Made by a program: the position numbers and the translations under genes | Assembly (NCBI RefSeq): GCF_000313915.1 | Contig: NZ_AMYT01000011.1 | Coordinates: 124,001-188,000, forward strand | Reading direction: 5' to 3' | DNA: 64,000 nt | DNA from: Catellicoccus marimammalium M35/04/3 | Lineage (GTDB): Bacteria; Bacillota; Bacilli; Lactobacillales; Catellicoccaceae | Shown here: positions 1-64,000 of the stretch, piece by piece | How the letters are laid out: the number at the start of each line of letters is the position of its first letter | Numbering within the stretch: the first letter of the stretch is position 1 | The notes under the pieces: generated by a model | Told to the model about the DNA's origin: nothing | Database searches by the model: none | What the model saw: only the letters and a program-made list of their open reading frames with translations

Positions 1-103
1 ACCAGAAGCATTCGTTGGTGAAAAAGAAGAAGAAACAATGGTTTATGAAACTGAGGAACCAAAAACAACGATTGCAGATGCCGTTCAATTTGAAGAAAAA
101 TAA
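1..103 (+). CDS. C-terminal end of an unidentified protein (partial)
   Basis: The frame starting at base 2 is open to a TAA at 101-103 and gives 33 residues, rich in Glu and Lys, ending in QFEEK. The start lies outside the window. The acidic, low-complexity tail carries no recognisable motif, so no function is offered. The stop is 23 bases before the glpK start, so the gene may share a transcript with glpK-galE. Confidence 0.6.
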   Translation, partial: PEAFVGEKEEETMVYETEEPKTTIADAVQFEEK

Positions 104-126
104 AGATAAAAAATAGTGGATTATTT

Positions 127-1623
127 ATGAAAAGATATATTTTAGCAATTGATCAGGGGACAACAAGCACTCGTGCAATTTTATTTGATAAAAATGGCCA
201 AGTGGTAAAAAAAAGTCAACAGAGGATTCCTCAATATTATCCGCATCCAGGATGGGTCGAACAAGATGTCAATGAAATTTGGAATTCGGTGTTAGCTGTA
301 ATTTCTGAATGTTTAGGGAAATCAGGAATTACTGCCAGTGAAATTGCAGGGATTGGGATTACCAATCAGCGAGAAACAACTGTAGTTTGGGACAAAAAAA
401 CAGGACAGCCTATTTATTCAGCGATTGTTTGGCAATCTAAACAAACTACTTCTTTGACTGAGAAGTGGCGTAATCAAGGATATGCTACTTTATTCTATGA
501 ACGTACAGGGTTAGTGTTAGATGCTTATTTTTCCGCTTCTAAACTATGTTGGATTTTGGACCATGTAGAAGGAGCTAGGGAAAAAGCAAAACGTGGAGAA
601 TTATTATTTGGTACGATTGATACTTGGTTATTATGGAAATTAACCGATGGAGAAGTTCATGCGACAGATTATACAAATGCCAGCCGTACAATGTTATTCA
701 ATATTAACGAAGGAAAATGGGATGATGAAATTTTACGTCGCCTAGATATTCCTAAATCTTTATTACCAGAAGTTCATGATAATGCTCATATCTTTGGTTA
801 CACAGCGCCACATCATTTTTATGAACAAAAAATTCCAATTAGTGGGATGGCTGGAGACCAACAAGCTTCTTTATTTGGTCATGGGATGTTAGAGCCAGGG
901 ATGCTAAAAAGTACATATGGTACTGGAGCATTCATTATGATGAATACAGGCTTAGAACGTATTTATTCACGTTGTGGCTTATTGACAACAATTGCCTATG
1001 TTTTAGACGGCGAAATTCATTATGCTTTAGAAGGTAGTGTCTTTATTGCTGGAAGTGCAATTCAATGGTTAAAAGATAATTTAGAAATTTTGGCCGATGC
1101 TAAAGTTTCTGAAGAAGAAGCTCGTAAAGTAAAAGATACAAATGGAGTATACATCGTTCCTTCTTTTACAGGATTAGGTACTCCTTATTGGAATGAAAAA
1201 GTACGTGGCTCTATTTTTGGTTTGACACGTGGTACGAAAAAAGAACATTTAATTCGTGCAACCTTAGAATCGATTGCTTATCAAACAAGAGATGTTATTG
1301 ATGCGATGAATCATGAAGCTCAACTGCCTTTATCTATTTTACGTGTCGATGGAGGAGCAGCCAATAACAATCTATTATTACAATTCCAAGCCAATATTTT
1401 AGGACTAAACGTAGAACGAGCACCGATTTTTGAAACGACAGCTTTAGGTGTAGCTTATTTTGCTGGATTAGCGGTTGGATTTTGGAATAATATTGAAGAA
1501 ATTAAGCAATTAAACAGTACAGGTCGTATTTTTAAATCAAATATGCAAGAAGAAGAAAGAGAAAAATTGTATCGTGGTTGGAAAAAAGCAATTGAAGCAA
1601 CGATTCAATTTAGTGAGGATTAG
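127..1623 (+). CDS. glpK: Glycerol kinase
   Basis: Phosphorylates glycerol with ATP to glycerol 3-phosphate in the cytoplasm, feeding glycolysis and lipid synthesis. The 498 residues match the usual length of about 500. The FGGY-family N-terminal phosphate loop is visible ([15 protein letters not shown], residues 7-21), then [13 protein letters not shown] near 78 and the substrate segment [14 protein letters not shown] near 240. Just before the latter is HHFYEQ, in the place where Gram-positive GlpK carries the histidine phosphorylated by PTS HPr; regulation by the PTS is therefore likely (family knowledge). The ribosome binding site before ATG 127 is weak. galE starts two bases after the stop and is probably cotranscribed. 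No glpF or glycerol-phosphate oxidase gene is adjacent, unlike many enterococcal glp operons. Confidence 0.95.
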
Positions 1624-1625
1624 TT

Positions 1626-2609
1626 ATGTCAATTTTAGTATTAGGGGGAGCTGGTTACATTGGCTCTCATATGGTCGATACATTAATCGAAAGAGACTAT
1701 GATGTAGTAGTCGTAGATAATTTATGTTTAGGTCATAAAGAAGCGATTCATCCTAAAGCACGTTTTTATGAAGGGGATATTCGTAATCGAGATTTTTTAA
1801 CTTCTGTTTTTGAAAAAGAGGAAATTGAAGGAGTAATTCATTTTGCAGCCTTTTCTCAAGTAGGAGAATCAGTAGAAAAACCTTTAGAATATTTCAATGA
1901 TAATGTTTATGGAACTCAAGTACTATTAGAAGTAATGAAAGAATTCCAAGTAGACAAAATCATCTTTTCTAGTACGGCAGCGACTTATGGTGAGCCAGAA
2001 CGTGTACCGATTACTGAAGATATGCCAACGACACCAAAAAATCCATATGGAGAATCAAAATTATTTATGGAAAAAATGATGCATTGGTGTGATGAAGCTT
2101 ATGGTCTACGTTACGTAGCATTACGCTATTTTAATGTTGCTGGAGCAAAAGCAGATGGGACCATTGGTGAAGATCACCGTCCAGAAACGCATTTAGTTCC
2201 TATTATTTTACAAGTGGCATTAGGCCAAAGAGAAGCTTTATCTATTTATGGAGATGATTATCCAACGTCAGATGGAACATGTATTCGAGATTATGTACAT
2301 GTCATGGATTTAGCCAAAGCTCATGTTTTAGCCTTAGAGTATCTATTTGCTGGTGGAGAGAGTGATGTCTTTAATGTGGGTAGTGAAAACGGATACTCAG
2401 TAAAAGAAATGTTAGAAGCGGCGCGCAAAGTGACAGGAAAAGAAATTCCGGCCCATATTGCACCACGACGAGCAGGAGATCCAGCAAAATTAGTTGCCTC
2501 CCCAAATAAAATTAAAGAAGTATTACACTGGGAACCAGATTATACAGATATCGCATCCATTATTGAAACCGCTTGGACATGGCATCAAAAACATCCTTAT
2601 GGATATTAA
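1626..2609 (+). CDS. galE: UDP-glucose 4-epimerase
   Basis: Interconverts UDP-glucose and UDP-galactose, serving the Leloir pathway and surface polysaccharide synthesis. An extended short-chain dehydrogenase fold is clear: the NAD-binding GGAGYIGSH motif at residues 7-15, the catalytic Ser in [12 protein letters not shown] near 121-126, and Tyr-x3-Lys in NPYGESK near 145. The length of 327 residues is normal for bacterial GalE. The start ATG lies two bases after the glpK stop with a GAGG ribosome site inside the end of glpK, suggesting translational coupling. No galK or galT lies nearby, so the role here may be supply of UDP-galactose rather than galactose breakdown. Confidence 0.94.
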
Positions 2610-2638
2610 AAAGAGTGCTTAGCACTCTTTTCTTTTTT
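2609..2638 (+). terminator. Rho-independent terminator after galE
   Basis: Inverted repeat AAAAGAGTGCT/AGCACTCTTTT followed by CTTTTTT, directly after the galE stop codon. It closes the glpK-galE transcript. Confidence 0.85.
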
Positions 2639-2677
2639 ATAAATTTCTTTTATCAACGGAAGAGAAAGGGTTTCATG

Positions 2678-2705
2678 TTGTTTATATCACTTACTGTGTT
2701 ATAAT
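2678..2705 (+). promoter_or_regulatory. Probable secA promoter (extended -10)
   Basis: TTGTTT (2678-2683), a 16-base spacer and TATAAT (2700-2705) preceded by TGT, i.e. an extended -10. It lies about 60 bases before the secA start. Confidence 0.6.
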
Positions 2706-2763
2706 AATGTATGATTGTGGTGATCATACCTCATGGACGAAAGAGAAGAAAGGGATTATAGCG

Positions 2764-5142
2764 ATGGCAAACTTTTTGAAAAAAGTAATCGAAAACGATA
2801 AAAAAGAATTAAAACGCCTAGACCGAATGGCTTGTAAAGTTGAAGCTTTAGCTGATGAAATGGCAGCTTTAAGTGATGAACAATTACAAGCAAAAACAAC
2901 AGAATTTAAAGAACGTCTTCAAAAAGGAGAAACGTTAGATGATCTGTTATATGAAGCTTTCGCTGTCGTACGTGAAGCAGCGAAACGTGTGCTAGGTTTA
3001 TTCCCTTATCATGTACAAATTATGGGTGGAATTGTATTACATGATGGTAATATTCCAGAAATGAAAACAGGGGAAGGAAAAACATTAACGGCGACAATGC
3101 CTGTTTATTTAAATGCGCTTTCTGGAAAAGGGGTACACGTGGTTACTGTTAATGAATATTTAACACAACGTGACGCAGAAGCGATGAGTGAATTATATGA
3201 ATATTTAGGCTTAACGATTGGTATTAATACGAATGCTAAAACGCCAGCTGAAAAGCGCGAAGCTTACTTATGCGATATCACTTATAGTACAAATAACGAA
3301 TTAGGATTTGACTACTTACGTGATAACATGGTGACTTATAAAGAGGATATGGTACAACGTCCTTTAAACTATGCGATTGTCGACGAAGTAGACTCTATTT
3401 TAATCGATGAAGCTCGTACGCCATTAATTATTTCTGGACCAGCAGAAAAATCAACTGCTTTATATATTCGTGCGGATAAATTTGTTAAAAAATTAAAAGA
3501 AGAAATCGATTATACCATTGATATTCAAAGCAAAACCATTGGATTAACCGATGAAGGAATTAACAAAGCAGAAGAAGTTTTCCATTTAGAAAACTTATAT
3601 GATGTAGAAAATACAGCATTAACTCACCATTTAGATGAAGCTTTACGTGCAAACTACATTATGATTCGTGATATTGATTATGTAGTTCAAGATGGAAAAG
3701 TAATGATCGTTGACCAATTTACAGGTCGTATTATGGATGGTCGCCGTTATTCTGATGGATTACACCAAGCGATTGAAGCTAAAGAAGGTGTTAAAATTGA
3801 AGATGAAACAAAAACAATGGCAAATATTACCTTCCAAAACTATTTCCGTATGTATAATAAATTAGCGGGAATGACAGGGACAGCGAAAACAGAAGAAGAT
3901 GAATTCCGTGAAATTTATAATATGCATGTTATTCAAATCCCAACAAATAAACCAATTGCGCGTGAAGACCGAGATGATTTATTATATCCAACATTGAAAG
4001 CTAAATTCCATGCAGTAGTAGAAGATATTAAAGAACGCCATGCCAAAGGACAACCTGTATTAGTAGGTACAGTAGCGGTAGAAACTTCAGAATTATTATC
4101 TAATATGTTGACAAAAGCACGTATTCCTCATGAAGTGTTGAATGCGAAAAACCACTTTAAAGAAGCAGAAATTATTATGAATGCAGGTCAACCTGGAGCA
4201 GTAACTATCGCTACTAACATGGCTGGTCGTGGTACCGATATTAAATTAGGGCCTGGAGTAGAAGAATTAGGTGGTTTAGCAGTTATCGGAACAGAACGTC
4301 ATGAAAGTCGTCGTATCGATAACCAATTACGTGGACGTAGCGGACGCCAAGGAGACGTTGGTGTTTCTCAATTCTATTTATCTTTAGAAGATGATTTAAT
4401 GCGTCGTTTTGGTTCTGATCGTGTTCGTGCGATGTTAGAGCATTTACGTGGTGATGATGATGAAGAAATCGTTATCCAAAATAAAATGATTACAAAACAA
4501 GTAGAAGCAGCACAAAAACGTGTAGAAGGAAACAACTATGATTCACGTAAACAAGTGTTGCAATATGATGATGTAATGCGTGAACAACGTGAAACGATTT
4601 ATCGTGAACGTCTACAAGTTATTAATGAAGAACATTCACTAAAAGACGTTATTTTAGGTATGATGCATCGTACGATTGAACGCTCTATTAAATCTTTTAC
4701 TCGTGGAGATAAAAAAGAGTGGAACTACGAACAAATTGCTAACTTTGCGAATACAACGATTTATTCTGAAGCAGAAGAAAAAACAGCAGCTGACTTTGAA
4801 GGAATGACACCAGATCAAATGAAACAAATGTTATTCCAAAAAGTAGAAGAAGAATATGCAAACAAAGAAGCACAATTAGATGCTGATGCATTATTAGAAT
4901 TTGAAAAAGTTGTTATTTTACGTGTAGTAGATGAAGATTGGACAGACCACATCGATGAGATGGATCAGTTACGTCAATCTATTGGTTTACGTGCTTATGG
5001 ACAAAATAACCCATTAGTAGAGTATCAACAAGAAGGATATCAAATGTACAATCAAATGATTGCAGATATCGAATTTGAAGTTACTCGTTTATTCTTAAAA
5101 GCACGTATTCATAATGATATGACACGTAGTGAACAATTATAG
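2764..5142 (+). CDS. secA: Preprotein translocase ATPase SecA
   Basis: Motor ATPase that drives unfolded preproteins through SecYEG at the cytoplasmic membrane. The Walker A segment [11 protein letters not shown] lies near residue 102 and the DEAD-type Walker B region [16 protein letters not shown] near 207; the helicase motif [15 protein letters not shown] and RGRSGRQGD follow near 490-540, then the scaffold and wing domains. I chose ATG 2764 (MANFLKKV) because a GAAAGGG site precedes it and it matches the family start; an in-frame ATG at 2707 would add 19 unrelated residues. The protein has 792 residues and ends without the Cys-rich zinc tail (CxCxSGxxxxxCH) of many SecA proteins. prfB follows after a hairpin, the usual Gram-positive order. 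Confidence 0.97.
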
Positions 5143-5151
5143 AAAAAAGGA

Positions 5152-5176
5152 GAGGCAAGAGTTCTTGCCTCTTTTC
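5152..5176 (+). terminator. Hairpin between secA and prfB
   Basis: GAGGCAAG / CTTGCCTC stem (5152-5159, 5164-5171) followed by only four T. It may be an attenuating terminator or a processing hairpin between secA and prfB. Confidence 0.6.
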
Positions 5177-5195
5177 CTAAATATGGAGGAAAATT

Positions 5196-6297
5196 ATGGA
5201 ACTTAGTGAAGTGAAAAGTCGTTTAGAAAAGACAGAAAATAAATTAAAAGATTTTAGGGGGTCTCTTTGACTTTGATGGTTTAGAAGAGACAATCTCTGT
5301 AAAAGAATCAGAGATGAGCGCTCCTGACTTTTGGGATGATGCAGAAAGAGCGCGTAAAATCATTGCTGAAGTCAATCTAGCCAAAAAACAATTAGAAACC
5401 TTCCAATCATTAGAACAACAACAAGAAGAGTTGGAAATGATGGTGGAATTAGCAGAAACCGATGCCGATTTTCAACAAGAGTTAGAAGAACAATTGCCAC
5501 AGTTTGAAGAACAATTGGGTGCTTATGAATTAGAACAATTATTAGATGATCCTTATGATCATAATAATGCGTTATTAGAAATTCATCCTGGAGCTGGAGG
5601 AACAGAGTCTCAAGATTGGGGAAGTATGTTACTTCGTATGTACCAACGTTGGGCAGAAAAACATCATTTCAAAGTTGAAACAATGGATTACCAACCAGGA
5701 GATGAAGCAGGAATTAAAAGTGTTACTTTACTGATCAAAGGAGAAAATGCCTATGGATATCTCAAAAGTGAGCATGGGGTCCATCGTTTAGTTCGTATTT
5801 CTCCTTTTGATGCAGCTAATCGTCGTCATACTTCTTTTGCCTCTGTAGAAGTGATGCCAGAAATTAATGAAGATATCGATATTGAAATTAAAGATGAAGA
5901 CTTGAAAATCGATACTTACCGTGCTAGTGGAGCTGGAGGGCAACATATTAATAAAACAGAATCTGCAGTTCGTATTACGCACTTACCTACAGGGATTGTT
6001 GTTGCTTCACAAGCTCAACGTTCGCAATTGAAAAATAGGGAAATTGCGATGAATATGTTAAAGGCGAAATTATACCAAAAAGAAATGGAGAAAAAAGCAG
6101 AAGAACAAGCAGCATTACGTGGCGAACAAATGGAAAATGGTTGGGGCTCACAAATTCGTTCTTATGTTTTCCATCCATATACAATGGTTAAAGATCATCG
6201 TACACAGCACGAAACTGGAAATGGCCAAGCTGTAATGGATGGTGATTTAGATGCCTTTATGAATGAGTATCTACGTTCACAAATGAACCAAGGATAG
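5196..6297 (+). CDS. prfB: Peptide chain release factor 2 (programmed +1 frameshift)
   Basis: RF2 recognises UGA and UAA stop codons and hydrolyses peptidyl-tRNA. Translation begins at ATG 5196 behind GGAGGA and runs 24 codons to an in-frame TGA at 5268-5270; a +1 shift on CTT continues as GAC-TTT-GAT and gives one protein of 366 residues. The second frame alone from ATG 5314 would lack the N-terminal helix. The stop-codon-recognising tripeptide SPF is seen in VRISPFDAA and the catalytic GGQ loop in [10 protein letters not shown]. ftsE follows after ten bases with its own ribosome site, a common arrangement. RF2 autoregulates through the frameshift: low RF2 lets the ribosome pause at TGA and slip (established knowledge). 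Confidence 0.97.
5256..5270 (+). promoter_or_regulatory. prfB: RF2 programmed +1 frameshift site
   Basis: AGG GGG TCT CTT TGA C: an internal Shine-Dalgarno-like AGGGGG, then the slippery CTT and the UGA stop, with C as the next base. This is the canonical prfB recoding signal. Confidence 0.96.
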
Positions 6298-6307
6298 GAG
6301 GAAAAAT

Positions 6308-6997
6308 ATGCCAATTATTCAAATGCGCGATGTTAGTAAAAAATATAAAAATGGAACCACTGCGTTACGTAATGTTTCAGTTTCTGTAGAACCTGGAGAG
6401 TTCATCTATGTAGTTGGTCCAAGTGGGTCTGGGAAATCAACTTTTTTAAAACTAATTTATCGTGAAGAAAAAGCAAACCGTGGAGAAATCGTTGTCGCTG
6501 GGGAAAACTTGATGAAATTAAAAAATAAAAAAGTTCCTTTCTTGCGCCGTAAAATGGGGACAATTTTCCAAGATTACAAACTATTACCAAATAAAACTGC
6601 ATACGAGAACATTGCTTATGCGATGCAAGTCATTGGGAAAAAGCCCTATGAAATTAAAAAGCGTGTGCAAGAAGTATTAGACTTGGTTGGTTTACGCCAT
6701 AAAGCAAAAATGTTTCCAAATCAATTATCTGGTGGAGAACAACAACGAATTGCTATTGCAAGAGCTATTGTAAATACTCCTAAAATTTTGATTGCCGATG
6801 AACCTACTGGAAACTTAGATCCAGAAAATACATGGGAAATCATGAAGATTTTGGAACGAATTAATCAACAAGGAACCACTGTTATTATGGGAACGCACAA
6901 TAGTAGCATTGTAAATACGATTCGTCACCGTGTATTAACGATTGAAAATGGACGTATTGTGCATGATGAGATGGAAGGAGTGTACACTTATGATTAG
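6308..6997 (+). CDS. ftsE: Cell division ABC ATPase FtsE
   Basis: ATPase half of the FtsEX complex, which in Gram-positive bacteria activates extracellular peptidoglycan hydrolases at the division site. Walker A GPSGSGKST is at residues 37-45, the Q-loop at IFQDYKLL, the ABC signature LSGGEQQRIAIARA near 137 and Walker B ILIADEPTGNLD near 158. The 229 residues match family length. It starts at ATG 6308 behind AGGAGG, ten bases after prfB, and its last eight bases overlap ftsX, which points to coupled translation. Confidence 0.95.
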   Translation: MPIIQMRDVSKKYKNGTTALRNVSVSVEPGEFIYVVGPSGSGKSTFLKLIYREEKANRGEIVVAGENLMKLKNKKVPFLRRKMGTIFQDYKLLPNKTAYENIAYAMQVIGKKPYEIKKRVQEVLDLVGLRHKAKMFPNQLSGGEQQRIAIARAIVNTPKILIADEPTGNLDPENTWEIMKILERINQQGTTVIMGTHNSSIVNTIRHRVLTIENGRIVHDEMEGVYTYD

Positions 6998-7874
6998 AAC
7001 TTTTTTCCGTCACTTTGTAGATAGTTTAAAGAATTTAAAACGTAATGGTTGGATGAGTTTTGCTTCCATTGCAGCAGTAACGGTCACTTTAACTTTATTT
7101 GCTGCTTTTCTAACATTTATTTTTAATATGAACGAAATTGCAGCGAACATTCAAAAAAATGTTACCGTTTCCGTGTTTATGGATCCCAAAATTACCAACT
7201 CACAAAAACAAATTTTAAAAGAAAAACTAGAAGATTTACCGGAAGTAAGTAAGGTTACTTACTCTAGTAAAGAAGAACAATATAAAAAATTAGTTCAAAC
7301 GATGGGGAAAGAATGGGAAGTCTTTAGCAAAGAAGATAATCCTTTATATGATGTTTATATGGTTCAATCCAATAATCCAAAAGAAACGCAAAAAATCCAA
7401 GATGCTGCGAAAAAAATGCCTCAAGTAATCGACGCTAGCTATGGAGGAGCAGAAGCAGAGCGCTTACTTCATTTAGCAGATAAAGTAAAACTTTGGGGTG
7501 TGATTATTGCGGTCGTTCTACTAATTATTGCGATTTTTCTAATTTCTAATACGATTCGCGTAACGATTCTTTCTCGAAAACAAGAAATCCAAATTCAACG
7601 TTTAGTAGGAGCAACAAACACTTATATTCGTTGGCCATTTTTCCTAGAAGGAGCATGGATTGGATTATTAGGCTCAATTATTCCGATTTTAGGAATGAGT
7701 TTTATTTATCCAAAAATCTATCAAATGTTAATGCCAACTTTACAACAAGCAGGTTATCATTTATTAACTCCAGGCTCATGGGTAATTGGATTAAGTGTAG
7801 GAATTGCTATTCTTGGAATGGTGATTGGTGCCCTTGGTTCTACACTATCTATGCGTAGATTCCTAAAAATTTAA
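6990..7874 (+). CDS. ftsX: Cell division protein FtsX
   Basis: Membrane half of FtsEX: an N-terminal transmembrane helix (about residues 20-45), an extracellular domain (50-165) and three C-terminal helices, giving the four-TM FtsX topology in 294 residues. The N-terminal segment RNGWMSFASIAAVTVTLTLF is typical of the family. I chose ATG 6990 because GGAAGGAG precedes it and the protein then begins MIRTFFRHF as in homologues; an upstream in-frame ATG at 6942 lies deep inside ftsE. Signals from FtsE ATP hydrolysis are thought to pass through the extracellular loop to a PcsB/CwlO-type hydrolase (family knowledge). No such hydrolase gene is adjacent. Confidence 0.94.
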   Translation: MIRTFFRHFVDSLKNLKRNGWMSFASIAAVTVTLTLFAAFLTFIFNMNEIAANIQKNVTVSVFMDPKITNSQKQILKEKLEDLPEVSKVTYSSKEEQYKKLVQTMGKEWEVFSKEDNPLYDVYMVQSNNPKETQKIQDAAKKMPQVIDASYGGAEAERLLHLADKVKLWGVIIAVVLLIIAIFLISNTIRVTILSRKQEIQIQRLVGATNTYIRWPFFLEGAWIGLLGSIIPILGMSFIYPKIYQMLMPTLQQAGYHLLTPGSWVIGLSVGIAILGMVIGALGSTLSMRRFLKI

Positions 7875-7889
7875 TGAGAACTTACTAAA

Positions 7890-7940
7890 AACACAATCAG
7901 TAAGGAGCAGATGATTCGTCTTTTCCTTATTGGTTGTGTT
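7890..7940 (+). promoter_or_regulatory. Leader hairpin and possible upstream small ORF before an MFS exporter
   Basis: Two 16-base arms, 7890-7905 (AACACAATCAGTAAGG) and 7925-7940, pair throughout with two G-U pairs. No T-run follows, so it is not a simple terminator. A small frame starting ATG 7911 behind AAGGAG (39 codons, to 8030) begins in the loop, so the left arm would cover its ribosome site. The exporter's own AAGGAG lies just beyond the hairpin. Leader control is inferred only. Confidence 0.45.
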
Positions 7941-7972
7941 ATATATTTATATTGGAGAAAGGAGAAATCATT

Positions 7973-9580
7973 ATGGTACAAGAAAAAACTACAAATGACA
8001 ACAAAAAATGGTGGATGCTTGGTACTTTAGCTTTAGCAGTTTCAATGATTGTTATTGACGGTACTATCGTAAACGTGGCATTACCATCGATTATGAAAAA
8101 CCTACACTTTACGTTTACAAATGCAGAATGGATGATTACGATTTACTCTCTTGTCTTTTCATCTTTATTAATTACTACAGGTCGTATTGCCGATGCGATT
8201 GGTCGTAAAAAAATGTTGATTGCTGGGGTTATCGTATTTATTATCAGTTCTATGATGGCAAGTTTTGCCACAAATATTGGCTTTATGCTATGTGCTCGTT
8301 TCATTCAAGGGGTTGGAGGAGCTATGGTATTGCCAACTACTTTATCAACCGTTAACCAATTCTTTAAAGGAAAAGACCGTGTTATTGCCTTTGCCGTTTG
8401 GGGTTCTGTAATCTCTGGTATGGCTGCAGTTGGTCCATTATTAGGAGGAGTATTTACTACTTTTGCGACTTGGCATTGGGTCTTTTGGATTAACTTACCT
8501 CTAGGAATTATTATTATTTTAGGAGCATTACGTTTTATTCCTGAAAGTACAGGGAAAAAATTTAGTGGACACTTTGATTGGTTAGGATTTATTTTATCTG
8601 TCATTGGTTTTGCTAGCGTAGTTTATGCTTTAATTGAAAGTAAAAACTATGGTTGGTGGACACCAAAAACAGGATCACCAACGATTGCTGGTATTTCTGT
8701 GATTCCTTATTTCTTAGCCTTAGGTGTAATTACTTTAGCTTTATTTGTTCTTTGGGAACGTCGATTAGAAAAACAAGGAAAAGATCCATTAGTTTCCTTC
8801 TCACTATTTGGATTACGTTCATTTAGTTTAGGAAATATTATTGCGATTGTCGTTGCTGTTGGGGAATTTGGTTTATTATTTGTTTTACCATTATTCTTAC
8901 AAAATATTTTACAATTAAGTGCAATGAATGCTGGTTTATTACTATCTCTAATGGGAGTAGGAGCATTCTTTGCTGGTGGAATGGCAACACCATTTGTTAA
9001 GAAAACAAGTCCAAAAGTAGTAGTTTCTACTGGATTAGCCTTAGAAGCCTTAAGCTTATTCTTATTCTTCTTCTTTATTCAACCTGGTTGCTCTACTTGG
9101 TTAATTGGATTATTCATTTTAATCTATGGAGTAGGATTAGGATTTGCTTCTGCTCAATTGACTTCAATTGTGATGTGTGAAATTCCAAATGAAAAAGCGG
9201 GACAAGGTTCTGCTATTCAATCTACAGTTCGTCAATTGGGATCTGCCTTAGGAATTGCAGTAGTAGGTACAATGTTTGCTACTTTCTTATGGCATGATAT
9301 CCCAGGTTCTTTACAACCATTAAACTTACCACCTCAAGCAGAACAAGGCATTGAAACAAGTGTCATTGAAAGTGCAGGTGCAAGTATTAATGTATTAAAA
9401 CATAATAAAGAATTAGATTTAGTACCAAAAGAAAATCGTAACAAAGCCTTTACACAATTAGATGCTCAATTTACAAAGAGTATTGATAAATGTGTAGGGA
9501 TTAGTGGATGTATTTTATTCTTAAGCTTTATCTTGACTTTCTTTTTACCAAAAGAGAATAAGAAAAAAGAAGACGAATAA
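7973..9580 (+). CDS. MFS drug exporter, DHA2 (14-TM) family
   Basis: Predicted proton-driven multidrug exporter of the EmrB/QacA type. The 535 residues carry about 14 hydrophobic segments. The DHA2 motifs are visible: an N-terminal D-G-T-I-V-N-V-A-L-P in helix 1, GRIADAIGRKKML (motif A) near residue 65 and a motif C-like GPLLGG near 150. The start ATG 7973 follows GAAAGGAG; an earlier in-frame ATG at 7934 lies in the leader hairpin. It stands alone between ftsX and cls with its own terminator, and no regulator gene is adjacent. The substrate cannot be told from sequence. Confidence 0.85.
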   Translation: MVQEKTTNDNKKWWMLGTLALAVSMIVIDGTIVNVALPSIMKNLHFTFTNAEWMITIYSLVFSSLLITTGRIADAIGRKKMLIAGVIVFIISSMMASFATNIGFMLCARFIQGVGGAMVLPTTLSTVNQFFKGKDRVIAFAVWGSVISGMAAVGPLLGGVFTTFATWHWVFWINLPLGIIIILGALRFIPESTGKKFSGHFDWLGFILSVIGFASVVYALIESKNYGWWTPKTGSPTIAGISVIPYFLALGVITLALFVLWERRLEKQGKDPLVSFSLFGLRSFSLGNIIAIVVAVGEFGLLFVLPLFLQNILQLSAMNAGLLLSLMGVGAFFAGGMATPFVKKTSPKVVVSTGLALEALSLFLFFFFIQPGCSTWLIGLFILIYGVGLGFASAQLTSIVMCEIPNEKAGQGSAIQSTVRQLGSALGIAVVGTMFATFLWHDIPGSLQPLNLPPQAEQGIETSVIESAGASINVLKHNKELDLVPKENRNKAFTQLDAQFTKSIDKCVGISGCILFLSFILTFFLPKENKKKEDE

Positions 9581-9590
9581 AAGAAAATTA

Positions 9591-9624
9591 AGCCATCTAG
9601 TAAATTACTAGATGGCTTTTTATT
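9591..9624 (+). terminator. Terminator after the MFS exporter
   Basis: AGCCATCTAGTAA...ACTAGATGGCT stem followed by a T-run. Confidence 0.88.
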
Positions 9625-9641
9625 TATCTATAAGAAAAATG

Positions 9642-9651
9642 TTGGTATAAT
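9642..9651 (+). promoter_or_regulatory. Extended -10 element of cls
   Basis: TTGGTATAAT, a consensus extended -10 (TGnTATAAT), about 35 bases before the cls start. No good -35 hexamer is seen. Confidence 0.55.
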
Positions 9652-9686
9652 AGGGATAAAATACAGGAAGTAGGAAAGGATTTTTT

Positions 9687-11111
9687 ATGGCGACGTTCGT
9701 ATTAGGATTATTATATGTAATCAATTTATTAACTATTTTAGTCATTGTTTTTCGAGGACGTCATCGAACAGCACAAACATGGGCTTGGGTTCTAGTATTA
9801 ACTTTCTTGCCAATTATTGGTTTACCCCTATATGTTTTGTTTGGACGTGGCGTTTCACAGCGAATTTTTGATTTGCGTGATGAAGAAAAAGTTGGGATTA
9901 TTGAGGAATTACAAGAACAAAAAGAAGAGTTACAAAATAAGACATTTCAAGCTCCTGTAATCCCAGGAATGGATGTAGATCCGTTGATTTATATGATGAC
10001 GGTCGATGGTGGATCTTTATATACTAAAGATAATCATGTGGATTTATTTATTGATGGAATTGATAAATTTGAACATTTATTGCGTGATATTGAACAAGCA
10101 CAAGACCATGTACATATGGAATACTTTGCTTATGAAGATAAACGCTTAGGAACAGTTCTTCGTGATTATTTAATAGCAGCGGCGCAACGTGGTGTAAAAG
10201 TGAAATTATTAGTTGATGGTTGGGGAAGTATTGGTACAAAAGATGAATTTTTCAAACCGTTAAAAGAAGCAGGAGCTACCGTAGGACGCTTCTTCCCATA
10301 TATTACTCAAGTAAATTATCGAAATCACCGCAAAATTGCAATTATTGATGGAAAAATTGGTTACGTCGGTGGATTCAATATTGGCGATGAGTATTTAGGA
10401 TTAAATCCTAAGATGGGATATTGGCGTGATAATCATTTACGTATTGTCGGCCCAGCTGTTCATTCTTTACAAAATCGTTTTTTAATGGATTGGAATTCAC
10501 AATTTAAAAATAACAAAGAAACTTATCAGGTAGAATACTTCCCACATATGGAAAAACAAGGAAATATTGATATTCAAGTGATTGCTTCTGGTCCAGATAG
10601 TGATCATGAACAGATTAAAATGGTTTATTTAAAAATGATCAATATGGCAAAAGAAGAAATCATTATTCAAACTCCTTATTATATTCCAGATGATGCTATT
10701 CATGAGGCATTAAAACTAGCGTTAAATTCTGGAGTGAAACTACGTATGCAAATTCCAAATAAACCAGACCATATGCTAGTATATTGGGGAACTTATTCTT
10801 TTGTAGCAGAATTAATGCAATTAGGAGCAACAATTGAAATCTATGACAACGGATTTATGCATGCGAAAACCATTGTTGTTGATGGTAAGATTACTTCGAT
10901 TGGCTCTGCAAACTTTGATATTCGTTCTTTACATTTAAACTTTGAAATTAATGCAGTAATGTATAGTGAAGAATTCGCTCAATATGTTCGTAATACAATT
11001 ATGATGACCAGTCAACAATGTCATGTATTAACAAAAGAATTGTATGATGAACGAAGTACATTTATTCGTTTCAAAGAAGGATTGGCTCGCTTAATTGCTC
11101 CAATTTTATAA
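9687..11111 (+). CDS. cls: Cardiolipin synthase
   Basis: Membrane phospholipase D-type enzyme that joins two phosphatidylglycerol molecules to make cardiolipin and glycerol. Two N-terminal transmembrane helices (about 1-20 and 30-50) precede two catalytic HKD motifs: HRKIAIIDGK near residue 213 and HAKTIVVDGK near 391, each followed by the G-S/G-N-x-D pattern (GGFNIGDEY, GSANFDIRS). The 474 residues match Cls of Firmicutes. The start has an AGGAAG...AAAGGA region upstream and a consensus extended -10. Monocistronic: terminators lie on both sides. Confidence 0.93.
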   Translation: MATFVLGLLYVINLLTILVIVFRGRHRTAQTWAWVLVLTFLPIIGLPLYVLFGRGVSQRIFDLRDEEKVGIIEELQEQKEELQNKTFQAPVIPGMDVDPLIYMMTVDGGSLYTKDNHVDLFIDGIDKFEHLLRDIEQAQDHVHMEYFAYEDKRLGTVLRDYLIAAAQRGVKVKLLVDGWGSIGTKDEFFKPLKEAGATVGRFFPYITQVNYRNHRKIAIIDGKIGYVGGFNIGDEYLGLNPKMGYWRDNHLRIVGPAVHSLQNRFLMDWNSQFKNNKETYQVEYFPHMEKQGNIDIQVIASGPDSDHEQIKMVYLKMINMAKEEIIIQTPYYIPDDAIHEALKLALNSGVKLRMQIPNKPDHMLVYWGTYSFVAELMQLGATIEIYDNGFMHAKTIVVDGKITSIGSANFDIRSLHLNFEINAVMYSEEFAQYVRNTIMMTSQQCHVLTKELYDERSTFIRFKEGLARLIAPIL

Positions 11112-11118
11112 CAGCAAA

Positions 11119-11146
11119 GGAATCTAGAAATAGATTCCTTTTTTTA
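11119..11146 (+). terminator. Terminator after cls
   Basis: GGAATCTA-GAAA-TAGATTCC hairpin followed by eight T. Confidence 0.92.
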
Positions 11147-11182
11147 TTACAAAAATATTACAAGATACAAAAAGATTTACAA
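11147..11182 (+). promoter_or_regulatory. TTACAA repeats before pstS (possible PhoP box)
   Basis: Three TTACAA hexamers at 11147, 11158 and 11177. The first two are 11 bases apart, the spacing of PhoP half-sites in Bacillus (TTAACA-like, about 5-base gaps). The third is off that period. They lie 70-110 bases before the pst operon, where phosphate-starvation control is expected. Assignment is an inference. Confidence 0.45.
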
Positions 11183-11254
11183 TCCTATGATTGTATTTTT
11201 ATATCATTTCTTATAAAGTGGGAATAGGAATACGTCAGTTAAAGGAGGATTATC

Positions 11255-12112
11255 GTGAAAAAATTAGCACGATTTGGCGTTGCTTGCTCCCTGCTAGGAA
11301 TGTTATTTCTAAGCGGTTGTGGCAATAAAGGAGAAGAAATTAATATTGTGGGCTCTACAGCTTTGCAGCCATTAGCAGAAGTGGCTGGAGAAGAATTTTC
11401 TAGTAAACATCCTGGAAAATTTGTAAACGTGCAAGGTGGAGGAAGTGGTACGGGATTATCACAAGTTCAAGCCGGAGCAGTACAAATTGGGAACTCAGAT
11501 TTATTCGCAGAAGATAAAAAAGGAATCAATGCGAAAGAATTAGTAGACCATAAAGTTTGTGTTGTGGGTATTGCCCCTATTGTAAATAAAAAAGTAGGAG
11601 TAAAAGACGTATCTTTAGCTCAATTACGCGGTATTTTTTCTGGTAAATACACAAACTGGAAACAATTAGGTGGAAAAGACCAGGAGATTGTCTTACTAAA
11701 CCGTGCGCAAGGAAGTGGAACTCGTTTTACCTTTGAAAAATGGGTAATGAAAGGCGAAAAAATGGTTCGTGCACAAGAGCAAGATTCTAATGGAATGGTG
11801 CGTCAAATTGTCGCTGACACACCAGGAGCGATTAGTTATTTAGCGTTTCCTTACATTCGCGATGATGTAGAAACTTTAGATATTGACCATGTTGCGCCAA
11901 CAGATAAAAATGTCGCTGATAATAAATGGCCAATTTGGGATTACGAACATATGTATACCAAAGGAAAACCAACAGGATTAACGAAAGAATATTTAGATTT
12001 TGTTCAATCAAAACCCGTTCAAGAAAATCTAATTCCAAAATTGGGTTATGTTCCAATGACGAAAATGACGGTGGAACGTAATGCCAAAGGAGATATCACT
12101 AAACGTCAGTAA
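11255..12112 (+). CDS. pstS: Phosphate ABC transporter substrate-binding lipoprotein PstS
   Basis: Captures inorganic phosphate outside the membrane and hands it to PstCA. A lipoprotein signal is clear: basic start, hydrophobic core and lipobox LSGC with Cys22 as the lipidated residue. The mature part opens with the phosphate-binding segment INIVGSTALQPLAE, then GGGSGTGLSQVQ and, near residue 150, the RAQGSGTRFTFEKW loop, all hallmarks of PstS. It has 285 residues, is preceded by AAAGGAGG, and heads a six-gene operon with pstC, pstA, two pstB genes and phoU. Phosphate-starvation control is expected. Confidence 0.95.
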   Translation: MKKLARFGVACSLLGMLFLSGCGNKGEEINIVGSTALQPLAEVAGEEFSSKHPGKFVNVQGGGSGTGLSQVQAGAVQIGNSDLFAEDKKGINAKELVDHKVCVVGIAPIVNKKVGVKDVSLAQLRGIFSGKYTNWKQLGGKDQEIVLLNRAQGSGTRFTFEKWVMKGEKMVRAQEQDSNGMVRQIVADTPGAISYLAFPYIRDDVETLDIDHVAPTDKNVADNKWPIWDYEHMYTKGKPTGLTKEYLDFVQSKPVQENLIPKLGYVPMTKMTVERNAKGDITKRQ

Positions 12113-12125
12113 GGAGGAACATTCG

Positions 12126-13046
12126 TTGGAAAATATTCAAGAGAAATTATTGACGAAATCAAAAAAAGCAAAATTAGAACAAAAAGGAAAAATTATTAGC
12201 CTTTGTTGTATTGCTTTAATTGTATTGGTCGTATTAGCAATTTTTTATTTTGTAGCTAGCAAAGGATTAGCTACTTTCTTCACGGATCATGTGAAGTTAA
12301 GTGATTTTTTATTTGGTAAAGTTTGGCAGCCTGGTTCTGTAGGTGAAAATGGCGAACCACTTGTGGGTGCATTACCAATGATTGTTGGTTCATTTTTAGT
12401 GACTTTTTTAGCAGCTATTATTGCGACACCTTTTGCGATTGGAGCTGCAGTCTTTATGACTGAAATTTCACCAAAATTAGGAACAAAAATTTTACAACCC
12501 GTTATTGAATTATTAGTCGGAATTCCATCTGTAGTTTATGGATTTATTGGTCTAACTACGGTCGTGCCATTCATTCGTCATTTCTTTGGTGGCACAGGAT
12601 TTGGTATTTTAGCCGGAACTTTTGTTTTATTTGTTATGATTTTACCAACAGTAACTTCAATGACTGTAGATGCTTTAAAATCTGTTCCTAAACATTACCG
12701 TGAAGCAGCGTTAGGGTTAGGGGCAACTCGTTGGCAAATGATTTATAAAGTTGTTCTTCGTGCAGCAGTTCCTGGAATTTTAACAGCAGTTGTTTTTGGA
12801 ATGGCTCGTGCCTTTGGGGAAGCGTTAGCTGTACAAATGGTAATTGGTAATGCGGCCTTAATGCCACATAACTTAATTACTCCAGCTTCAACTCTAACTT
12901 CAATTTTAACTATGGGTATCGGTAATACAGTTATGGGTACATTAGAAAACAACGTGTTATGGTCATTAGCATTAATCTTATTAGTGATGAGTTTGATCTT
13001 TAACATTGTAATTCGCTTTATTGGTAAGAAAGGAGCAATGAAATAA
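12126..13046 (+). CDS. pstC: Phosphate ABC transporter permease PstC
   Basis: One of the two membrane subunits of the Pst phosphate channel. About six transmembrane helices follow a cytoplasmic Lys-rich N-terminus. The inner-membrane-component EAA loop is seen as YREAALGLGATRWQMIYKVVL. I chose TTG 12126 (MENIQEKLL), nine bases after AAGGAGGA and just past the pstS stop; an in-frame ATG at 12081 lies inside pstS and would add 15 residues. It has 306 residues. Its stop shares one base with the pstA start, indicating tight coupling. Confidence 0.94.
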   Translation: MENIQEKLLTKSKKAKLEQKGKIISLCCIALIVLVVLAIFYFVASKGLATFFTDHVKLSDFLFGKVWQPGSVGENGEPLVGALPMIVGSFLVTFLAAIIATPFAIGAAVFMTEISPKLGTKILQPVIELLVGIPSVVYGFIGLTTVVPFIRHFFGGTGFGILAGTFVLFVMILPTVTSMTVDALKSVPKHYREAALGLGATRWQMIYKVVLRAAVPGILTAVVFGMARAFGEALAVQMVIGNAALMPHNLITPASTLTSILTMGIGNTVMGTLENNVLWSLALILLVMSLIFNIVIRFIGKKGAMK

Positions 13047-13933
13047 TGAACGCAAAACGTTGGGATAAAATTGCAACCGGTGTTTTATATACGATTTCTG
13101 GAATCATTGTTGCGATTTTAGCTGCACTATTACTATTTATTTTAGTTCGTGGATTGCCGCATATTTCTTGGCATTTCTTAACTTCACCGTCAAAAAGCTA
13201 TGAAGCTGGTGGAGGAATTGGAATTCAATTATTCAATTCTTTCTATTTATTAATTATTACGATGTTAATTAGTGTTCCACTTTCTATTGGAGCTGGAATT
13301 TACTTAGCAGAATACGCAAAAGACAACTGGGTAACAAATTTAATTCGTACTTCTATTGAAATCTTAAGTTCTTTACCTTCTGTTGTTGTTGGTTTATTTG
13401 GATTCTTAGTATTTGTGTTACAAGCTGGTTTTGGTTTCTCTATTTTATCAGGAGCCTTAGCATTAACTTTCTTTAACTTACCATTATTAACACGTAATGT
13501 AGAAGAGGCGTTAAAAACAGTTCCATTTATGCAACGCGAAGCCGGATTAGCTTTAGGTTTATCTCGTTGGGAAACGGTAACTCGTGTTATTATTCCTGAA
13601 TGTTTACCAGGAATCTTAACAGGAATTATTTTAGGAGCAGGACGTATCTTTGGGGAAGCAGCAGCGTTGATTTATACTTCTGGTCAATCTGCTCCAGCTT
13701 TAGATTTTACGAACTGGAATCCAATGGATATTCAAAGTCCATTAAATATTTTCCGTCAAGCAGAAACATTAGCGGTTCATATTTGGAAAATCAATAGTGA
13801 AGGAAACTTACCAGATAGTTTAGCAGTATCTGCAGGTTCTTCAGCTGTTTTAATTATTGCGGTATTATTATTCAACTTCTTAGCTCGTTATGTTGGGAAG
13901 AAATTATACAAAAAAATGACATCTGCATCTTAG
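13046..13933 (+). CDS. pstA: Phosphate ABC transporter permease PstA
   Basis: Second membrane subunit of the Pst importer, 295 residues with six predicted transmembrane helices. The EAA loop is visible as [21 protein letters not shown], which docks with PstB. The start ATG 13046 overlaps the pstC stop by one base (TAATG) behind AAAGGAGCAA. It pairs with PstC, energised by one or both PstB proteins encoded downstream. Confidence 0.94.
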
Positions 13934-13943
13934 GAGGAACATA

Positions 13944-14753
13944 ATGAAAGAATATGATTTAACGCAAAAACATATTATTAAACCAAGCGAACAAGGAAAA
14001 AAAATCGCTTTAGATACAGAAGATGTACATGTCTATTATGGCAAAAAAGAGGCGATTAAAGGAGTTTCTTTAGAATTTGAAGAAAACAAAATCACTTCTT
14101 TAATTGGACCTTCTGGATGTGGGAAATCTACTTATTTACGTTCTTTAAACCGTATGAACGATACAATCGATATTTGTCGTGTGGAAGGGAAAATTAATTA
14201 CAAAGGAATTAATATTAACGATCCAGCAGTTGATGTTTATGAAATGCGTAAACATATTGGGATGGTATTCCAGCGACCAAACCCATTCAGCAAATCGATT
14301 TATGAAAACATTACATTTGCACTAAAACGTCATGGAATGACAGATAAGCAAAAAATGGATGAAATTGTAGAGACAACTTTAAAACAAGCTGCACTATGGG
14401 ATCAAGTAAAAGATGAATTACATAAAAGTGCACTTGCTTTATCTGGAGGTCAACAACAACGTTTATGTATCGCTCGAGCACTAGCTATGCAACCAGATAT
14501 TTTATTAATGGATGAACCAGCAAGTGCGTTGGATCCAATTTCTACAATTAAAGTAGAAGAAACACTATTAAACTTGAAAAAAGATTATACAATTGTCATT
14601 GTTACACATAACATGCAACAAGCAGGTCGTATTTCTGACCGTACAGCTTTCTTTTACATGGGCGATTGTATTGAATATGATGATACAAAGAAAATCTTCA
14701 CAAATCCAAGTATTAAAGCAACAGAAGACTATGTATCAGGTCATTTTGGATAG
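13944..14753 (+). CDS. pstB: Phosphate ABC transporter ATPase PstB (first copy)
   Basis: ATPase of the phosphate importer. It has 269 residues with an N-terminal extension of about 20. Walker [10 protein letters not shown] lies near residue 56, Q-loop [11 protein letters not shown], signature [14 protein letters not shown] and Walker [14 protein letters not shown]. Note A-S instead of the usual T-S after DEP. ATG 13944 follows AGGAGG. It is the first of two adjacent pstB paralogues that share the layout but differ in many positions, a common arrangement in Lactobacillales; which one serves which condition is unknown. Confidence 0.94.
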
Positions 14754-14762
14754 GAGGAACTT

Positions 14763-15521
14763 ATGTCAACAATTTTAGAAGCGAAAGATTTGCGTTTATA
14801 CTATGGGCAAAAAGAAGCGCTAAAAGGAATTTCTATGGAAATTGAAGAAAAAGGGATTACTTCTCTAATTGGACCTTCTGGATGTGGGAAATCTACGTTT
14901 TTACGTTGCTTAAACCGCATGAATGATTTGATTCCGATTGCTCGTGTTACAGGAAGCGTTTTGTATCGTGATCAAGATATTTATAGTCCTAATCAGGATG
15001 TTGTTGAATTGAGAAAAGAAATTGGAATGGTATTCCAACAACCAAACCCGTTTCCATTTTCTATTTATGACAATGTGACATTTGGTTTAAAATTAGGGGA
15101 TCAAAAAAAATCAAAAGAAGAAATGGATGAAATTGTAGAGCGTTCTTTACGTCAAGCAGCTGTATGGGATGATGTGAAAGATAAATTACATGATAGTGCA
15201 TTAGCTTTATCTGGAGGTCAACAACAGCGCGTTTGTATTGCCCGTGTATTAGCAGTACAACCAGATATTATCTTGTTAGATGAACCTACAAGTGCTTTAG
15301 ATCCAATTAGTAGTGGAAAAATTGAAAATATGTTATATGATTTGAAAGATGATTATACGATGATTATTGTTACACATAATATGCAACAAGCATCACGTAT
15401 TTCAGATCGCACTGCATTCTTCTTAAATGGGGATTTAATTGAATATGATCGTACAAAAGACATTTTCTTAAATCCAAAAAAACAAGAAACCGAAGATTAT
15501 ATCAGTGGACGATTTGGTTAA
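14763..15521 (+). CDS. pstB: Phosphate ABC transporter ATPase PstB (second copy)
   Basis: A second PstB paralogue, 252 residues, starting nine bases after the first with the same AGGAGGAAC ribosome site. Walker [10 protein letters not shown] is near residue 39, Q-loop [11 protein letters not shown], signature [14 protein letters not shown] and Walker [14 protein letters not shown]. It lacks the N-terminal extension of the first copy. PstB works as a dimer under PstCA; homodimers or a mixed dimer are both possible and cannot be settled from sequence. Confidence 0.94.
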
Positions 15522-15542
15522 AATTAGATAGGGGAGAAGATT

Positions 15543-16220
15543 ATGCTACGTACACAATTTGAACAAGACTTACAAAAATTACACTCCCAATTTTATGAAA
15601 TGGGAACAATGGTAAGCGATGCCATTTATAAATCTGTGCAAGCTTTTGTTAATCATGACAAGGTGTTAGCAAAAGAAGTAATTGAAAACGACCATAATAT
15701 TAATGAAATGGAAATTAAGTTAGAGAAGAAAAGCTTTGAAATGATCGCATTACAGCAACCAGTAACAACAGATTTACGTATGATTGTTACTGTCTTAAAA
15801 GCAAGTTCTGACTTAGAACGCTTAGGAGACCAAGCAGTAGCTATTGCTAAAGCAACTATTCGCGTAAAAGGGAATAAACGAATTCCAGAAATCGAAGCTC
15901 GTTTATCAGAAATGAGTAAAGAAGTTATCGGTATGGTGAATGAAGTCTTAACTGCTTATGTTAAAAATAATGAAGAAAAAGCAGAAGAAATTGCCAAACG
16001 TGATGAAATTATCAATCAATATTATGATACGATTACACATGATACGATTGCAGAAATGAAAAAAAATCCTGAAACCATTGTTGGAGGAACAGATTACTTA
16101 CAAGTTGTCGGTTTCTTAGAGCGCATTGGGGATTATGTAACAAATATCTGTGAATGGATTGTTTACTTAAAAACAGGGCGTATTGCTGAATTAACAGATA
16201 ATACAGATAATAATAATTAG
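15543..16220 (+). CDS. phoU: Phosphate-specific transport regulator PhoU
   Basis: Peripheral all-helical protein of two repeated PhoU domains that links the Pst transporter state to the phosphate two-component system and protects cells from excess uptake (family knowledge). Each half contains the metal-cluster motif: LRMIVTVLKASSDLERLGDQA near residue 78 and a second EIGD-type LERIGDYVTNICEW near 196. The length is 225 residues. It closes the pst operon, behind GGGGAGA. No phoPR genes are in the window. Confidence 0.94.
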   Translation: MLRTQFEQDLQKLHSQFYEMGTMVSDAIYKSVQAFVNHDKVLAKEVIENDHNINEMEIKLEKKSFEMIALQQPVTTDLRMIVTVLKASSDLERLGDQAVAIAKATIRVKGNKRIPEIEARLSEMSKEVIGMVNEVLTAYVKNNEEKAEEIAKRDEIINQYYDTITHDTIAEMKKNPETIVGGTDYLQVVGFLERIGDYVTNICEWIVYLKTGRIAELTDNTDNNN

Positions 16221-16232
16221 TAGAATTTATTT

Positions 16233-16262
16233 AGGAATGGAGTTTACTTCATTCCTTTTTTT
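16233..16262 (+). terminator. Terminator of the pst operon
   Basis: AGGAATG...CATTCCT stem followed by seven T. Confidence 0.85.
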
Positions 16263-16329
16263 ATGCATATTTTCTAAGAAAAATGAAGTCCTATGTTACA
16301 ATGTAAGCAAATGAAAAAGAGGGATGGAT

Positions 16330-17268
16330 ATGATTCAATTACAACATATTAAGAAAAGTTATGAACATCATGTTGTCATCCAAGATTTGTCCTTAGAAAT
16401 AAAAAATGGAGAATTGTTGGTGATTGTAGGGCAGAGTGGCAGTGGAAAGACAACTTTATTAAATATGATGAGTGGTATCATTACGCCAGAAAGTGGAGAA
16501 ATATTTTATAATCAACAAAAATTAACTATGGAAGATGCAGAACAATTACGATTGAAAAGTGGCTATGTTTTACAATCTTCTTCTCTTTTTCCTCATTTAA
16601 CGGTGTTAGAAAACTTATTTATTCAACCAAGAGCTCGTCAAGAAAAATGGACGAAAGAAGAACAAATGGAGAAAGGAAAAGAATTGTGTCAACAAGTGCA
16701 ATTAGATCCTTCTTGTTTAACACAATATCCAAAGGAACTATCAGGAGGACAGCAGCAACGAGTATCTATTGCTCGTGCATTAGCCAATCAGCCACAATTT
16801 ATTTTATTAGATGAGCCTTTTAGCGCCTTAGATCCTTTTATTCGTAAACAATTACAAGATTTATTACTAGAATTACATAAAACACATTTAGATATTACTT
16901 TTGTTATGGTGACTCATGATATGGAAGAAGCACTGAAGTTAGGCGATCGAATTGCAGTATTACATGAAGGAAAGCTAGAACAAGTAGGTTCTCCAAAAGA
17001 AATCATGGATCAACCAAAGACCGCTTTTGTAGAAGAATTATTTGCTGGTAAGAACTTAGATGCATTTTGGTTTCGAACTTTCCTTACTACTATATCTAAG
17101 GTACCTGTAAAAAATGAAATACCTGTGATTCAAAATTTCTCTCAATTATTAGAATTAACTAAAGTTAGAAAAGATGATCCCATTTTGTTTCAATTTAATC
17201 ATTGTGGATATCAAACTACTTTTTCTGCTATTTTACAGTTTATCAGTAAGGAGTTAAGACAATGGTAA
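16330..17268 (+). CDS. ABC ATPase of an OpuC/EgtUV-like importer
   Basis: ATPase that energises the downstream permease-binding protein fusion. Walker A GQSGSGKTT is near residue 36, the signature [14 protein letters not shown] near 136 and Walker B FILLDEPFSALDP near 157. About 80 C-terminal residues follow the ATPase core; no clear CBS pair is visible. I chose ATG 16330 because GAGGG ends six bases before it, whereas ATG 16324 touches the ribosome site. The stop overlaps the permease start by seven bases. Osmolyte/betaine importers of the OpuC/Gbu type and the ergothioneine importer EgtUV share this architecture; the substrate is undetermined. Confidence 0.85.
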   Translation: MIQLQHIKKSYEHHVVIQDLSLEIKNGELLVIVGQSGSGKTTLLNMMSGIITPESGEIFYNQQKLTMEDAEQLRLKSGYVLQSSSLFPHLTVLENLFIQPRARQEKWTKEEQMEKGKELCQQVQLDPSCLTQYPKELSGGQQQRVSIARALANQPQFILLDEPFSALDPFIRKQLQDLLLELHKTHLDITFVMVTHDMEEALKLGDRIAVLHEGKLEQVGSPKEIMDQPKTAFVEELFAGKNLDAFWFRTFLTTISKVPVKNEIPVIQNFSQLLELTKVRKDDPILFQFNHCGYQTTFSAILQFISKELRQW

Positions 17269-18788
17269 GTTGGAAAGAATTATGGATAGAAGAAGGAAGT
17301 ACATGGATTCAAAGTTTAGAGCAACACATTCTTTTATCTTTAGGAGCGTTACTCATTGCGTTTTGTATTGCTTTTCCATTGGCGATTGCCGTAAGAAAAC
17401 ATCCCAAAGTAGCTAATATCTTTTTACAGTTAGCAAATATTGTTCAAACAATACCTAGCTTGGCGATTTTAGGATTGTTAATTCCTCTAGTAGGGATAGG
17501 CTCTGTCCCAGCATTAATCACTTTGGTTTTATATGCAATTTTACCGATTTTTCAAAATACATATACAGGATTAACAACGATTGATCCTAGCTATCAATTT
17601 ACGATTAAAGCGTTAGGGTTACCGAGTCGATTTGCTTTATGGAAAATTGAATTGCCGATGGCTTGGCCAATGGTGTTATCAGGAGTCAAGATTTCTTTAG
17701 TGATGATTATTGGTACAGCGACACTTGCAGCTTTAGTAGGAGCTGGAGGATTAGGGACTTTTATTGTTCAAGGAATTGATAGTAATAATAATCAACTCTT
17801 ATTAATCGGAGCGATTAGTGCAGCCGTGCTAGCATTACTATTTAGCTTTTTCTTCTCTTTATTAGAAAAAGGGAAGAAGAAACGTTGGCTTGGAATTTTA
17901 GGAATTCTAGTTCTTTTCTTAGGTAGTTTTTTTGGTACGATGTGGCAAAATCGTCCGGAAGCAAAAGAAGAAAAACCAATTATTATTGCAGGAAAATTAG
18001 GTTCAGAGCCTAGCATCTTAATTGAAATGTATAAGCAATTAATTGAACAGGAAGATCCTAAAGCAGAGGTGATTTTAAAGCCTAATTTTGGCAAGACGAT
18101 GTTTTTATTTAATGCATTAGAGAAAGAACAAATTGATATTTATCCTGAATTTAGTGGAACATTGTTGAAATCCATTTTAAAATCAAAAGAAATTCCAAAA
18201 ACAGAAAAAGAAACTTATGAATTAGCCAAAAAAGGAGTTCAACAAAAATACCATATGGATTATCTATCTCCAATGAAATACCAAAATACTTATGGTATTG
18301 CGGTAGAAAAGAATTTTGCTAAACAGCACCATTTAGAAAATATTGGCGATTTAGTTTCATTGGAAAATCAATGTATCGCTGGATTTGATTCTGATTTTGA
18401 CCATCAACCGGATGGATATCCAAGTGTGCAAAAAGTATATGGATTGAACTTTCCTCAAATTAAAGTGATGGATCCAAGTTTGAAATATAAAGCATTAATC
18501 AATCATAATGTGAATGTGATTGATGTGTTCACTACAGATGCTTGGATTGAACAATATCATCTAGCAGTGCTCAAAGATAATCAACATGCCTTTTCTTTTT
18601 ATCAAGGAGCACCGTTAATGCGCGATGATTTTGCGAAAGAACATCCAAAAGTGGTGAAAGCTTTAAATCGTTTAGGTGGAAAAATTACTGAAAAAGAAAT
18701 GCAAAAAATGAATTATCAAGTGATTGTTCAAAAGAAAGATCCTGCAGTGGTAGCGAAAAATTATTTACAATCTCATCATTTAATATAA
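17262..18788 (+). CDS. Fused permease and substrate-binding protein, OpuC/EgtU type
   Basis: A 508-residue fusion: an N-terminal permease with about six transmembrane helices (about 20-230; EAA-like loop IDPSYQFTIKALGLPSRFALW), followed by an extracellular type-II solute-binding domain (about 240-508) starting IIIAGKLGSEPSILIEMYKQ. The binding domain has the OpuAC/OsmX-like DIYPEFSGTLL and DYLSPMKYQNTYGIAV segments. Such fusions are EgtU (ergothioneine), BilEB and choline/betaine transporters in Listeria, Streptococcus and Enterococcus. Position and layout favour an EgtU-like call, but the ligand pocket cannot be verified here. It overlaps its ATPase gene and has its own terminator. Confidence 0.85.
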   Translation: MVSWKELWIEEGSTWIQSLEQHILLSLGALLIAFCIAFPLAIAVRKHPKVANIFLQLANIVQTIPSLAILGLLIPLVGIGSVPALITLVLYAILPIFQNTYTGLTTIDPSYQFTIKALGLPSRFALWKIELPMAWPMVLSGVKISLVMIIGTATLAALVGAGGLGTFIVQGIDSNNNQLLLIGAISAAVLALLFSFFFSLLEKGKKKRWLGILGILVLFLGSFFGTMWQNRPEAKEEKPIIIAGKLGSEPSILIEMYKQLIEQEDPKAEVILKPNFGKTMFLFNALEKEQIDIYPEFSGTLLKSILKSKEIPKTEKETYELAKKGVQQKYHMDYLSPMKYQNTYGIAVEKNFAKQHHLENIGDLVSLENQCIAGFDSDFDHQPDGYPSVQKVYGLNFPQIKVMDPSLKYKALINHNVNVIDVFTTDAWIEQYHLAVLKDNQHAFSFYQGAPLMRDDFAKEHPKVVKALNRLGGKITEKEMQKMNYQVIVQKKDPAVVAKNYLQSHHLI

Positions 18789-18792
18789 AAAA

Positions 18793-18818
18793 GGAGCTGA
18801 ATCATTCAGCTCCTTTTC
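18793..18818 (+). terminator. Terminator after the OpuC/EgtU-like operon
   Basis: GGAGCTGAA-TCA-TTCAGCTCC perfect stem followed by TTTT. Confidence 0.85.
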
Positions 18819-18830
18819 TAATTATTAGAG

Positions 18831-18861
18831 TATTCTCATCAAAGGTGCTATGATGAGAATA
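18831..18861 (+). promoter_or_regulatory. Perfect inverted repeat over the bile salt hydrolase promoter
   Basis: TATTCTCATC, 11 bases, GATGAGAATA: a perfect 10-base dyad. The -10-like TATGAT (18849-18854) lies in its right half, 28 bases before the start codon. This is the position of a repressor operator. Confidence 0.6.
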
Positions 18862-18881
18862 TAGAAATGGAGGAGAGTATT

Positions 18882-19841
18882 ATGTGTACTGGAATTACTT
18901 TTACAGATGAAAAAGGACAAGTTTATTTTGGTCGTAACTTAGATTTAGATGATAATAACTATGGTGAACATCCTTTGATTGTGCCCCGTGGTTATCACAT
19001 GCAATATCGTCATATGCCAGCAAAAGAAATTTCTAAAGCAATCATTGGTATGGGAATGAATGTTGGAAATTATCCACTGTTATTTGAAGCTGGAAACGAA
19101 GATGGAATGTGTATTGCTAATCTAAATTTCCCAAAACATGCTTATTTTTCAGAAGAAGTGCAAACAGATAAAGAATATAATGTAACCCCATATGAATTTA
19201 TGATTTGGGTATTGGATTCATTTTCTTCGGTAAAGGAATTAAAAGAAGCATTGAAAGATACTTATTTAGTGGGAACTCCATTTGCTCCAAGTATGCCTAT
19301 TGCTCCTGTTCATTGGTTAATTTCTGATGGAAAAGATACAATCGTGGTAGAACAAACAAAAGAACTAGGATTAGTAGCATATGATGATGGAGTAGATGTT
19401 TTGACAAATAGTCCTGATTTTTGGTGGCACTTACAAAACCTAAATAATTATTTAGGTCTATCTAGTCAAGATGTCACAAATACTACTTGGAACCGACAAA
19501 AATTACAATTCCAAGGAATTGGAACAGGACAATTGGGATTACGTGGAGATAGTTCTACACAATCTCGTTTTGTAAAAGCGGCTTTTTTAAACGCTAATTA
19601 TCCAACACAAGAAGGGGAAAATGCGAATGTCGCTAAATTATTCAATATTCTTTGGAATGTCGCTATGCCTTATGGTAGCGTTGTAAATGAGAATGGAGCA
19701 GTAGAGTATACTATTTATTCTTCTTGTTATTCTCAAGCAACAAAGACATATTATTATCGTCGTGCTAAAGAAGCAATGATTCATTCTTGTTCTTTAACAG
19801 AAGAAAATTCTGTAGGGACAGAAATTGTAGATTTAAAATAA
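18882..19841 (+). CDS. bsh: Choloylglycine hydrolase family, bile salt hydrolase type
   Basis: Ntn-hydrolase that cleaves the amide bond of conjugated bile salts (or, in the sister group, penicillin V). Removing Met exposes Cys2 as nucleophile; therefore ATG 18882 (MCTGITF) behind GGAGGAG is the true start, not an in-frame ATG at 18867. Family catalytic positions are present: Cys2, Arg18 and Asp21 in FGRNLD, Asn in VLTNSPDFWWH and Arg in SSTQSRFVKAAF. The segment IANLNFP resembles bile salt hydrolases, which have Asn where penicillin acylases carry Tyr. The length of 319 residues fits. No signal peptide, so the enzyme is cytoplasmic. It implies life in a vertebrate gut (inference). Confidence 0.85.
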   Translation: MCTGITFTDEKGQVYFGRNLDLDDNNYGEHPLIVPRGYHMQYRHMPAKEISKAIIGMGMNVGNYPLLFEAGNEDGMCIANLNFPKHAYFSEEVQTDKEYNVTPYEFMIWVLDSFSSVKELKEALKDTYLVGTPFAPSMPIAPVHWLISDGKDTIVVEQTKELGLVAYDDGVDVLTNSPDFWWHLQNLNNYLGLSSQDVTNTTWNRQKLQFQGIGTGQLGLRGDSSTQSRFVKAAFLNANYPTQEGENANVAKLFNILWNVAMPYGSVVNENGAVEYTIYSSCYSQATKTYYYRRAKEAMIHSCSLTEENSVGTEIVDLK

Positions 19842-19855
19842 ATTCACAAAGAAGT

Positions 19856-19887
19856 AGAGGGAGGTAAATTTTATCTCTCTCTTTTTT
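19856..19887 (+). terminator. Terminator after bsh
   Basis: AGAGGGAGGTAA... pairs with ...TTATCTCTCTCT (with G-U pairs), followed by TTTTTT. Confidence 0.8.
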
Positions 19888-19981
19888 AATGAAAAGAAAG
19901 TGGCATCTTACCTTTATCTTATGCTAAAATAAAGATAACAATTGTATGCGTTACCAAGCGTAAAAAAGGAGTTATGAACTT

Positions 19982-21985
19982 ATGTTTGATAAAATTGATG
20001 AATTATGTGTAAATGCGACTCGTGTCTTGAGTGTTGAAGCTATTCAACAGGCAAAATCAGGACATCCAGGCTTACCATTAGGGGCTGCGCCTATGGCTTA
20101 TGTGTTATGGAGTCGTTTTTTAAATGTTAATCCAGCAACTTCTAGAAAATGGATTAACCGTGACCGCTTTGTTCTATCTGCAGGACATGGGTCTGCGTTA
20201 TTATATAGTTTATTACATCTATCAGGATATGATGTATCCATTAAAGACTTAAAAAATTTCCGTCAATTAAATAGTAAAACTCCAGGGCATCCAGAAGTAA
20301 ACCATACGGATGGAGTAGAAGCTACAACTGGACCTTTAGGGCAAGGAGTAGCGATGGCTACAGGGATGGCAATGGCTGAAGCTCATTTAGCTGCCCAATA
20401 TAACCGTGAAGGGTTCCCAATTATTGATCATTATACTTATGCTTTATGTGGAGATGGAGACTTAATGGAAGGAATCTCACAAGAAGCAATTAGTTTAGCC
20501 GGTCAATTAAAATTAGGAAAATTGATTTTCTTATATGATTCAAACGATATTTCCTTAGATGGTCCATTATGTAAAGCAAATACAGAAAGTGCTAAAGAAC
20601 GTTTTGAAGCAAGTAATTGGCACTATGTTCGTGTAGAAAATGGAAATGATTTAGAAGAAATTGCTCAAGCAATTGAAGTTGCAAAAGCAGAAACAACAAA
20701 ACCAAGCTTAATTGAAATTAAAACAACTATCGGATTTGGTGCTCCAAACGAAGGAACAAATAAAGTTCATGGTGCTCCTTTAGGGGAAGAAGGAATTGAA
20801 TCTCTAAAAGAACGTTTAAACTATCCATATCCAGAATTTACTGTACCAGAAGAAGTACAACGTCGTTACTATGAAACGATTGGTGTACGTGGTGCAGAAC
20901 TAGAACAAAAATGGAATGAATTATTTGATGGTTATCAAGCTCATTATCCAGATTTAGCGAAAGAATTAATTGCTGGATTCAAAAATGAAGTTCCTTTTGA
21001 TCTAACAGAAAAATTACCACATTATTCTGTGGAAGATGATGCAAAAGCAAGTCGTGTGACAAGTCAAAATGCAATTCAAACATTATCAAAAGAAATTCCA
21101 AGTTTCTGGGGAGGAAGTGCTGATTTATCTGCTTCTAATAACACTATGGCAAAAGCAGAAGAAGACTTTGAAGCTGGAAATTATTCGGGTCGCAATATTT
21201 GGTTTGGTGTGCGTGAATTTGGTATGGCGGCAATGATGAACGGAATTGCTTTACATGGAGGTACAAAAGTATACGGAGGTACATTCTTCGTCTTTGTAGA
21301 TTACTTACGTCCAGCAATTCGTTTAGCAGCTTTACAAGGATGCCCAGTAACTTATGTATTAACTCATGATTCTATTGCTGTAGGAGAAGATGGACCTACT
21401 CACGAACCAATTGAACAACTAGCAAGTTTACGTGCAATGCCAAACTTAAATGTTATCCGTCCTGCAGATGGAAATGAAACTTCTGCTGCTTGGGAAATTG
21501 CAGTTCGTAGTGAAAATCGTCCAACTGCTTTAGTTTTATCACGTCAAAACTTACCGGTAATTGCAGGAACAGAAGAAAAAGCCTTTACTGAAGTGAAAAA
21601 AGGAGCTTACGTTGTTTCTCCAGCGCAAAAAGAAGAAGCCGATGGAATCTTTATTGCAACAGGTTCTGAAGTAAACTTAGCCTTACAAGCGCAAGCAATG
21701 TTACGTGAAGAAGGAATTGATTATTCTGTTGTTTCTATGCCTTCAATGAATTTATTTGAAGAACAATCTTTAGAATACAAAGAATCTGTTCTTCCTTCTC
21801 ATATTACAAAACGTATTTCTATTGAAATGGGATCTACTTTTGGTTGGGAACGTTATGTTGGTTCAAATGGTCGTATGATTGGTATTGATCGTTTTGGTGC
21901 TAGCGGTAAAGGAAATGAAGTATTAAAAGAATTTGGTTTTACTCCAGAAGAAGTAGTAGCAATTGCAAAACAATTAGAAAAATAA
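19982..21985 (+). CDS. tkt: Transketolase
   Basis: Thiamine diphosphate enzyme of the pentose phosphate pathway that moves two-carbon units between ketoses and aldoses. Its 667 residues show the N-terminal [13 protein letters not shown] segment near residue 26, the ThDP motif [13 protein letters not shown] near 158, and the C-terminal pyrimidine-domain [17 protein letters not shown] near 404 with the [20 protein letters not shown] loop near 470. ATG 19982 follows AAAGGAG with a spacing of about ten bases. It is monocistronic, with a terminator shared by the convergent gene. Confidence 0.96.
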
Positions 21986-21997
21986 ACCATAAAAAAA

Positions 21998-22022
21998 AGA
22001 AGGGGAGACCCTTCTTTTTTTA
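21998..22022. terminator. Bidirectional terminator between tkt and a membrane gene
   Basis: AGAAGGG-GAGA-CCCTTCT with A-run on the left and T-run on the right; works for both convergent genes. Confidence 0.88.
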
Positions 22023-22328
22023 TTTATGAAAATGATGGTAATTTTGATAACTCATTTCATCGTGTATTTCATAAGATGAAGTAGAAGAATTTTTAAAAGT
22101 AATATCCTCTATTTCATCATCATCTAATGGATCATACTGTTTTCTTTTAGAAATATTTCTATTTTTTTGTCTTTGCTTCTTCATTTTAAAGAATGGGAGA
22201 ATTTGGTAAATGAATAGAACATCTATTCCAATTCCCAATAAAAGAAGAAAAAAGAATAAATGGTAAACTTCCTTTGCTGAATAGAATAAAAGAGGGAATC
22301 CATAATACATTGTGATAATTGTTAACAT
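22020..22328 (-). CDS. Small membrane protein of unknown function
   Basis: 102 residues. Two hydrophobic segments (about 1-15 and 20-46) are followed by a basic stretch (MKKQRQKNRNISKRKQ) and an acidic, His-rich cytoplasmic tail (DPLDDDEIEDITF ... YHHFHK). The start ATG 22328 has GGTGAG upstream. I do not recognise the family. It lies between tkt and pepS, on the opposite strand to tkt, and is downstream of pepS, from which it is separated by a terminator. Confidence 0.6.
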   Translation of the reverse strand: MLTIITMYYGFPLLFYSAKEVYHLFFFLLLLGIGIDVLFIYQILPFFKMKKQRQKNRNISKRKQYDPLDDDEIEDITFKNSSTSSYEIHDEMSYQNYHHFHK

Positions 22329-22352
22329 TTTTAATTCTCACCGCCAATAAAA

Positions 22353-22378
22353 AAAGAAGGGAAAACCCTTCTTTTTTT
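22353..22378 (-). terminator. Terminator after pepS
   Basis: AGAAGGG-AAAA-CCCTTCT with flanking A and T runs, directly after the pepS stop on the minus strand. Confidence 0.85.
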
Positions 22379-22394
22379 GATAAATGAGAAGGAA

Positions 22395-23633
22395 TTATGC
22401 CCAATCTCCATTACGGAAGATAGGATCACAAGTTCCATCTTTGCGAATTCCATCAATATTCATTTTGTCAGAGCCAATCATAAAGTCTACGTGAGTAGCA
22501 CTACGATTTAATCCAGCTTCTTTTAATTCTTCTTCAGACATTTCTGTACCACCTTCAACGTTAAAGGCATAAGCTGCACCAATGGCTAAGTGGTTAGATG
22601 CATTTTCGTCAAATAAAGTATTGAAGAAGATGATGTTTGATTGAGAAATAGGAGATGGATCAGGTACTAAAGCCACTTCACCTAAGTAATGTGAACCTTC
22701 ATCTGTATCGATAAGATGTTTCAATACTTCTTCTCCTTTTTTCGCTTTAACATCTACAATACGACCATTTTCAAATGTGATTGTAAAGTCTTCAATTAAG
22801 TTACCAGCATAACTTAATGGTTTTGTACTTGTGACATAACCATCAACACGACGGAAATCAGGAGCAGTGAAGACTTCTTCTGTTGGCATATTAGCCATAA
22901 ATTCTTCACCACGACTATTAAAGCTACCTGCACCTTTCCAAACATGGTCTTTTGGTAAACCAATTGTTAGGTCTGTTCCTGGAGCAGTGTAGTGTAAAGC
23001 GTCGTATTGAATTTCATTTAATTCATTGGCTTTACTTGCTAATTTATTGTCATGTGCTTCCCAAGCAGCAATTGGATCTTCATCATAAATACGAGTATCT
23101 TTAAAGATTTCATTCCATAAAGCATCAACTTGTTTTTCTTCAGGAAGATCTGGGAAAACAGCCGCAGCCCATTCTTTACCAGCTGCAGCAACGACAGTCC
23201 AAGAAACTTGATTGGATTGAGTTGCTTTGCGAGAATTGAATAATGCTGTATTTGTTGCTTTTTGCCATGTTGCTAAGCGATCAGCAGGAACTCCTTCTAA
23301 TGCATCAGGAGCTGAAGAAACAACAGAAATACGGCTTGCACCACGTTCAATCCAACTATCTGCTTCATCGACAACATAAGTTGGAATATTTTCTAAGCAT
23401 TCTTCGGCTGCATTTTGTAAAAATTCTTTTTGGATGGCATCGTCTTTCCATTTGACGATTACTTCTTTTGCTCCTTGTTTATACGCTTCTTTTGTTAATA
23501 AACGAGCTAATGGAGCTTGGTCTACAGCGATTTGAATAATAACAGTGTGATTTTCACTGACATTGATTCCAGTTTTAATAATTAATTCAGCATATTTTTC
23601 TAAATAATGTTCAAAGTTTTCCATCTTAGACAC
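22395..23633 (-). CDS. pepS: Aminopeptidase, M29 family (PepS/AmpS)
   Basis: Metal-dependent cytoplasmic aminopeptidase that trims peptides for amino acid supply. It has 412 residues, as in the family. Metal-binding family segments are seen: FNSRGEEFMANMPTEEVFTAP near residue 245, the Glu in NASNHLAIGAAYAFNVEGG near 347 and HVDFMIGS near 383, where family members carry His and Asp ligands. The start ATG 23633 has AAAGGGAG upstream. It is divergent from a TetR-type regulator gene, 170 bases away, which might control it (inference). Confidence 0.93.
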   Translation of the reverse strand: MSKMENFEHYLEKYAELIIKTGINVSENHTVIIQIAVDQAPLARLLTKEAYKQGAKEVIVKWKDDAIQKEFLQNAAEECLENIPTYVVDEADSWIERGASRISVVSSAPDALEGVPADRLATWQKATNTALFNSRKATQSNQVSWTVVAAAGKEWAAAVFPDLPEEKQVDALWNEIFKDTRIYDEDPIAAWEAHDNKLASKANELNEIQYDALHYTAPGTDLTIGLPKDHVWKGAGSFNSRGEEFMANMPTEEVFTAPDFRRVDGYVTSTKPLSYAGNLIEDFTITFENGRIVDVKAKKGEEVLKHLIDTDEGSHYLGEVALVPDPSPISQSNIIFFNTLFDENASNHLAIGAAYAFNVEGGTEMSEEELKEAGLNRSATHVDFMIGSDKMNIDGIRKDGTCDPIFRNGDWA

Positions 23634-23804
23634 TCCCTTTGTCCTAATTAATGAATATTATAATACAAAACAAAAGAAATACCAAAAAATAGAAAGAAAC
23701 AAAAGAAAATAAGTGTTTTTATTACAATAAAAATAATAAAGATGATAAAATAATAACAGTAGATAATGATTTTGTTGGATGTATAAAGAAAAGGAGTAAT
23801 CATT

Positions 23805-24380
23805 ATGGCGAGAAAAAAAGTAATATTGCGTGAACAAATTTTAGATGCGGCGTATCACATTGTGAAAACAAGTGGCTTCCATCGTTTGACAGCAAGACAT
23901 ATCGCAAATGATATGCATTGTTCTACTCAGCCTATTTATTTGGAATTTGCCAATATGGTTGATTTAAAACAACAAGTGTACTATCGAATTGAAAAAGAAA
24001 TGATGGGATGGATGATTCGTAAAGAACCTTATGATTCAGATCCATTAATTTCTCTTTGCTTTGGTTATATCGAGTTTGCCAATGTAGAAACAGGATTGTA
24101 CAAAACGATATCTGTAGATCAATGCGAAATTAAACCTTTATTCCAAGATTTTATTCGTACGACATTTTTAAGCGCGATGACAGAGGACGAAAAATATGCG
24201 ACTCTACCACGTGAAAAGAAAGAAGCAATTTTATCTCAATTATGGTTGTTAACAACAGGGATTGCTTCAGCTACAGCTAGTCATTTAGTAGATTTAGATA
24301 AAGAAACGTGTCGCGAATTATTGGAAAACCAAATTCAATTTTTATTAGAAAAAGATTCCTTAAAAGACGTGTTTGACTAA
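23805..24380 (+). CDS. TetR-family-like transcriptional regulator
   Basis: 191 residues. An N-terminal helix-turn-helix is evident: REQILDAAYHIVKTSGFHRLTARHIANDMHCSTQPIYLEFANMVDL over residues 9-54, the TetR layout with the recognition helix at STQPIYLEF. The C-terminal helical domain has no family-specific motif, so the ligand is unknown. ATG 23805 follows AAAGGAG. It stands divergent from pepS, with a terminator shared with the convergent flavodoxin. Confidence 0.8.
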   Translation: MARKKVILREQILDAAYHIVKTSGFHRLTARHIANDMHCSTQPIYLEFANMVDLKQQVYYRIEKEMMGWMIRKEPYDSDPLISLCFGYIEFANVETGLYKTISVDQCEIKPLFQDFIRTTFLSAMTEDEKYATLPREKKEAILSQLWLLTTGIASATASHLVDLDKETCRELLENQIQFLLEKDSLKDVFD

Positions 24381-24382
24381 AT

Positions 24383-24416
24383 AAAAAAGCATTACGAATT
24401 TCGTAATGCTTTTTTA
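24383..24416. terminator. Bidirectional terminator, TetR gene / flavodoxin
   Basis: AAAAAAGCATTACGA...TCGTAATGCTTTTTT nearly perfect palindrome between the convergent genes. Confidence 0.92.
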
Positions 24417-24420
24417 TTCA

Positions 24421-24888
24421 TTATGCTTCATGTAATTCTTGAGCTTTTTCTACTAAACTTTTAGCAAAAGCTTCTAAGTGTTGAATATCTTCTGCTTCAG
24501 GTTCTAATTCTACTTTGACGTTTTCTGCTCCTTTTGTTGCTCCTGTGCTAGCAAATTGAGCATCGAAATCTTCGACAGATTTACAGAAATGATCATAAGT
24601 AGTATCTCCTGAGCCTGCTACACCATAGACTTTACCATCTAAATCTTCATCGGCTAAATCTTCATAGAAATCAACGATTTCATCAGGTAAGTCTCCATCT
24701 CCATAAGTATAAGTAGCAACTACACAAATATCGACATCTTGGAAGTCGCAAGCTTCAGCTTCGTCACAGTTAGCCATTGTGACATCTACGTTTAAATCTG
24801 TTAAAGCATCACAGATTACTTCGGCAATTTCTTCTGTATTTCCAGTTAAACTTGCAAATACAATTTTTGCTGATGGATTAAATTCCAT
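24421..24888 (-). CDS. Flavodoxin
   Basis: Small FMN electron carrier of 155 residues. The phosphate-binding loop is at residues 12-19 (ASLTGNTEE, the T/S-x-T-G-x-T pattern), followed by the flavin-stacking segments TYTYGDGDLPDE near 60-70 and GSGDTTYDHFCKS near 92. The composition is strongly acidic, as usual. The start ATG 24888 has AAAGGATG upstream. The redox partner is not encoded nearby. Confidence 0.93.
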   Translation of the reverse strand: MEFNPSAKIVFASLTGNTEEIAEVICDALTDLNVDVTMANCDEAEACDFQDVDICVVATYTYGDGDLPDEIVDFYEDLADEDLDGKVYGVAGSGDTTYDHFCKSVEDFDAQFASTGATKGAENVKVELEPEAEDIQHLEAFAKSLVEKAQELHEA

Positions 24889-25073
24889 TATGAATCATCC
24901 TTTCTTTTTTAACTTAGCTCAGTATATCATAGAACAAAATGAATGGGAATATCAAATGCCTAGGAGGGAAAGCTTTTCGACAATTTTCTTTTTTCTTAAA
25001 GACAACCCCACGATTTTTTTACTTTTGTGTTAAAATAGTAAAAGTGTAGAAAGATATAAAAGGAGAAGAGACT

Positions 25074-25832
25074 ATGATTACATTAAAATCCCCACGAGAA
25101 ATTGATTTAATGGATAAATCTGGTGATTTATTAGCAAGCGTACATGAACACTTACGCGATTTTATTAAACCAGGAATTACAGGTTGGGATATTGAGAACT
25201 TTGTTCGTGATTATATCGAAAGTCATGGCGGAATTCCTGCTCAAATCGGATTTGAGGGATATAAATATGCAACTTGTATTTCGATTAATGATGAAATTTG
25301 TCATGGTTTTCCTACAGATTATGTTTTAAAAGATGGAGACTTAGTAAAAGTAGACATGTGCGTTGAATTAGATGGTGCAATGTCTGATTCTTGCTGGGCT
25401 TACCTAGTAGGAGAAGGTGACGCGAAAACAAAAGAATTAATGGATGTAACAAAAGAAGCGTTATATTTAGGAATTCAAGAAGCTCAAGTAGGAAATCGTA
25501 TTGGGGATATTGGACATGCGATTCAAAGTTATGTTGAAAGTAAAGGATATAGTGTCGTTCGTGAATTTGTTGGTCATGGTATCGGGCCTACAATTCATGA
25601 AGAACCAATGATTCCACATTATGGATTACCTCATCATGGGCTACGCTTAAAAGAAGGTATGGTAATTACTATTGAACCAATGGTAAATGCAGGAGATTGG
25701 CCAGCAACTGTAGATGATAATGGTTGGACAGCTCGTACAATTGATGGAAGTTTAAGCTGTCAATACGAACATACATTAGCAATTACAAAAGAAGGTCCAC
25801 GCATTTTAACAAAACAAAAACCAGGAGAATAA
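25074..25832 (+). CDS. map: Methionine aminopeptidase type I
   Basis: Removes the initiator Met from nascent proteins. The five metal ligands of the pita-bread fold can be placed: Asp in VKVDMCVELDG and MSDSCW, His in FVGHGIGPTIHEEP, Glu in ITIEPMV and Glu in YEHTLAIT. The 252 residues without an N-terminal extension are type Ia. ATG 25074 follows AAAGGAGAAG. yihY starts four bases after the stop and overlaps its ribosome site with the end of map. Confidence 0.95.
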   Translation: MITLKSPREIDLMDKSGDLLASVHEHLRDFIKPGITGWDIENFVRDYIESHGGIPAQIGFEGYKYATCISINDEICHGFPTDYVLKDGDLVKVDMCVELDGAMSDSCWAYLVGEGDAKTKELMDVTKEALYLGIQEAQVGNRIGDIGHAIQSYVESKGYSVVREFVGHGIGPTIHEEPMIPHYGLPHHGLRLKEGMVITIEPMVNAGDWPATVDDNGWTARTIDGSLSCQYEHTLAITKEGPRILTKQKPGE

Positions 25833-25836
25833 TAGT

Positions 25837-26805
25837 TTGAAAAAGGAATGGCTACGCTGGAAAGAAAAAGGAGAACAATGGATTGAACAACATCCAAAAT
25901 GGCTACAATTCTTCTTGGTGGTACGTCAAAGAATTAAAGACGCAGAAGTAGGAAATTCTTCTTGTGTTGTGGCGTATTATTTTCTTTTATCCATGTTTCC
26001 ACTGATTATTATGTTGGGAAGTGCAATTAGTTTTATGCATTTAGATCCCACAGAAATTTTGCCTTATATTCAAGAGCTATTCCCAGGTAGTATTTATCAC
26101 CTGTTAGAGAATACTATTGTTCGTTTACTAACTGTGCAAAATAAAGGTGGGATTTTTACAGTAGCTGCGATTGTGACATTTTGGGCCGCAAGTAAAAGTG
26201 TAAATGGATTACAACGAGCAATGAATAAAGCGTATGGGGTAGAAGAACGAAAAAATTTTATTATTTCTCGTCTTTTTTCCTTCGTCTTTATCGTTTTCCT
26301 TTTCTTCGTTGTTTTATTTTTAATTGCGATTTTTTCTTTAGGAACTCAATTACTCGACTATGTCCATCAATATATTCATTTTGATGAACGAATTATCTAC
26401 TGGTTTACAACGATTAAATGGCCAGTAACGATCGTGATGATGTTTTTAATTATGATTGTCGTCTATCGTTTAGTTCCGAACGCACGTATTACTTTTCATC
26501 AAGTATGGCGTGGTGCTTTATTTTCAACGATTGGCTGGGTAATTTTAGCTCAATTATTTGGGCGTTTTGCTCATCATCTGTTAGCAAAATATAGTAGCTA
26601 TGGTGTGATTGGGACGATGATGGTTATCATTCTTTGGTTAAAATTAGCGGCAATTGTTATTGTCTTTGGAGGTATCATCAATGCGGTATCTACGGAGATA
26701 AAATATAAAACTATCACAGAAGGTAATGATTCTTTAGATCATTTATTAAAGCAATGGAAACAACGAAATAAGCAAAATAGACAAAAAAAAGAAGAAGCTC
26801 ACTAG
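25837..26805 (+). CDS. yihY: YihY/virulence factor BrkB family membrane protein
   Basis: Membrane protein of 322 residues with about six transmembrane segments, formerly misnamed RNase BN. The family signature AYYFLLSMFPLII near residue 47 and FWAASKSVNGLQRAMNKAYGVEERKNF near 110 are clear; the C-terminus is a basic tail. The start is TTG 25837, eight bases after AGGAGA in the end of map. The biochemical role of the family is unknown. The stop codon lies within a terminator hairpin and overlaps the stop of the convergent tagO-like gene by four bases. Confidence 0.88.
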   Translation: MKKEWLRWKEKGEQWIEQHPKWLQFFLVVRQRIKDAEVGNSSCVVAYYFLLSMFPLIIMLGSAISFMHLDPTEILPYIQELFPGSIYHLLENTIVRLLTVQNKGGIFTVAAIVTFWAASKSVNGLQRAMNKAYGVEERKNFIISRLFSFVFIVFLFFVVLFLIAIFSLGTQLLDYVHQYIHFDERIIYWFTTIKWPVTIVMMFLIMIVVYRLVPNARITFHQVWRGALFSTIGWVILAQLFGRFAHHLLAKYSSYGVIGTMMVIILWLKLAAIVIVFGGIINAVSTEIKYKTITEGNDSLDHLLKQWKQRNKQNRQKKEEAH

Positions 26806-26818
26806 CTTCTTCTTTTTT
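26789..26818. terminator. Bidirectional terminator carrying both stop codons
   Basis: AAGAAGAAGCT-CACT-AGCTTCTTCTT with T-run. The TAG of yihY and the TAG of the opposite gene both fall in the loop region. Confidence 0.88.
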
Positions 26819-27971
26819 CTCTTCGTTTCCACTTTTTATTCTTTTTCTTGGCTTGTTTTTCTTTCCAATTATTGATTACTTGTAAGCGATAAGCACGATT
26901 TCCAATAAATTTTAACGTATGTAATAGTGGAGTATACTTATCTCCAATTAAGCCAATCATTTCTACAAATAATTCAATACAGAAGAAAAGAGCAATACTT
27001 AAAACGATGACACCCCAGAAACTGATATAATTATAAATCAAGGCGACCATTGAAAATAAAATTGCTAATCCATAAATGGTTAACACTGCACCACGATGGG
27101 TAAATCCCATAGCAAGTAAACGATGGTGTAGATGCATTTTATCTGCAGAAGAAATTGGTTTTCGATGAACTTTCCTACGAATTACCGCAAAAAAAGTATC
27201 CACCATAGGAACACCTAAAATAATGATTGGTGTTAATAACATAATAAAAGTAGCATTTTTTAATCCCATCAAGGAGAATAACGAAATCATAAAGCCTAAG
27301 AAGAGGGCTCCAGTATCTCCAAGATAAATTTTAGCTGGGAAAAAATTATAAGGTAAAAATCCAAGAATCGCTGCGACAAGCATAAAAATACAAGTAGCAA
27401 TAAAACTCAAATATCCTTGGAAGTGGAATAATGCTACAATCCCCATGGTAATTAAACTAATTAAAGAAACTCCACTTGCTAATCCATCTAATCCATCAAT
27501 TAAGTTGACACTATTGGTGATTACTACTACCCAAACAATAGTAAAAATTAAATTTAACCACCAAGGTAAAATAAATTCGTCAAAGCCAAAAACTTTAATT
27601 CGACTCATTCGAATTTGAGCAAAAAAGAACAGATATAGTGCAGCAAGAATGATTCCTAACAGTTTCCATTTTGGTGTTAATTCAAAAATATCATCGATAA
27701 TTCCCGTAATTACAATAATTCCACTTGCGATTACAATATGAGTAAATACTGGTTGCGGCAAGACAGAACGAAAAAGCGTATAACCAGCAACCACAAAGCC
27801 AATATAAATAGCTAATCCACCCATTGAAGGCATCGGAATTTTGTTAATCCGACGCTGATTAGGTTTATCTACAGCACCAATTAAGAATGCTAATTGTCTC
27901 ACAAGAGGGGTTAAAATAAAGACGAAGGCACAAGTTAATAATAATCGGATAAATGTTGCTAATGATATCAT
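26802..27971 (-). CDS. tagO: Undecaprenyl-phosphate GlcNAc-1-phosphate transferase (TagO/WecA family)
   Basis: Starts lipid-linked polymer synthesis (wall teichoic acid or surface polysaccharide) by placing GlcNAc-1-P on undecaprenyl phosphate at the membrane. 389 residues, about 11 transmembrane segments. Family motifs are present: Asp-Asp in ITGIIDDIFEL, NLIDGLDGLASGVS, and HLHHRLLAMGF with FAVIRRKVHR before it. I chose ATG 27971 (MISLATF), five bases after AAGGTGG; GTG 27980 is too close to the site. The gene ends in a very basic tail (KKKNKKWKRREKRRS). Standalone, with a probable promoter upstream (TGCTAAAAT). Confidence 0.88.
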   Translation of the reverse strand: MISLATFIRLLLTCAFVFILTPLVRQLAFLIGAVDKPNQRRINKIPMPSMGGLAIYIGFVVAGYTLFRSVLPQPVFTHIVIASGIIVITGIIDDIFELTPKWKLLGIILAALYLFFFAQIRMSRIKVFGFDEFILPWWLNLIFTIVWVVVITNSVNLIDGLDGLASGVSLISLITMGIVALFHFQGYLSFIATCIFMLVAAILGFLPYNFFPAKIYLGDTGALFLGFMISLFSLMGLKNATFIMLLTPIIILGVPMVDTFFAVIRRKVHRKPISSADKMHLHHRLLAMGFTHRGAVLTIYGLAILFSMVALIYNYISFWGVIVLSIALFFCIELFVEMIGLIGDKYTPLLHTLKFIGNRAYRLQVINNWKEKQAKKKNKKWKRREKRRS

Positions 27972-28017
27972 TTTATCCACCTTCCATTCTCTATTATTTT
28001 AGCATAGACAAAATGGT

Positions 28018-28923
28018 TTACCAACGGTTTTCTAAAAAATTACACTGTTCTTTTAATTTTTCGACGGGTAGATTTTGCCCAATAAAAACAATATTCGCTG
28101 GAGCATCTTCAACATAAGGTTCAAGCCAAAGATTTCCATGGACACTTTGTAACACATAACATTGCTCTGGTTGTTGGGTAAAGTAGATAAATCCTTTCAT
28201 CCGAAGAAGAGAAGGAGAGATTGCTTCTATTAAAGATACAAAAGCATTTTGATCTATTGGATGTTGAAAATGATAAACAAAACTTTGCAAATGTAAATGT
28301 GAATGACTTTGATAGAAAAGATTTTCAGCAGGTAATTCTTTTTCTTGCTTTTTTTCTAATTCTGAGAAATCGTAAGCAATTTCTTTTTGTGAAAAACCTA
28401 AAAAACCTAATTCTTCAGAAAGAGTTAATAAATCATCTGCAGAGAGTTGCTCACTTTTAGTTATCAATAAGCGAGTAGCATAAGCAATTTGTTGTAACAT
28501 AAATTGGTACTGCTCTTCATTTTCTTTTTTTATTGTTAAAAAGTAAGGAGCATCCAAGACTCCATAAACGGTTTCTAAAGTAAAATAAGGGACATATTGT
28601 GGATCAGATAGTAAATCAATGATTTCAAAAGGTAATGCATTTCCAGAACATTCAATATAAACGTGATCCCATTTTTTGGTTTTAGCAATTTGTTCTAATT
28701 GTTGGCAAAACTCATCTTTGCTTGAACAACAAACACAACCATTGTTGATTTCTTGGACGGTTACTGTTGTTGGAAGTAAAAAATGATCAATGGATACTTC
28801 ACCAAATTCGTTCATTAAAACTATAGGATGTTTTGCTGTAGTATGTGTTAATAGTTGTTTTAATAATGTTGTTTTTCCACTACCTAAAAAGCCACATAAA
28901 ATAGAAATTTTTATTTTTTCCAT
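28018..28923 (-). CDS. CobW/G3E family GTPase (putative metal chaperone)
   Basis: P-loop GTPase of 301 residues. Walker A GFLGSGKTTLL is at residues 12-22, the metal-binding CxCC motif as NGCVCCSS near 62-69, the Walker B-type ECSGNA near 91 and a TKSE segment in place of NKxD. A CobW C-terminal domain follows (about 210-301). Family members deliver zinc or other metals to client enzymes; the client cannot be inferred here because no Zur-regulated neighbours are present. The His-rich stretch QSHSHLHLQ near 205 may bind metal. ATG 28923 has GAGGAAATG upstream. Confidence 0.87.
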   Translation of the reverse strand: MEKIKISILCGFLGSGKTTLLKQLLTHTTAKHPIVLMNEFGEVSIDHFLLPTTVTVQEINNGCVCCSSKDEFCQQLEQIAKTKKWDHVYIECSGNALPFEIIDLLSDPQYVPYFTLETVYGVLDAPYFLTIKKENEEQYQFMLQQIAYATRLLITKSEQLSADDLLTLSEELGFLGFSQKEIAYDFSELEKKQEKELPAENLFYQSHSHLHLQSFVYHFQHPIDQNAFVSLIEAISPSLLRMKGFIYFTQQPEQCYVLQSVHGNLWLEPYVEDAPANIVFIGQNLPVEKLKEQCNFLENRW

Positions 28924-28944
28924 ATCATTTCCTCATCTCATTTT

Positions 28945-28963
28945 GTTATAATTTTAGTATAAC
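28945..28963. promoter_or_regulatory. Back-to-back promoter elements in a divergent gap
   Basis: GTTATA-ATTTTAG-TATAAC dyad. On the plus strand TGTTATAAT forms an extended -10 about 30 bases before the gene at 28983; on the minus strand TATACT could serve the CobW-type gene. Confidence 0.5.
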
Positions 28964-28982
28964 ATAGGAAAAGGAGAAGAAC

Positions 28983-29639
28983 ATGCGTACTTCAGATTTA
29001 GAGGCAAGAGAAAGAAGAGGGATTCAAGTAGCAAAATTTTTAGATCAAAATATTTATCCACAGAAAATAGAAAATTGGTTCCAAAAAGAACCTTATTATC
29101 ATTGGGTCCGAAATTTTAAAAAGACTTCTCCTTTTGAAGGATCAGAAATTAAAATTGAAACGAAAGAACAAGTATATTATTTACATGAACATATCTGCCC
29201 TTATACAGAAGAATTAACTTTTCTTTTACCTATTTACGCAGTGAAGAAAAAACGAGGGTTAAAAAAAGAATATTATAGTTTTCTACTAGAAGAAGATGCT
29301 AAGAATCATATTGATTTCTATTGTTTCTATCAAGAACAAGACGGAGAAATTACTGGTGTTCATGGATTCTTTGTTCCAAGAAAAAAACTACAATCTTTTT
29401 TAACAGAAAGAGGAGTTACTCAAGAACGTATTTATCAAGGTATTAAACAAGGAAAACGATGGAAAGAAGATACGATATGGACACTTTCTAGTGAAGGAAA
29501 AGGGATTTGGAAAGAAGGATATTTATATGCAGTTCCTTCATTGCGTAGTCGAATGATTTTTTTAGGATTAAGAGAAGAAATTTTTACTTCTTTAGCCGTC
29601 CATAAGTTATCTGTTACAGAAAATCATTCCTTTGTATAG
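28983..29639 (+). CDS. Hypothetical protein, 218 residues
   Basis: I do not recognise this family. The protein is soluble, basic and aromatic-rich, with no signal peptide or transmembrane segment. It reads as an alpha/beta protein: KEQVYYLHEHICPYTEELTFLLPIYAV (55-80) looks like a beta-rich core, followed by DFYCFYQEQDGEITGVHGFF (115-135). The start ATG 28983 has AAAGGAGAAG upstream. It stands alone, divergent from the CobW-type gene and followed by yjjG after 77 bases. Codon use is like its neighbours. Confidence 0.7.
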   Translation: MRTSDLEARERRGIQVAKFLDQNIYPQKIENWFQKEPYYHWVRNFKKTSPFEGSEIKIETKEQVYYLHEHICPYTEELTFLLPIYAVKKKRGLKKEYYSFLLEEDAKNHIDFYCFYQEQDGEITGVHGFFVPRKKLQSFLTERGVTQERIYQGIKQGKRWKEDTIWTLSSEGKGIWKEGYLYAVPSLRSRMIFLGLREEIFTSLAVHKLSVTENHSFV

Positions 29640-29716
29640 AAGAATATGATACAATTTCATTGTGTATTTTTGAACATATAAAATGAAAAAGAATAAAAAA
29701 GAAAGTGGGAAAGATT

Positions 29717-30394
29717 GTGGAATATACTCATTTATTATTTGATATTGATGATACGATTTTGAATTTTCAAACAAATGAGCAACAAGCTTTACGCCGTTTG
29801 TTTTATCTATATGGAATTCCCTATACAGAAGAAAAAATTACGCAATATCAAAGAGAGAACCATGCCTTATGGCAACAATATGAACAAGGAATGATTGATC
29901 GCTCTGTCATTTTCGAGCAACGTTTTACTCGCTTTTTTGCATTAATTGGTGTGGATGCTTGTGGAAAGGAAGCGGATTATATGTACCGTCTATTTTTAGA
30001 TGAAGGGCATGATTTATTACCACAAGCAAAAGAAGTATTACAAACATTAAAAGAACGTGGGTATCATTTGTTAGCAGCTACAAATGGCGTGAAACACACA
30101 CAATATCGTCGTTTAAGAGAAGCTGGAGTATTATCCTATTTTGAACGTTTATATATTTCAGAGGAATTAGGGGTGCAAAAGCCAGATGTAGCGTTTTTCC
30201 GTTATATCTTAGAGCAAGAAAAAATTACAGAAAAAGAAGCATTAATGATTGGTGATACGCCAAGCTCTGATATTGCTGGTGGAAGAGCAGCGAATATCGA
30301 TACAGTTTTCTTTGATTGGAAAAATCCAGAAGCAAAGGTAGAAAGTACTTATCGAATTCATCAATTAAAAGATTTGGAAACATTATTGAAATAA
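29717..30394 (+). CDS. yjjG: HAD-superfamily nucleotidase, YjjG type
   Basis: Predicted 5'-nucleotidase that removes non-canonical nucleotides. The four HAD motifs are present: FDIDDTILNF (motif I, Asp near residue 8-10), ATNGV (motif II), KPDVAFF (motif III Lys) and MIGDTPSSDIAGG (motif IV). The length is 225 residues. I chose GTG 29717 (MEYTHLLFDIDDT) because the family begins directly at this strand and a GTGGGA site is at the right distance; GTG 29705 would add four residues without a ribosome site. Confidence 0.85.
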   Translation: MEYTHLLFDIDDTILNFQTNEQQALRRLFYLYGIPYTEEKITQYQRENHALWQQYEQGMIDRSVIFEQRFTRFFALIGVDACGKEADYMYRLFLDEGHDLLPQAKEVLQTLKERGYHLLAATNGVKHTQYRRLREAGVLSYFERLYISEELGVQKPDVAFFRYILEQEKITEKEALMIGDTPSSDIAGGRAANIDTVFFDWKNPEAKVESTYRIHQLKDLETLLK

Positions 30395-30395
30395 A

Positions 30396-30426
30396 AAAAG
30401 ACTTCGGAAATTTCCGAAGTCTTTTC
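30396..30426. terminator. Bidirectional terminator, yjjG / lipoprotein
   Basis: AAAAGACTTCGGAAA/TTTCCGAAGTCTTTT perfect palindrome between convergent genes. Confidence 0.92.
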
Positions 30427-30440
30427 TTTTATCACTAAGA

Positions 30441-31130
30441 TTAGTATAAATCTTTTTCTGTAGAAATTACGTTTAAGTTTTGAGCGTCTAAAGTAACATG
30501 GTATTCACGTAAAATATGACGGATACGCATTTTATAAACAACAGTACCATTTTCTTTTACTAATTCCCATTCTGCTACATGGACATCTTTTGCGTCTTTC
30601 TTCAAGCCTTCTTTATCGATTAAAGCAGTCATTGCAGCTTTGATAGCTTCTTTAGGAGATTTTACTCCATCTAAAGTAAATGTTTCTTTAGGTAATTCAT
30701 TTTGGTCTTTTGTTAACATTGGCATATGGAAAGTATTATCTGCACGACCTGTATTCGCATTTACTTTTTCACGATAAACGTCTTTACCTTCTACACCATA
30801 AACACGATAATGATAATCATCCACGTCAGAATGGCTTAAGCTTACTTCTACTAATTTTGCTTTAGGATTGTTCTTTTGGAAATCTTTTACTGCTTGTTCC
30901 ATAGAAACGTCAAATTTCTTAGTTTCTAAAGCACCACCATCATCTTCATCTTTTTTCTCTTTTTCTTTATCTTCTTTTAATTCTTTGTCTTGTTCTTTTT
31001 GATCTGCTTTTTCTTCTTCTTTTGCGTTATTACTGTTATCACTTGTATCTTTTTGATCGCTGTTACCACAACCAGCTAAAGTAAATAATAATAATGCACT
31101 TGTTCCTAGAGCTAACCAATTCTTTTTCAT
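30441..31130 (-). CDS. Lipoprotein with PepSY-like domain(s)
   Basis: Membrane-anchored extracytoplasmic protein, 229 residues. Signal peptide with lipobox LAGC (Cys21), then a charged Lys/Glu/Asp linker (about 24-70), then two repeated alpha/beta units typical of PepSY: MEQAVKDFQKNNPKAKLVEVSLSHSD near 75-100 and SPKEAIKAAMTALIDKEGLKKDAKDVHVAEWELVKENG near 155-195. PepSY domains are thought to inhibit proteases or sense the envelope, with no proven role here. I chose ATG 31130 (MKKNW), eight bases after GGAGG; two upstream in-frame ATGs (31148, 31136) are too near or before the ribosome site. Confidence 0.82.
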   Translation of the reverse strand: MKKNWLALGTSALLLFTLAGCGNSDQKDTSDNSNNAKEEEKADQKEQDKELKEDKEKEKKDEDDGGALETKKFDVSMEQAVKDFQKNNPKAKLVEVSLSHSDVDDYHYRVYGVEGKDVYREKVNANTGRADNTFHMPMLTKDQNELPKETFTLDGVKSPKEAIKAAMTALIDKEGLKKDAKDVHVAEWELVKENGTVVYKMRIRHILREYHVTLDAQNLNVISTEKDLY

Positions 31131-31284
31131 TTTCATAACCTCCAACATGATACCCTTTTTCCGAGATATCGAAAAATAATTATTAAAAATTTCTTACAGT
31201 CTTATTATAATTTGTTTTTCTAATTTAGTAAAAGAAAATGCTTTATTGAGTACGTAGTGGTCTATTTTTGTAATTAATAGATAT

Positions 31285-31307
31285 ATTGTTCGTAAATAGC
31301 GAACGAT
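31285..31307. promoter_or_regulatory. Inverted pair of PurBox-like sites before the purine permease
   Basis: On the minus strand ATTTACGAACAAT (31285-31297) differs from the PurR consensus AWWWCCGAACWWT at one position; on the plus strand AATAGCGAACGAT (31295-31307) differs at two. The two half-sites face each other about 95 bases before the permease start. PurR control is an inference. Confidence 0.45.
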
Positions 31308-31401
31308 GAACGAGAAAAAATGATTTTTTTTCCTATTTTTGTTACAAGAATAGAACATTACTTCTATAATAAAACACGGAGAAATTTGAGGAGGAATTAT
31401 T

Positions 31402-32823
31402 TTGTTAGAAAAAATCTTTCATTTAAAAGAACATCATACAACCGTTAGTCGAGAAATTATTGCTGGATGTATTACTTTTTTTGCAATGAGTTATATTTTA
31501 TTTGTTAACCCAGCAATGTTGTCAGAAACAGGAATGCCTTTCCAAGCTATCTTTTTAGCAACGATTATTGCAGCAGTAGTAGGGACATTAATTATGGGAC
31601 TATTTGCCAATGTTCCTTATGCTCAAGCTCCTGGTATGGGGCTTAATGCTTTCTTTACTTTTACCATTTGTTTTGGTATGGGGTATTCTTGGAAGCAAGC
31701 GCTAGGAATTGTATTTTTATGTGGATTGATTAACTTATTAATTACGGTTACTCATTTACGTAAAAAGATTTTAGAAGCGATTCCAAGTGTAATTCAACAT
31801 GCAATTGGTGCAGGAATTGGCGTCTTTGTTGCTTATGTTGGAATTAAAAATGCTGGCTTTTTAAACTTTACTTCGGATGCAAGTAGTATTATTTCTTCTA
31901 AAGTAAGCGGTGGAAAAGCAATTGAAGTTATTAGTAATGGGAATATTACTCCTAGCTTAAGTTTGTTTAACCAACCCGCTGTGATATTAGCATTAATTGG
32001 ATTATTGTTGACTATTGTTCTTGTAATGAAAAAGGTTCCAGGAGCGATGTTAATTGGGATTATTGTAACTACATTATTAGCGATTCCTTTTGGTGTGATT
32101 GATGTCAGTCATATTTCTTGGGCGAATAATTCTTTAGGATCAGCGATTCATGATTTGAAAACAACCTTTTTAGCTGCTTTTTCTAGCGAAGGATTACCAT
32201 CATTATTTATGGATTGGCAAAAACTGCCGCAGACATTAATGACTGTTTTAGCTTTTAGTTTATCTGATATTTTTGATACCATTGGTTCATTAATTGGAAC
32301 CAATCGTAAGTCACAAGCGTTTACAGATGATGAAGAAAAAGAAGGATATACAAGCATGGATAAAGCGTTGGTCGCTGATTCTATTGCGACGATGACAGCA
32401 TCTGTATTTGGAACTTCTAACGTAATTACCTATGTTGAAAGTGCTGCAGGAATCGCAGCAGGAGGAAGAACGGGATTAACTGCAGTAACTGTGGCTGTAC
32501 TTTTTGCTTTAAGTAGTTTCTTTGCTCCATTAATTAGTATTGTACCTGCACAAGCGACAGCACCTGTCTTAATCATTGTAGGAATTATGATGGCTGGTTC
32601 CTTTACAGAAATTCATTGGGATGATCTTGAAGAAGCCATTCCAGCTTTCTTTACTGCGATTTTCATGGGACTATGTTATAGCATTTCTTATGGTATTGCT
32701 TGTGGATTTATTATGTATTGCTTCGTGAAGATTGCGATGAAAAAAGCAAATGAAATTAAACCAATGCTTTGGATTGTTACAATTTTATTTGTATTAAACT
32801 TTATCCTTCAAGCATTCTTATAA
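31402..32823 (+). CDS. Purine (guanine/hypoxanthine/adenine) permease, AzgA/PbuG family
   Basis: Membrane nucleobase importer of 473 residues with about 12-14 hydrophobic segments. The AzgA-like N-terminus is clear (REIIAGCITFFAMSYILFVNP, then ANVPYAQAPGMGLNAFFTF near residue 70), as is the central FSLSDIFDTIGSLIGTNRKS and the substrate region TYVESAAGIAAGGRTGLTAV near 335. The start is TTG 31402, seven bases after GAGGAGG. The stop codon is the first base of the 42-bp repeat that bounds the accessory block downstream. Confidence 0.88.
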   Translation: MLEKIFHLKEHHTTVSREIIAGCITFFAMSYILFVNPAMLSETGMPFQAIFLATIIAAVVGTLIMGLFANVPYAQAPGMGLNAFFTFTICFGMGYSWKQALGIVFLCGLINLLITVTHLRKKILEAIPSVIQHAIGAGIGVFVAYVGIKNAGFLNFTSDASSIISSKVSGGKAIEVISNGNITPSLSLFNQPAVILALIGLLLTIVLVMKKVPGAMLIGIIVTTLLAIPFGVIDVSHISWANNSLGSAIHDLKTTFLAAFSSEGLPSLFMDWQKLPQTLMTVLAFSLSDIFDTIGSLIGTNRKSQAFTDDEEKEGYTSMDKALVADSIATMTASVFGTSNVITYVESAAGIAAGGRTGLTAVTVAVLFALSSFFAPLISIVPAQATAPVLIIVGIMMAGSFTEIHWDDLEEAIPAFFTAIFMGLCYSISYGIACGFIMYCFVKIAMKKANEIKPMLWIVTILFVLNFILQAFL

Positions 32824-32862
32824 AAAAAGAATCCTTACTAGATAATTAGTAAGGATTTTTTT
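32821..32862 (+). repeat. 42-bp direct repeat, left copy (contains a terminator)
   Basis: Identical to 36264-36305. It holds the hairpin AATCCTTACTA-GATAAT-TAGTAAGGATT with an A-run and T-run, a bidirectional terminator. The left copy begins at the permease stop codon; the right copy ends at the stop of the DUF2929 gene. Confidence 0.95.
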
Positions 32863-32970
32863 GATGCTAAAAAGATTCGATGATAAAAAGAATAGTTAAT
32901 TTAACTCTATCAATATTTTTTAAAAAAATCAACACGCTTTCAGAAAGCTTTTCATAACCTTTACATTTTT

Positions 32971-32999
32971 TTGACAATATATTTCTAGGCAATTAGTAT
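32971..32999 (+). promoter_or_regulatory. Strong promoter of the MFS exporter
   Basis: TTGACA (32971-32976), 17-base spacer, TAGTAT (32994-32999). It is near consensus. The ribosome site follows about 60 bases later; an imperfect dyad TATGAACT...GAGTCATA (about 32999-33026) lies in the leader. Confidence 0.75.
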
Positions 33000-33067
33000 A
33001 TGAACTGTCGTAATTCTTGAGTCATAAATTATCTCCTCGAAAAAATATGAAAGATAGGAGAATTAAA

Positions 33068-34549
33068 ATGACAAAACAAAGGAAATTAATAGTTACTATT
33101 GCTTTATTTATTGCTACATTTATGTCAGCAATTGAAGGAACAATAGTTACAACAGCTATGCCAACCATTATTTCTTCTTTGGATGGCTTATCTGTTATGA
33201 ATTGGGTGTTCTCTATTTATCTACTAATGAGTGCTATTATGACACCTATTTATGGGAAATTAGCTGATCTAAAAGGGCGAAAAATAATCTTTATTATTGG
33301 TATATTATTCTTTATTATTGGCTCTTCTCTTTGTGGATTGTCACAAAGCATGGAATTTTTAATTTTTTCTAGAGCAATTCAAGGGATTGGAGCTGGATCT
33401 ATTTTACCATTATCTTTGACGATTATTGCAGATCTATATACAGCAGAAGAAAGAGCTAATATTATGGGATTAAATAATGCGGCTTGGGGGATTGCTAGTA
33501 TTATTGCTCCTCTATTAGGAGGAATGATTGTTCAATATTTGAATTGGCATTGGATCTTTTTAATCAATGTCCCAATTGGTATTATTGTCATTGGAATGGT
33601 ATTTTTTGGATTAAAAGAGAATCGAAATAATTTTAATAGTGTAGGAAAACTTGATATAAAGGGAGCTGCATTATTAATGATATTTTTACTTTTATTCTTG
33701 TACGCTTTCCAACTTTTCGGAGATCAAGGGTTTAAAGCTCCTGTATTTTTATTATTAATTATTAGTGTAATTATCTTGCTTTTATTCATTAGAATAGAAA
33801 AAGTAACCGAAAATCCAATTATTTCTCCAAAATTATTTAATTCTAAATCAGTTTTAATTATAAATTGTGTTACTTTATGTGTTAGTGGATTTTTAACAGG
33901 AATTGATGTTTATACACCTATGTGGTTACAAACATTGAACGGTTCTTCTGCTACATTAAGTGGGTTAGCCTTGGCTCCTATGTCTATTTTTTGGATGGTG
34001 GGATCATTTTTAGCTGGAAAATTATTATCTAGATTAGAAGTTAAGAAAATTTTATTGATAGGTTCTAGTCTGTTATTTGTTTCTACTATAATTTATAGTA
34101 TCTATCCAATTTCAACACCATATTTTGTATTTTGTATTATAGGTGTTCTTTTAGGAATTGGATTTGGAATGAGCATTACTACTTCAGCAGTAGCTATACA
34201 AGAGAGTGTAGAAACAAAATTAGTTGGAAGTGCCACTTCTTTAAATACGCTATTCCGTACATTAGGGCAATCAATCATGGTTGCAATTTACGGTACAGTG
34301 TTAAATATGAGTATGAATAGTGAAATGACAAAATATCCTCAAATTCATCAAGAAGATTTAAATAGATTTATGAATGTACAAGAAGTACACAATGTTCCAA
34401 CGGGTATTTTACAATCTTTACGTTCTATTATGTATAATGGATTACATCATATTTTTATTACGTCTGTTGTAATTATGTTATTATCTTTAGTGTTTTTATT
34501 ACTATGGAAAGCTAAAAATACTAATAAAAATGAGAAGAATGAAAAGTAA
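33068..34549 (+). CDS. MFS drug exporter, DHA2 family (accessory)
   Basis: Predicted 14-TM proton-driven exporter of 493 residues. DHA2 features: SAIEGTIVTTAMPTI in helix 1, GKLADLKGRKIIF (motif A) near residue 70, RAIQGIGAGSILPLSLTIIADL near 100 and AAWGIASIIAPLLGGMI near 140. I chose ATG 33068 (MTKQRK) behind AGGAG; ATG 33017 would add 17 unlikely residues. It differs from the other DHA2 exporter at 7973-9580 and belongs to the accessory block. Its substrate may relate to the two downstream proteins, e.g. export of a toxic compound (inference). Confidence 0.85.
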   Translation: MTKQRKLIVTIALFIATFMSAIEGTIVTTAMPTIISSLDGLSVMNWVFSIYLLMSAIMTPIYGKLADLKGRKIIFIIGILFFIIGSSLCGLSQSMEFLIFSRAIQGIGAGSILPLSLTIIADLYTAEERANIMGLNNAAWGIASIIAPLLGGMIVQYLNWHWIFLINVPIGIIVIGMVFFGLKENRNNFNSVGKLDIKGAALLMIFLLLFLYAFQLFGDQGFKAPVFLLLIISVIILLLFIRIEKVTENPIISPKLFNSKSVLIINCVTLCVSGFLTGIDVYTPMWLQTLNGSSATLSGLALAPMSIFWMVGSFLAGKLLSRLEVKKILLIGSSLLFVSTIIYSIYPISTPYFVFCIIGVLLGIGFGMSITTSAVAIQESVETKLVGSATSLNTLFRTLGQSIMVAIYGTVLNMSMNSEMTKYPQIHQEDLNRFMNVQEVHNVPTGILQSLRSIMYNGLHHIFITSVVIMLLSLVFLLLWKAKNTNKNEKNEK

Positions 34550-34561
34550 TGATTAATATCA

Positions 34562-34597
34562 AAAAAAGAATTCAGCTTAATTTCTGAATTCTTTTTT
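34562..34597 (+). terminator. Terminator after the accessory MFS gene
   Basis: AAAAAAGAATTCAG...CTGAATTCTTTTTT stem. It separates the exporter from the two downstream unknown genes. Confidence 0.88.
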
Positions 34598-34630
34598 ATT
34601 AAGATATATATTTTTAGAAGGAGGAAAATG

Positions 34631-34852
34631 ATGAAACTGATAAAAGTGGATAATAGTACGTATATAAATGAAGGGCTGATCCTTTCTATAGAAGGATACA
34701 TTATTAGAAATGAAGAAAAGTATTGTATTATTCGAATGGTAGATGGAATGACAAAATATATACCATTGAATACGGTTGAAGAAGAATTTGGTATTACATT
34801 TAATGATAAAAAAGCTAATGGGCCTTCATTTACTGATATAAATTACAGATAA
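34631..34852 (+). CDS. Hypothetical protein, 73 residues (accessory block)
   Basis: Unrecognised. Short soluble protein with a beta-rich look (YINEGLILSIEGYIIRNEEKYCIIRMVDGM) and a polar C-terminus (FTDINYR). ATG 34631 lies six bases after AAGGAGG; the adjacent ATG 34628 is also in frame. The stop is followed at once by AAGGAG for the next gene, so the two are certainly one transcript. It may be a partner or inhibitor of the 462-residue protein; this is a guess from layout only. Confidence 0.7.
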   Translation: MKLIKVDNSTYINEGLILSIEGYIIRNEEKYCIIRMVDGMTKYIPLNTVEEEFGITFNDKKANGPSFTDINYR

Positions 34853-34864
34853 AAGGAGAAGTTG

Positions 34865-36253
34865 ATGTTAACAAAAATTGAACTAACTTTAGAATGTATA
34901 CAAGATTTTCCTAAATTAAAAAATGCATTGCGAGAATTATCTAGAAATATTATAAAAAAAGATATCGAAAATCACATAGGAATTGTTGATTGTTATATAT
35001 TAGAAAACAATATTACTATAGATAAAAAAAGATATACGACATTAGATGATGTAGTTAACGATTATCTTAATGAATTAGAATCATACAATATAAGTAATAA
35101 AATAAGTATATTCAATAATGGCGATATTTCATATTCTATTTATACAGAGGGAAAACAAGGAATTATTACTTATCATTTTGATAAAGTAAGGATAGATGTA
35201 TATAAAGATCTATGGAAAGCAAAATCTTTATCCGTTTTAAATAATGAGATTAAAGAAGGGGAATTATCTTATATTTGCTTATATTACATTATTAATAATG
35301 AAGAAAAAAAAGTGATTCAGCAAAAAATTAACCAAACTTCAAAAAAAATAAGTTCTATCTTTGAAGAAAAAAAATTAAAAATTGCTTCGAAGAAAAATAT
35401 TTCATCTATGAATAATCAAAATGATATTATCTCCATAGAATTGGATTCTAACAATGAAGATAATTTTTATTCGCATAAAGAATTTTTAGATGAGATATTT
35501 GTATCTAAACAAGAAGAAGAAATAAATAAAAAAATAAATAAAAGTATAAAAATAATTGCAGATATTTTAAAGAGTGTAATAACAATGTCTAGCTCCTCAG
35601 AAAATGCAACTTCATTTTCAGCAATAACTATGTATCAATATCAAAACTTTATTACTAATTTATATAAAATTGATTGGTATATTCCTTTATGGAATTTACC
35701 AACAAGTTTAAACACTCACATACTAACGTTGTTAAAAATATTAGAAAATAATAAAGGGATGGCTACTTCTATATTACAGATGTTAGATGATGAATTATTT
35801 TATGCTTTACAAAAAGAACTATGCTCAGAGACACAATTTATAGATATATTTTCTGAATCAGATTTAAGTTTGTATTATCTCTATAGTCAAGGTTATTATT
35901 CAGAGGTTGTTATTTTATCTTTAAATAATATAAACTACCAATTGATGAATATTTTGAAAAAACATAAGATTCTCTCTACAACAAATCTGGAACAAGAGGA
36001 CTTGGTAGGAAGAATAAAAAACGCAAATAACTCAATTTTAAAAATTTTAGAATTATTCTTCGATCAACAACCAATATCTAAAATTTATAGTAATTTTGAA
36101 AAAAATGATGGTATGTATAGAAATGATTTGGGAGATTTATCATTATGTCAAAAAATGGTAAATGCCGGAATATATAGTGAAAATATTATTTCTGAAAAAA
36201 TAGCACTGAAAGCTCTATTTGCTTATAAATTTTTTAAAAGTTTGAATATGTAG
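34865..36253 (+). CDS. Hypothetical protein, 462 residues (accessory block)
   Basis: Unrecognised. Roughly three parts can be seen: an N-terminal alpha/beta region (1-145; KIELTLECIQDFPKLKNALREL), a Lys/Asn/Ser-rich and probably flexible or coiled middle (150-240), and a helical C-terminal half (240-462). The end contains RNDLGDLSLCQKMVNAGIY, weakly reminiscent of the R-N-x-x-x-H region of HEPN folds but without the His. No signal peptide or transmembrane helix. ATG 34865 is six bases after AAGGAG; TTG 34862 is less likely. Heavy use of ATA, AGA and AAT codons marks it as foreign. The gene ends ten bases before the right terminator copy. Confidence 0.72.
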   Translation: MLTKIELTLECIQDFPKLKNALRELSRNIIKKDIENHIGIVDCYILENNITIDKKRYTTLDDVVNDYLNELESYNISNKISIFNNGDISYSIYTEGKQGIITYHFDKVRIDVYKDLWKAKSLSVLNNEIKEGELSYICLYYIINNEEKKVIQQKINQTSKKISSIFEEKKLKIASKKNISSMNNQNDIISIELDSNNEDNFYSHKEFLDEIFVSKQEEEINKKINKSIKIIADILKSVITMSSSSENATSFSAITMYQYQNFITNLYKIDWYIPLWNLPTSLNTHILTLLKILENNKGMATSILQMLDDELFYALQKELCSETQFIDIFSESDLSLYYLYSQGYYSEVVILSLNNINYQLMNILKKHKILSTTNLEQEDLVGRIKNANNSILKILELFFDQQPISKIYSNFEKNDGMYRNDLGDLSLCQKMVNAGIYSENIISEKIALKALFAYKFFKSLNM

Positions 36254-36263
36254 AGATATTTTG

Positions 36264-36305
36264 TAAAAAAAGAATCCTTACTAGATAATTAGTAAGGATT
36301 TTTTT
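36264..36305 (+). repeat. 42-bp direct repeat, right copy (contains a terminator)
   Basis: Exact copy of 32821-32862. It terminates the accessory genes and, on the minus strand, the DUF2929 gene, whose stop codon begins at its last base. Confidence 0.95.
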
Positions 36306-36484
36306 TACTGTTTTTTTGGTGTTGGAATAGCAATTGCATCAATTAACATAACAATAAGAGCGACAACAATAGAAGCAATTACTGTTGGAATAAATGCATA
36401 GGCATTCATTGTTAATTTAGCACCAATAAATCCAACGACTTGGCCTAAAATTAAAGACCAGAATAAGATTACTAAATAGCGCAT
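36305..36484 (-). CDS. DUF2929 (YjzD-like) small membrane protein
   Basis: 59 residues on the minus strand, starting MRYLVILFWSLILGQVVGFI. Two transmembrane segments (about 3-22 and 30-50) and a basic end PTPKKQ. This agrees with the DUF2929 family, a conserved Firmicutes membrane protein without known function. AGAAGGG lies six bases before ATG 36484. It is divergent from dnaE, the usual neighbour. Confidence 0.8.
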   Translation of the reverse strand: MRYLVILFWSLILGQVVGFIGAKLTMNAYAFIPTVIASIVVALIVMLIDAIAIPTPKKQ

Positions 36485-36607
36485 ACTTTTCCCTTCTTTC
36501 TTTTTAAGTATAACATAAAATTAACAAAAGGAAAGAAAGAGAAATAGTCCCTCTTTTTATAATATGATAAAATGAAATCCATAAATAGAACAGAAAGGAA
36601 GAAGGTA

Positions 36608-39600
36608 ATGATTGGTAGTTTACAAAATTTTTCAAGTTATAGCTTTTTAGAAAGTCCACAGTCCTTAGAGCGAATCATAGAAGTACATAAAGAATATGGA
36701 TATTCAGCCATTGCATTAACAGATAAAGATCATTTATATGGAGCTTATGAGTGGTTAAAATTAGCCGAAAAAGAAAAATTTACCCCTTTATTAGGGATGA
36801 CGTTAACCTATATAGGAATGGATGAAAAAGAATATGAACTTCTATTTTTAGCTAAAAATTTGACTGGATTACAACAACTTTTCTTATTAAGTGAACAACG
36901 AAGTCAATTAGGACTAGTCTCATTAGACCAATATGCTTCGTTAAAGAGTGAAGACTATATTGTAATTTGTCCTATGGTTCGTGGTGAGTTTTTCTCTTTA
37001 TTAGGACAAAATCAAATTGATGCTATTCGTCAATTACATATTTATTATGAAGATATTTTTGGTAGTCTTCCTTTTTTAGGCATTGCAGCAAGTCAGAACG
37101 AAAATTATGAAGCATTACATTCTTTTTTAGAATGGAATACATGGCCAATCATTGCTTGTCAAAGTAGTACTTTTTTTACAGAAGAAGATGCAGAATTAGG
37201 GGTGGTTTTAGAACGAATGAAACAAAATCATCCTTATGCTAAACGTGAAATGAAAGAGAGCGAATTTCTTTGGCCAAAAGAAAAATGGATTCAATTTTAT
37301 CGAAATCAAGGATGGGAAGAAGCCTTAGAAAATCAAAAACAATTTTTATCTACTCATACTCTATCTTATTCTGTACCTAAAGAACTTTTCCCAACTTTTC
37401 CAACTTTAAATGGACAAAAGTCAGAAGAACTTTTATGGGCTTGGTGTCAAGAAGGAAAAAAACGAATTCCACAATGGAATCAAACTTATGAAGAACGATT
37501 ATATCATGAATGGAAAGTGATTACGGAACTACATTTTTCAGATTATTTTTTAATCATCGCGGATGTATTAACATTTTGTCGAGCAGAGAATATTAAAACA
37601 ACTCCAGGAAGAGGATCAGCAGCAGGTTCTTTAGTGGCTTATGTATTGGGAATTACTGACATTGATCCACTAGTTTATCATCTTCTTTTTGAGCGCTTTT
37701 TAAATAAAAACCGACAAGGGTATCCTGATATTGATTTAGATTTTCCAGATAATCGACGAAATGAAGTATATCAATACATGGTACAAAAATATGGCTATGA
37801 AAATGTAGCACGGATTGTTACTTTTAATACCTTTAAGGCAAAACAGGTGATTCGCGATGTAGCGAAGGCTTGTGGAAATTCATTATTAGAACAAAATGAG
37901 TGGTTAGAACGAATTCGTGAATGTGAAGCCAAGAATCGCCATCATCATTGGAAATTAGAAGAAATTTATGAAACTTCTCCTTATTTTCGTCAATATGTCA
38001 ATCGCTCTGAAAAAAATAAGATGATTTATCGTTATGCTTGTCGCCTACAAGATTTACCAAAAAATGCGAGTGTCCATGCTGCAGGAATGATCGTTACCAA
38101 TCGCTCTTTATTAACGATGATTCCTACAGAAGCTTTAGAAGAGGGTGTCTTATGTACGCAGTGGCCAATGAAGCAACTAGAAAGTCTTGGTTTTTTAAAG
38201 GTAGATTTTTTAAGTTTGCGTAATCTTACTTTTTTAGAAAAAATTCTTTCTTATTTACCTTCTTCTTTTATTGTAGAAAATATTCCTTTAAATGATGAAA
38301 AAACCTACCAAGCATTTGCCAGAGGATGGACAGAAGCAATTTTTCAATTTGAATCCTTTGGTATGAAATCACTATTGCAACGATTTAAACCGACTTCAAT
38401 TGAAGAATTATCCTTAGTAAATGCTCTGTATCGTCCAGGACCAAGTCAATTTCAAAATGAAATTATCGCTCGTAGAGAAGGAAGAAAACCTTATCATATT
38501 GCTCCGGAATTTCAGGCAATTTTACAAGAATCTTATGGGTTGATGATTTATCAAGAACAAGTGATGCAGGTAGCACAAAAATATGCCAATTATACTTTAT
38601 TAGAAGCAGATCATCTACGCCGAGTGATGAGCAAGAAAGAAGAAGCAGCCATGAAACAAGAAGAAATACCTTTTCTTGAGCATGCTGAAAAAATGGGTCA
38701 CTCTAGAGAAAATGCAAAAAAGATTTTTGATCGTATTGCCCTTTTTGCTGGATATGGTTTCAATAAATCTCATGCCATTGCCTATTCTATTTTTGCTTAT
38801 CGCTTAATGTATTTAAAAGTACATTATCCTTTGGCGTTTTATAGCGCTTGGCTAGAATTAAATGAAGGAAAATCATTAGATGCAATTAAAGAAGAATGGA
38901 AATTCTTCCAAGTTCATCTATTACGTCCAGATATTAATGAAAGTATAGTTGAAAATTCACTAGATAAAAATGGAATTCGCCTAGGACTTTCTCGTATTAA
39001 AGGAGTTTCTCAAAATTTAGCGCAAAAAATAGTAGATACACGAAAAGAAAGAGGAAAGTATCATTCATTAGAGGAAGTGTTAAGTGTAATTCCTGAAGCA
39101 CAACAAGTTTCTGTGGGAGAAGCACTTATCTATAGTGGAGCTTTGGACGATTTTCATGCTTCAAGGGCACAATTAATAGAAGAATTACCTTCTTGTATTA
39201 CTAAAATGAAATATGGGATTGGACTAACTTTAGAAGAAGAAACAATCACTAAAGAAGAAAATTTTTTCTATAATGCGTTACAAGAAAAAAAATATTTAGG
39301 TATGTATTTACAATCTTTACCTTTAACACAAGCTGTTGATAACTTGAAGAGATTACAAATACAACCTCTTTCTCAACAAAAATATGAACTACGTTTTTTA
39401 GCCTGGATTAAAGAAGTAAAAGAAATTAGAACAAAGAAAAAAGAACAAATGGCAATGTTAACAATGGAAGATGTAGAAGGGAATACATTTCAAGCAACCA
39501 TTTTCACTCAAGAATATTTACGTTATCAGCACTATATAAAGGAAGAAAATATTTTACTTGTTCATGGATATTGGCAAGTAAATCAATATGGGAAAAAAGT

Positions 39601-39865
39601 TATCTTGCAAAAATTATGGCAGTATGAAGATTTATTAACTGCATTAAAGGGAGAAAAATTGTATTTGCGAGTAAATATAAAAGCTTCATTGTATCCTATC
39701 TATCGTCTATTACAATCTAATCCTGGATATTTACCAGTTATTATCGTTCCGATAGATCAAAATCAAGGACATTTATTACCAGAAATTTATTGGTGTAATG
39801 GAAATCCAGATATGATCCAAGATTTGCAAAATAACTTAGGTGAGGAAAACGTGAAAAAACAATGA
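36608..39865 (+). CDS. dnaE: DNA polymerase III subunit alpha DnaE
   Basis: Replicative polymerase of the Gram-positive DnaE1 type, 1085 residues, which extends RNA primers before PolC takes over. An N-terminal PHP domain (1-70) has lost its metal-binding His pattern (NFSSYSFLESP, LTDKDHLYGAY), as expected for an inactive PHP. The catalytic palm is clear: GRGSAAGSLVAYVLGITDIDPL near 345 and PDIDLDFPDNRR near 392 with the acidic residues. Helix-hairpin-helix and OB-fold domains follow (about 840-1000). ATG 36608 (MIGSLQNF) is preferred over ATG 36572, which lacks a ribosome site. Confidence 0.96.
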   Translation: MIGSLQNFSSYSFLESPQSLERIIEVHKEYGYSAIALTDKDHLYGAYEWLKLAEKEKFTPLLGMTLTYIGMDEKEYELLFLAKNLTGLQQLFLLSEQRSQLGLVSLDQYASLKSEDYIVICPMVRGEFFSLLGQNQIDAIRQLHIYYEDIFGSLPFLGIAASQNENYEALHSFLEWNTWPIIACQSSTFFTEEDAELGVVLERMKQNHPYAKREMKESEFLWPKEKWIQFYRNQGWEEALENQKQFLSTHTLSYSVPKELFPTFPTLNGQKSEELLWAWCQEGKKRIPQWNQTYEERLYHEWKVITELHFSDYFLIIADVLTFCRAENIKTTPGRGSAAGSLVAYVLGITDIDPLVYHLLFERFLNKNRQGYPDIDLDFPDNRRNEVYQYMVQKYGYENVARIVTFNTFKAKQVIRDVAKACGNSLLEQNEWLERIRECEAKNRHHHWKLEEIYETSPYFRQYVNRSEKNKMIYRYACRLQDLPKNASVHAAGMIVTNRSLLTMIPTEALEEGVLCTQWPMKQLESLGFLKVDFLSLRNLTFLEKILSYLPSSFIVENIPLNDEKTYQAFARGWTEAIFQFESFGMKSLLQRFKPTSIEELSLVNALYRPGPSQFQNEIIARREGRKPYHIAPEFQAILQESYGLMIYQEQVMQVAQKYANYTLLEADHLRRVMSKKEEAAMKQEEIPFLEHAEKMGHSRENAKKIFDRIALFAGYGFNKSHAIAYSIFAYRLMYLKVHYPLAFYSAWLELNEGKSLDAIKEEWKFFQVHLLRPDINESIVENSLDKNGIRLGLSRIKGVSQNLAQKIVDTRKERGKYHSLEEVLSVIPEAQQVSVGEALIYSGALDDFHASRAQLIEELPSCITKMKYGIGLTLEEETITKEENFFYNALQEKKYLGMYLQSLPLTQAVDNLKRLQIQPLSQQKYELRFLAWIKEVKEIRTKKKEQMAMLTMEDVEGNTFQATIFTQEYLRYQHYIKEENILLVHGYWQVNQYGKKVILQKLWQYEDLLTALKGEKLYLRVNIKASLYPIYRLLQSNPGYLPVIIVPIDQNQGHLLPEIYWCNGNPDMIQDLQNNLGEENVKKQ

Positions 39866-40010
39866 GTGAAAATGAAGGAAAATGAAAAAATTTAAAAATA
39901 TAAAAAAATAGGTAAAGACAAGTACGGCCAAAAATGTTAAAATAGGAAAAGTGAGAGGCTTGAAATGATTTACATTTATTTTCATGATTATGAAAGCCGA
40001 AAAAAAGTGA

Positions 40011-40985
<975 letters not shown>

Positions 40986-41004
40986 TTTTGGGGGAACATT
41001 AGAA

Positions 41005-42429
41005 ATGTCTATGAAAAAAACAAAAATCATTTGTACAATTGGACCAGCTTCAGAATCTGTAGATACATTAGTTGAATTAATGAACGCTGGTATGAACGTT
41101 TGCCGTTTAAACTTCTCACACGGTGATCATGAAGAACAAGGAAATCGTATCCAAAATATCCGTAAAGCAATGGAAATTTCAGGAAAACGTGTTGCTTTAT
41201 TATTAGATACAAAAGGTCCTGAAATCCGTACACACTTAATGAAAGATGGAAAAGTAGAATTCTCTACTGGTGACATCGTACGTGTATCAATGACAGAAGT
41301 AGAAGGAACTCGTGAAAAATTCTCAGTTTCTTACGAAGGATTAATCAATGACGTAGAACCTGGTATGCATATCATGTTAGACGATGGATTAATTGACTTA
41401 TTAGTTCAAGAATTAGACAACGCTAACAACGAAATCGTTTGTGAAGTTCAAAATGAAGGTATTTTGAAAAATAGAAAAGGGGTTAACGTACCAAACGCTT
41501 CTATTAAATTACCAGCTTTAACAGAAAAAGACGCAAACGACATCCGCTTTGGTATTGAACAAGGTATCGACTTTATCGCTGCCAGCTTTGTTCGTCGTGC
41601 TAGCGACGTTTTAGCTATCCGTGAAATCTTAGAAGAAAATAACGGACAACATATTCAAATCATCCCTAAAATTGAAAACCAAGAAGGTATTGATAACGCT
41701 GATGAAATCTTAGCTGTATCTGACGGATTAATGATCGCTCGTGGTGACATGGGTATTGAAATTCCTGTAGAAAATGTACCTTCAGTTCAAAAAATGTTAA
41801 TTAAAAAATGTAACGAATTAGGTAAACCAGTCGTAACAGCTACACAAATGTTAGACTCAATGCAAAGTAACCCACGTCCAACACGTGCGGAAGTAACAGA
41901 CGTAGCGAACGCTATTTACGATGGTACAGATGCAATTATGTTATCTGGAGAAACAGCTGCAGGGGACTACCCAGTAATCACTGTTCAAACAATGGCTCGT
42001 ATTGCAGAACGTACAGAAGAAGCAATTGCAGAAATGGGTATTAATAAATTCTCATTACCAGGAGATAAAAATGATATCACTGAAGCAATTGGTCGTTCAG
42101 TAGTACATACAGCGAAAAATACAGGTATCGAAACAATTGTAGCAGCAACAGTTTCAGGTTATACAGCTCGTAAAATTTCTAAATACCGTCCAAATGCTTA
42201 CATCGTAGCGTTAACATTCTCTGAACAAAAAGCTCGTTCATTAGCATTAACATGGGGTGTTTACCCACAAGTGAAAGAACATCCATCAAATACAGATGCA
42301 ATGTTCGCATTAGCTAACGAAGTAGCAAAAGAATCAGGATTTGCTAAAGAAGGCGACACAATTATTGTGACAGCTGGTGTAGGTGAACAAGGAACTACAA
42401 ACTTAATGAAAATTCAAGAAGTAGAATAA
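41005..42429 (+). CDS. pyk: Pyruvate kinase
   Basis: Last step of glycolysis, PEP to pyruvate with ATP formation. 474 residues, so it lacks the extra C-terminal PEP-utiliser-like domain found in Bacillus. Motifs: [39 protein letters not shown], the active-site IPKIENQEG and [11 protein letters not shown], and TATQMLDSM. It starts at ATG 41005; the in-frame ATG at 41011 is the alternative. Cotranscribed with pfkA, with a terminator after the stop that also serves plsY. Confidence 0.96.
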
Positions 42430-42447
42430 TTTCTACGATTGGAATAT

Positions 42448-42482
42448 AAAAAAAGCAACTTATTACAAGTTGCTTTTTTTTT
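42448..42482. terminator. Bidirectional terminator, pyk / plsY
   Basis: AGCAACTT-ATTAC-AAGTTGCT with A-run and T-run between convergent genes. Confidence 0.9.
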
Positions 42483-43125
42483 ATGATTTTTTCTTTTCTT
42501 TTTTATATCCTAATCCAAAAGAGACTTTATTTTCTGTTCCGTTCATAATACGTTTAATGTTATCGCGATGGCGATAGATAATAAAAATAGTTAAAACAAT
42601 CGCAATCGTTGAAAATAAAGAATTAAAATGTGGTAGAATCCAAGGTACATATTTTGGAAAAATAAAACTACCAATAGATACCATAATCATACATAAAATA
42701 CTGGCTACACTGACCATCGAAGTAAGATAGATAATGGTAATAAATAATAAAAAAGCGACTAGGAAGAAATGAGGGGCGTACCCTAATAACATTCCAGCAC
42801 TTGTTGCTACTGCTTTTCCTCCTTTAAAGTGAGCAAAAATAGGGAAAGTGTGTCCGATGATTGCACAAACACCAAACCAAAGTGGATTGATTGTAGTGAT
42901 ATGGAAAAAAGTAGGTAGTAAAGTCGCAATAGTTCCTTTAGCTACGTCTAAAATAAATACTACAAATCCTGCTTTTTTTCCCAATACACGAAAGGTATTC
43001 GTGGTTCCCATATTTCCGCTACCATGTTTTCTTAAATCAATATGGAAGAAAAATTTTCCAATCCATAATCCAGAAGGAATAGAACCTAATAAGTAAGCAA
43101 CAATAAAAAGTAATATAATTTTCAT
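42481..43125 (-). CDS. plsY: Acyl-phosphate:glycerol-3-phosphate acyltransferase PlsY
   Basis: Integral membrane enzyme that makes lysophosphatidic acid, the first step in phospholipid synthesis. 214 residues with about five transmembrane helices. PlsY motifs: GSIPSGLWIGK (near 14-24), RKHGSGNMGTTNTFRVLGKKAG (near 35), FAHFKGGKAVATSAG (near 100) and RHRDNIKR at the end. I chose ATG 43125 (MKIILLF), six bases after AGGAGA; ATG 43143 would add six unrelated residues. Divergent from parE, a conserved neighbour in Firmicutes. Confidence 0.94.
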   Translation of the reverse strand: MKIILLFIVAYLLGSIPSGLWIGKFFFHIDLRKHGSGNMGTTNTFRVLGKKAGFVVFILDVAKGTIATLLPTFFHITTINPLWFGVCAIIGHTFPIFAHFKGGKAVATSAGMLLGYAPHFFLVAFLLFITIIYLTSMVSVASILCMIMVSIGSFIFPKYVPWILPHFNSLFSTIAIVLTIFIIYRHRDNIKRIMNGTENKVSFGLGYKKEKKKS

Positions 43126-43319
43126 GCTTATTCTCCTATTCATTGTTCTTTTTTACTATATCATAGTGTTTTTAAGATGCAAGAGAGATTTTCATTTCTT
43201 CTATTTTTTGTAAGAAAAGAGCAAGAGAATCCTAATAAATTATCTAAAGAATAGTAGAAGAAATAGTATTTTATGTTAGAATAAATTTTGTTATCAAAAG
43301 ATCGAGAGGAATACAAGGT

Positions 43320-45266
43320 ATGTCAAAAAAAATTCAAAATGAATATAATGATTCTTCGATCCAAGTATTAGAAGGATTAGAAGCAGTAAGAAAACGTCCA
43401 GGAATGTATATTGGCTCCACAGATAGCCGTGGATTACATCACTTAGTGTATGAAATTGTTGATAATGCCGTTGATGAAATCTTAGCTGGATATGGAAATG
43501 AAATTCAAGTTCAATTACATCCTGATCATAGTGTCACCGTACGTGACTTTGGGCGCGGCATGCCAACAGGAATGCATCCTTCTGGTAAGTCAACGATTGA
43601 AGTGATTTTCACTGTTTTACATGCAGGAGGAAAATTTAATGATACTGGAGCTTATAAATCTTCTGGAGGGCTCCATGGGGTAGGAGCTAGCGTAGTCAAT
43701 GCTCTTTCTAGTTTTTTAGAAGTTACCGTTGTGCGTGAAGGGGAAAAATATTATCAAGCCTTTAAAGATGGAGGAAAACCCATTCAAGAATTAACATGTC
43801 AAGGAAAATGCGAAGAACCGAATGGAACCACTGTCCATTTTTTACCTGATGATAAAATTTTTAGTACCACTCATTTTTCTTTTGACACATTGGCACAGCG
43901 GTTACGAGAAGCGGCGTTCCTTTTAAAAGGAGTAACGATTCAAATTGAAGACCAAACTCCTGGCAAAGAACAAATTGAACGATTCTGTTATGAGGAAGGA
44001 ATTAAGCAATTTGTGGAATATCTAAATGAGGAAAAACAGACGATTTCTCCTATTTTAGATTTTTCTGTCGCAGAAGAAGGAATCGAAGTAGATTGTGCTT
44101 TACAATATAATGATGGTTATAATGAGCAGGTCCTTTCTTTTGTTAATAATGTGCGAACCAAAGATGGAGGAACACATGAAGCTGGAATGAAAGGAGCATT
44201 AACGAAAACTATCAATGAATATGCAAAACGTAGTGGCCTTTTAAAAGAAAAAGATAAAAAATTAGAAGGTACCGATGTACGTGAGGGATTGACAGCGATT
44301 ATTTCTGTTCGTATTCCAGAAGCTTTACTACAATTTGAAGGTCAAACGAAAGGAAAATTAGGAACCCCAATCGCCCGTACGATTGTTGATCGTTTATTAA
44401 GTACAGAGTTAATGTATTATTTCCAAGAAAATTCTTCGATTGCTCAAACGATTATCCAAAAAGCGATTCGTGCTCGTGATGCACGTGAGTCTGCCCGTAA
44501 AGCACGAGAAGAAAGTCGTAATGGGAAGAAGAAAAAAGGAAAAGAAACATCTCTTTCTGGAAAATTAACTCCTGCGCAAGGAAAGGATACAACAAAAAAT
44601 GAACTATACTTAGTCGAAGGGGATTCAGCAGGAGGATCTGCTAAATTAGGACGAGATCGCAAATTCCAAGCGATTTTACCGCTGCGTGGAAAAGTCATTA
44701 ATACAGAGAAAGCTAAATTAGCAGATATTTTAAAGAATGAAGAAATTAATACAATGATTTATACCATCGGTGCTGGTGTAGGAAATGATTTTAATGTTGA
44801 AGAAAGTAATTACGACAAAGTAATCATTATGACCGATGCGGATACAGATGGAGCCCATATTCAAATTCTATTATTAACTTTCTTTTATCGTTATATGCGT
44901 CCTTTATTGGAAGCAGGAAAAGTATATATTGCCCTTCCTCCGTTATACAAAGTGGAGTGGACGGTTAAAAAAGAGAAAAAAATTGCTTATGCTTGGACGG
45001 AAGAAGAATTAAAAGAAGTGATTGGGATTAAGAAGAATTATCACTTACAACGTTATAAAGGATTAGGTGAAATGAACGCAGAACAATTATGGGAAACGAC
45101 GATGGATCCTGAAACAAGAACGTTAATTCGTGTGAAAATTGAAGATGCAGTACTAGCAGAAAAACAAGTCGTTACTTTAATGGGAGATAAAGTAGAAAAA
45201 CGCCGAGAATGGATTGAAAAAAATGTTTCTTTTACTTTAGATGACCAACAAGGAGATTTAGATTAA
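43320..45266 (+). CDS. parE: DNA topoisomerase IV subunit B
   Basis: ATPase subunit of topoisomerase IV, which separates daughter chromosomes. GHKL ATPase motifs: [13 protein letters not shown] (near 47), [12 protein letters not shown] and [15 protein letters not shown]; then the TOPRIM region [12 protein letters not shown] (near 429) and [13 protein letters not shown] (near 500). 648 residues. The GHKL and TOPRIM patterns fit both GyrB and ParE; pairing with the downstream parC and divergence from plsY favour ParE. ATG 43320 follows GAGAGG. Confidence 0.95.
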
Positions 45267-45286
45267 TTAAGAGGAGCGAAATATCA

Positions 45287-47752
45287 ATGCATCATAGTGG
45301 CATTAAAGAAAAAACATTAGAAGAAGTTATGGGCGATCGTTTTGGTCGTTATTCAAAATATATTATTCAAGAGCGAGCGTTACCGGATATTCGCGATGGG
45401 TTGAAACCTGTACAGCGCCGTATTTTATATGCGATGTTTTTAGATGGTAATACTTTTGATAAAGGTTTCCGTAAGTCTGCTAAAGCTGTCGGAAATATTA
45501 TGGGGAATTATCATCCACATGGAGATAGCAGTATTTATGAAGCTATGGTCCGTATGAGTCAAGATTGGAAATTACGTGAGCCATTAATTGAAATGCACGG
45601 GAATAACGGAAGTATGGATGGAGACCCTGCTGCGGCGATGCGTTATACAGAAGCTCGTTTATCTGCGTTGAGCAGTGAGTTATTAACAGAAATTGATAAA
45701 GAAACCGTAGATATGGTTTGGAACTTTGATGATACAGCAAAAGAACCTACAGTATTACCAGCAAAATTTCCTAATTTATTAATTAATGGCTCTACTGGAA
45801 TTTCTGCAGGATATGCGACAGAAATTCCAACGCACAATTTAAAAGAAGTTATCGAAGGATTGATTTATCTTTTAAAACATCCAGACGCGACAGTAGATGA
45901 ATTAATGAATTATATTCCTGGACCTGATTTCCCAACGGGTGGAATTTTAATGGGAAAAGAGCAATTAAAGAAAGCTTATGAAACAGGAAAAGGAAAAGTT
46001 ATCTTACGTGCCAAAACAGAGATTGAAAAAGGGAAAGGCAATCGGACACAAATTGTAGTCACTGAAATCCCTTATGAGGTAAATAAAGCAAACTTAGTTA
46101 AAAAAATAGATGAAATTCGTTTACAAAAGAAAATTGATGGCATTGTGGAAGTTCGCGATGAAACCGATCGTACTGGATTAAGAATCGTTGTAGAACTAAA
46201 AAAAGATGCAGAAGCAGAGAATATTTTAAACTATTTATTTAAAAATACGGATTTACAGATCAATTATCACTTTAATATGGTAGCTATTGATCACCAACGT
46301 CCCGTTCAAGTAGGATTAAAACGAATTTTATCTGCTTATATTGAGCATCGTAAAGAAGTAATCTATAAACGCACTGCTTTTGACCATGAAAAGAAAGCAC
46401 ATCGTCTACATATCGTTGAAGGGTTAATTCGAGCTTTAAGTATTTTAGATGAAATTATTGCGATGATTCGTGGTAGTAAAAATCGTAAAGAAGCTCAAGA
46501 GCACTTAGTGACTGATTTTTCATTTACTAAAGTACAAGCTGAAGCAATTATTGTGATGCCATTATATCGTTTAACGAATACAGATGTAACTACGTTGGAA
46601 AAAGAGCAAAAGCAATTAACCAAAGAATTGCAACAACTAGAAAAAATTATGCAAGATGAGAAAGAATTAGAAAAAGTACTTGTTAAAGAATGGAAACAAA
46701 TCATTAAAGAGTATGCTTCTGAGCGTAAAACAAAAATTGAAGCAGAAATTGCAGAGTTAACCATTACAGAGGAACAATTAATTCCTTCTGAAAATACCAT
46801 GGTTGCAATTACGAAAAACGGTTATTTGAAACGTAGTAGTTTACGTAGTGTCCAATCCTCTGGTGGAGTAACTGCTTGCGGAAAACGAGAAGAAGATGAC
46901 TTTATTTTTATGGAAGAAGTGAATACAAGAGACTTCTTATATCTGTTAACAAATAAAGGGAAAATGATTTATCGTCCTGTTTATGAAGTGATTGATACCA
47001 AATGGAAAGAAGTTGGAGATCATATTACAGAAAGTATTAGTAATTTAGAAGAAGAGGAAGAAATTCAATATGTCTTCCATTTTACTAGTTTGCCAATTGA
47101 AGAACGATTATTATTTGTTACCCGTCAAGGACTAGTTAAACAAATGAGTTGGGAAGAATTACGTCCTTGGCGTACCTATCGAACAAAAGCGCAAATTTGC
47201 TATAAATGGAAAGAAGAGAATGAATCTTTCCTTTGGGTAACTAGTCTTTCACAACAAAAAAACTTTACTTTATATCTGTTTACTCATCTAGGATATAGTT
47301 TAGCGTATCCTACCACAGAAATTGCTTTAACAAAAACAAAAGCTAGTGGCATTAAAGCAATAAATTTAAAAGATGGAGATGATTTAGTATCTGCTTTTGT
47401 AATGGAAGATGAAGGCATTTTATCTACATCTCTAGTAACGGTAACGCAACGTGGCGCGATGAAACAAATGCCATTATTAGAAATTCCGATTCAGAAAAGA
47501 GCACAACGAGGAATTTTAGTTTTGAAAAAAATTAAGAGCCAACCTCATTTCTTAGTGTATGCTGCACCGATTCAAGAAAATGAAGTGGTTACTTATGAAA
47601 CAAAAAATGGTTATATTGCTAAAGTAGAAGTTGAAAATATTCGTAATCATCAACGAGAAAGCAATGGAACGATGATGATTGATGAAAAAGTAGAAGGAGA
47701 AATTATTTCTGCTCAAGTTTTACCGCAAAATGAAGCGGAGGAGATTATTTAA
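45287..47752 (+). CDS. parC: DNA topoisomerase IV subunit A
   Basis: Cleavage subunit of topoisomerase IV, 821 residues. [20 protein letters not shown] near residue 30 and the quinolone-resistance region [19 protein letters not shown] (near 78-96) keep the Ser and Glu typical of drug-susceptible proteins. The active-site Tyr is in [10 protein letters not shown]. The C-terminal half forms the beta-pinwheel. AGAGGAG precedes ATG 45287. The stop shares one base with the coaB start (TAATG), an operon link between chromosome segregation and coenzyme A synthesis that is unusual in function but probably only positional. Confidence 0.95.
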
Positions 47753-48441
47753 TGAAACAAGAAATCGTTCTAATTACTTTAGGAGGAACAAGTGAACCGA
47801 TTGATTCTGTAAGAGAGATTCGAAATCAAGCAACAGGAAAACTAGGAATTCTTTGTGCTAAAAAAGCAGTACAATTAGGCTATCAAGTCATTGTTGTAGT
47901 AAGTACTACTGTAGATTCTGCTTTACTAGAATCTTTACCTTCTTGTGTGCAAGTCCATCGTATTCAAGGTGTATTAGACTTACAAACCACGTTGAAAAAA
48001 ATTTTAGAACAAAATACCATTGAGATTGTCATCCATACGATGGCAGTGAGTGATTATTTTGTAGCAGGAGCTTATAATCAAGATCAACAATTATTGCAAG
48101 GAAGTAAAATTTCTTCAGATGAGGAAGTGCTTTGGTTGAAATTAGAAAAAGCACCCAAAGTCATTCAAGAAATTAAACAATGGCAAAAAGATGTATTCTT
48201 AGTTGGTTTTAAACTTTTAGTCGATGCAACAAAGGATGAACTAATCCAAAAAGCAAAAGCACAGGAAGTAGCAGCGAAAAGTGATTTAGTTGTAATTAAT
48301 AATTTATCGGAAATTTCTGAAACAAAACATCAAGCAGATATTGTTCATGAAGGAAAAATTTTAGCGACTGCACAAACAAAACAAGAATTGGTAGAACAAC
48401 TATTTTCTACAATTGCTAAACAAAGAGGGGAAATAAAATGA
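47752..48441 (+). CDS. coaB: Phosphopantothenate-cysteine ligase
   Basis: Joins cysteine to 4'-phosphopantothenate in coenzyme A synthesis. A stand-alone CoaB of 229 residues, as in streptococci and enterococci, where CoaB and CoaC are separate proteins. TLGGTSEPIDSVREIRNQATGKLG is the nucleotide-binding start; the conserved Lys lies in LVGFKLLVDATKDELIQKA near 160; AVSDYF near 100 and LVVINNLSEI near 185 are also family segments. It overlaps parC by one base and coaC by four. Confidence 0.92.
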   Translation: MKQEIVLITLGGTSEPIDSVREIRNQATGKLGILCAKKAVQLGYQVIVVVSTTVDSALLESLPSCVQVHRIQGVLDLQTTLKKILEQNTIEIVIHTMAVSDYFVAGAYNQDQQLLQGSKISSDEEVLWLKLEKAPKVIQEIKQWQKDVFLVGFKLLVDATKDELIQKAKAQEVAAKSDLVVINNLSEISETKHQADIVHEGKILATAQTKQELVEQLFSTIAKQRGEIK

Positions 48442-48977
48442 AAATTTTATTAGGAATATCGGCAAGTATTTCTGCTTATAAAGTTTGTGATTTAGTAAGA
48501 CAATGGACTAAGGAAGGGCATGAAGTAAAGGTCATTATGACTCAACATGCGACAGAATTAGTTTCTCCTTTAACTCTTAAGGTTCTTTCAAAACAAGAAG
48601 TAGGGATTTCTATGATGGAAGAAGAAAATCCCTCTGAAATTCAACACATTACTTTTGCTCAAACCTGTGATGTTTTTGTCATTGCACCAGCAAGTGCAAA
48701 TATTATTGGAAAACTAGCCAATGGCATTGCTGATGATCTACTATCGACGATGGCATTAGCAGTTCCTCAACGCACGGCCAAATATATTGCTCCTGCAATG
48801 AATACTGTAATGTATCAAAATCCAGCTGTGCAAAGAAATCTCCAACAATTAAAAGAGGACGGATATCAAGAAATTGAACCTCGTTCTGGGGAATTGGCTT
48901 GTGGAGTTACAGGAAAAGGAGCTTTGGCAGAAATCTCTACGATTATTGATGCGGTTAAACAAAATAACAAAAAATAG
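48438..48977 (+). CDS. coaC: Phosphopantothenoylcysteine decarboxylase
   Basis: FMN enzyme that decarboxylates the CoaB product. 179 residues. Motifs: LLGISASISAYK (FMN phosphate site), the PASANIIGKLANGIADDLLST segment, APAMNTVMYQNPAVQRN (PxMNxxMW-like) and the active-site Cys loop GELACGVTGKGALAE. It begins ATG 48438, four bases inside the end of coaB. The stop codon lies within a palindromic terminator shared with the DUF2187 gene. Confidence 0.93.
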   Translation: MKILLGISASISAYKVCDLVRQWTKEGHEVKVIMTQHATELVSPLTLKVLSKQEVGISMMEEENPSEIQHITFAQTCDVFVIAPASANIIGKLANGIADDLLSTMALAVPQRTAKYIAPAMNTVMYQNPAVQRNLQQLKEDGYQEIEPRSGELACGVTGKGALAEISTIIDAVKQNNKK

Positions 48978-49002
48978 GAGAAGGAATTCCTTCTCCTATT
49001 TT
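48971..49002. terminator. Bidirectional terminator, coaC / DUF2187 gene
   Basis: Perfect 14-base arms: left 48971-48984, AATT loop, right 48989-49002 (AAAATAGGAGAAGG and its complement). Both genes have their stop codons inside the stem. Confidence 0.93.
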
Positions 49003-49199
49003 TCTTTAAAATTTTGGAAATTGACGACCGTTTTGTATTGTAATTCTTTGGCCACATTTTCATCTTCTTTAGCTACATCAGTCATTTCAACGATACAAGA
49101 ATGATCGAGTTTATTAATTACTTTGGCTGAAAAATTGTTTTTTAGTAGTGGAGATGTACATTGATATACATTGTCAACTTTAATACTACTACTTTTCAT
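48996..49199 (-). CDS. DUF2187 family small protein
   Basis: 67 residues. It shows the small beta-barrel layout of DUF2187 (KOW-like): FSAKVINKLDHSCIVEMTDVA and the closing KTVVNFQNFKEK, close to the family ending RTVVNHKNYK. Function unknown. I chose ATG 49199 (MKSSSIKVD), seven bases after GGAGGG; ATG 49253 would put the start upstream of the operator-like dyad. The gene has its own promoter with an extended -10 (TGGTATATT) and an inverted repeat over the transcription start. Confidence 0.75.
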   Translation of the reverse strand: MKSSSIKVDNVYQCTSPLLKNNFSAKVINKLDHSCIVEMTDVAKEDENVAKELQYKTVVNFQNFKEK

Positions 49200-49213
49200 A
49201 CAGTTACCCTCCA

Positions 49214-49241
49214 ATGTTAGACAAATCATGATGTCTAACAT
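49214..49241 (-). promoter_or_regulatory. Operator-like inverted repeat before the DUF2187 gene
   Basis: ATGTTAGACA-N8-TGTCTAACAT, perfect 10-base arms. On the minus strand TATATT (49242-49247, preceded by TGG) lies just upstream, so the dyad would cover the transcription start. Confidence 0.65.
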
Positions 49242-49417
49242 AATATACCACATTTTTAATTATTTTGTTATTAATTTACACGATTATTCTATATTTGCTA
49301 GAATTTGCAAGAACGAAGGTTTAAAATAAAAGAGATATTTCTTTTTTTTAGAAATCATCTAGAAGAACACTCTGTTCTTTTATAAGTTATGATATAATAG
49401 AAGAGTTGAGATGAATA

Positions 49418-49945
49418 ATGGCAAAGAAAATTTACTTAGTCGGTTTTATGGGAGTAGGGAAGACTAGCATTGGCTCTCGCTTAGCGAAAAAATTACGTTG
49501 GGCAGTGTATGACCTAGATCAAGTTTTCGAAGAGCAAGAAAAAATGAGTATCAATGATTATGTAGAAAAATATGGATTTCCAGCTTTTCGAGAGAAAGAA
49601 ACCGAATTATTACATCAAACAGAAGAAAAAACAGAGGATACAATCATCATTACAGGTGGTGGAATTATTGAAAGAGAGGAAAATCGTTTATTTTTAAAAA
49701 AACAAACGGTAATTTATTTACGAAATTCTTTTTCTTTAATTTATCATCGTTTGAAACGTTATGATGATGGAAAGCGTCCTTTATTTTTACAAAGTACAAA
49801 AGATGAATTACAAAAAAAGTATCAAGCACGTTTACCTTTATATGAGGAGGTAGCTACGTATACTTTAAGACAAAAGAAAAAAACAATAGCAGAGCAAGTA
49901 CAAGAATGCATGATTTGGCTTAAGAAATGTGAGGGAATACTTTGA
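49418..49945 (+). CDS. aroK: Shikimate kinase
   Basis: Phosphorylates shikimate at O-3 in aromatic amino acid synthesis. 175 residues. P-loop GFMGVGKTSIG (residues 9-19), shikimate-binding DLDQVFEEQE near 33, the FREKE motif near 58, GGGIIERE near 79 and the lid RLKRYDDGKRPLF near 113. TATAAT with an extended TG lies at 49393-49398. The other aro genes are not adjacent; the gene ends overlapping degV by four bases. Confidence 0.9.
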   Translation: MAKKIYLVGFMGVGKTSIGSRLAKKLRWAVYDLDQVFEEQEKMSINDYVEKYGFPAFREKETELLHQTEEKTEDTIIITGGGIIEREENRLFLKKQTVIYLRNSFSLIYHRLKRYDDGKRPLFLQSTKDELQKKYQARLPLYEEVATYTLRQKKKTIAEQVQECMIWLKKCEGIL

Positions 49946-50793
49946 AAATTGCAATTGTAACAGATAGTACAGCTGTTCTAAAAGAAGAAACAAAAAATAG
50001 TGATTGTTTACGTGTAGTAACAGTCCCATTAATTATTGACGGAGTAGAGCAAAATGATTTGGCACCTGCGGAATATTATGAAAAATTAAAGCATACAAAG
50101 AATTTTCCAAGTACCGCTCAGCCAAGTATTGGGGAAATGGCAAATATTTATGAATCATTAGCGCAAGAAGGATATGATGAAGTAATTAGTATTCATATTT
50201 CATCTGGGATTTCTGGATTTTGCAATACATTAAAAGCAAATATCGATGATTTAAGTCCAATTCCAGTACACATTTTTGACTCCTTATCTACGAGTCTACC
50301 AATGGGAGCAATGGTGGATTCTGCTGTAGAAAAAGCAAAAACAGGAGAAGATGCAGCAAGTATTTTAGATTGGTTAGAAAAAATGCGTATTGCTCAATGT
50401 ATTTACTTAGTAGTAGATGATTTACAACATTTAGTTCGTACTGGACGCTTGAGCAATGGTACTGCTTTAATCGGAAGTTTATTACAAATCAAACCGATTT
50501 TGAAATTTGATGAAGAGGGCAAAATCGTTCTTTTCAAAAAAGTACGTACAGCGAAAAAAGCATATAAAGAAGCTATTGATTTAGTATTGGAAGAATTAGA
50601 ATTATACAAGATGAAAGGTTGGGTACCTGAGATTGGGATTGCTCATACAAATATTGAAGATCGAGCAGCAGATTATGCTAAAATTTTAGAAGAAAAAACA
50701 GGATACCCTGTTCGTATTGTAGATTTAGGAAATGTTATTGGTACGCATACTGGTGAAAAAACATTAGGTTTTGGGATTATGCGTAAAGCATAG
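49942..50793 (+). CDS. DegV family fatty-acid-binding protein
   Basis: 283 residues. DegV proteins bind a fatty acid and, as FakB, present it to the kinase FakA. Family segments: IVTDSTAVLKEE at the start, FPSTAQPSIGEMANIYESL near 53, HISSGISGFCNTLK (fatty-acid carboxylate Ser) near 90, and LVVDDLQHLVRTGRLS near 155. It starts at TTG 49942 behind GAGGGA and overlaps aroK. FakA is not encoded nearby, so whether this is a FakB is not settled. Confidence 0.9.
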   Translation: MKIAIVTDSTAVLKEETKNSDCLRVVTVPLIIDGVEQNDLAPAEYYEKLKHTKNFPSTAQPSIGEMANIYESLAQEGYDEVISIHISSGISGFCNTLKANIDDLSPIPVHIFDSLSTSLPMGAMVDSAVEKAKTGEDAASILDWLEKMRIAQCIYLVVDDLQHLVRTGRLSNGTALIGSLLQIKPILKFDEEGKIVLFKKVRTAKKAYKEAIDLVLEELELYKMKGWVPEIGIAHTNIEDRAADYAKILEEKTGYPVRIVDLGNVIGTHTGEKTLGFGIMRKA

Positions 50794-50798
50794 AAAGA

Positions 50799-50828
50799 AA
50801 GACACATCTGTAAAGATGTGTCTTTTTC
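50799..50828 (+). terminator. Terminator after degV
   Basis: AGACACATCT-GTAA-AGATGTGTCT followed by TTTT. Confidence 0.9.
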
Positions 50829-50899
50829 ACTTAAAAAGTCATTATTTTTTCTTTTTACTAACAAACTCGCTATAATGAAGTTGTAAGGGGGAGATGACA

Positions 50900-51340
50900 A
50901 TGAGTAAATATAAAAATATATTGATTGCCATTGATGGATCTGAAATGTCTGATGCTGTTATGGAAGCAGCAAAAGAAATTATCCATGAAGATTCTAATGT
51001 TTATGTAGAGACAATCGTTGATTATCCTGGAACCTTAGGAGCAATTAACGAAGATGCAATCATCGAATCGGATTATGAAAAAGCAGAGAAAGACTTGGCT
51101 GAGATTATTGCTCGTCACCCAGATTTAAAATTACTAGTGAAGAGTTTTGTCGCTGAAGTCCAAGTAGGAAATCCACACAAAATGTTAGCAAGAGAAATTC
51201 CTGATGAACTAGGGATTGATGTAATTGTGATTGGGAAGACTACAAAGACTTCTTTAATGGATAAAATCTTTATCGGTAGTACTGCAAAAGCAATTGTTGC
51301 GGATGCAAGATGTGATGTTATTGTTGTAAAGACAATGTAG
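50900..51340 (+). CDS. Universal stress protein (UspA family)
   Basis: 146 residues. Start ILIAIDGSEMSDAVMEAA and the ATP-binding end VIGKTTKTSLMDKIFIGSTAKAIVADARCDVIVVK (G-x2-G-x9-G-S-type) are typical; the GKTTKTS variant is slightly degenerate. I chose ATG 50900 (MSKYKNI), about seven bases after GGGGGAG; ATG 50894 touches the ribosome site. It stands alone, between a terminator and a GH25-like gene 42 bases downstream. Confidence 0.9.
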   Translation: MSKYKNILIAIDGSEMSDAVMEAAKEIIHEDSNVYVETIVDYPGTLGAINEDAIIESDYEKAEKDLAEIIARHPDLKLLVKSFVAEVQVGNPHKMLAREIPDELGIDVIVIGKTTKTSLMDKIFIGSTAKAIVADARCDVIVVKTM

Positions 51341-51382
51341 TGTTTCGTTGGTAGTGTTTTTAAAGGAAGAAGGATTATAAAA

Positions 51383-52456
51383 ATGGAAAAGAAAGAATTT
51401 ATTGTTTTACCAAAAAGTGGAGTCGCATCTATTGATTATCACAAACTAGCAGAAGAAGTTTCTTATGTAATTGTTCCTATCCAAGATGGATTAGATCATG
51501 AAACTCATGCTGAAAAAGAAATCATTCAAGGTTTGAAAAGTGTAGGATTACCTTTTGGGATAAGTGCAACTTTCAACTCTACAGAAGAACATGATGCACG
51601 CGATGAAGCAGTTCGTTATTACAAACGTGCTGAAGGATTAGGTGTAGAAAATCAACAATGGTTCTTCGTAGAAGTCGAAGCAGAAACAATGCCTACCATG
51701 CGTAATGGTGTAAATCATTTTGTACGTGTTTTACGTGAAAACGGAGTAGAACGTGTCGGTTTACGTATTAAGAAAAACGTAATGAAAAAAGCAATGTTAG
51801 ACTTAAATATGTTTGATGTTGTAGATGCAATTGAACCTAATGAAGAAGCACATCATATTGAAAATCATTTGTTCCACAATCCAGGAATGCATGAATTTAC
51901 AGAGGATAGTCATGTATCTGCTTTACCTGTACATGTAACAGAAGGTCATTGTGAAAATGGATTTAACATTCATTCTTTAGTTAATGCCCGTGTTTGCGAT
52001 GCATTTTATAAAAAAGCACCTTATGAAGTGAAGGTATTGGATACAATTCCTTTCTATGAAGATGCGGAATTAACAAAAGAAAAAGGAACTTATGAAACAG
52101 GTCAATTATTACAATTGAAAGGTATCCATAGTTGTGAAGGACACCGTGCTGCTTTAGAAACAAAAGAAGGAACGTGGGTTTTAGCTGACCGTAACTTGTT
52201 AGCTTCTACTTACTATCAATGCGAATGCCTAGTAGGTAAAGAAATTGAAGCAAAAGTTCCTGTAACGGTTTATTCTGCAGCAGAATTTGATGATCAAAAT
52301 CGCATGGATGAATATCATGCTGGAAAACAATTGAAAATTGTTGGATTAGCTCATGCTCATTCTGGAGAACCACGCTTTGAAATTAATGAAAAGAAAGATG
52401 GTCATCCATTATACGTTACAGCAAGCAAAGAAGTATTCACAGTATTAGATAAATAG
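51383..52456 (+). CDS. GH25-like barrel protein with SH3-like repeats, no signal peptide
   Basis: 357 residues; the exact family is not recognised. Residues 10-155 read like a glycoside hydrolase family 25 barrel: SGVASIDYHKLAEEVSYVIVP, then LKSVGLPFGISATFNS (the 'young lysozyme' strand), EEHDARDEAVRYYKRAEGLG and WFFVEVEAETMPTMRNGV, where GH25 has Asp-x-Glu. Two C-terminal SH3/GW-like repeats follow (about 205-278 and 280-357; EGTWVLADRNLLAS). There is no export signal, so a wall-hydrolase role is doubtful unless it leaves the cell otherwise. ATG 51383 follows AAGGAAGAAGG. Confidence 0.5.
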   Translation: MEKKEFIVLPKSGVASIDYHKLAEEVSYVIVPIQDGLDHETHAEKEIIQGLKSVGLPFGISATFNSTEEHDARDEAVRYYKRAEGLGVENQQWFFVEVEAETMPTMRNGVNHFVRVLRENGVERVGLRIKKNVMKKAMLDLNMFDVVDAIEPNEEAHHIENHLFHNPGMHEFTEDSHVSALPVHVTEGHCENGFNIHSLVNARVCDAFYKKAPYEVKVLDTIPFYEDAELTKEKGTYETGQLLQLKGIHSCEGHRAALETKEGTWVLADRNLLASTYYQCECLVGKEIEAKVPVTVYSAAEFDDQNRMDEYHAGKQLKIVGLAHAHSGEPRFEINEKKDGHPLYVTASKEVFTVLDK

Positions 52457-52477
52457 AAATAGAGATGAGAATAAGGA

Positions 52478-52505
52478 AGAGATGAGCGTTAGCTCATCTC
52501 TTTTT
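52478..52505 (+). terminator. Terminator after the GH25-like gene
   Basis: AGAGATGAGC-GTTA-GCTCATCTCT followed by TTTT. Confidence 0.9.
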
Positions 52506-52546
52506 GTGTTATAATAGAGAAGACAGAAAAGAAAGGAGGGAATAAA

Positions 52547-52771
52547 ATGACTTTTGAAGAAATGTTACCTGGATTAAAAGCAGGCAAAAAAATGGTTCGT
52601 ACAAATTGGGAAGGTACAGAATTATGGGTGGAGTTAGTTCCAGCAACTACTTATCACGGGGAAACAATGAATCCCTATTTTGTAATCAAAACAGAAGACG
52701 AAGCCTTTAGCGTTTGGGAACCCACAAGTTGTGATGTATTAGCTACAGATTGGGCGGAAGTTCATGACTAA
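52547..52771 (+). CDS. DUF2829 (Tad2-like) domain protein
   Basis: 74 residues, a single DUF2829 domain: FEEMLPGLKAGKKMVRTNWE at the start and SVWEPTSCDVLATDW at the end, matching the family's G-W/N-W...D-M/V-L-A-x-D-W pattern. DUF2829 is common in phages; the phage protein Tad2 of this family sequesters the Thoeris signal nucleotide. Here it sits in ordinary chromosome, translationally coupled (8-base overlap) to an SDR gene, behind AAAGGAGGG and an extended -10 (TGTTATAAT). A chromosomal role in nucleotide binding is possible but unproven. Confidence 0.75.
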   Translation: MTFEEMLPGLKAGKKMVRTNWEGTELWVELVPATTYHGETMNPYFVIKTEDEAFSVWEPTSCDVLATDWAEVHD

Positions 52772-53492
52772 TCCATCATTTTATAATCAATCAGTAGTGA
52801 TCACGGGTTGTTCTTCTGGAATTGGAAAAGCGCAAGCAGAAGCTTTTTTAGATAAAGGAGCGATGGTTTATGGGCTAGATTGTCAACCTTGTCCGTTAGA
52901 GCATCCAAATTTCTTTTTTTCTCTTTGTGATATTACAAAAGAAAAAGAAGTAGAAAAAGTATTACAAAAGATAGAACGAGTAGATATCTTATGTAATACA
53001 GCTGGAATTTTAGATGATTTTGCTCCTAGTCTAGATACTTCTGTTGAACTTTTTGATCGCATCTTTGCGGTAAATGTGCGAGGAACTTTTCTTTTGTGTA
53101 ATGCCTGTTTGCCTAAAATGCTAGCACAAGGGAAAGGGTGCATTATTAATATGGCCTCGATTGCTAGTTTAATTCCTGGCGGTGGTGGTGCTGCTTATAC
53201 CGCCTCAAAGCATGCCATTTATGGATATACTAAGCAATTAACCTATGATTATGCAAGAAAGGGAATTCGAGCTAATGCGATTGCTCCTGGAGCAATTCGT
53301 ACTCCAATGAATCAAAAAGATTTTTTAAATGGTGGAGAGATTGCTAAAGAAATCGCTAAAGAGACCCCTTGTGGTCGTTACGCAGAACCAGAAGAAATTG
53401 CTCAAGTGACTTTGTTTTTAGCGAGTGATGATGCTCGTTATATTTATGGAGATATTATTCCTGTAGATGGCGGATGGATGAACCGCTCTTAA
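52764..53492 (+). CDS. Short-chain dehydrogenase/reductase
   Basis: NAD(P)-dependent oxidoreductase of the classical SDR type, 242 residues. Cofactor motif TGCSSGIG at residues 14-21, NTAG near 79, catalytic Ser in NMASIAS and Tyr-x3-Lys in YTASKH, then the C-terminal PGAIRTPMN and VDGGW. The substrate is not evident; the match to FabG is general. Codon use is like its neighbours. The start overlaps the DUF2829 gene, so the two are cotranslated. Confidence 0.88.
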   Translation: MTNPSFYNQSVVITGCSSGIGKAQAEAFLDKGAMVYGLDCQPCPLEHPNFFFSLCDITKEKEVEKVLQKIERVDILCNTAGILDDFAPSLDTSVELFDRIFAVNVRGTFLLCNACLPKMLAQGKGCIINMASIASLIPGGGGAAYTASKHAIYGYTKQLTYDYARKGIRANAIAPGAIRTPMNQKDFLNGGEIAKEIAKETPCGRYAEPEEIAQVTLFLASDDARYIYGDIIPVDGGWMNRS

Positions 53493-53497
53493 AAAAA

Positions 53498-53556
53498 CCC
53501 TATGACACTTATCATCCTTTGGTCATAGTAAGAAGTAAGCATTGCTTATAAAGGAG
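53498..53556 (+). ncRNA. preQ1-II riboswitch (COG4708 motif)
   Basis: P1 stem CTATGAC (53500-53506) with GTCATAG (53522-53528). Its loop contains CTTATCATCCTTT; the CCTTT part can pair with AAAGG of the ribosome binding site (53550-53556), forming the pseudoknot. A small hairpin TAAGC-ATT-GCTTA (53536-53548) lies between. This is the preQ1-II architecture and the gene is QueT (COG4708), its usual target. Ligand binding would hide the ribosome site and switch translation off. Confidence 0.88.
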
Positions 53557-53564
53557 AGGAAAAA

Positions 53565-54053
53565 ATGAAAATCAAAACAAAAGAATTAACAAAAATGGCA
53601 CTAATTGCCGGAATTTATGTCGTACTGTCTTTATTTACTGCACCTTTATGCTTTGGAGCGATTCAAATTCGTTTAGCAGAAATGTTAAACTTATTAGTTG
53701 CAGTGAATAAGCGTTATATTATTGCAGTAACTTTAGGTTGTATGATTACAAATTGCTTTTCTCCACTGGGAATTGTCGATGTAGTCATTGGTGGAGGATC
53801 AACTTTTGTTGCTCTTTTTATTGGTTATCATTTGTCTAAAAATAAACCTTCACTACTTACACGTATGTTAATTATTGGAGCATGTGTAACATTAGGTACT
53901 ATTGCAGTGGCAGCAGAACTATATTACATTTCTCATCTACCATTTTGGATGACTTATGGTACTGTAGCTGCAGGAGAAGTTTTATCTTTAGTATTAGGTG
54001 GAGTAATTTTATTACTTTTGAAAAAAACCAATCATTTAAAATTATTAGCGTAA
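53565..54053 (+). CDS. queT: Queuosine precursor (preQ1) transporter QueT
   Basis: S-component-like membrane protein of the ECF-type vitamin transporter class, 162 residues with about five to six transmembrane segments. QueT segments: ALIAGIYVVLSLFTAPLCFGAIQIRLAEMLNLL (near 14-45), NKRYIIAVTLGCMITNCFSPLGIVDVVIGG (near 50-80). It would import preQ1 with the shared ECF module. The ribosome site is inside the riboswitch pseudoknot. No queuosine biosynthesis genes are adjacent, so the cell may depend on scavenging. Confidence 0.92.
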   Translation: MKIKTKELTKMALIAGIYVVLSLFTAPLCFGAIQIRLAEMLNLLVAVNKRYIIAVTLGCMITNCFSPLGIVDVVIGGGSTFVALFIGYHLSKNKPSLLTRMLIIGACVTLGTIAVAAELYYISHLPFWMTYGTVAAGEVLSLVLGGVILLLLKKTNHLKLLA

Positions 54054-54055
54054 CG

Positions 54056-54085
54056 AAAAGTGGCATCTTATGGATGCTACTTTTT
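54056..54085 (+). terminator. Terminator after queT
   Basis: AGTGGCATC-TTATG-GATGCTACT followed by TTTT. Confidence 0.82.
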
Positions 54086-54174
54086 GTATGTGTAGAGAAA
54101 TATACGAGAAAACTCCCCAAGAAAAAAGAATTATGGTAGACTAGTACATGCAGATAAAGAGAGGAGTTAAAACT

Positions 54175-55485
54175 ATGACAAAACCAACGATTGCCATTGT
54201 CGGTCGTCCAAATGTTGGAAAATCAACTTTATTTAATCGTATCGCTGGAGATCGTATTTCTATTGTAGAAGACGAACCTGGTGTAACACGTGACCGTATC
54301 TATGCGACTGGAGAATGGCTAGGACATGAATTTAGTATTATTGATACTGGGGGGATTGATCTTGGTGATGAACCATTCATGTCACAAATTAAAGAACAAG
54401 CACAAATCGCGATGGATGAAGCAGATGTCATTTTGTTTGTAACAAGTGGTCGTGAACATGTTACAGACGCAGACGAAGCTGTCGCTCATATGCTTTACCG
54501 TTCAAATAAACCAGTAATTTTAGTCGTAAACAAAGTAGATAACCCAGAAATGAGAAACGATATCTATGATTTCTATGCACTAGGATTGGGAGATCCATAT
54601 CCAGTTTCTGGTGCTCATGGTGTCGGAATGGGGGATGTTTTAGATAAAGCGATTCAATACTTCCCAGAAGAAAAAGAAGAGGAAGAAGAAGGCGTAATTA
54701 AATTTAGTTTAATTGGTCGCCCAAATGTTGGGAAATCATCCTTAATCAACGCCATTTTAGGAGAAGATCGTGTAATTGTCTCTAATATTGCAGGAACAAC
54801 TCGTGATGCGATTGATACTTCTTTTGTAGATGAAGAAGGACAAAAATTTGTCATGATTGATACTGCTGGAATGCGTAAACGTGGGAAAGTATATGAAAAT
54901 ACAGAAAAATATAGCGTAATGCGTTCGATGAAAGCCATTGACCGTAGTGATGTTGTCCTAATGGTTTTAAATGCAGAAGAAGGAATTCGTGAATATGACA
55001 AACGAATTGCTGGATTTGCACATGAAGCAGGGAAAGGCATGATTATTGTTGTCAATAAATGGGATGCCATTGAGAAAGATAATCATACAATGAAAGAATT
55101 TGAGGAAGATATTCGTAAAGAATTCCAATACTTAAGCTATGCGCCTATCATTTTTGTTTCTGCTAAAACGAAACAGCGTTTAAATCAATTACCAGCATTA
55201 ATTGAAAAAGTAAGTATGAATCAAAATCTTCGCGTTCCATCTGCCTTATTAAATGATGTAATTATGGATGCGATTGCGATTAATCCAACTCCAACCGATA
55301 AAGGACGCCGCTTGAAGATTTTCTATTGCACACAAGTAGCAGTAAAACCACCAACTTTTATTGTCTTTGTAAATGATGAAGAGCTAATGCACTTCTCTTA
55401 TACACGTTTCTTAGAAAATCAAATCCGAGCAGCGTTTGACTTTGAAGGAACACCAATTCGAGTGATTCCACGTCGTCGCACATAG
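54175..55485 (+). CDS. der: Ribosome assembly GTPase Der (EngA)
   Basis: Tandem GTPase needed for 50S subunit maturation. 436 residues. Two G domains: [14 protein letters not shown] (residues 9-22), DTGGID, NKVD, then [14 protein letters not shown] (near 183), [14 protein letters not shown], and a KH-like C-terminal domain ending VIPRRRT. I chose ATG 54175 ([12 protein letters not shown]) after GAGGAG; ATG 54148 would add nine residues. The last 26 codons and the terminator are repeated at 59601-59728, so the present 3' end probably comes from an integrated element. Confidence 0.95.
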
Positions 55486-55536
55486 AACTAAACAAAAAAA
55501 GACACTACTTTTCAGTGAAGTAGTGTCTTTTTATTT
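55410..55536 (+). repeat. 127-bp direct repeat, left copy (attL-like, der 3' end)
   Basis: Matches 59601-59728 except two C-to-T changes (55425, 55459) and one extra T in the right copy. Covers the last 26 codons of der and the terminator. Here der is intact. Confidence 0.95.
55498..55532 (+). terminator. Terminator after der
   Basis: AAAGACACTACTT-TTCAGTG-AAGTAGTGTCTTT followed by TT; part of the repeat. Confidence 0.92.
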
Positions 55537-55630
55537 CCTTCATTCATTTTTACGTTGTTTAAACAAATACTCGAATTCTTCTACATCTTCAATAGTAGCA
55601 TATTTGACAATAAAACTTTGCGAATTGATA

Positions 55631-55705
55631 CTAAATTAATTGAATTAATAGAAAGGCCATCAATATCAAAATAAAGATTCCGATCCAATTAATATAAAGT
55701 TTCAT
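55631..55705 (-). CDS. Possible 24-residue hydrophobic peptide
   Basis: A 24-codon frame from ATG 55705 gives an almost wholly hydrophobic peptide (begins MKLYINWIGIFILIL, ends LIQLI). Size and composition resemble type I toxin or signal peptides, but no ribosome site precedes it and the frame may be chance. See also the 18-codon frame upstream. Confidence 0.3.
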   Translation of the reverse strand: MKLYINWIGIFILILMAFLLIQLI

Positions 55706-55764
55706 TTCATACTTTTGGGTTTTCTTTTTTTATTTTCATTCTCTATAATGGATAATAGGAGGTA

Positions 55765-55780
55765 GGGGAGAAGTCTCCCC
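55765..55780. other. Stable GC-rich hairpin in the decayed element
   Basis: GGGGAG-AAGT-CTCCCC in otherwise AT-rich DNA, without a T-run on either side. May be an RNA structure between the two small minus-strand frames. Confidence 0.4.
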
Positions 55781-55814
55781 GTACTCTCAATATTTTAGTT
55801 TGAACTCAAAGATT

Positions 55815-55871
55815 TTAATTCCAAACAGTACCAGTAAAATGTGGAATTCTTTGGGTTCTTTTATTATCCAT
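55815..55871 (-). CDS. Possible 18-residue peptide with a perfect ribosome site
   Basis: ATG 55871 lies five bases after AAGGAGG on the minus strand and reads 18 codons (begins MDNKRTQRIPHF). An inverted repeat covers the likely promoter upstream. Too short to judge; a leader or signal peptide is possible. Confidence 0.35.
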   Translation of the reverse strand: MDNKRTQRIPHFTGTVWN

Positions 55872-55895
55872 TTTTACCTCCTTATGTTTATATAT

Positions 55896-55915
55896 TACAC
55901 ATGCTTTTATGTGTA
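55896..55915 (-). promoter_or_regulatory. Inverted repeat upstream of the 18-codon frame
   Basis: TACACAT-GCTTTT-ATGTGTA, perfect 7-base arms, about 25 bases before the AAGGAGG site on the minus strand and beside a TATATA -10-like sequence. Operator-like. Confidence 0.45.
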
Positions 55916-55977
55916 TAATAAATTATTTTTATAAAAGTTTTTCTCTATTTGTGAAATCAAAGCGCCAAAAAAACTTG

Positions 55978-56010
55978 GTGCTTATTTTAGTCTTTTCACA
56001 AAGATTAAAA
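55978..56010 (+). repeat. 33-bp imperfect repeat in the element, left copy
   Basis: 29 of 33 bases match 57522-57554 (both start GTGCTTATTTTAGT and end AAAGATTAAAA). Each copy is the right arm of a small hairpin plus a tail. Confidence 0.7.
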
Positions 56011-56167
56011 TGTTTTTGTTGAGCTTACTGCTTTTCTAACAATATAAATTAAGATGCCTTAAACAAACAACAAGAGTTTCTAAGCTCAGATTATATCGAC
56101 ATTTGAGGATGAGAAGAGAGGGATAGGAATATGAAAAGAGTAGAAAATAAATCTTGCTCTTTTGTTT

Positions 56168-56670
56168 TTATTCTTTGATATTAATGATAAATTTAACTTC
56201 ATAATCAGTATATTCAATATGTTGAATCTCCTTTTTTAAGTTCCCTACATCTAAATTATTTTCGTCAGCTTCAGAATGTCCTAAATACTATGATGAAAAA
56301 TATTTACCTCATTATTAATAATCTTAAGGTTAAGAAATATATAATATTTATCTTTAATTTTCGTACTTAGCACTTAAATATTTAATATCTTCATCTTTTA
56401 AATTCATTCCATCATATTGCACTGTTTGATCACGATTAAATAGTTTTTCTTGATCTTTGCTATCACTAGATTTTGAAGCTTGTTCAGCACTACTTTCATT
56501 TTTAGCGGTTGTTTTTTTTCGCTTTCAACTATAACAATTCCAATGATAATAATAATAACAATTAAGACCTAAAATCATACTTTCTTAAAAAGTTTCTTTT
56601 GAACGTAAGTATCTCTGTTTTCATCTGTAATTTTTTTACTTGTAATTCTTTTTAAAAAATATATTATCAT
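56168..56670 (-). pseudogene. Degenerate DUF4352-like membrane-anchored phage protein
   Basis: Reading the minus strand in pieces gives a recognisable plan: KKITDENRDTYVQKKLFKK, a hydrophobic helix VLIVIIIIIIGIVIV, a Ser/Lys-rich linker (ESSAEQASKSSDSKDQ), and a C-terminal domain ending VKFIINIKE before TAA at 56168. The usual W-F-W before the helix now reads TGA-TTT-TAG (56569-56577), and at least two frameshifts follow. Proteins of this plan are common beside repressors in Lactobacillales prophages (family knowledge). Confidence 0.65.
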
Positions 56671-56740
56671 GATTTTAAAATAATTTTAATGTTTACATTG
56701 AGACTTTTTTTTGTTATTTTTTATCTAGGAGGATCAAAGA

Positions 56741-57289
56741 ATGAACAAAAAGATAGTTTTAGGATTAGGTATATTATTAAGTTTAGGTTTTTTGACAGGA
56801 TGTGGAGAAAAATCTGAGCAAGAAAATAAGATTGCTGACCTAGAAAATGAGTTAAACACTAAAAATTCAGAAATTGTAAAGATGAGTGATGAAAATAAGA
56901 AATTGTCTGCAGAAAATAGGAATTTAAAAAATGTTGCGGAAGAATTAAAACAGGAAGAAAAAAGGGTACAAGAATTAGAAAATCGTTTGGAGCAAGCCCA
57001 AAAAGAAAATAAAGAATTACAATCAGAAAATAAGAAACAAAATTATATTCAAAACGATACAGCATCAACAACACCGGCTACGAAAAGTAGTGTTAGCAAT
57101 CAGAATGCTAAAGTTGAAACAAAGACTATTCAATCTAATTCTAATAAAGTTTACGCTAACTCAAAATCTAAAATATATCACGTTAAAGGCGGTCAGTTTT
57201 ATAATGAAATGAGCGATTCAGAAAATTTAGTTGTCTTCAATAGTCCACAAGAGGCAGAAGCTGCAGGATATAGAATATCTAAGAAATAG
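56741..57289 (+). CDS. Coiled-coil lipoprotein (accessory)
   Basis: 182 residues. Signal peptide with lipobox LTGC (Cys21), a long coiled coil (about 28-100) rich in Glu, Lys and Asn heptads, a Ser/Thr linker, and a C-terminal 45-residue unit starting VYANSKSKIYHVKGGQF that resembles the Ada-type metal-binding fold found at the end of some phage and secreted nucleases. Where those have Cys, this one has Gly (KGGQFYNEM), so metal binding is doubtful. ATG 56741 follows AGGAGG. It sits in the der-linked element; a superinfection or surface role is conceivable but unproven. Confidence 0.75.
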   Translation: MNKKIVLGLGILLSLGFLTGCGEKSEQENKIADLENELNTKNSEIVKMSDENKKLSAENRNLKNVAEELKQEEKRVQELENRLEQAQKENKELQSENKKQNYIQNDTASTTPATKSSVSNQNAKVETKTIQSNSNKVYANSKSKIYHVKGGQFYNEMSDSENLVVFNSPQEAEAAGYRISKK

Positions 57290-57299
57290 AGGGATTTAT

Positions 57300-57497
57300 A
57301 TGAAATTTGGAATGCGTAAACCTACTTATCGTTCTCCAATTAGTAGAGCGAAAAGCAATGCAAAGAGAAAAATGAAAAAAGCTGTTATTCCTGGATATGG
57401 TAAAAAAGGAACAGGAATGCTTAAAGATCCAAAGAAAGCTATGTATAATAAAGTGTATAATAAAACTACTTTCTCTTGGAAAGATTTCTTCAAATAA
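57300..57497 (+). CDS. Small basic phage-type protein
   Basis: 65 residues, strongly basic (KRKMKKAVIPGYGKKGTGM). The plan with VIPGYGKKG and NKVYNKTTF is frequent next to repressor genes of Lactobacillales phages; function unknown. ATG 57300 follows AGAGGGA, ten bases after the lipoprotein stop. A longer upstream reading frame from 57231 is inside the lipoprotein gene and is rejected. Confidence 0.7.
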   Translation: MKFGMRKPTYRSPISRAKSNAKRKMKKAVIPGYGKKGTGMLKDPKKAMYNKVYNKTTFSWKDFFK

Positions 57498-57504
57498 AAA
57501 CAAA

Positions 57505-57531
57505 AGCACTAGGGCTTCCTAGTGCTTATTT
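57505..57531 (+). terminator. Terminator after the small basic protein
   Basis: AGCACTAGG-GCTT-CCTAGTGCT with an interrupted T-run (TATTTTA). Confidence 0.75.
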
Positions 57532-57554
57532 TAGTTCTTGCGCAAAGATTAAAA
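57522..57554 (+). repeat. 33-bp imperfect repeat in the element, right copy
   Basis: Partner of 55978-56010 (29 of 33 bases). Confidence 0.7.
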
Positions 57555-57565
57555 ATTATAAACTA

Positions 57566-57853
57566 TTAAAATAGAATGCAGTCATAAGAATGATTATCAG
57601 GAATTAACATAATTTGTTCTCCTGATTGTTTAAATCTTTTAAGCGTAATCTCTCCATCGATGCAGACCTCAACAATATCTCCATTTTCTACTACAGGTTG
57701 ACGGCGAATTAGTACTTCACTTCCATGTTTGATAGTAGCATGCATGCTATCTTCTTTAGCTATTAATGCGAAATATTCGCCATCTTTAACACCATTAGAA
57801 ACAACTTGTAAATATCTTACTATATTTTGCTCAGGAGAAATCAGAGCGACATA
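57566..57853 (-). pseudogene. Truncated CI-like repressor, S24/LexA peptidase domain only
   Basis: An open frame of 95 codons without start codon. It reads as the C-terminal dimerisation/peptidase domain of a phage repressor: DGEYFALIAKEDSMHATI (with the catalytic-type Ser-Met), GSEVLIRRQPVVENGDIV, and DGEITLKRF with the Lys. The helix-turn-helix half and the cleavage site are missing; an in-frame stop lies at 57854-57856. A further 37-codon plus-strand remnant (57873-57986, EENSWFFGIEKDEL) follows. Loss of the repressor means the element is no longer a regulated prophage. Confidence 0.8.
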
Positions 57854-58021
57854 TTAGAGTCAATGATTAAAATTAGAAGAATTGTTGAATACTTATAGTC
57901 CATTATTTAGATTTTTAGAAGAAAATTCATGGTTTTTTGGAATTGAAAAGGATGAACTCACAGCAGTTTTGCTTGTAATAGAGTAGATGATACCTAAACT
58001 TTAAAAAATTGAAGATGAAAT

Positions 58022-58046
58022 AAGACGGAACGTAGGGCACCGTCTT
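58022..58046 (-). terminator. Possible terminator of the winged-helix gene
   Basis: AAGACGG...CCGTCTT stem (58022-58028, 58040-58046) downstream of the minus-strand gene; T-run weak. Confidence 0.45.
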
Positions 58047-58055
58047 AATGAATGA

Positions 58056-58424
58056 TTATTTTATAAATAAAGATAATCCTTTTGATAGCCATTCTTTTAT
58101 TTGGCGACCCACTGCTTTATCGTAATAGGCAATAGCTTTGGATGTCAGATTAATCATTAGTAAAGTATTGGAAGCTTTAACATAGGTTACTAATTCATGA
58201 GACTTTAATTCAGACATAGCTTGAAACGCTTGTTCATGACAAAAATTTAAGTGCTCAGCTATCGAAGATAACTTATCGATTAAGTATCTATGTTCGTATA
58301 AAGTACCATCAGATTTTTTCATTGAATGTATTTTATACAATTCGATTAACATTTCATCGGCATCAACGGTTAAAATATTCTTACCTTGTTCTTTGTATTC
58401 TGGATACTTGATTGGATTATTCAA
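58056..58424 (-). CDS. Putative winged-helix DNA-binding protein (accessory)
   Basis: 122 residues. LIDKLSSIAEHLNFCHEQAFQAMSELKSHELVTYVKASNTLLMINLTSKAIAYY looks like a winged helix: a recognition helix followed by a beta wing, then a helical end. No closer assignment. The start is uncertain: AAAGGAGG lies directly before GTG 58436, too close for use, so I prefer TTG 58424 (ten bases downstream). Its position beside the repressor remnant suggests phage or plasmid replication or control. Confidence 0.5.
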   Translation of the reverse strand: MNNPIKYPEYKEQGKNILTVDADEMLIELYKIHSMKKSDGTLYEHRYLIDKLSSIAEHLNFCHEQAFQAMSELKSHELVTYVKASNTLLMINLTSKAIAYYDKAVGRQIKEWLSKGLSLFIK

Positions 58425-58486
58425 AAGGAAATTCACCTCCTTTCATTAGGAGATAAACAAATTATATCAAAAAAGAGATGAGAAGA

Positions 58487-58639
58487 ATGACAACTATCTT
58501 TTTTATTTCTGTTTTTATAGCTTTTCTTTTTTGGATTGTAAGTTTAGTTACAAATAACAAGAAAATGTTTCAAATTGTAGATAGTATCTTAACAATAATT
58601 ATCTTCATAGAAGTTATATTGCTGTTATTAAGAAAATAA
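58487..58639 (+). CDS. Possible 50-residue membrane peptide (accessory)
   Basis: Fifty codons from ATG 58487 giving two hydrophobic segments around VTNNKK (MTTIFFISVFIAFLFW... ...IIIFIEVILLLL). Divergent from the winged-helix gene; its 3' end overlaps the next minus-strand gene by 26 bases. GAGATGAGAAG upstream is a weak ribosome site. Confidence 0.4.
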   Translation: MTTIFFISVFIAFLFWIVSLVTNNKKMFQIVDSILTIIIFIEVILLLLRK

Positions 58640-59201
58640 TTATAAATTTAAACGCCGATTTTATGATATTCCAAATAGATTTTGGTGTAATTATGGAAAA
58701 AGCTTGTTTGATTCCATATACATAATCTTCCTTGAAATTGGAGTATTTTCGATTAATTTTGATTCTTCCATAATCTCTATCAATTTCATCTCTAATTTTG
58801 TTAACAATCTCTAGTTTAGAGACTAGATCCAGTTTTTGAATTTCTGAAGAATAAGAATATAGAACTAGAAAATCTGAATTATAGTAATCCATTTCATGGC
58901 ATAGCTGTTTAATTAATTTAATTAACATATCTGTATTGTATTCATGAATTAGATGTTTTATTCTTTGTTCTTTATTAGAATAACGGACATTTGGAAGAAA
59001 GTGGGAATTAATATATTCTTCTAATTTTGTTACTTCTTCGCCTATTTCTTTCAAAATATTCTTCATTTCTAATATATTTTCTTCATTTTTTTTATCATAA
59101 TATCTTTTTTTTAGAATGTGCCAAATGGGGTATATAAGAAAAAGAAAAATAGTTAGAAAGATGATACCAATTTTTATATAATTGGAGAATTGTTTTGACA
59201 T
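58614..59201 (-). CDS. Hypothetical membrane protein (accessory)
   Basis: 195 residues, unrecognised. One N-terminal transmembrane helix (about 10-30, IKIGIIFLTIFLFLIYPIW), a long charged helical middle (35-170) and a hydrophobic C-terminus (about 178-195). ATG 59201 has a weak GGTAGG site. Between the winged-helix and excisionase-like genes of the element. Confidence 0.6.
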   Translation of the reverse strand: MSKQFSNYIKIGIIFLTIFLFLIYPIWHILKKRYYDKKNEENILEMKNILKEIGEEVTKLEEYINSHFLPNVRYSNKEQRIKHLIHEYNTDMLIKLIKQLCHEMDYYNSDFLVLYSYSSEIQKLDLVSKLEIVNKIRDEIDRDYGRIKINRKYSNFKEDYVYGIKQAFSIITPKSIWNIIKSAFKFIIIFLITAI

Positions 59202-59266
59202 TATAAGTTACCTACCATTATTAAAAAATATAATTACATTATATCAAAAAATAAGGAGTGATCAAT

Positions 59267-59494
59267 ATGACTACAGAAGTAAAAGAAATAATGGCCAATA
59301 TCGATTCTTTAGCTTTATATTTAAAACCTTCTTGGAATCAAAAAGGATTGGCTAAAGCATTAGGAATGTCAGTTACTACGCTAAAAAAACAAGAATGGTA
59401 TACAGAAATACCCTATATTCCAACAAGGGGTCATAGAATGTGGTTTTCAGAAGATGTTATTAAGACATTGAAAGAGTATCGAATTTTAGATTAG
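59267..59494 (+). CDS. Excisionase-like helix-turn-helix protein (accessory)
   Basis: 75 residues. A MerR/Xis-like winged helix: WNQKGLAKALGMSVTTLKKQEWYTEIPYIPTRGHRMWFSEDVIKTL, i.e. turn, recognition helix, then the R-x-W/F-S-x-x-D-V pattern of excisionases. ATG 59267 follows AAGGAGTG; an in-frame ATG at 59258 lies within the ribosome site. It lies about 100 bases from the right repeat, where a recombination directionality factor could act, but the integrase is gone. Confidence 0.6.
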   Translation: MTTEVKEIMANIDSLALYLKPSWNQKGLAKALGMSVTTLKKQEWYTEIPYIPTRGHRMWFSEDVIKTLKEYRILD

Positions 59495-59600
59495 GAAATA
59501 TCATCAAGTATTTAGATAGATGTGAATACAAGGAACATAAAGGAGAAAAAAATTACAAAGATTGGATACTGAAAAGACGATAAGTTTATTCAAAGAAAGA

Positions 59601-59728
59601 CTTAGAAAATCAAATTCGAGCAGCGTTTGACTTTGAAGGAACACCAATTTGAGTGATTCCACGTCGTCGCACATAGAACTAAACAAAAAAAGACACTACT
59701 TTTCAGTGAAGTAGTGTCTTTTTTATTT
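59601..59728 (+). repeat. 128-bp direct repeat, right copy (attR-like)
   Basis: Second copy of the der 3' end and terminator. One C-to-T change (59650) turns a der Arg codon CGA into TGA, consistent with a non-functional displaced copy. Confidence 0.95.
59690..59724. terminator. Second copy of the der terminator
   Basis: Same hairpin as at 55498-55532. It now serves the convergent DUF805 gene on the minus strand. Confidence 0.88.
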
Positions 59729-59733
59729 AAAAA

Positions 59734-60180
59734 TTAACTGCTTGTTTTTGTACGCATGAAAGGGGCGAAAGGGCTATTTACTCGTTGAATAGCCAATTCA
59801 TCTTTTTTCAAAATAGGGAGTAAAACAAAAGCTAAAACTATGATTTGTAAAACAAAAGCAAAGAAAGATGAATTTGTTATTAAAAAGATACCTAAACTAG
59901 CAAGATAAAGAATAGCTAAAGTAATCAATCCCACATTATTAAATCCTACATCACGTAAACGACGAAATTGTAAAGTGATTAATGGGAAAATATTCATTAA
60001 TAACCAAATCACCATTAACCATGGAAAGCGAACGAAACTAGATAAGATTCCAAAAATAATAGTAAGAATATAAATCGTTCCCATTGCCCACCAATAATTT
60101 TCTCTTGTCGCATAACCAGAAAAAATAAAATAATGTGAAAAATAATCTTGTAAAGCGATTCTAATTTTGCGTTGTATCAT
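59734..60180 (-). CDS. DUF805 family membrane protein
   Basis: 148 residues with four transmembrane segments. FSGYATRENYWWAMG near residue 20 and the conserved QFRRLRDVGFNNVG near 70 are the DUF805 signature. Function unknown. It overlaps mapP by four bases and so is the third gene of the malT-mapP transcript. It ends just before the right der repeat, so it was the original neighbour of der. Confidence 0.85.
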   Translation of the reverse strand: MIQRKIRIALQDYFSHYFIFSGYATRENYWWAMGTIYILTIIFGILSSFVRFPWLMVIWLLMNIFPLITLQFRRLRDVGFNNVGLITLAILYLASLGIFLITNSSFFAFVLQIIVLAFVLLPILKKDELAIQRVNSPFAPFMRTKTSS

Positions 60181-61040
60181 AATTTAGCATCCTTTCTTTT
60201 GTCCATATTTGTTAACAATAAATCTACACCATAGCCAAAGTGATCTGATACAATTTTTCCATTTTTCCCATCAAAATAAACTTTTGCTAGAGAAATAGGG
60301 AACTTTTGACTCATCATAATGAAGTCAATACGTAGTCCTCCTTGATTATCATCCCAACCAGCAATATTATTCATTACTGTATATTTGCCACAAGTTTCCT
60401 TAGCTAAAGAATAACTATCCCACCAATCTTTTTGTAAAGCAGAATATCCTTCACCTTGGATATGAGAAGGGTTGTTAAAATCGCCCATTAAGAATACAGG
60501 ATGAGAACTATTTTGTTGGACTTCCTTTAGTTTTTCTACTTCATAAGGGAAGCAAGAGAAACCTTCGGGAGATACCCACCAAGAGGCGTGTAAACTATAA
60601 AAATCAAAAATCTGATTTTGAATTTTAATTTCTGCACCAACAAGAACACGAGTATGATAGTCATTTGGATCTGTGATTTTTGATAATGGATAAACCATCA
60701 CATTTTGGAAAGGAGTTTTAGATAGTAAGACAACTCCTTCTTCATAGCGATCATAAGCAATATGATTATAAGCATACGTCCAATAATAGGTACAATGATA
60801 ATCGGACTCTAATTTTTGAACTAATTGTAATGCAAAATTATCTTGTCGAATTGGATGACCTTGAGAATTAGGAGAAAAATGAAAAGGTGAATGCACAATC
60901 GGTGCATTCACGCTTTGATTCACTTCTTGCAATGCAATCACATCAAAAGATTGACTAGCAATCATTTGAGCGATTTCATCCATTTTTTCTAAGGCATCCG
61001 CTTCTAACCAGCTATGTGTATTTAATGTTAAAAGCTTCAT
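60177..61040 (-). CDS. mapP: Maltose 6'-phosphate phosphatase (MapP-like), EEP fold
   Basis: Endonuclease/exonuclease/phosphatase-fold enzyme of 287 residues: LTLNTHSW at the start, ALQEVNQ near 40 (Glu metal ligand), MGDFNNPSH near 190 and SDHFGYGVDL near 270 (catalytic His). In Enterococcus faecalis a phosphatase of this fold, encoded beside malT, dephosphorylates maltose 6'-phosphate made by the PTS. The position directly after malT supports the same role. I chose ATG 61040 (MKLLTLNT) after AAAGGTG; GTG 61049 is part of that site. Confidence 0.8.
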   Translation of the reverse strand: MKLLTLNTHSWLEADALEKMDEIAQMIASQSFDVIALQEVNQSVNAPIVHSPFHFSPNSQGHPIRQDNFALQLVQKLESDYHCTYYWTYAYNHIAYDRYEEGVVLLSKTPFQNVMVYPLSKITDPNDYHTRVLVGAEIKIQNQIFDFYSLHASWWVSPEGFSCFPYEVEKLKEVQQNSSHPVFLMGDFNNPSHIQGEGYSALQKDWWDSYSLAKETCGKYTVMNNIAGWDDNQGGLRIDFIMMSQKFPISLAKVYFDGKNGKIVSDHFGYGVDLLLTNMDKRKDAKL

Positions 61041-61065
61041 TTTATTCACCTTTCATGATTTAAAA

Positions 61066-62739
61066 TTAAGATTGACTCAAGTAGTCATTGATATCTGATT
61101 TTAAGACATCCGCTTTTGGACCGTAAACTGCTTGTACGCCGTTATTCTTATGAATAAGTCCCATCGCTCCTTCTTTTTTCCATGCTTCCTCATCAGCTAC
61201 TTTTGTTGTATCTTTAACAGTAACACGTAAACGAGTCATACATGCATCGACATCTACAATATTTTCTTTACCACCTAATAATTGAATAATATTCATTACT
61301 TGATTATTCGCTTCACTAGGTTTTGTTGAAGAAGTAGCAGTTGTTGTATCTGATGCTGAACTATCATCATTTCCTTCAATGTAGTTTCCTAGACGACCTG
61401 GAGTCGCAATATGGAATTTTTTGATCATAAAGTTTGCTACAAAATAAGCTAAGAAGAAGAATACGATACAAGTGATAATAAAGTTGATAATATCCATACC
61501 TAATCCAGCTTTGATTGACATTGGTAGGCGAGTTAATAATTCAATATTACCAAAAGCGTGTAAACGTAAGTCGATAATATCTGCTAATCCAAAGGCAACT
61601 CCTTGTAGTAATGCATAAACTACATATAGAGGAATACCCGCAAACATAAACATAAATTCTAACGGTTCAGTAACCCCAGTTAAGAATACCGCTAAGGCAG
61701 CAGATAAGAAAATTTGTTTATATACTTTTTTACGTTTTGGTTCAACATTACGATACATGGCAAAAGTAACACCCATTAAAATTCCAGAAGAACCAATCAT
61801 TTGTCCTACTTTGAAACGAGCAGGGCGAATAGATTCTAATAATTGATGATATTGAGTCATATCTCCTTTTTCTTTCAAGTTGATTAAGTCTGTTACCCAA
61901 GCTAACCATAATGGGTCTTGACCTAATACAGCTTGTCCAGCTTGTGCTCCTGTTAAGATGTGATAAGTACCACCTAAATCTGTATAGTTCATCGGAATCG
62001 TTAACATATGGTGTAAACCAAATGGAAGTAAAAGACGCTCTAGTGTACCATAGATGAACGGTGCCCAGAACGGTGCTGAATCTCCAGATTGAGCAATCCA
62101 TTTACCAAATTCATTGATTCCTGTTTGTGCAAATGGCCAGAATACGCTTAATAATAGCGCGATGATTACAGACCATAAAATGACAACGAAAGGAACAAAT
62201 CGTTTCCCATTAAAGAAAGATAAACAATTTGGTAATTTACGGAAATTATAGTATTTATTATAAATGATTGCACCCGCAAAACCAGCAATAATTCCGACAA
62301 ATACACCCATATTTAATGCAGGGGCTTCTAAAACACTAGTGAAATATCCATTTACTAGAATTTTTTGACCAAAAATCGTATGAACAGTAGCTTCTGGATT
62401 AGCTAACATTTCTTTAGTCACACCAAAGACTGCACCTGTAATACGGTTAATTAAAATAAATGCTAGTCCTGAAGCAAAAGCACCACCAGCTCTTTCTTTA
62501 GCCCATGATCCACCAATCGCCAAGGCAAATAAGATCGGTAAGTTACCGATGATAGCCCAACCAATATTTTCTGTGACTCCACCAATGGTAACTGCTAAGC
62601 TTACTTGTGCCATAGCGATTAATTTACCAATACTAATCATTAATCCTGCAGCAGGCATAACTGCGATAACGACCATTAATGCTTTCCCGAATTTTTGCCA
62701 AAATTCGAAGGAGAAGATTTTTTTAATATTCGCTCCCAT
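61066..62739 (-). CDS. malT: PTS maltose/glucose-type EIIBC (MalT)
   Basis: Imports and phosphorylates the sugar. 557 residues. The EIIC part (1-450) has about ten transmembrane segments, with HHMLTIPMNYTDLGGTY and GVTEPLEFMFMF as glucose-family signatures. A linker rich in Ser/Thr leads to EIIB (about 485-557) with phosphorylated Cys in DVDACMTRLR. No EIIA is fused, so it must come from elsewhere. I chose ATG 62739 (MGANIKK), eight bases after AAAGGAG; ATG 62790 would add 17 residues. mapP and a divergent malB point to maltose rather than glucose. Confidence 0.85.
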   Translation of the reverse strand: MGANIKKIFSFEFWQKFGKALMVVIAVMPAAGLMISIGKLIAMAQVSLAVTIGGVTENIGWAIIGNLPILFALAIGGSWAKERAGGAFASGLAFILINRITGAVFGVTKEMLANPEATVHTIFGQKILVNGYFTSVLEAPALNMGVFVGIIAGFAGAIIYNKYYNFRKLPNCLSFFNGKRFVPFVVILWSVIIALLLSVFWPFAQTGINEFGKWIAQSGDSAPFWAPFIYGTLERLLLPFGLHHMLTIPMNYTDLGGTYHILTGAQAGQAVLGQDPLWLAWVTDLINLKEKGDMTQYHQLLESIRPARFKVGQMIGSSGILMGVTFAMYRNVEPKRKKVYKQIFLSAALAVFLTGVTEPLEFMFMFAGIPLYVVYALLQGVAFGLADIIDLRLHAFGNIELLTRLPMSIKAGLGMDIINFIITCIVFFFLAYFVANFMIKKFHIATPGRLGNYIEGNDDSSASDTTTATSSTKPSEANNQVMNIIQLLGGKENIVDVDACMTRLRVTVKDTTKVADEEAWKKEGAMGLIHKNNGVQAVYGPKADVLKSDINDYLSQS

Positions 62740-62810
62740 ATAAAAAGCTCCTTTACTTATTAAGTTTTCAAAAAAATCGTTAGCAAACATAAGATTAATT
62801 TTTGATTATA

Positions 62811-62825
62811 ATGCAAACGATTGCT
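62811..62825. promoter_or_regulatory. LacI-type operator / cre site, malT side
   Basis: Core GCAAACGATTGC (62813-62824). The 15 bases 62811-62825 fit the cre consensus WTGNAANCGNWNNCW without mismatch. On the minus strand TATAAT (62805-62810) lies next to it, so CcpA or MalR would cover the malT promoter. Confidence 0.7.
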
Positions 62826-62850
62826 TTGTGATTACAATTAGATTATAAAC

Positions 62851-62865
62851 ATTAAACGCTTACAT
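62851..62865. promoter_or_regulatory. Degenerate cre-like site
   Basis: On the minus strand ATGTAAGCGTTTAAT fits cre except for one base (A for C at position 14). Confidence 0.4.
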
Positions 62866-62913
62866 TTCAATATTTTTTTGATATTAAACTAAAAAAAGTT
62901 TTAAAAACTAAGT

Positions 62914-62942
62914 TTGACTGGCAACCGTTTGCATGATACGAT
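62914..62942 (+). promoter_or_regulatory. malB promoter with embedded operator
   Basis: TTGACT (62914-62919), 17-base spacer, TACGAT (62937-62942). The spacer holds GCAACCGTTTGC (62921-62932), which shares the palindromic plan GCAAnCGnTTGC with the malT-side site. Binding would block RNA polymerase directly. Confidence 0.75.
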
Positions 62943-62987
62943 GAAAATGCTTACTATAAGATAAAAGAAGAAATGGAGGAAATAAAG

Positions 62988-63659
62988 ATGGTAAAGGCCG
63001 TTTTATTTGATTTAGATGGTGTAATTACGGATACTGCAAAATATCACTATCGCGCATGGAAAAAATTAGCAGAACAATTGGGAATTTCCTTTGATCGTGC
63101 ATTTAATGAAAATCTAAAAGGAGTAAGTAGAAAAGACTCATTAGATTTAATTTTGAAACATGGAAATAAAGAAAATCAATATACATCAGAAGAAAAAGAA
63201 GATTTAATGGAAGAAAAAAATACCATTTATTTAGAGATGATTGAACAACTTACGCCAAAAGCGATTTTGCCAGGAATCCATTCATTATTAGAAGATTTAA
63301 AAGAAAAAGGAATAAAAATTGGGTTAGCTTCTGCTAGCAAAAATGGGCCAATGATCTTAGAAAAATTAGAGATTGCTACTTACTTTGATACGATTGCAAA
63401 TCCTGCAGAAGTGAAACGTGGAAAGCCGTTTCCAGATTTATATTTAACTGCAGCGAAACAATTAAATATTGAGCCACAAGAGTGTGTTGGCATTGAAGAT
63501 GCAAAATCAGGGGTCGAAGCGATTTTAGCTGCAAATATGGTGGCAATTGGAGTAGGAGATAAGGATACATTACAAGGTGCACAATATGTTGTAGAAAATA
63601 CAGAGCAATTAAATACAGAGTTAATTCTTTCTGTTTGGAGTAAAGTGTATGAGTCATAA
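62988..63659 (+). CDS. malB: Beta-phosphoglucomutase
   Basis: HAD-fold mutase that turns beta-glucose 1-phosphate, the product of maltose phosphorylase, into glucose 6-phosphate. 223 residues. FDLDGVITDTAKYHYRAWK (Asp8/Asp10 of motif I and the cap start), SASKNGP (motif II), KRGKPFPDLYL (Lys, motif III) and GIEDAKSGVEAI (motif IV). ATG 62988 lies seven bases after GGAGGA; ATG 62973 is within that stretch. First gene of the operon divergent from malT. Confidence 0.92.
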   Translation: MVKAVLFDLDGVITDTAKYHYRAWKKLAEQLGISFDRAFNENLKGVSRKDSLDLILKHGNKENQYTSEEKEDLMEEKNTIYLEMIEQLTPKAILPGIHSLLEDLKEKGIKIGLASASKNGPMILEKLEIATYFDTIANPAEVKRGKPFPDLYLTAAKQLNIEPQECVGIEDAKSGVEAILAANMVAIGVGDKDTLQGAQYVVENTEQLNTELILSVWSKVYES

Positions 63660-64000
63660 TATTTCTTTAAAGCAACAAGATCATCGAATTATTATTGAAA
63701 ATGAATATTTAACCTTAGTTACGCATCCTAAATCTGCTCGAATTGAAAAATTATATGTTGTAGATAAAAAAGGAAAAAAAGAAAACGTAGTTCTTAACTA
63801 TGATGATGAAGTTCATTGGATTGCAGATGAATTTTGTTTTGGAGCAACGGTTGGACCAGTAGCTGGAAGAATTGCTAATGGCGAGTATCGCAATTATCAA
63901 CTAGAAAAAAACGATGGAAAAAATACACTTCACAGTGGATCTTTTGGATATCACAAGCAAAAGTTTTTATTAGAAAAAATGGATTGTACAGATCGTTATG
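63649..64000 (+). CDS. malM: Aldose/maltose 1-epimerase (partial, runs off the window)
   Basis: Galactose mutarotase-like protein; 117 residues are seen before the window ends. GATVGPVAGRIANGEY and the N-terminal active-site stretch NTLHSGSFGYHKQ near residue 103 are the epimerase signature. In enterococcal maltose operons such an epimerase (MalM) follows the beta-phosphoglucomutase gene. It overlaps malB by 11 bases. Maltose phosphorylase is expected further on but is not in the window. Confidence 0.88.
   Translation, partial: MSHNISLKQQDHRIIIENEYLTLVTHPKSARIEKLYVVDKKGKKENVVLNYDDEVHWIADEFCFGATVGPVAGRIANGEYRNYQLEKNDGKNTLHSGSFGYHKQKFLLEKMDCTDRY

Follow-up and report, generated by a model that had tools for sequence, protein, structure and literature searches.

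How did an exporter gene and two orphan genes come to lie between two identical copies of one terminator in Catellicoccus marimammalium? The locus (locus A) is part of a 64-kb stretch of DNA that was analyzed as a whole and is referred to here as the window. Its features, in window coordinates, were as follows.

31402..32823, + strand: purine (xanthine/uracil-family) permease, left flank (ORF; Pfam PF00860, 2.5e-47)
32821..32862, unstranded: terminator copy T1, 42 bp (exact repeat; fold)
32971..32999, + strand: putative promoter of the MFS gene, TTGACA-17-TAGTAT (consensus match; as a class, not above shuffles)
33068..34549, + strand: MFS exporter, DHA2 type, cargo gene 1 (PF07690, 1.1e-58)
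34566..34600, + strand: separate hairpin/terminator within the cargo, 3' of the MFS gene (fold -14.0 kcal/mol, z -4.96)
34631..34852, + strand: orf74, small orphan ORF (74 aa), cargo gene 2
34862..36253, + strand: orf463, orphan ORF (463 aa), cargo gene 3 (alternative start 34865)
36264..36305, unstranded: terminator copy T2, 42 bp, identical to T1 (exact repeat; fold; terminator score)
36305..36484, - strand: DUF2929 protein, right flank (PF11151, 5.8e-16)

Duplication of the terminator

T1 and T2 formed a maximal exact direct repeat of 42 bp with a spacing of 3443 bp, and the match reached 45 bp once 1 mismatch was allowed. With up to 3 mismatches, there were 2 matches in the 64-kb window and 0 in 100 shuffles. 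Across the 1.28-Mb genome, the 26-bp core was present at just these two positions, and a search of IMG/VR with the terminator core gave no match. Both copies folded into strong hairpins (-17.9 kcal/mol, z -5.35 for T1; -18.4 kcal/mol, z -6.9 for T2) and each received a terminator-like score on one strand or both; the 42-bp repeat is a bidirectional terminator hairpin. The original prediction that the terminator after the purine permease is duplicated exactly was thus borne out at 42 of 42 positions. A fold-back palindrome extending beyond T1 was also considered and was rejected as too weak.

T1 begins on the permease stop codon, its first 3 bases (32821-32823) being the TAA. T2 starts 10 nt past the stop codon of orf463 and ends at 36305, on the base that opens the DUF2929 stop codon. 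The 42-bp terminator therefore fills the entire interval between the stop codons of the permease and DUF2929 genes, in agreement with the earlier claim that the repeat coincides with the whole intergenic terminator. When one copy and the cargo are removed, the reconstructed order is permease stop, terminator, DUF2929 stop, also as had been claimed.

These data bear on the possibility that nothing was inserted, and that the pair reflects chance likeness, gene conversion acting on an older pair of terminators, or a join made in assembly across a short overlap. The lack of any match in the shuffles speaks against such an origin, as does the position of each copy, flush with the end of a different native gene; the same anatomy also recurs in this genome with different repeat lengths. 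A 454 read should be longer than a 42-bp repeat. The sequence of type strain CCUG 49459T is an isolate genome with 235-fold coverage and 454 reads, which argues against a false join, although it was a Velvet/Newbler hybrid assembly of 2013 (PMC3569323), in which short overlaps could be misjoined. We regard this explanation as very unlikely.

Genes between the two copies

The cargo block from T1 to T2 is 3.4 kb long, and domain matches and ORFs confirmed that it holds an MFS exporter and two orphan genes. The exporter scored 228.9 bits against TIGR00711, slightly below the cut-off of 230.2, and orf74 had a sub-threshold similarity to CarD_TRCF_RID (E 0.022). Domain and profile searches of the cargo identified no integrase, recombinase, transposase or phage gene, so the earlier remark that no transposase is seen held for the interval between T1 and T2.

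It had also been claimed that the cargo differs in codon use. This was the case for orf74 (codon score at the 0.2nd percentile) and orf463 (8.5th percentile, with G+C at the 0.3rd), both of which are atypical and A+T-rich, but not for the MFS gene, which had an ordinary codon score (65th percentile) with G+C at the 5th percentile. The sister of the MFS gene is a paralogue on C17 of the same genome (76% amino acid identity), and the two group apart from homologues of other genera with 100/100 support; the difference from the nearest known gene is 23-24%. Judged from this grouping, the exporter would fit an origin from DNA of kin or by duplication within the lineage, rather than from a distant donor. 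For orf463, one relative was found, diverged and split, in the same genome only (C15:100217-101220), and there were none among 197 other relatives, phages, plasmids and IMG/VR. A single-sequence AlphaFold model of orf463 was of no use (pLDDT 32.8). Nucleotide searches at the locus matched MFS and permease fragments alone, at approximately 70%, and a contig search with the permease returned distant genera only and no close relative.

Terminator pairs elsewhere in the genome

We surveyed 974 kb of the 1,285-kb genome, in stretches, for exact direct repeats 24 bp or longer, leaving out tRNA, CRISPR and coding paralogues. Only 3 places were found (cases A, B and C), each a pair of terminators 3.4-4.5 kb apart flanking inserted genes, with repeats of 42 bp (exact), approximately 128 bp (97.7%) and 51 bp (exact), respectively. 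An inexact survey added two further, diverged sets (cases D and E).

55410..55536, unstranded: case B left repeat, der 3' end and terminator, approximately 128 bp (97.7% to right copy)
55537..59600, unstranded: case B cargo, prophage remnant (truncated S24/CI-like repressor, phrog_750, phrog_668 HTH)
59601..59728, unstranded: case B right repeat, copy of der 3' end and terminator (97.7% to left copy)
C15:121783-121833 and 126300-126350: case C, 51-bp exact terminator repeat enclosing the trehalose operon treP-treR-treA
C16:1942 and 3739: case D, diverged pair, 62 bp at 89%, with one exonuclease/TPR gene, beside topB
C15:93.67-104.01 kb: case E, four copies of one hairpin family, all in 10.4 kb

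The case C operon sits between cas9 and ileS (gene names read from translations), and the repeat there includes the last codons and the stop codon of treA. The terminators of A and C are different and unrelated, each site having its own hairpin, and a hairpin was present in every sampled case. Case E encloses candidate defense genes, a remnant of hsdM and the one relative of orf463 that is known; its hairpin family was absent from all other sampled stretches. Its arrangement looks serial, and it is weaker evidence than the others because the likeness of its copies is limited to the hairpin.

The same search was made in four relatives, 400 kb each (1.6 Mb in total), with a terminator pair defined as at least 36 nt at 85% identity or more, with a hairpin, within 30 kb. 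There were no local direct terminator pairs in the relatives (0 of 22,122). Within the Catellicoccus genome, local terminator pairs were enriched over distant ones, at 5 of 7,731 compared to 1 of approximately 155,600 (p = 1.4e-6, or 2.4e-5 without case E), and the comparison of this genome with the four relatives gave p = 0.001 (0.004 without case E); these p-values are a guide only, since the criteria were fixed post hoc, after cases A to D had been seen.

This recurrence of the same anatomy at unrelated terminators, and its absence from 1.6 Mb of the four relatives, support the original prediction that the unit of duplication was the terminator itself. Recurrence at unrelated terminators implies that terminators act as the boundaries of insertions and are duplicated on insertion. 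Taken together, the sequence comparisons suggest that new genes were added at terminators and that the terminator was duplicated in the process. A broader version, in which terminator hairpins as such serve as gene-addition sites across the lineage through integrase-free, shape-dependent accretion that duplicates the hairpin, with case E as a serial array, seems quite unlikely to us.

Several other features were observed in the genome. By case C, C15:115305-122000 holds a CRISPR array whose 36-bp repeats have a period of 66 bp. An anti-repeat lies close to C15:118.25 kb, and an ORF resembling cas9 starts at C15:121711, adjoining the trehalose insertion. C16 carries a topB-like gene, a 1355-aa ArdC-N/M78/Toprim_2 polyvalent protein and, at C16:43187, a serine recombinase, and it resembles an ICE- or plasmid-like contig. 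Within case E, C15:95952-101220 holds a PDC-M39A/B candidate defense pair, the hsdM remnant and the split orf463 relative. A pair at C17:27851 and 29043 (175 bp at 89%) was rejected as a duplicated gene region and not a terminator pair. The ends of C9, C12, C19 and C11 share a long, near-identical, surface-protein-like repeat family that probably breaks the assembly.

Integrases and recombinases

An integrase-dependent island would leave direct repeats at the 3' end of a gene, and locus A has such repeats; it has no internal integrase or recombinase. The T1 and T2 copies could nevertheless be the attL and attR of such an element (a prophage, IME or PICI) inserted at a gene 3' end and terminator, with its integrase lost or acting in trans. 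Case B, in the same window, gives this explanation weight. Its cargo is a prophage remnant lying between copies of the der 3' end and terminator, so at least one terminator repeat pair in this genome marks an integration; no integrase was found in the remnant. Since phage integration makes such pairs, att sites of a lost integrase are a serious rival. Tandem modules between copies of a target 3' end are also known, as in the ssrA islands of Dehalococcoides (PMC3146451).

However, neither A nor C contains an integrase fragment or a phage gene, and C is coding nearly from end to end. Because the terminators of A and C are unrelated, a separate lost integrase would be needed for each. The tyrosine recombinases of this genome are limited to a pair of XerC/XerD size, and the serine recombinases to two small ones. 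The likely dif site, at C15:35849, has 1 mismatch to dif of Bacillus subtilis, whereas the T copies differ from the genome's dif at 12-15 of 28 positions. We consider an integrase-dependent element to be a possible but less probable source of locus A.

Three other origins were rejected. A Xer/dif origin (IMEX) does not agree with T copies that are unlike dif. A DDE transposon does not agree with the lack of a transposase at locus A or with ends that are 42-bp direct repeats. An integron cassette array does not agree with tyrosine recombinases limited to the two of XerC/XerD size or with hairpins that differ from site to site.

Proposed mechanism

We infer that the direction of change was insertion, into an ancestral site with a single terminator. 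The most likely mechanism, which we put forward tentatively, is a Campbell-type insertion at that terminator, with T1 and T2 as attL and attR. The starting point would be one bidirectional terminator between the permease and DUF2929 genes. Incoming DNA, probably from close kin and circular or circularized, would carry the same terminator after its last gene, and a crossover between the incoming and the chromosomal terminator would leave a copy on each side of the cargo, corresponding to attL and attR. The enzyme could be RecA, following uptake of kin DNA, or an integrase acting in trans; uptake is possible because comEC is present. With a terminator on both sides after entry, the permease gene, the DUF2929 gene and the final gene of the cargo would each keep one.

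Two observations favor Campbell-type recombination at the terminator. When the ends of the cargo are joined through one terminator copy, a natural gene order results, orf463-T-MFS promoter in case A and a convergent treA-T-treP in case C. In addition, the case C repeat holds the treA stop codon, so the terminator may have travelled with the cargo. Other points count against it. A repeat of 42-51 bp is short for a RecA-mediated crossover. Identity over 42 non-coding bp demands very close kin, yet the cargo MFS gene differs by 23-24%. Simple recombination also does not require the repeat edges to lie at stop codons, although selection to keep terminators may explain them.

The same evidence bears on a target-duplicating illegitimate insertion, in which a staggered break across the hairpin (by cruciform cleavage or template switching) is joined to foreign DNA and fill-in duplicates the hairpin. 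Such an event would produce exact copies at once, with no terminator needed on the incoming DNA, and would account for unrelated terminators alike, for the varied repeat lengths (42, 51, approximately 128 and 62 bp) and for the hairpin in all sampled cases. On the other hand, the last codons and stop of treA within the case C repeat imply that the terminator came with the cargo. No described enzyme is known to make staggers spanning a hairpin, and target duplications longer than approximately 20 bp are rare in transposition. An illegitimate insertion is therefore unlikely in our judgment.

Comparison with known systems

If terminators are general sites of landing and duplication, bacteria could gain genes safely without recombinases, and duplicated terminators would offer a simple way to recognize recently gained genes across a whole genome. 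This would also account for the way in which the reduced genome of a gull-gut symbiont (1.28 Mb) adds exporters, sugar operons and defense-like genes while leaving their neighbors undisturbed. In the literature searched, there was no description of recombinase-free blocks between duplicated ordinary terminators recurring in one genome.

Some known systems share parts of this anatomy. The minimal mobile elements of Neisseria are whole genes swapped between conserved genes in competent species with no recombinase, and the Catellicoccus blocks resemble them in this respect; however, those elements need no flanking duplicates, whereas the Catellicoccus blocks have an exact second copy of the intergenic terminator. 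Integron gene cassettes carry attC, and the two share a hairpin-forming sequence right after the stop codon of each inserted gene, but here there is no integron integrase and the hairpins vary by site and look like terminators. Tn7 inserts at the glmS terminator, and in both cases a terminator 3' of a conserved gene is a safe insertion point; locus A, however, has neither the transposase genes nor the 5-bp target duplication of Tn7.

Islands that lie between copies of the 3' end of a gene are a familiar kind of element, and the ssrA islands of Dehalococcoides are an example (PMC3146451). Like them, the blocks described here hold accessory genes between exact direct repeats that copy a gene's 3' end and could be serial, as case E looks to be. 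They differ in that the repeat is the terminator of a protein gene and changes from site to site, in the lack of an integration module, and in a cargo of 1-3 complete genes. What is known, then, is the island bounded by gene 3'-end copies; what seems new, against the literature searched, is the recurrence, in one genome, of recombinase-free blocks bounded by duplicated ordinary terminators.

Follow-up and report, generated by a model that had tools for sequence, protein, structure and literature searches.

The DUF2829 domain is found in the phage Tad2 proteins (SPO1, a Myroides odoratus prophage, HgmTad2/AcrIIA7 and SptTad2). Excerpts of PMC12043709 place the gcADPR pocket of Tad2 in loops b1-b2, b3-b4 and b4-a3 together with helix a3, and report a longer b2-b5 insertion for the binding of cyclic dinucleotides. 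For queuosine salvage, excerpts of PMC11130926 and PMC11570991 describe a route from queuine to preQ1 in Clostridioides difficile that uses QueL, a radical enzyme; they also describe transporters of the QueT group as varying between preQ1, queuine or queuosine uptake. PreQ1-II riboswitches are known ahead of queT (PMC11625349, excerpt), and two QueT genes, one of them activated by MafR, have been described in E. faecalis OG1RF (PMC6467988, excerpt). Here we analysed a window of 64,000 nucleotides from Catellicoccus marimammalium M35/04/3, which carries a gene of the same domain family and fold as phage Tad2. Unlike the phage genes, it is chromosomal and coupled to a gene for a short-chain dehydrogenase (SDR). 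With moderate confidence, we propose that this DUF2829-SDR pair works together with QueT in the salvage of 7-deazaguanine precursors for tRNA queuosine. If so, the arrangement would resemble the indirect queuine salvage by QueL, which likewise works beside a QueT-type transporter; but there a radical enzyme has been described, whereas here the enzyme is an SDR, its partner is Tad2-like and the substrate is only a candidate.

The two open reading frames overlap by eight nucleotides (52764-52771), as the sequence-only reading had stated, and its description of a complete single-domain DUF2829 protein holds as well, with PF11195 spanning residues 1-72 and profile positions 1-73 of 73. The same reading had assumed a shared promoter; this is plausible by eye, with a putative extended -10 and a ribosome-binding site following a hairpin, but the promoter is missing from the list returned by the consensus promoter scan. 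The locus extends beyond the SDR gene through a preQ1-II-like element and then queT (PF06177, 126.3 bits against a cut-off of 33.7) to position 54053, and the gene after QueT encodes what we take to be an EngA/Der-like GTPase.

Table 1. Features of the DUF2829-SDR-QueT locus, in window coordinates
Feature	Position	Strand	Basis
Hairpin 3' of the gene preceding the pair	52477-52502	reported on -	promoter/hairpin scan
Putative extended -10 TGTTATAAT of the DUF2829-SDR pair	52507-52515	+	by eye
Putative ribosome-binding site AAAGGAGG of the DUF2829-SDR pair	52532-52539	+	by eye
DUF2829/Tad2-like gene, 74 aa	52547-52771	+	PF11195 (83.3 bits) and Tad2 fold
NF005118-type SDR, 242 aa	52764-53492	+	profiles and catalytic residues
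preQ1-II-like element without P1	53500-53556	+	conserved core in SDR-QueT gaps
P2 of the preQ1-II-like element	53500-53506/53522-53528	+	
anti-SD of the preQ1-II-like element	53516-53521	+	
P4 of the preQ1-II-like element	53535-53540/53544-53549	+	
SD of the preQ1-II-like element	53550-53556	+	
QueT, S component of an ECF importer for queuosine precursors, clade B	53565-54053	+	PF06177 and tree

The DUF2829 protein scored 83.3 bits with PF11195, for which the cut-off is 25, and its AlphaFold2 model (pLDDT 93.5) gave a TM of 0.80 with 8v3e and a best VIA Z of 10.9 over 73 residues. All 21 PDB matches with E <0.001 were Tad2 or AcrIIA7/HgmTad2, and so the predicted fold agrees with the Tad2 likeness first noticed from the sequence. 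This fold is shared with proteins binding ADP-ribose-type nucleotides. In the model, the Tad2 pocket elements appear to include residues 20-24 and 57-65, with Glu25 opening the next strand. The segments of the pocket wall are conserved in DUF2829 proteins linked to the SDR, yet with Glu25 and Cys62, both of which occur in all 41 pair-linked proteins (one for every pair locus fetched); phage-type proteins have mostly Gly and mixed residues there (Glu25 in 0/18, Cys62 in 5/18). Arg18, Ala66 and Asp68 are invariant, and Trp21 and Trp69 nearly so, in both groups. Furthermore, the b2-b5 segment measures 10-14 residues in 41/41 pair-linked proteins, which thus miss the cyclic-dinucleotide insertion; it is short in 6 of the 18 phage-type proteins too, and 16-29 residues long in the remainder.

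We searched 295 Lactobacillales genomes with the profiles PF11195 (DUF2829) and NF005118 (SDR), which matched in 133 and 134 genomes, respectively. Both families were present in 129, the SDR alone in five and DUF2829 alone in four, so that the pair is far from limited to this strain. A PF11195 match lay on the same strand within 230 nt upstream of 130 of the 135 SDR copies, a pairing that exceeds chance (Fisher p ~1e-71 for the association, kinship ignored). Only nine of 139 DUF2829 matches had no paired SDR, and some of these are fragments; in G038 (G and L numbers are our labels for genomes and loci) the match comes from one half of a split gene next to the SDR. No DUF2829-SDR fusion was found among the matches listed for the 295 genomes, and the window gene is the sole PF11195 match in its own 1.28-Mb genome. 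The five SDR genomes without DUF2829 indicate that DUF2829 is not always needed. A control genome of laboratory Lactococcus lactis also gave matches to both families. A phylum-wide sample of 299 genomes contained the SDR family (E <=1e-60) in two; the sample lists three Lactobacillales genomes, and both SDR genomes belong to that order, hence none of the other 296 Bacillota genomes has it. A profile search of contigs with the SDR alignment returned 80 loci, four of them from Lactobacillales. We see the DUF2829-SDR pair as a chromosomal module of long standing in Lactobacillales.

Does the window protein nevertheless act against phage defence? An old domesticated anti-defence gene had been offered as one option by the sequence-only reading, and a sponge, domesticated or active, that traps TIR- or CBASS-made nucleotides would fit the Tad2 fold, the conserved pocket segments and the relatives found in phage records. 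We regard this as very unlikely. All 144 phage records with a DUF2829 match are <60% identical to the window protein, the best two, at 53%, being 'Listeria phage' contigs. In a tree of 54 DUF2829 proteins, which rests on few alignment columns, 17 of the 18 phage-type rows fell on one side of a branch (88/98). The pair-linked rows formed a single group in 0/200 bootstrap trees and have the long-branched L180 placed among them; constraining them to one clade was not rejected (p-AU 0.48). The tree is unrooted and therefore gives no direction for any ancient transfer. Instead of being carried by a phage or prophage, as a sponge would be, the gene belongs to a chromosomal bicistron kept in 129 genomes, and there are no prophage genes among the named ORFs of the window, which bears out the backbone location claimed earlier. 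It is, moreover, tied to one metabolic enzyme and differs from all 18 phage-type proteins compared at Glu25. ThsB_TIR had no match in the own genome; among 60 relatives it matched in nine, including 6/25 of those bearing DUF2829, and only G033 among these six gave a strong match. With no ThsB match at home and one strong match among 25 DUF2829-bearing relatives, we dropped the link to Thoeris. The domestication proposal found no support, and an anti-phage role of the window DUF2829 is poorly supported.

Several records touch on how DUF2829 genes come to be counted as viral. The 'Listeria phage' record OR848486.1 (L028) carries an enterococcal-type DUF2829 and SDR at 4645-5624 and looks like bacterial chromosome, the enterococcal type being judged by likeness to L114; OR847015.1 matches the window DUF2829 equally well. 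In five streptococcal-type IMG/VR contigs (L149, L151, L155, L158 and L162, ~2740-4040), a tyrosine integrase ends ~96 nt before the DUF2829 start; the three tested match Pfam PF00589, and the intergenic stretch is well conserved in these contigs. Prophage-like elements thus seem to integrate on the 5' side of DUF2829, and this accounts in part for its being listed among viral genes. Two other proteins (L002, G025:C47, and L148, G279:C44) are 90-aa Tad2-like forms with a long insertion and no adjoining SDR that group with the phage forms and probably represent prophage Tad2.

The SDR matches PF13561 and PF00106 and passes the curated cut-off of NCBIfam NF005118/PRK06550 (335 bits vs 270), a family entitled '3-oxoacyl-ACP reductase'. 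Taken at its word, this database title would make the enzyme a fatty-acid 3-oxoacyl-ACP reductase with DUF2829 as its accessory, which we consider extremely improbable: the SDR stays below the FabG equivalog cut-offs shown (TIGR01830, 165 bits vs 297.75), and the fold nearest to its model (pLDDT 95.5) is that of human DHRS6, followed by BacC and other NAD dehydrogenases. The gene context here is QueT and DUF2829, and the title looks like annotation by superfamily. The catalytic residues Asn104, Ser132, Tyr145 and Lys149 are invariant in 14 sequences, as is Asp39, which suggests the use of NAD(H).

The pair is linked to queuosine through its neighbour. Of 44 SDR loci (37 numbered genera plus four named species), 31 have QueT directly next to the pair or to the SDR, 21 of them downstream and ten upstream; any other neighbour family recurs in four stretches at most. 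The QueT-first loci have the orders QueT-DUF2829-SDR (seven) and QueT-SDR (three), and in all ten the gap between the QueT stop and the next gene is <=18 nt, or the two genes overlap. Against this, QueT is non-adjacent in 13/44 loci, including all five streptococcal or lactococcal ones. A job unrelated to queuosine, for instance an NAD-linked oxidation in which some other small metabolite is the substrate and DUF2829 serves as carrier or regulatory subunit, would account for these 13 loci, for the promoter-like region that the pair has to itself in the window (by eye) and for the likeness of the SDR to dehydrogenases of many substrates; the proximity of QueT would then reflect co-inherited old genes. 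We take this seriously as a possibility and yet lean against it, as it sits poorly with two gene orders with QueT, with tight QueT-first operons after preQ1 riboswitches and with the QueT type found in streptococci, to which we return below.

Rfam preQ1-I matches at gathering level precede QueT in five of the ten QueT-first loci, namely L029 (Ligilactobacillus agilis), L031 (L. ubinensis) and L144 with the trio, and L146 and L147 with the SDR alone. By eye, L131 has a preQ1-II-like element before QueT, and L140, L142, L143 and L145 have preQ1-I-like stretches. In SDR-first loci, 17 of 21 SDR-QueT gaps, that of the window included, contain a preQ1-II-like core, compared with 0/4200 shuffles, and its P2 arms pair at 99% within a locus and at 82% when swapped between loci. 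The core is missing from the gaps of L114, L127, L136 (as far as seen, cut by the chosen QueT start) and L139 (a variant). With the preQ1-II riboswitch (RF01054) the element shares P2, the anti-SD/SD pairing and P4 before queT, but it has no P1 and often, by eye in the SDR-QueT gaps L109-L134, an extra stem in the P2 loop. RF01054 matched three related loci at 30.3-38.2 bits, below its gathering level of 47, and we therefore call the element 'preQ1-II-like'; no Rfam match at gathering level was obtained in the window, where RF01054 gave no hit. The folding of the window element alone is unremarkable (z -0.36; 62/200 shuffles fold equally well). In SDR-first genomes, window included, the riboswitch lies downstream of the pair and need not control it, and reading 17 upstream stretches by eye gave no convincing riboswitch ahead of DUF2829, which counts against the queuosine reading.

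The type of QueT gives a further connection. In a tree of 72 QueT proteins, none of the 31 clade A rows comes from a pair or SDR locus. The 28 rows of clade B comprise 23 from pair loci (counting G261, whose QueT is non-adjacent in the same stretch), that of G246, which is 4 kb from its pair, and four streptococcal ones with the pair elsewhere in the genome. When 19 rows were added in a fast tree, the QueT of a fifth pair-bearing streptococcus also fell in clade B, so that all five sampled streptococcal QueTs from pair-bearing genomes are of this type though unlinked (the streptococcal label of genera f4/g4 reflects near identity to Streptococcus oralis L032). Of the 32 QueT rows from pair or SDR loci, which include G261 and a 90-aa reading for L123, the remaining nine all come from one family and cluster apart, together with a single long-branched row (84/88); pair-locus QueTs are thus not monophyletic, a point against the queuosine reading. 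Among 31 copies from SDR-less genomes, one taken per pair-lacking genome, 22 were of clade A, eight of another type and one, from a streptococcus, of clade B. A preQ1-I match at E <=10 was present in 17 of 18 clade A loci scanned, five above gathering, and the two streptococcal QueT loci scanned carried preQ1-II at 96.8 and 82.4 bits. Outside streptococci, at least two QueT copies occur in 59/91 SDR genomes and in 21/161 without SDR; in streptococci with SDR the count is 0/43. Among lactic acid bacteria, streptococci and enterococci, many keep a second QueT transporter, with the two under different kinds of preQ1 riboswitch.

The rest of the pathway is compatible with salvage, although much of it is widespread. 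QueT occurs in at least 269/295 Lactobacillales genomes, hence its presence alone says little. TGT was found in 134/134 SDR genomes and 138/161 others (272/295 overall), and QueA in 39 of 42 genomes tried, including 34/34 with SDR; that QueT and TGT are common in pair-lacking genomes speaks against the queuosine reading. QueF was above cut-off in 32/262 genomes: 0/79 non-streptococcal SDR genomes, 10/36 streptococcal SDR genomes and 22/147 others, assuming that the 262 are G000-G261. G082 and G101, both with SDR, have QueF matches below cut-off. The own genome, with TGT and QueA and no QueF match, would fit a preQ1 salvager. As a separate observation, the TGTs of the five SDR-only genomes (L211-L215; L216 was left out of the comparison) have DEA in place of DEC and have lost zinc-ligand cysteines. 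A connection to the loss of DUF2829 was set aside, since L210 (G278), which has neither SDR nor DUF2829, shares the C-to-A change, which we ascribe to lineage.

That the pair acts on the cargo of QueT is the most economical reading of these data. The physiological role that the sequence-only reading had offered as its other option is supported, and the QueT context and the riboswitches narrow it to queuosine-precursor salvage as the best lead. In this salvage, QueT would import a queuosine precursor, the Tad2-like protein may hold its purine-like base in a Tad2-type pocket, a role we infer from the fold, and the SDR would oxidise or reduce the precursor with NAD(H) and so feed the preQ1-TGT-QueA route; substrate, reaction and any binding of DUF2829 to the substrate or the SDR are all put forward on this basis. 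PreQ1 riboswitches, a second QueT under the other riboswitch and an SDR together fit the conversion of a more elaborate precursor, for example queuine, to preQ1. A more specific version, which we think rather unlikely, would make the pair a radical-free queuine lyase. QueT would bring in queuine, DUF2829 would clamp the deazaguanine, its Glu25 and Cys62 serving as contacts or catalysts, and the SDR, using NAD+, would oxidise the cyclopentenediol at its allylic 4-hydroxyl; the preQ1 amine, now beta to a ketone, could then leave by elimination and yield preQ1 for TGT. S-adenosylhomocysteine hydrolase carries out a comparable elimination after oxidation. The Tad2 fold would, in that case, be a base-binding protein of tRNA metabolism besides a phage signal sponge.

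If the salvage role is correct, a domain used by phages as an immune-evasion sponge has a long-kept cellular form in the salvage of precursors for tRNA modification. This would provide a physiological relative for comparison and advise caution against labelling every DUF2829 gene as anti-defence, and it names two candidate queuosine-salvage genes for lactic acid bacteria, streptococci and enterococci. Among the matches listed for literature searches on DUF2829/Tad2-like proteins with queuosine, QueT with a dehydrogenase and queuine salvage, no title or abstract start dealt with the pair; an excerpt of PMC8125046 reports a DUF2829 protein in the Streptococcus suis proteome.

Three further loci were observed. 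In Latilactobacillus curvatus pL127-1 (NZ_CP016468.1, L282) the pair lies on a 220-kb plasmid at 5001-5968, annotated as a DUF2829 protein and a 3-oxoacyl-ACP reductase, with QueT not adjacent in the 10 kb viewed. The Klebsiella pneumoniae plasmid record pSP4663_3 (CP069369.1, L283) contains an enterococcal-type DUF2829, a broken SDR frame and a QueT reading at 5001-6772; with 49 kb and three annotated features, it is probably misassigned sequence. Finally, one genome (G213:C1) carries the QueT/SDR/DUF2829 trio in duplicate, with equal scores, at ~14793-16370 and 2922339-2923916.
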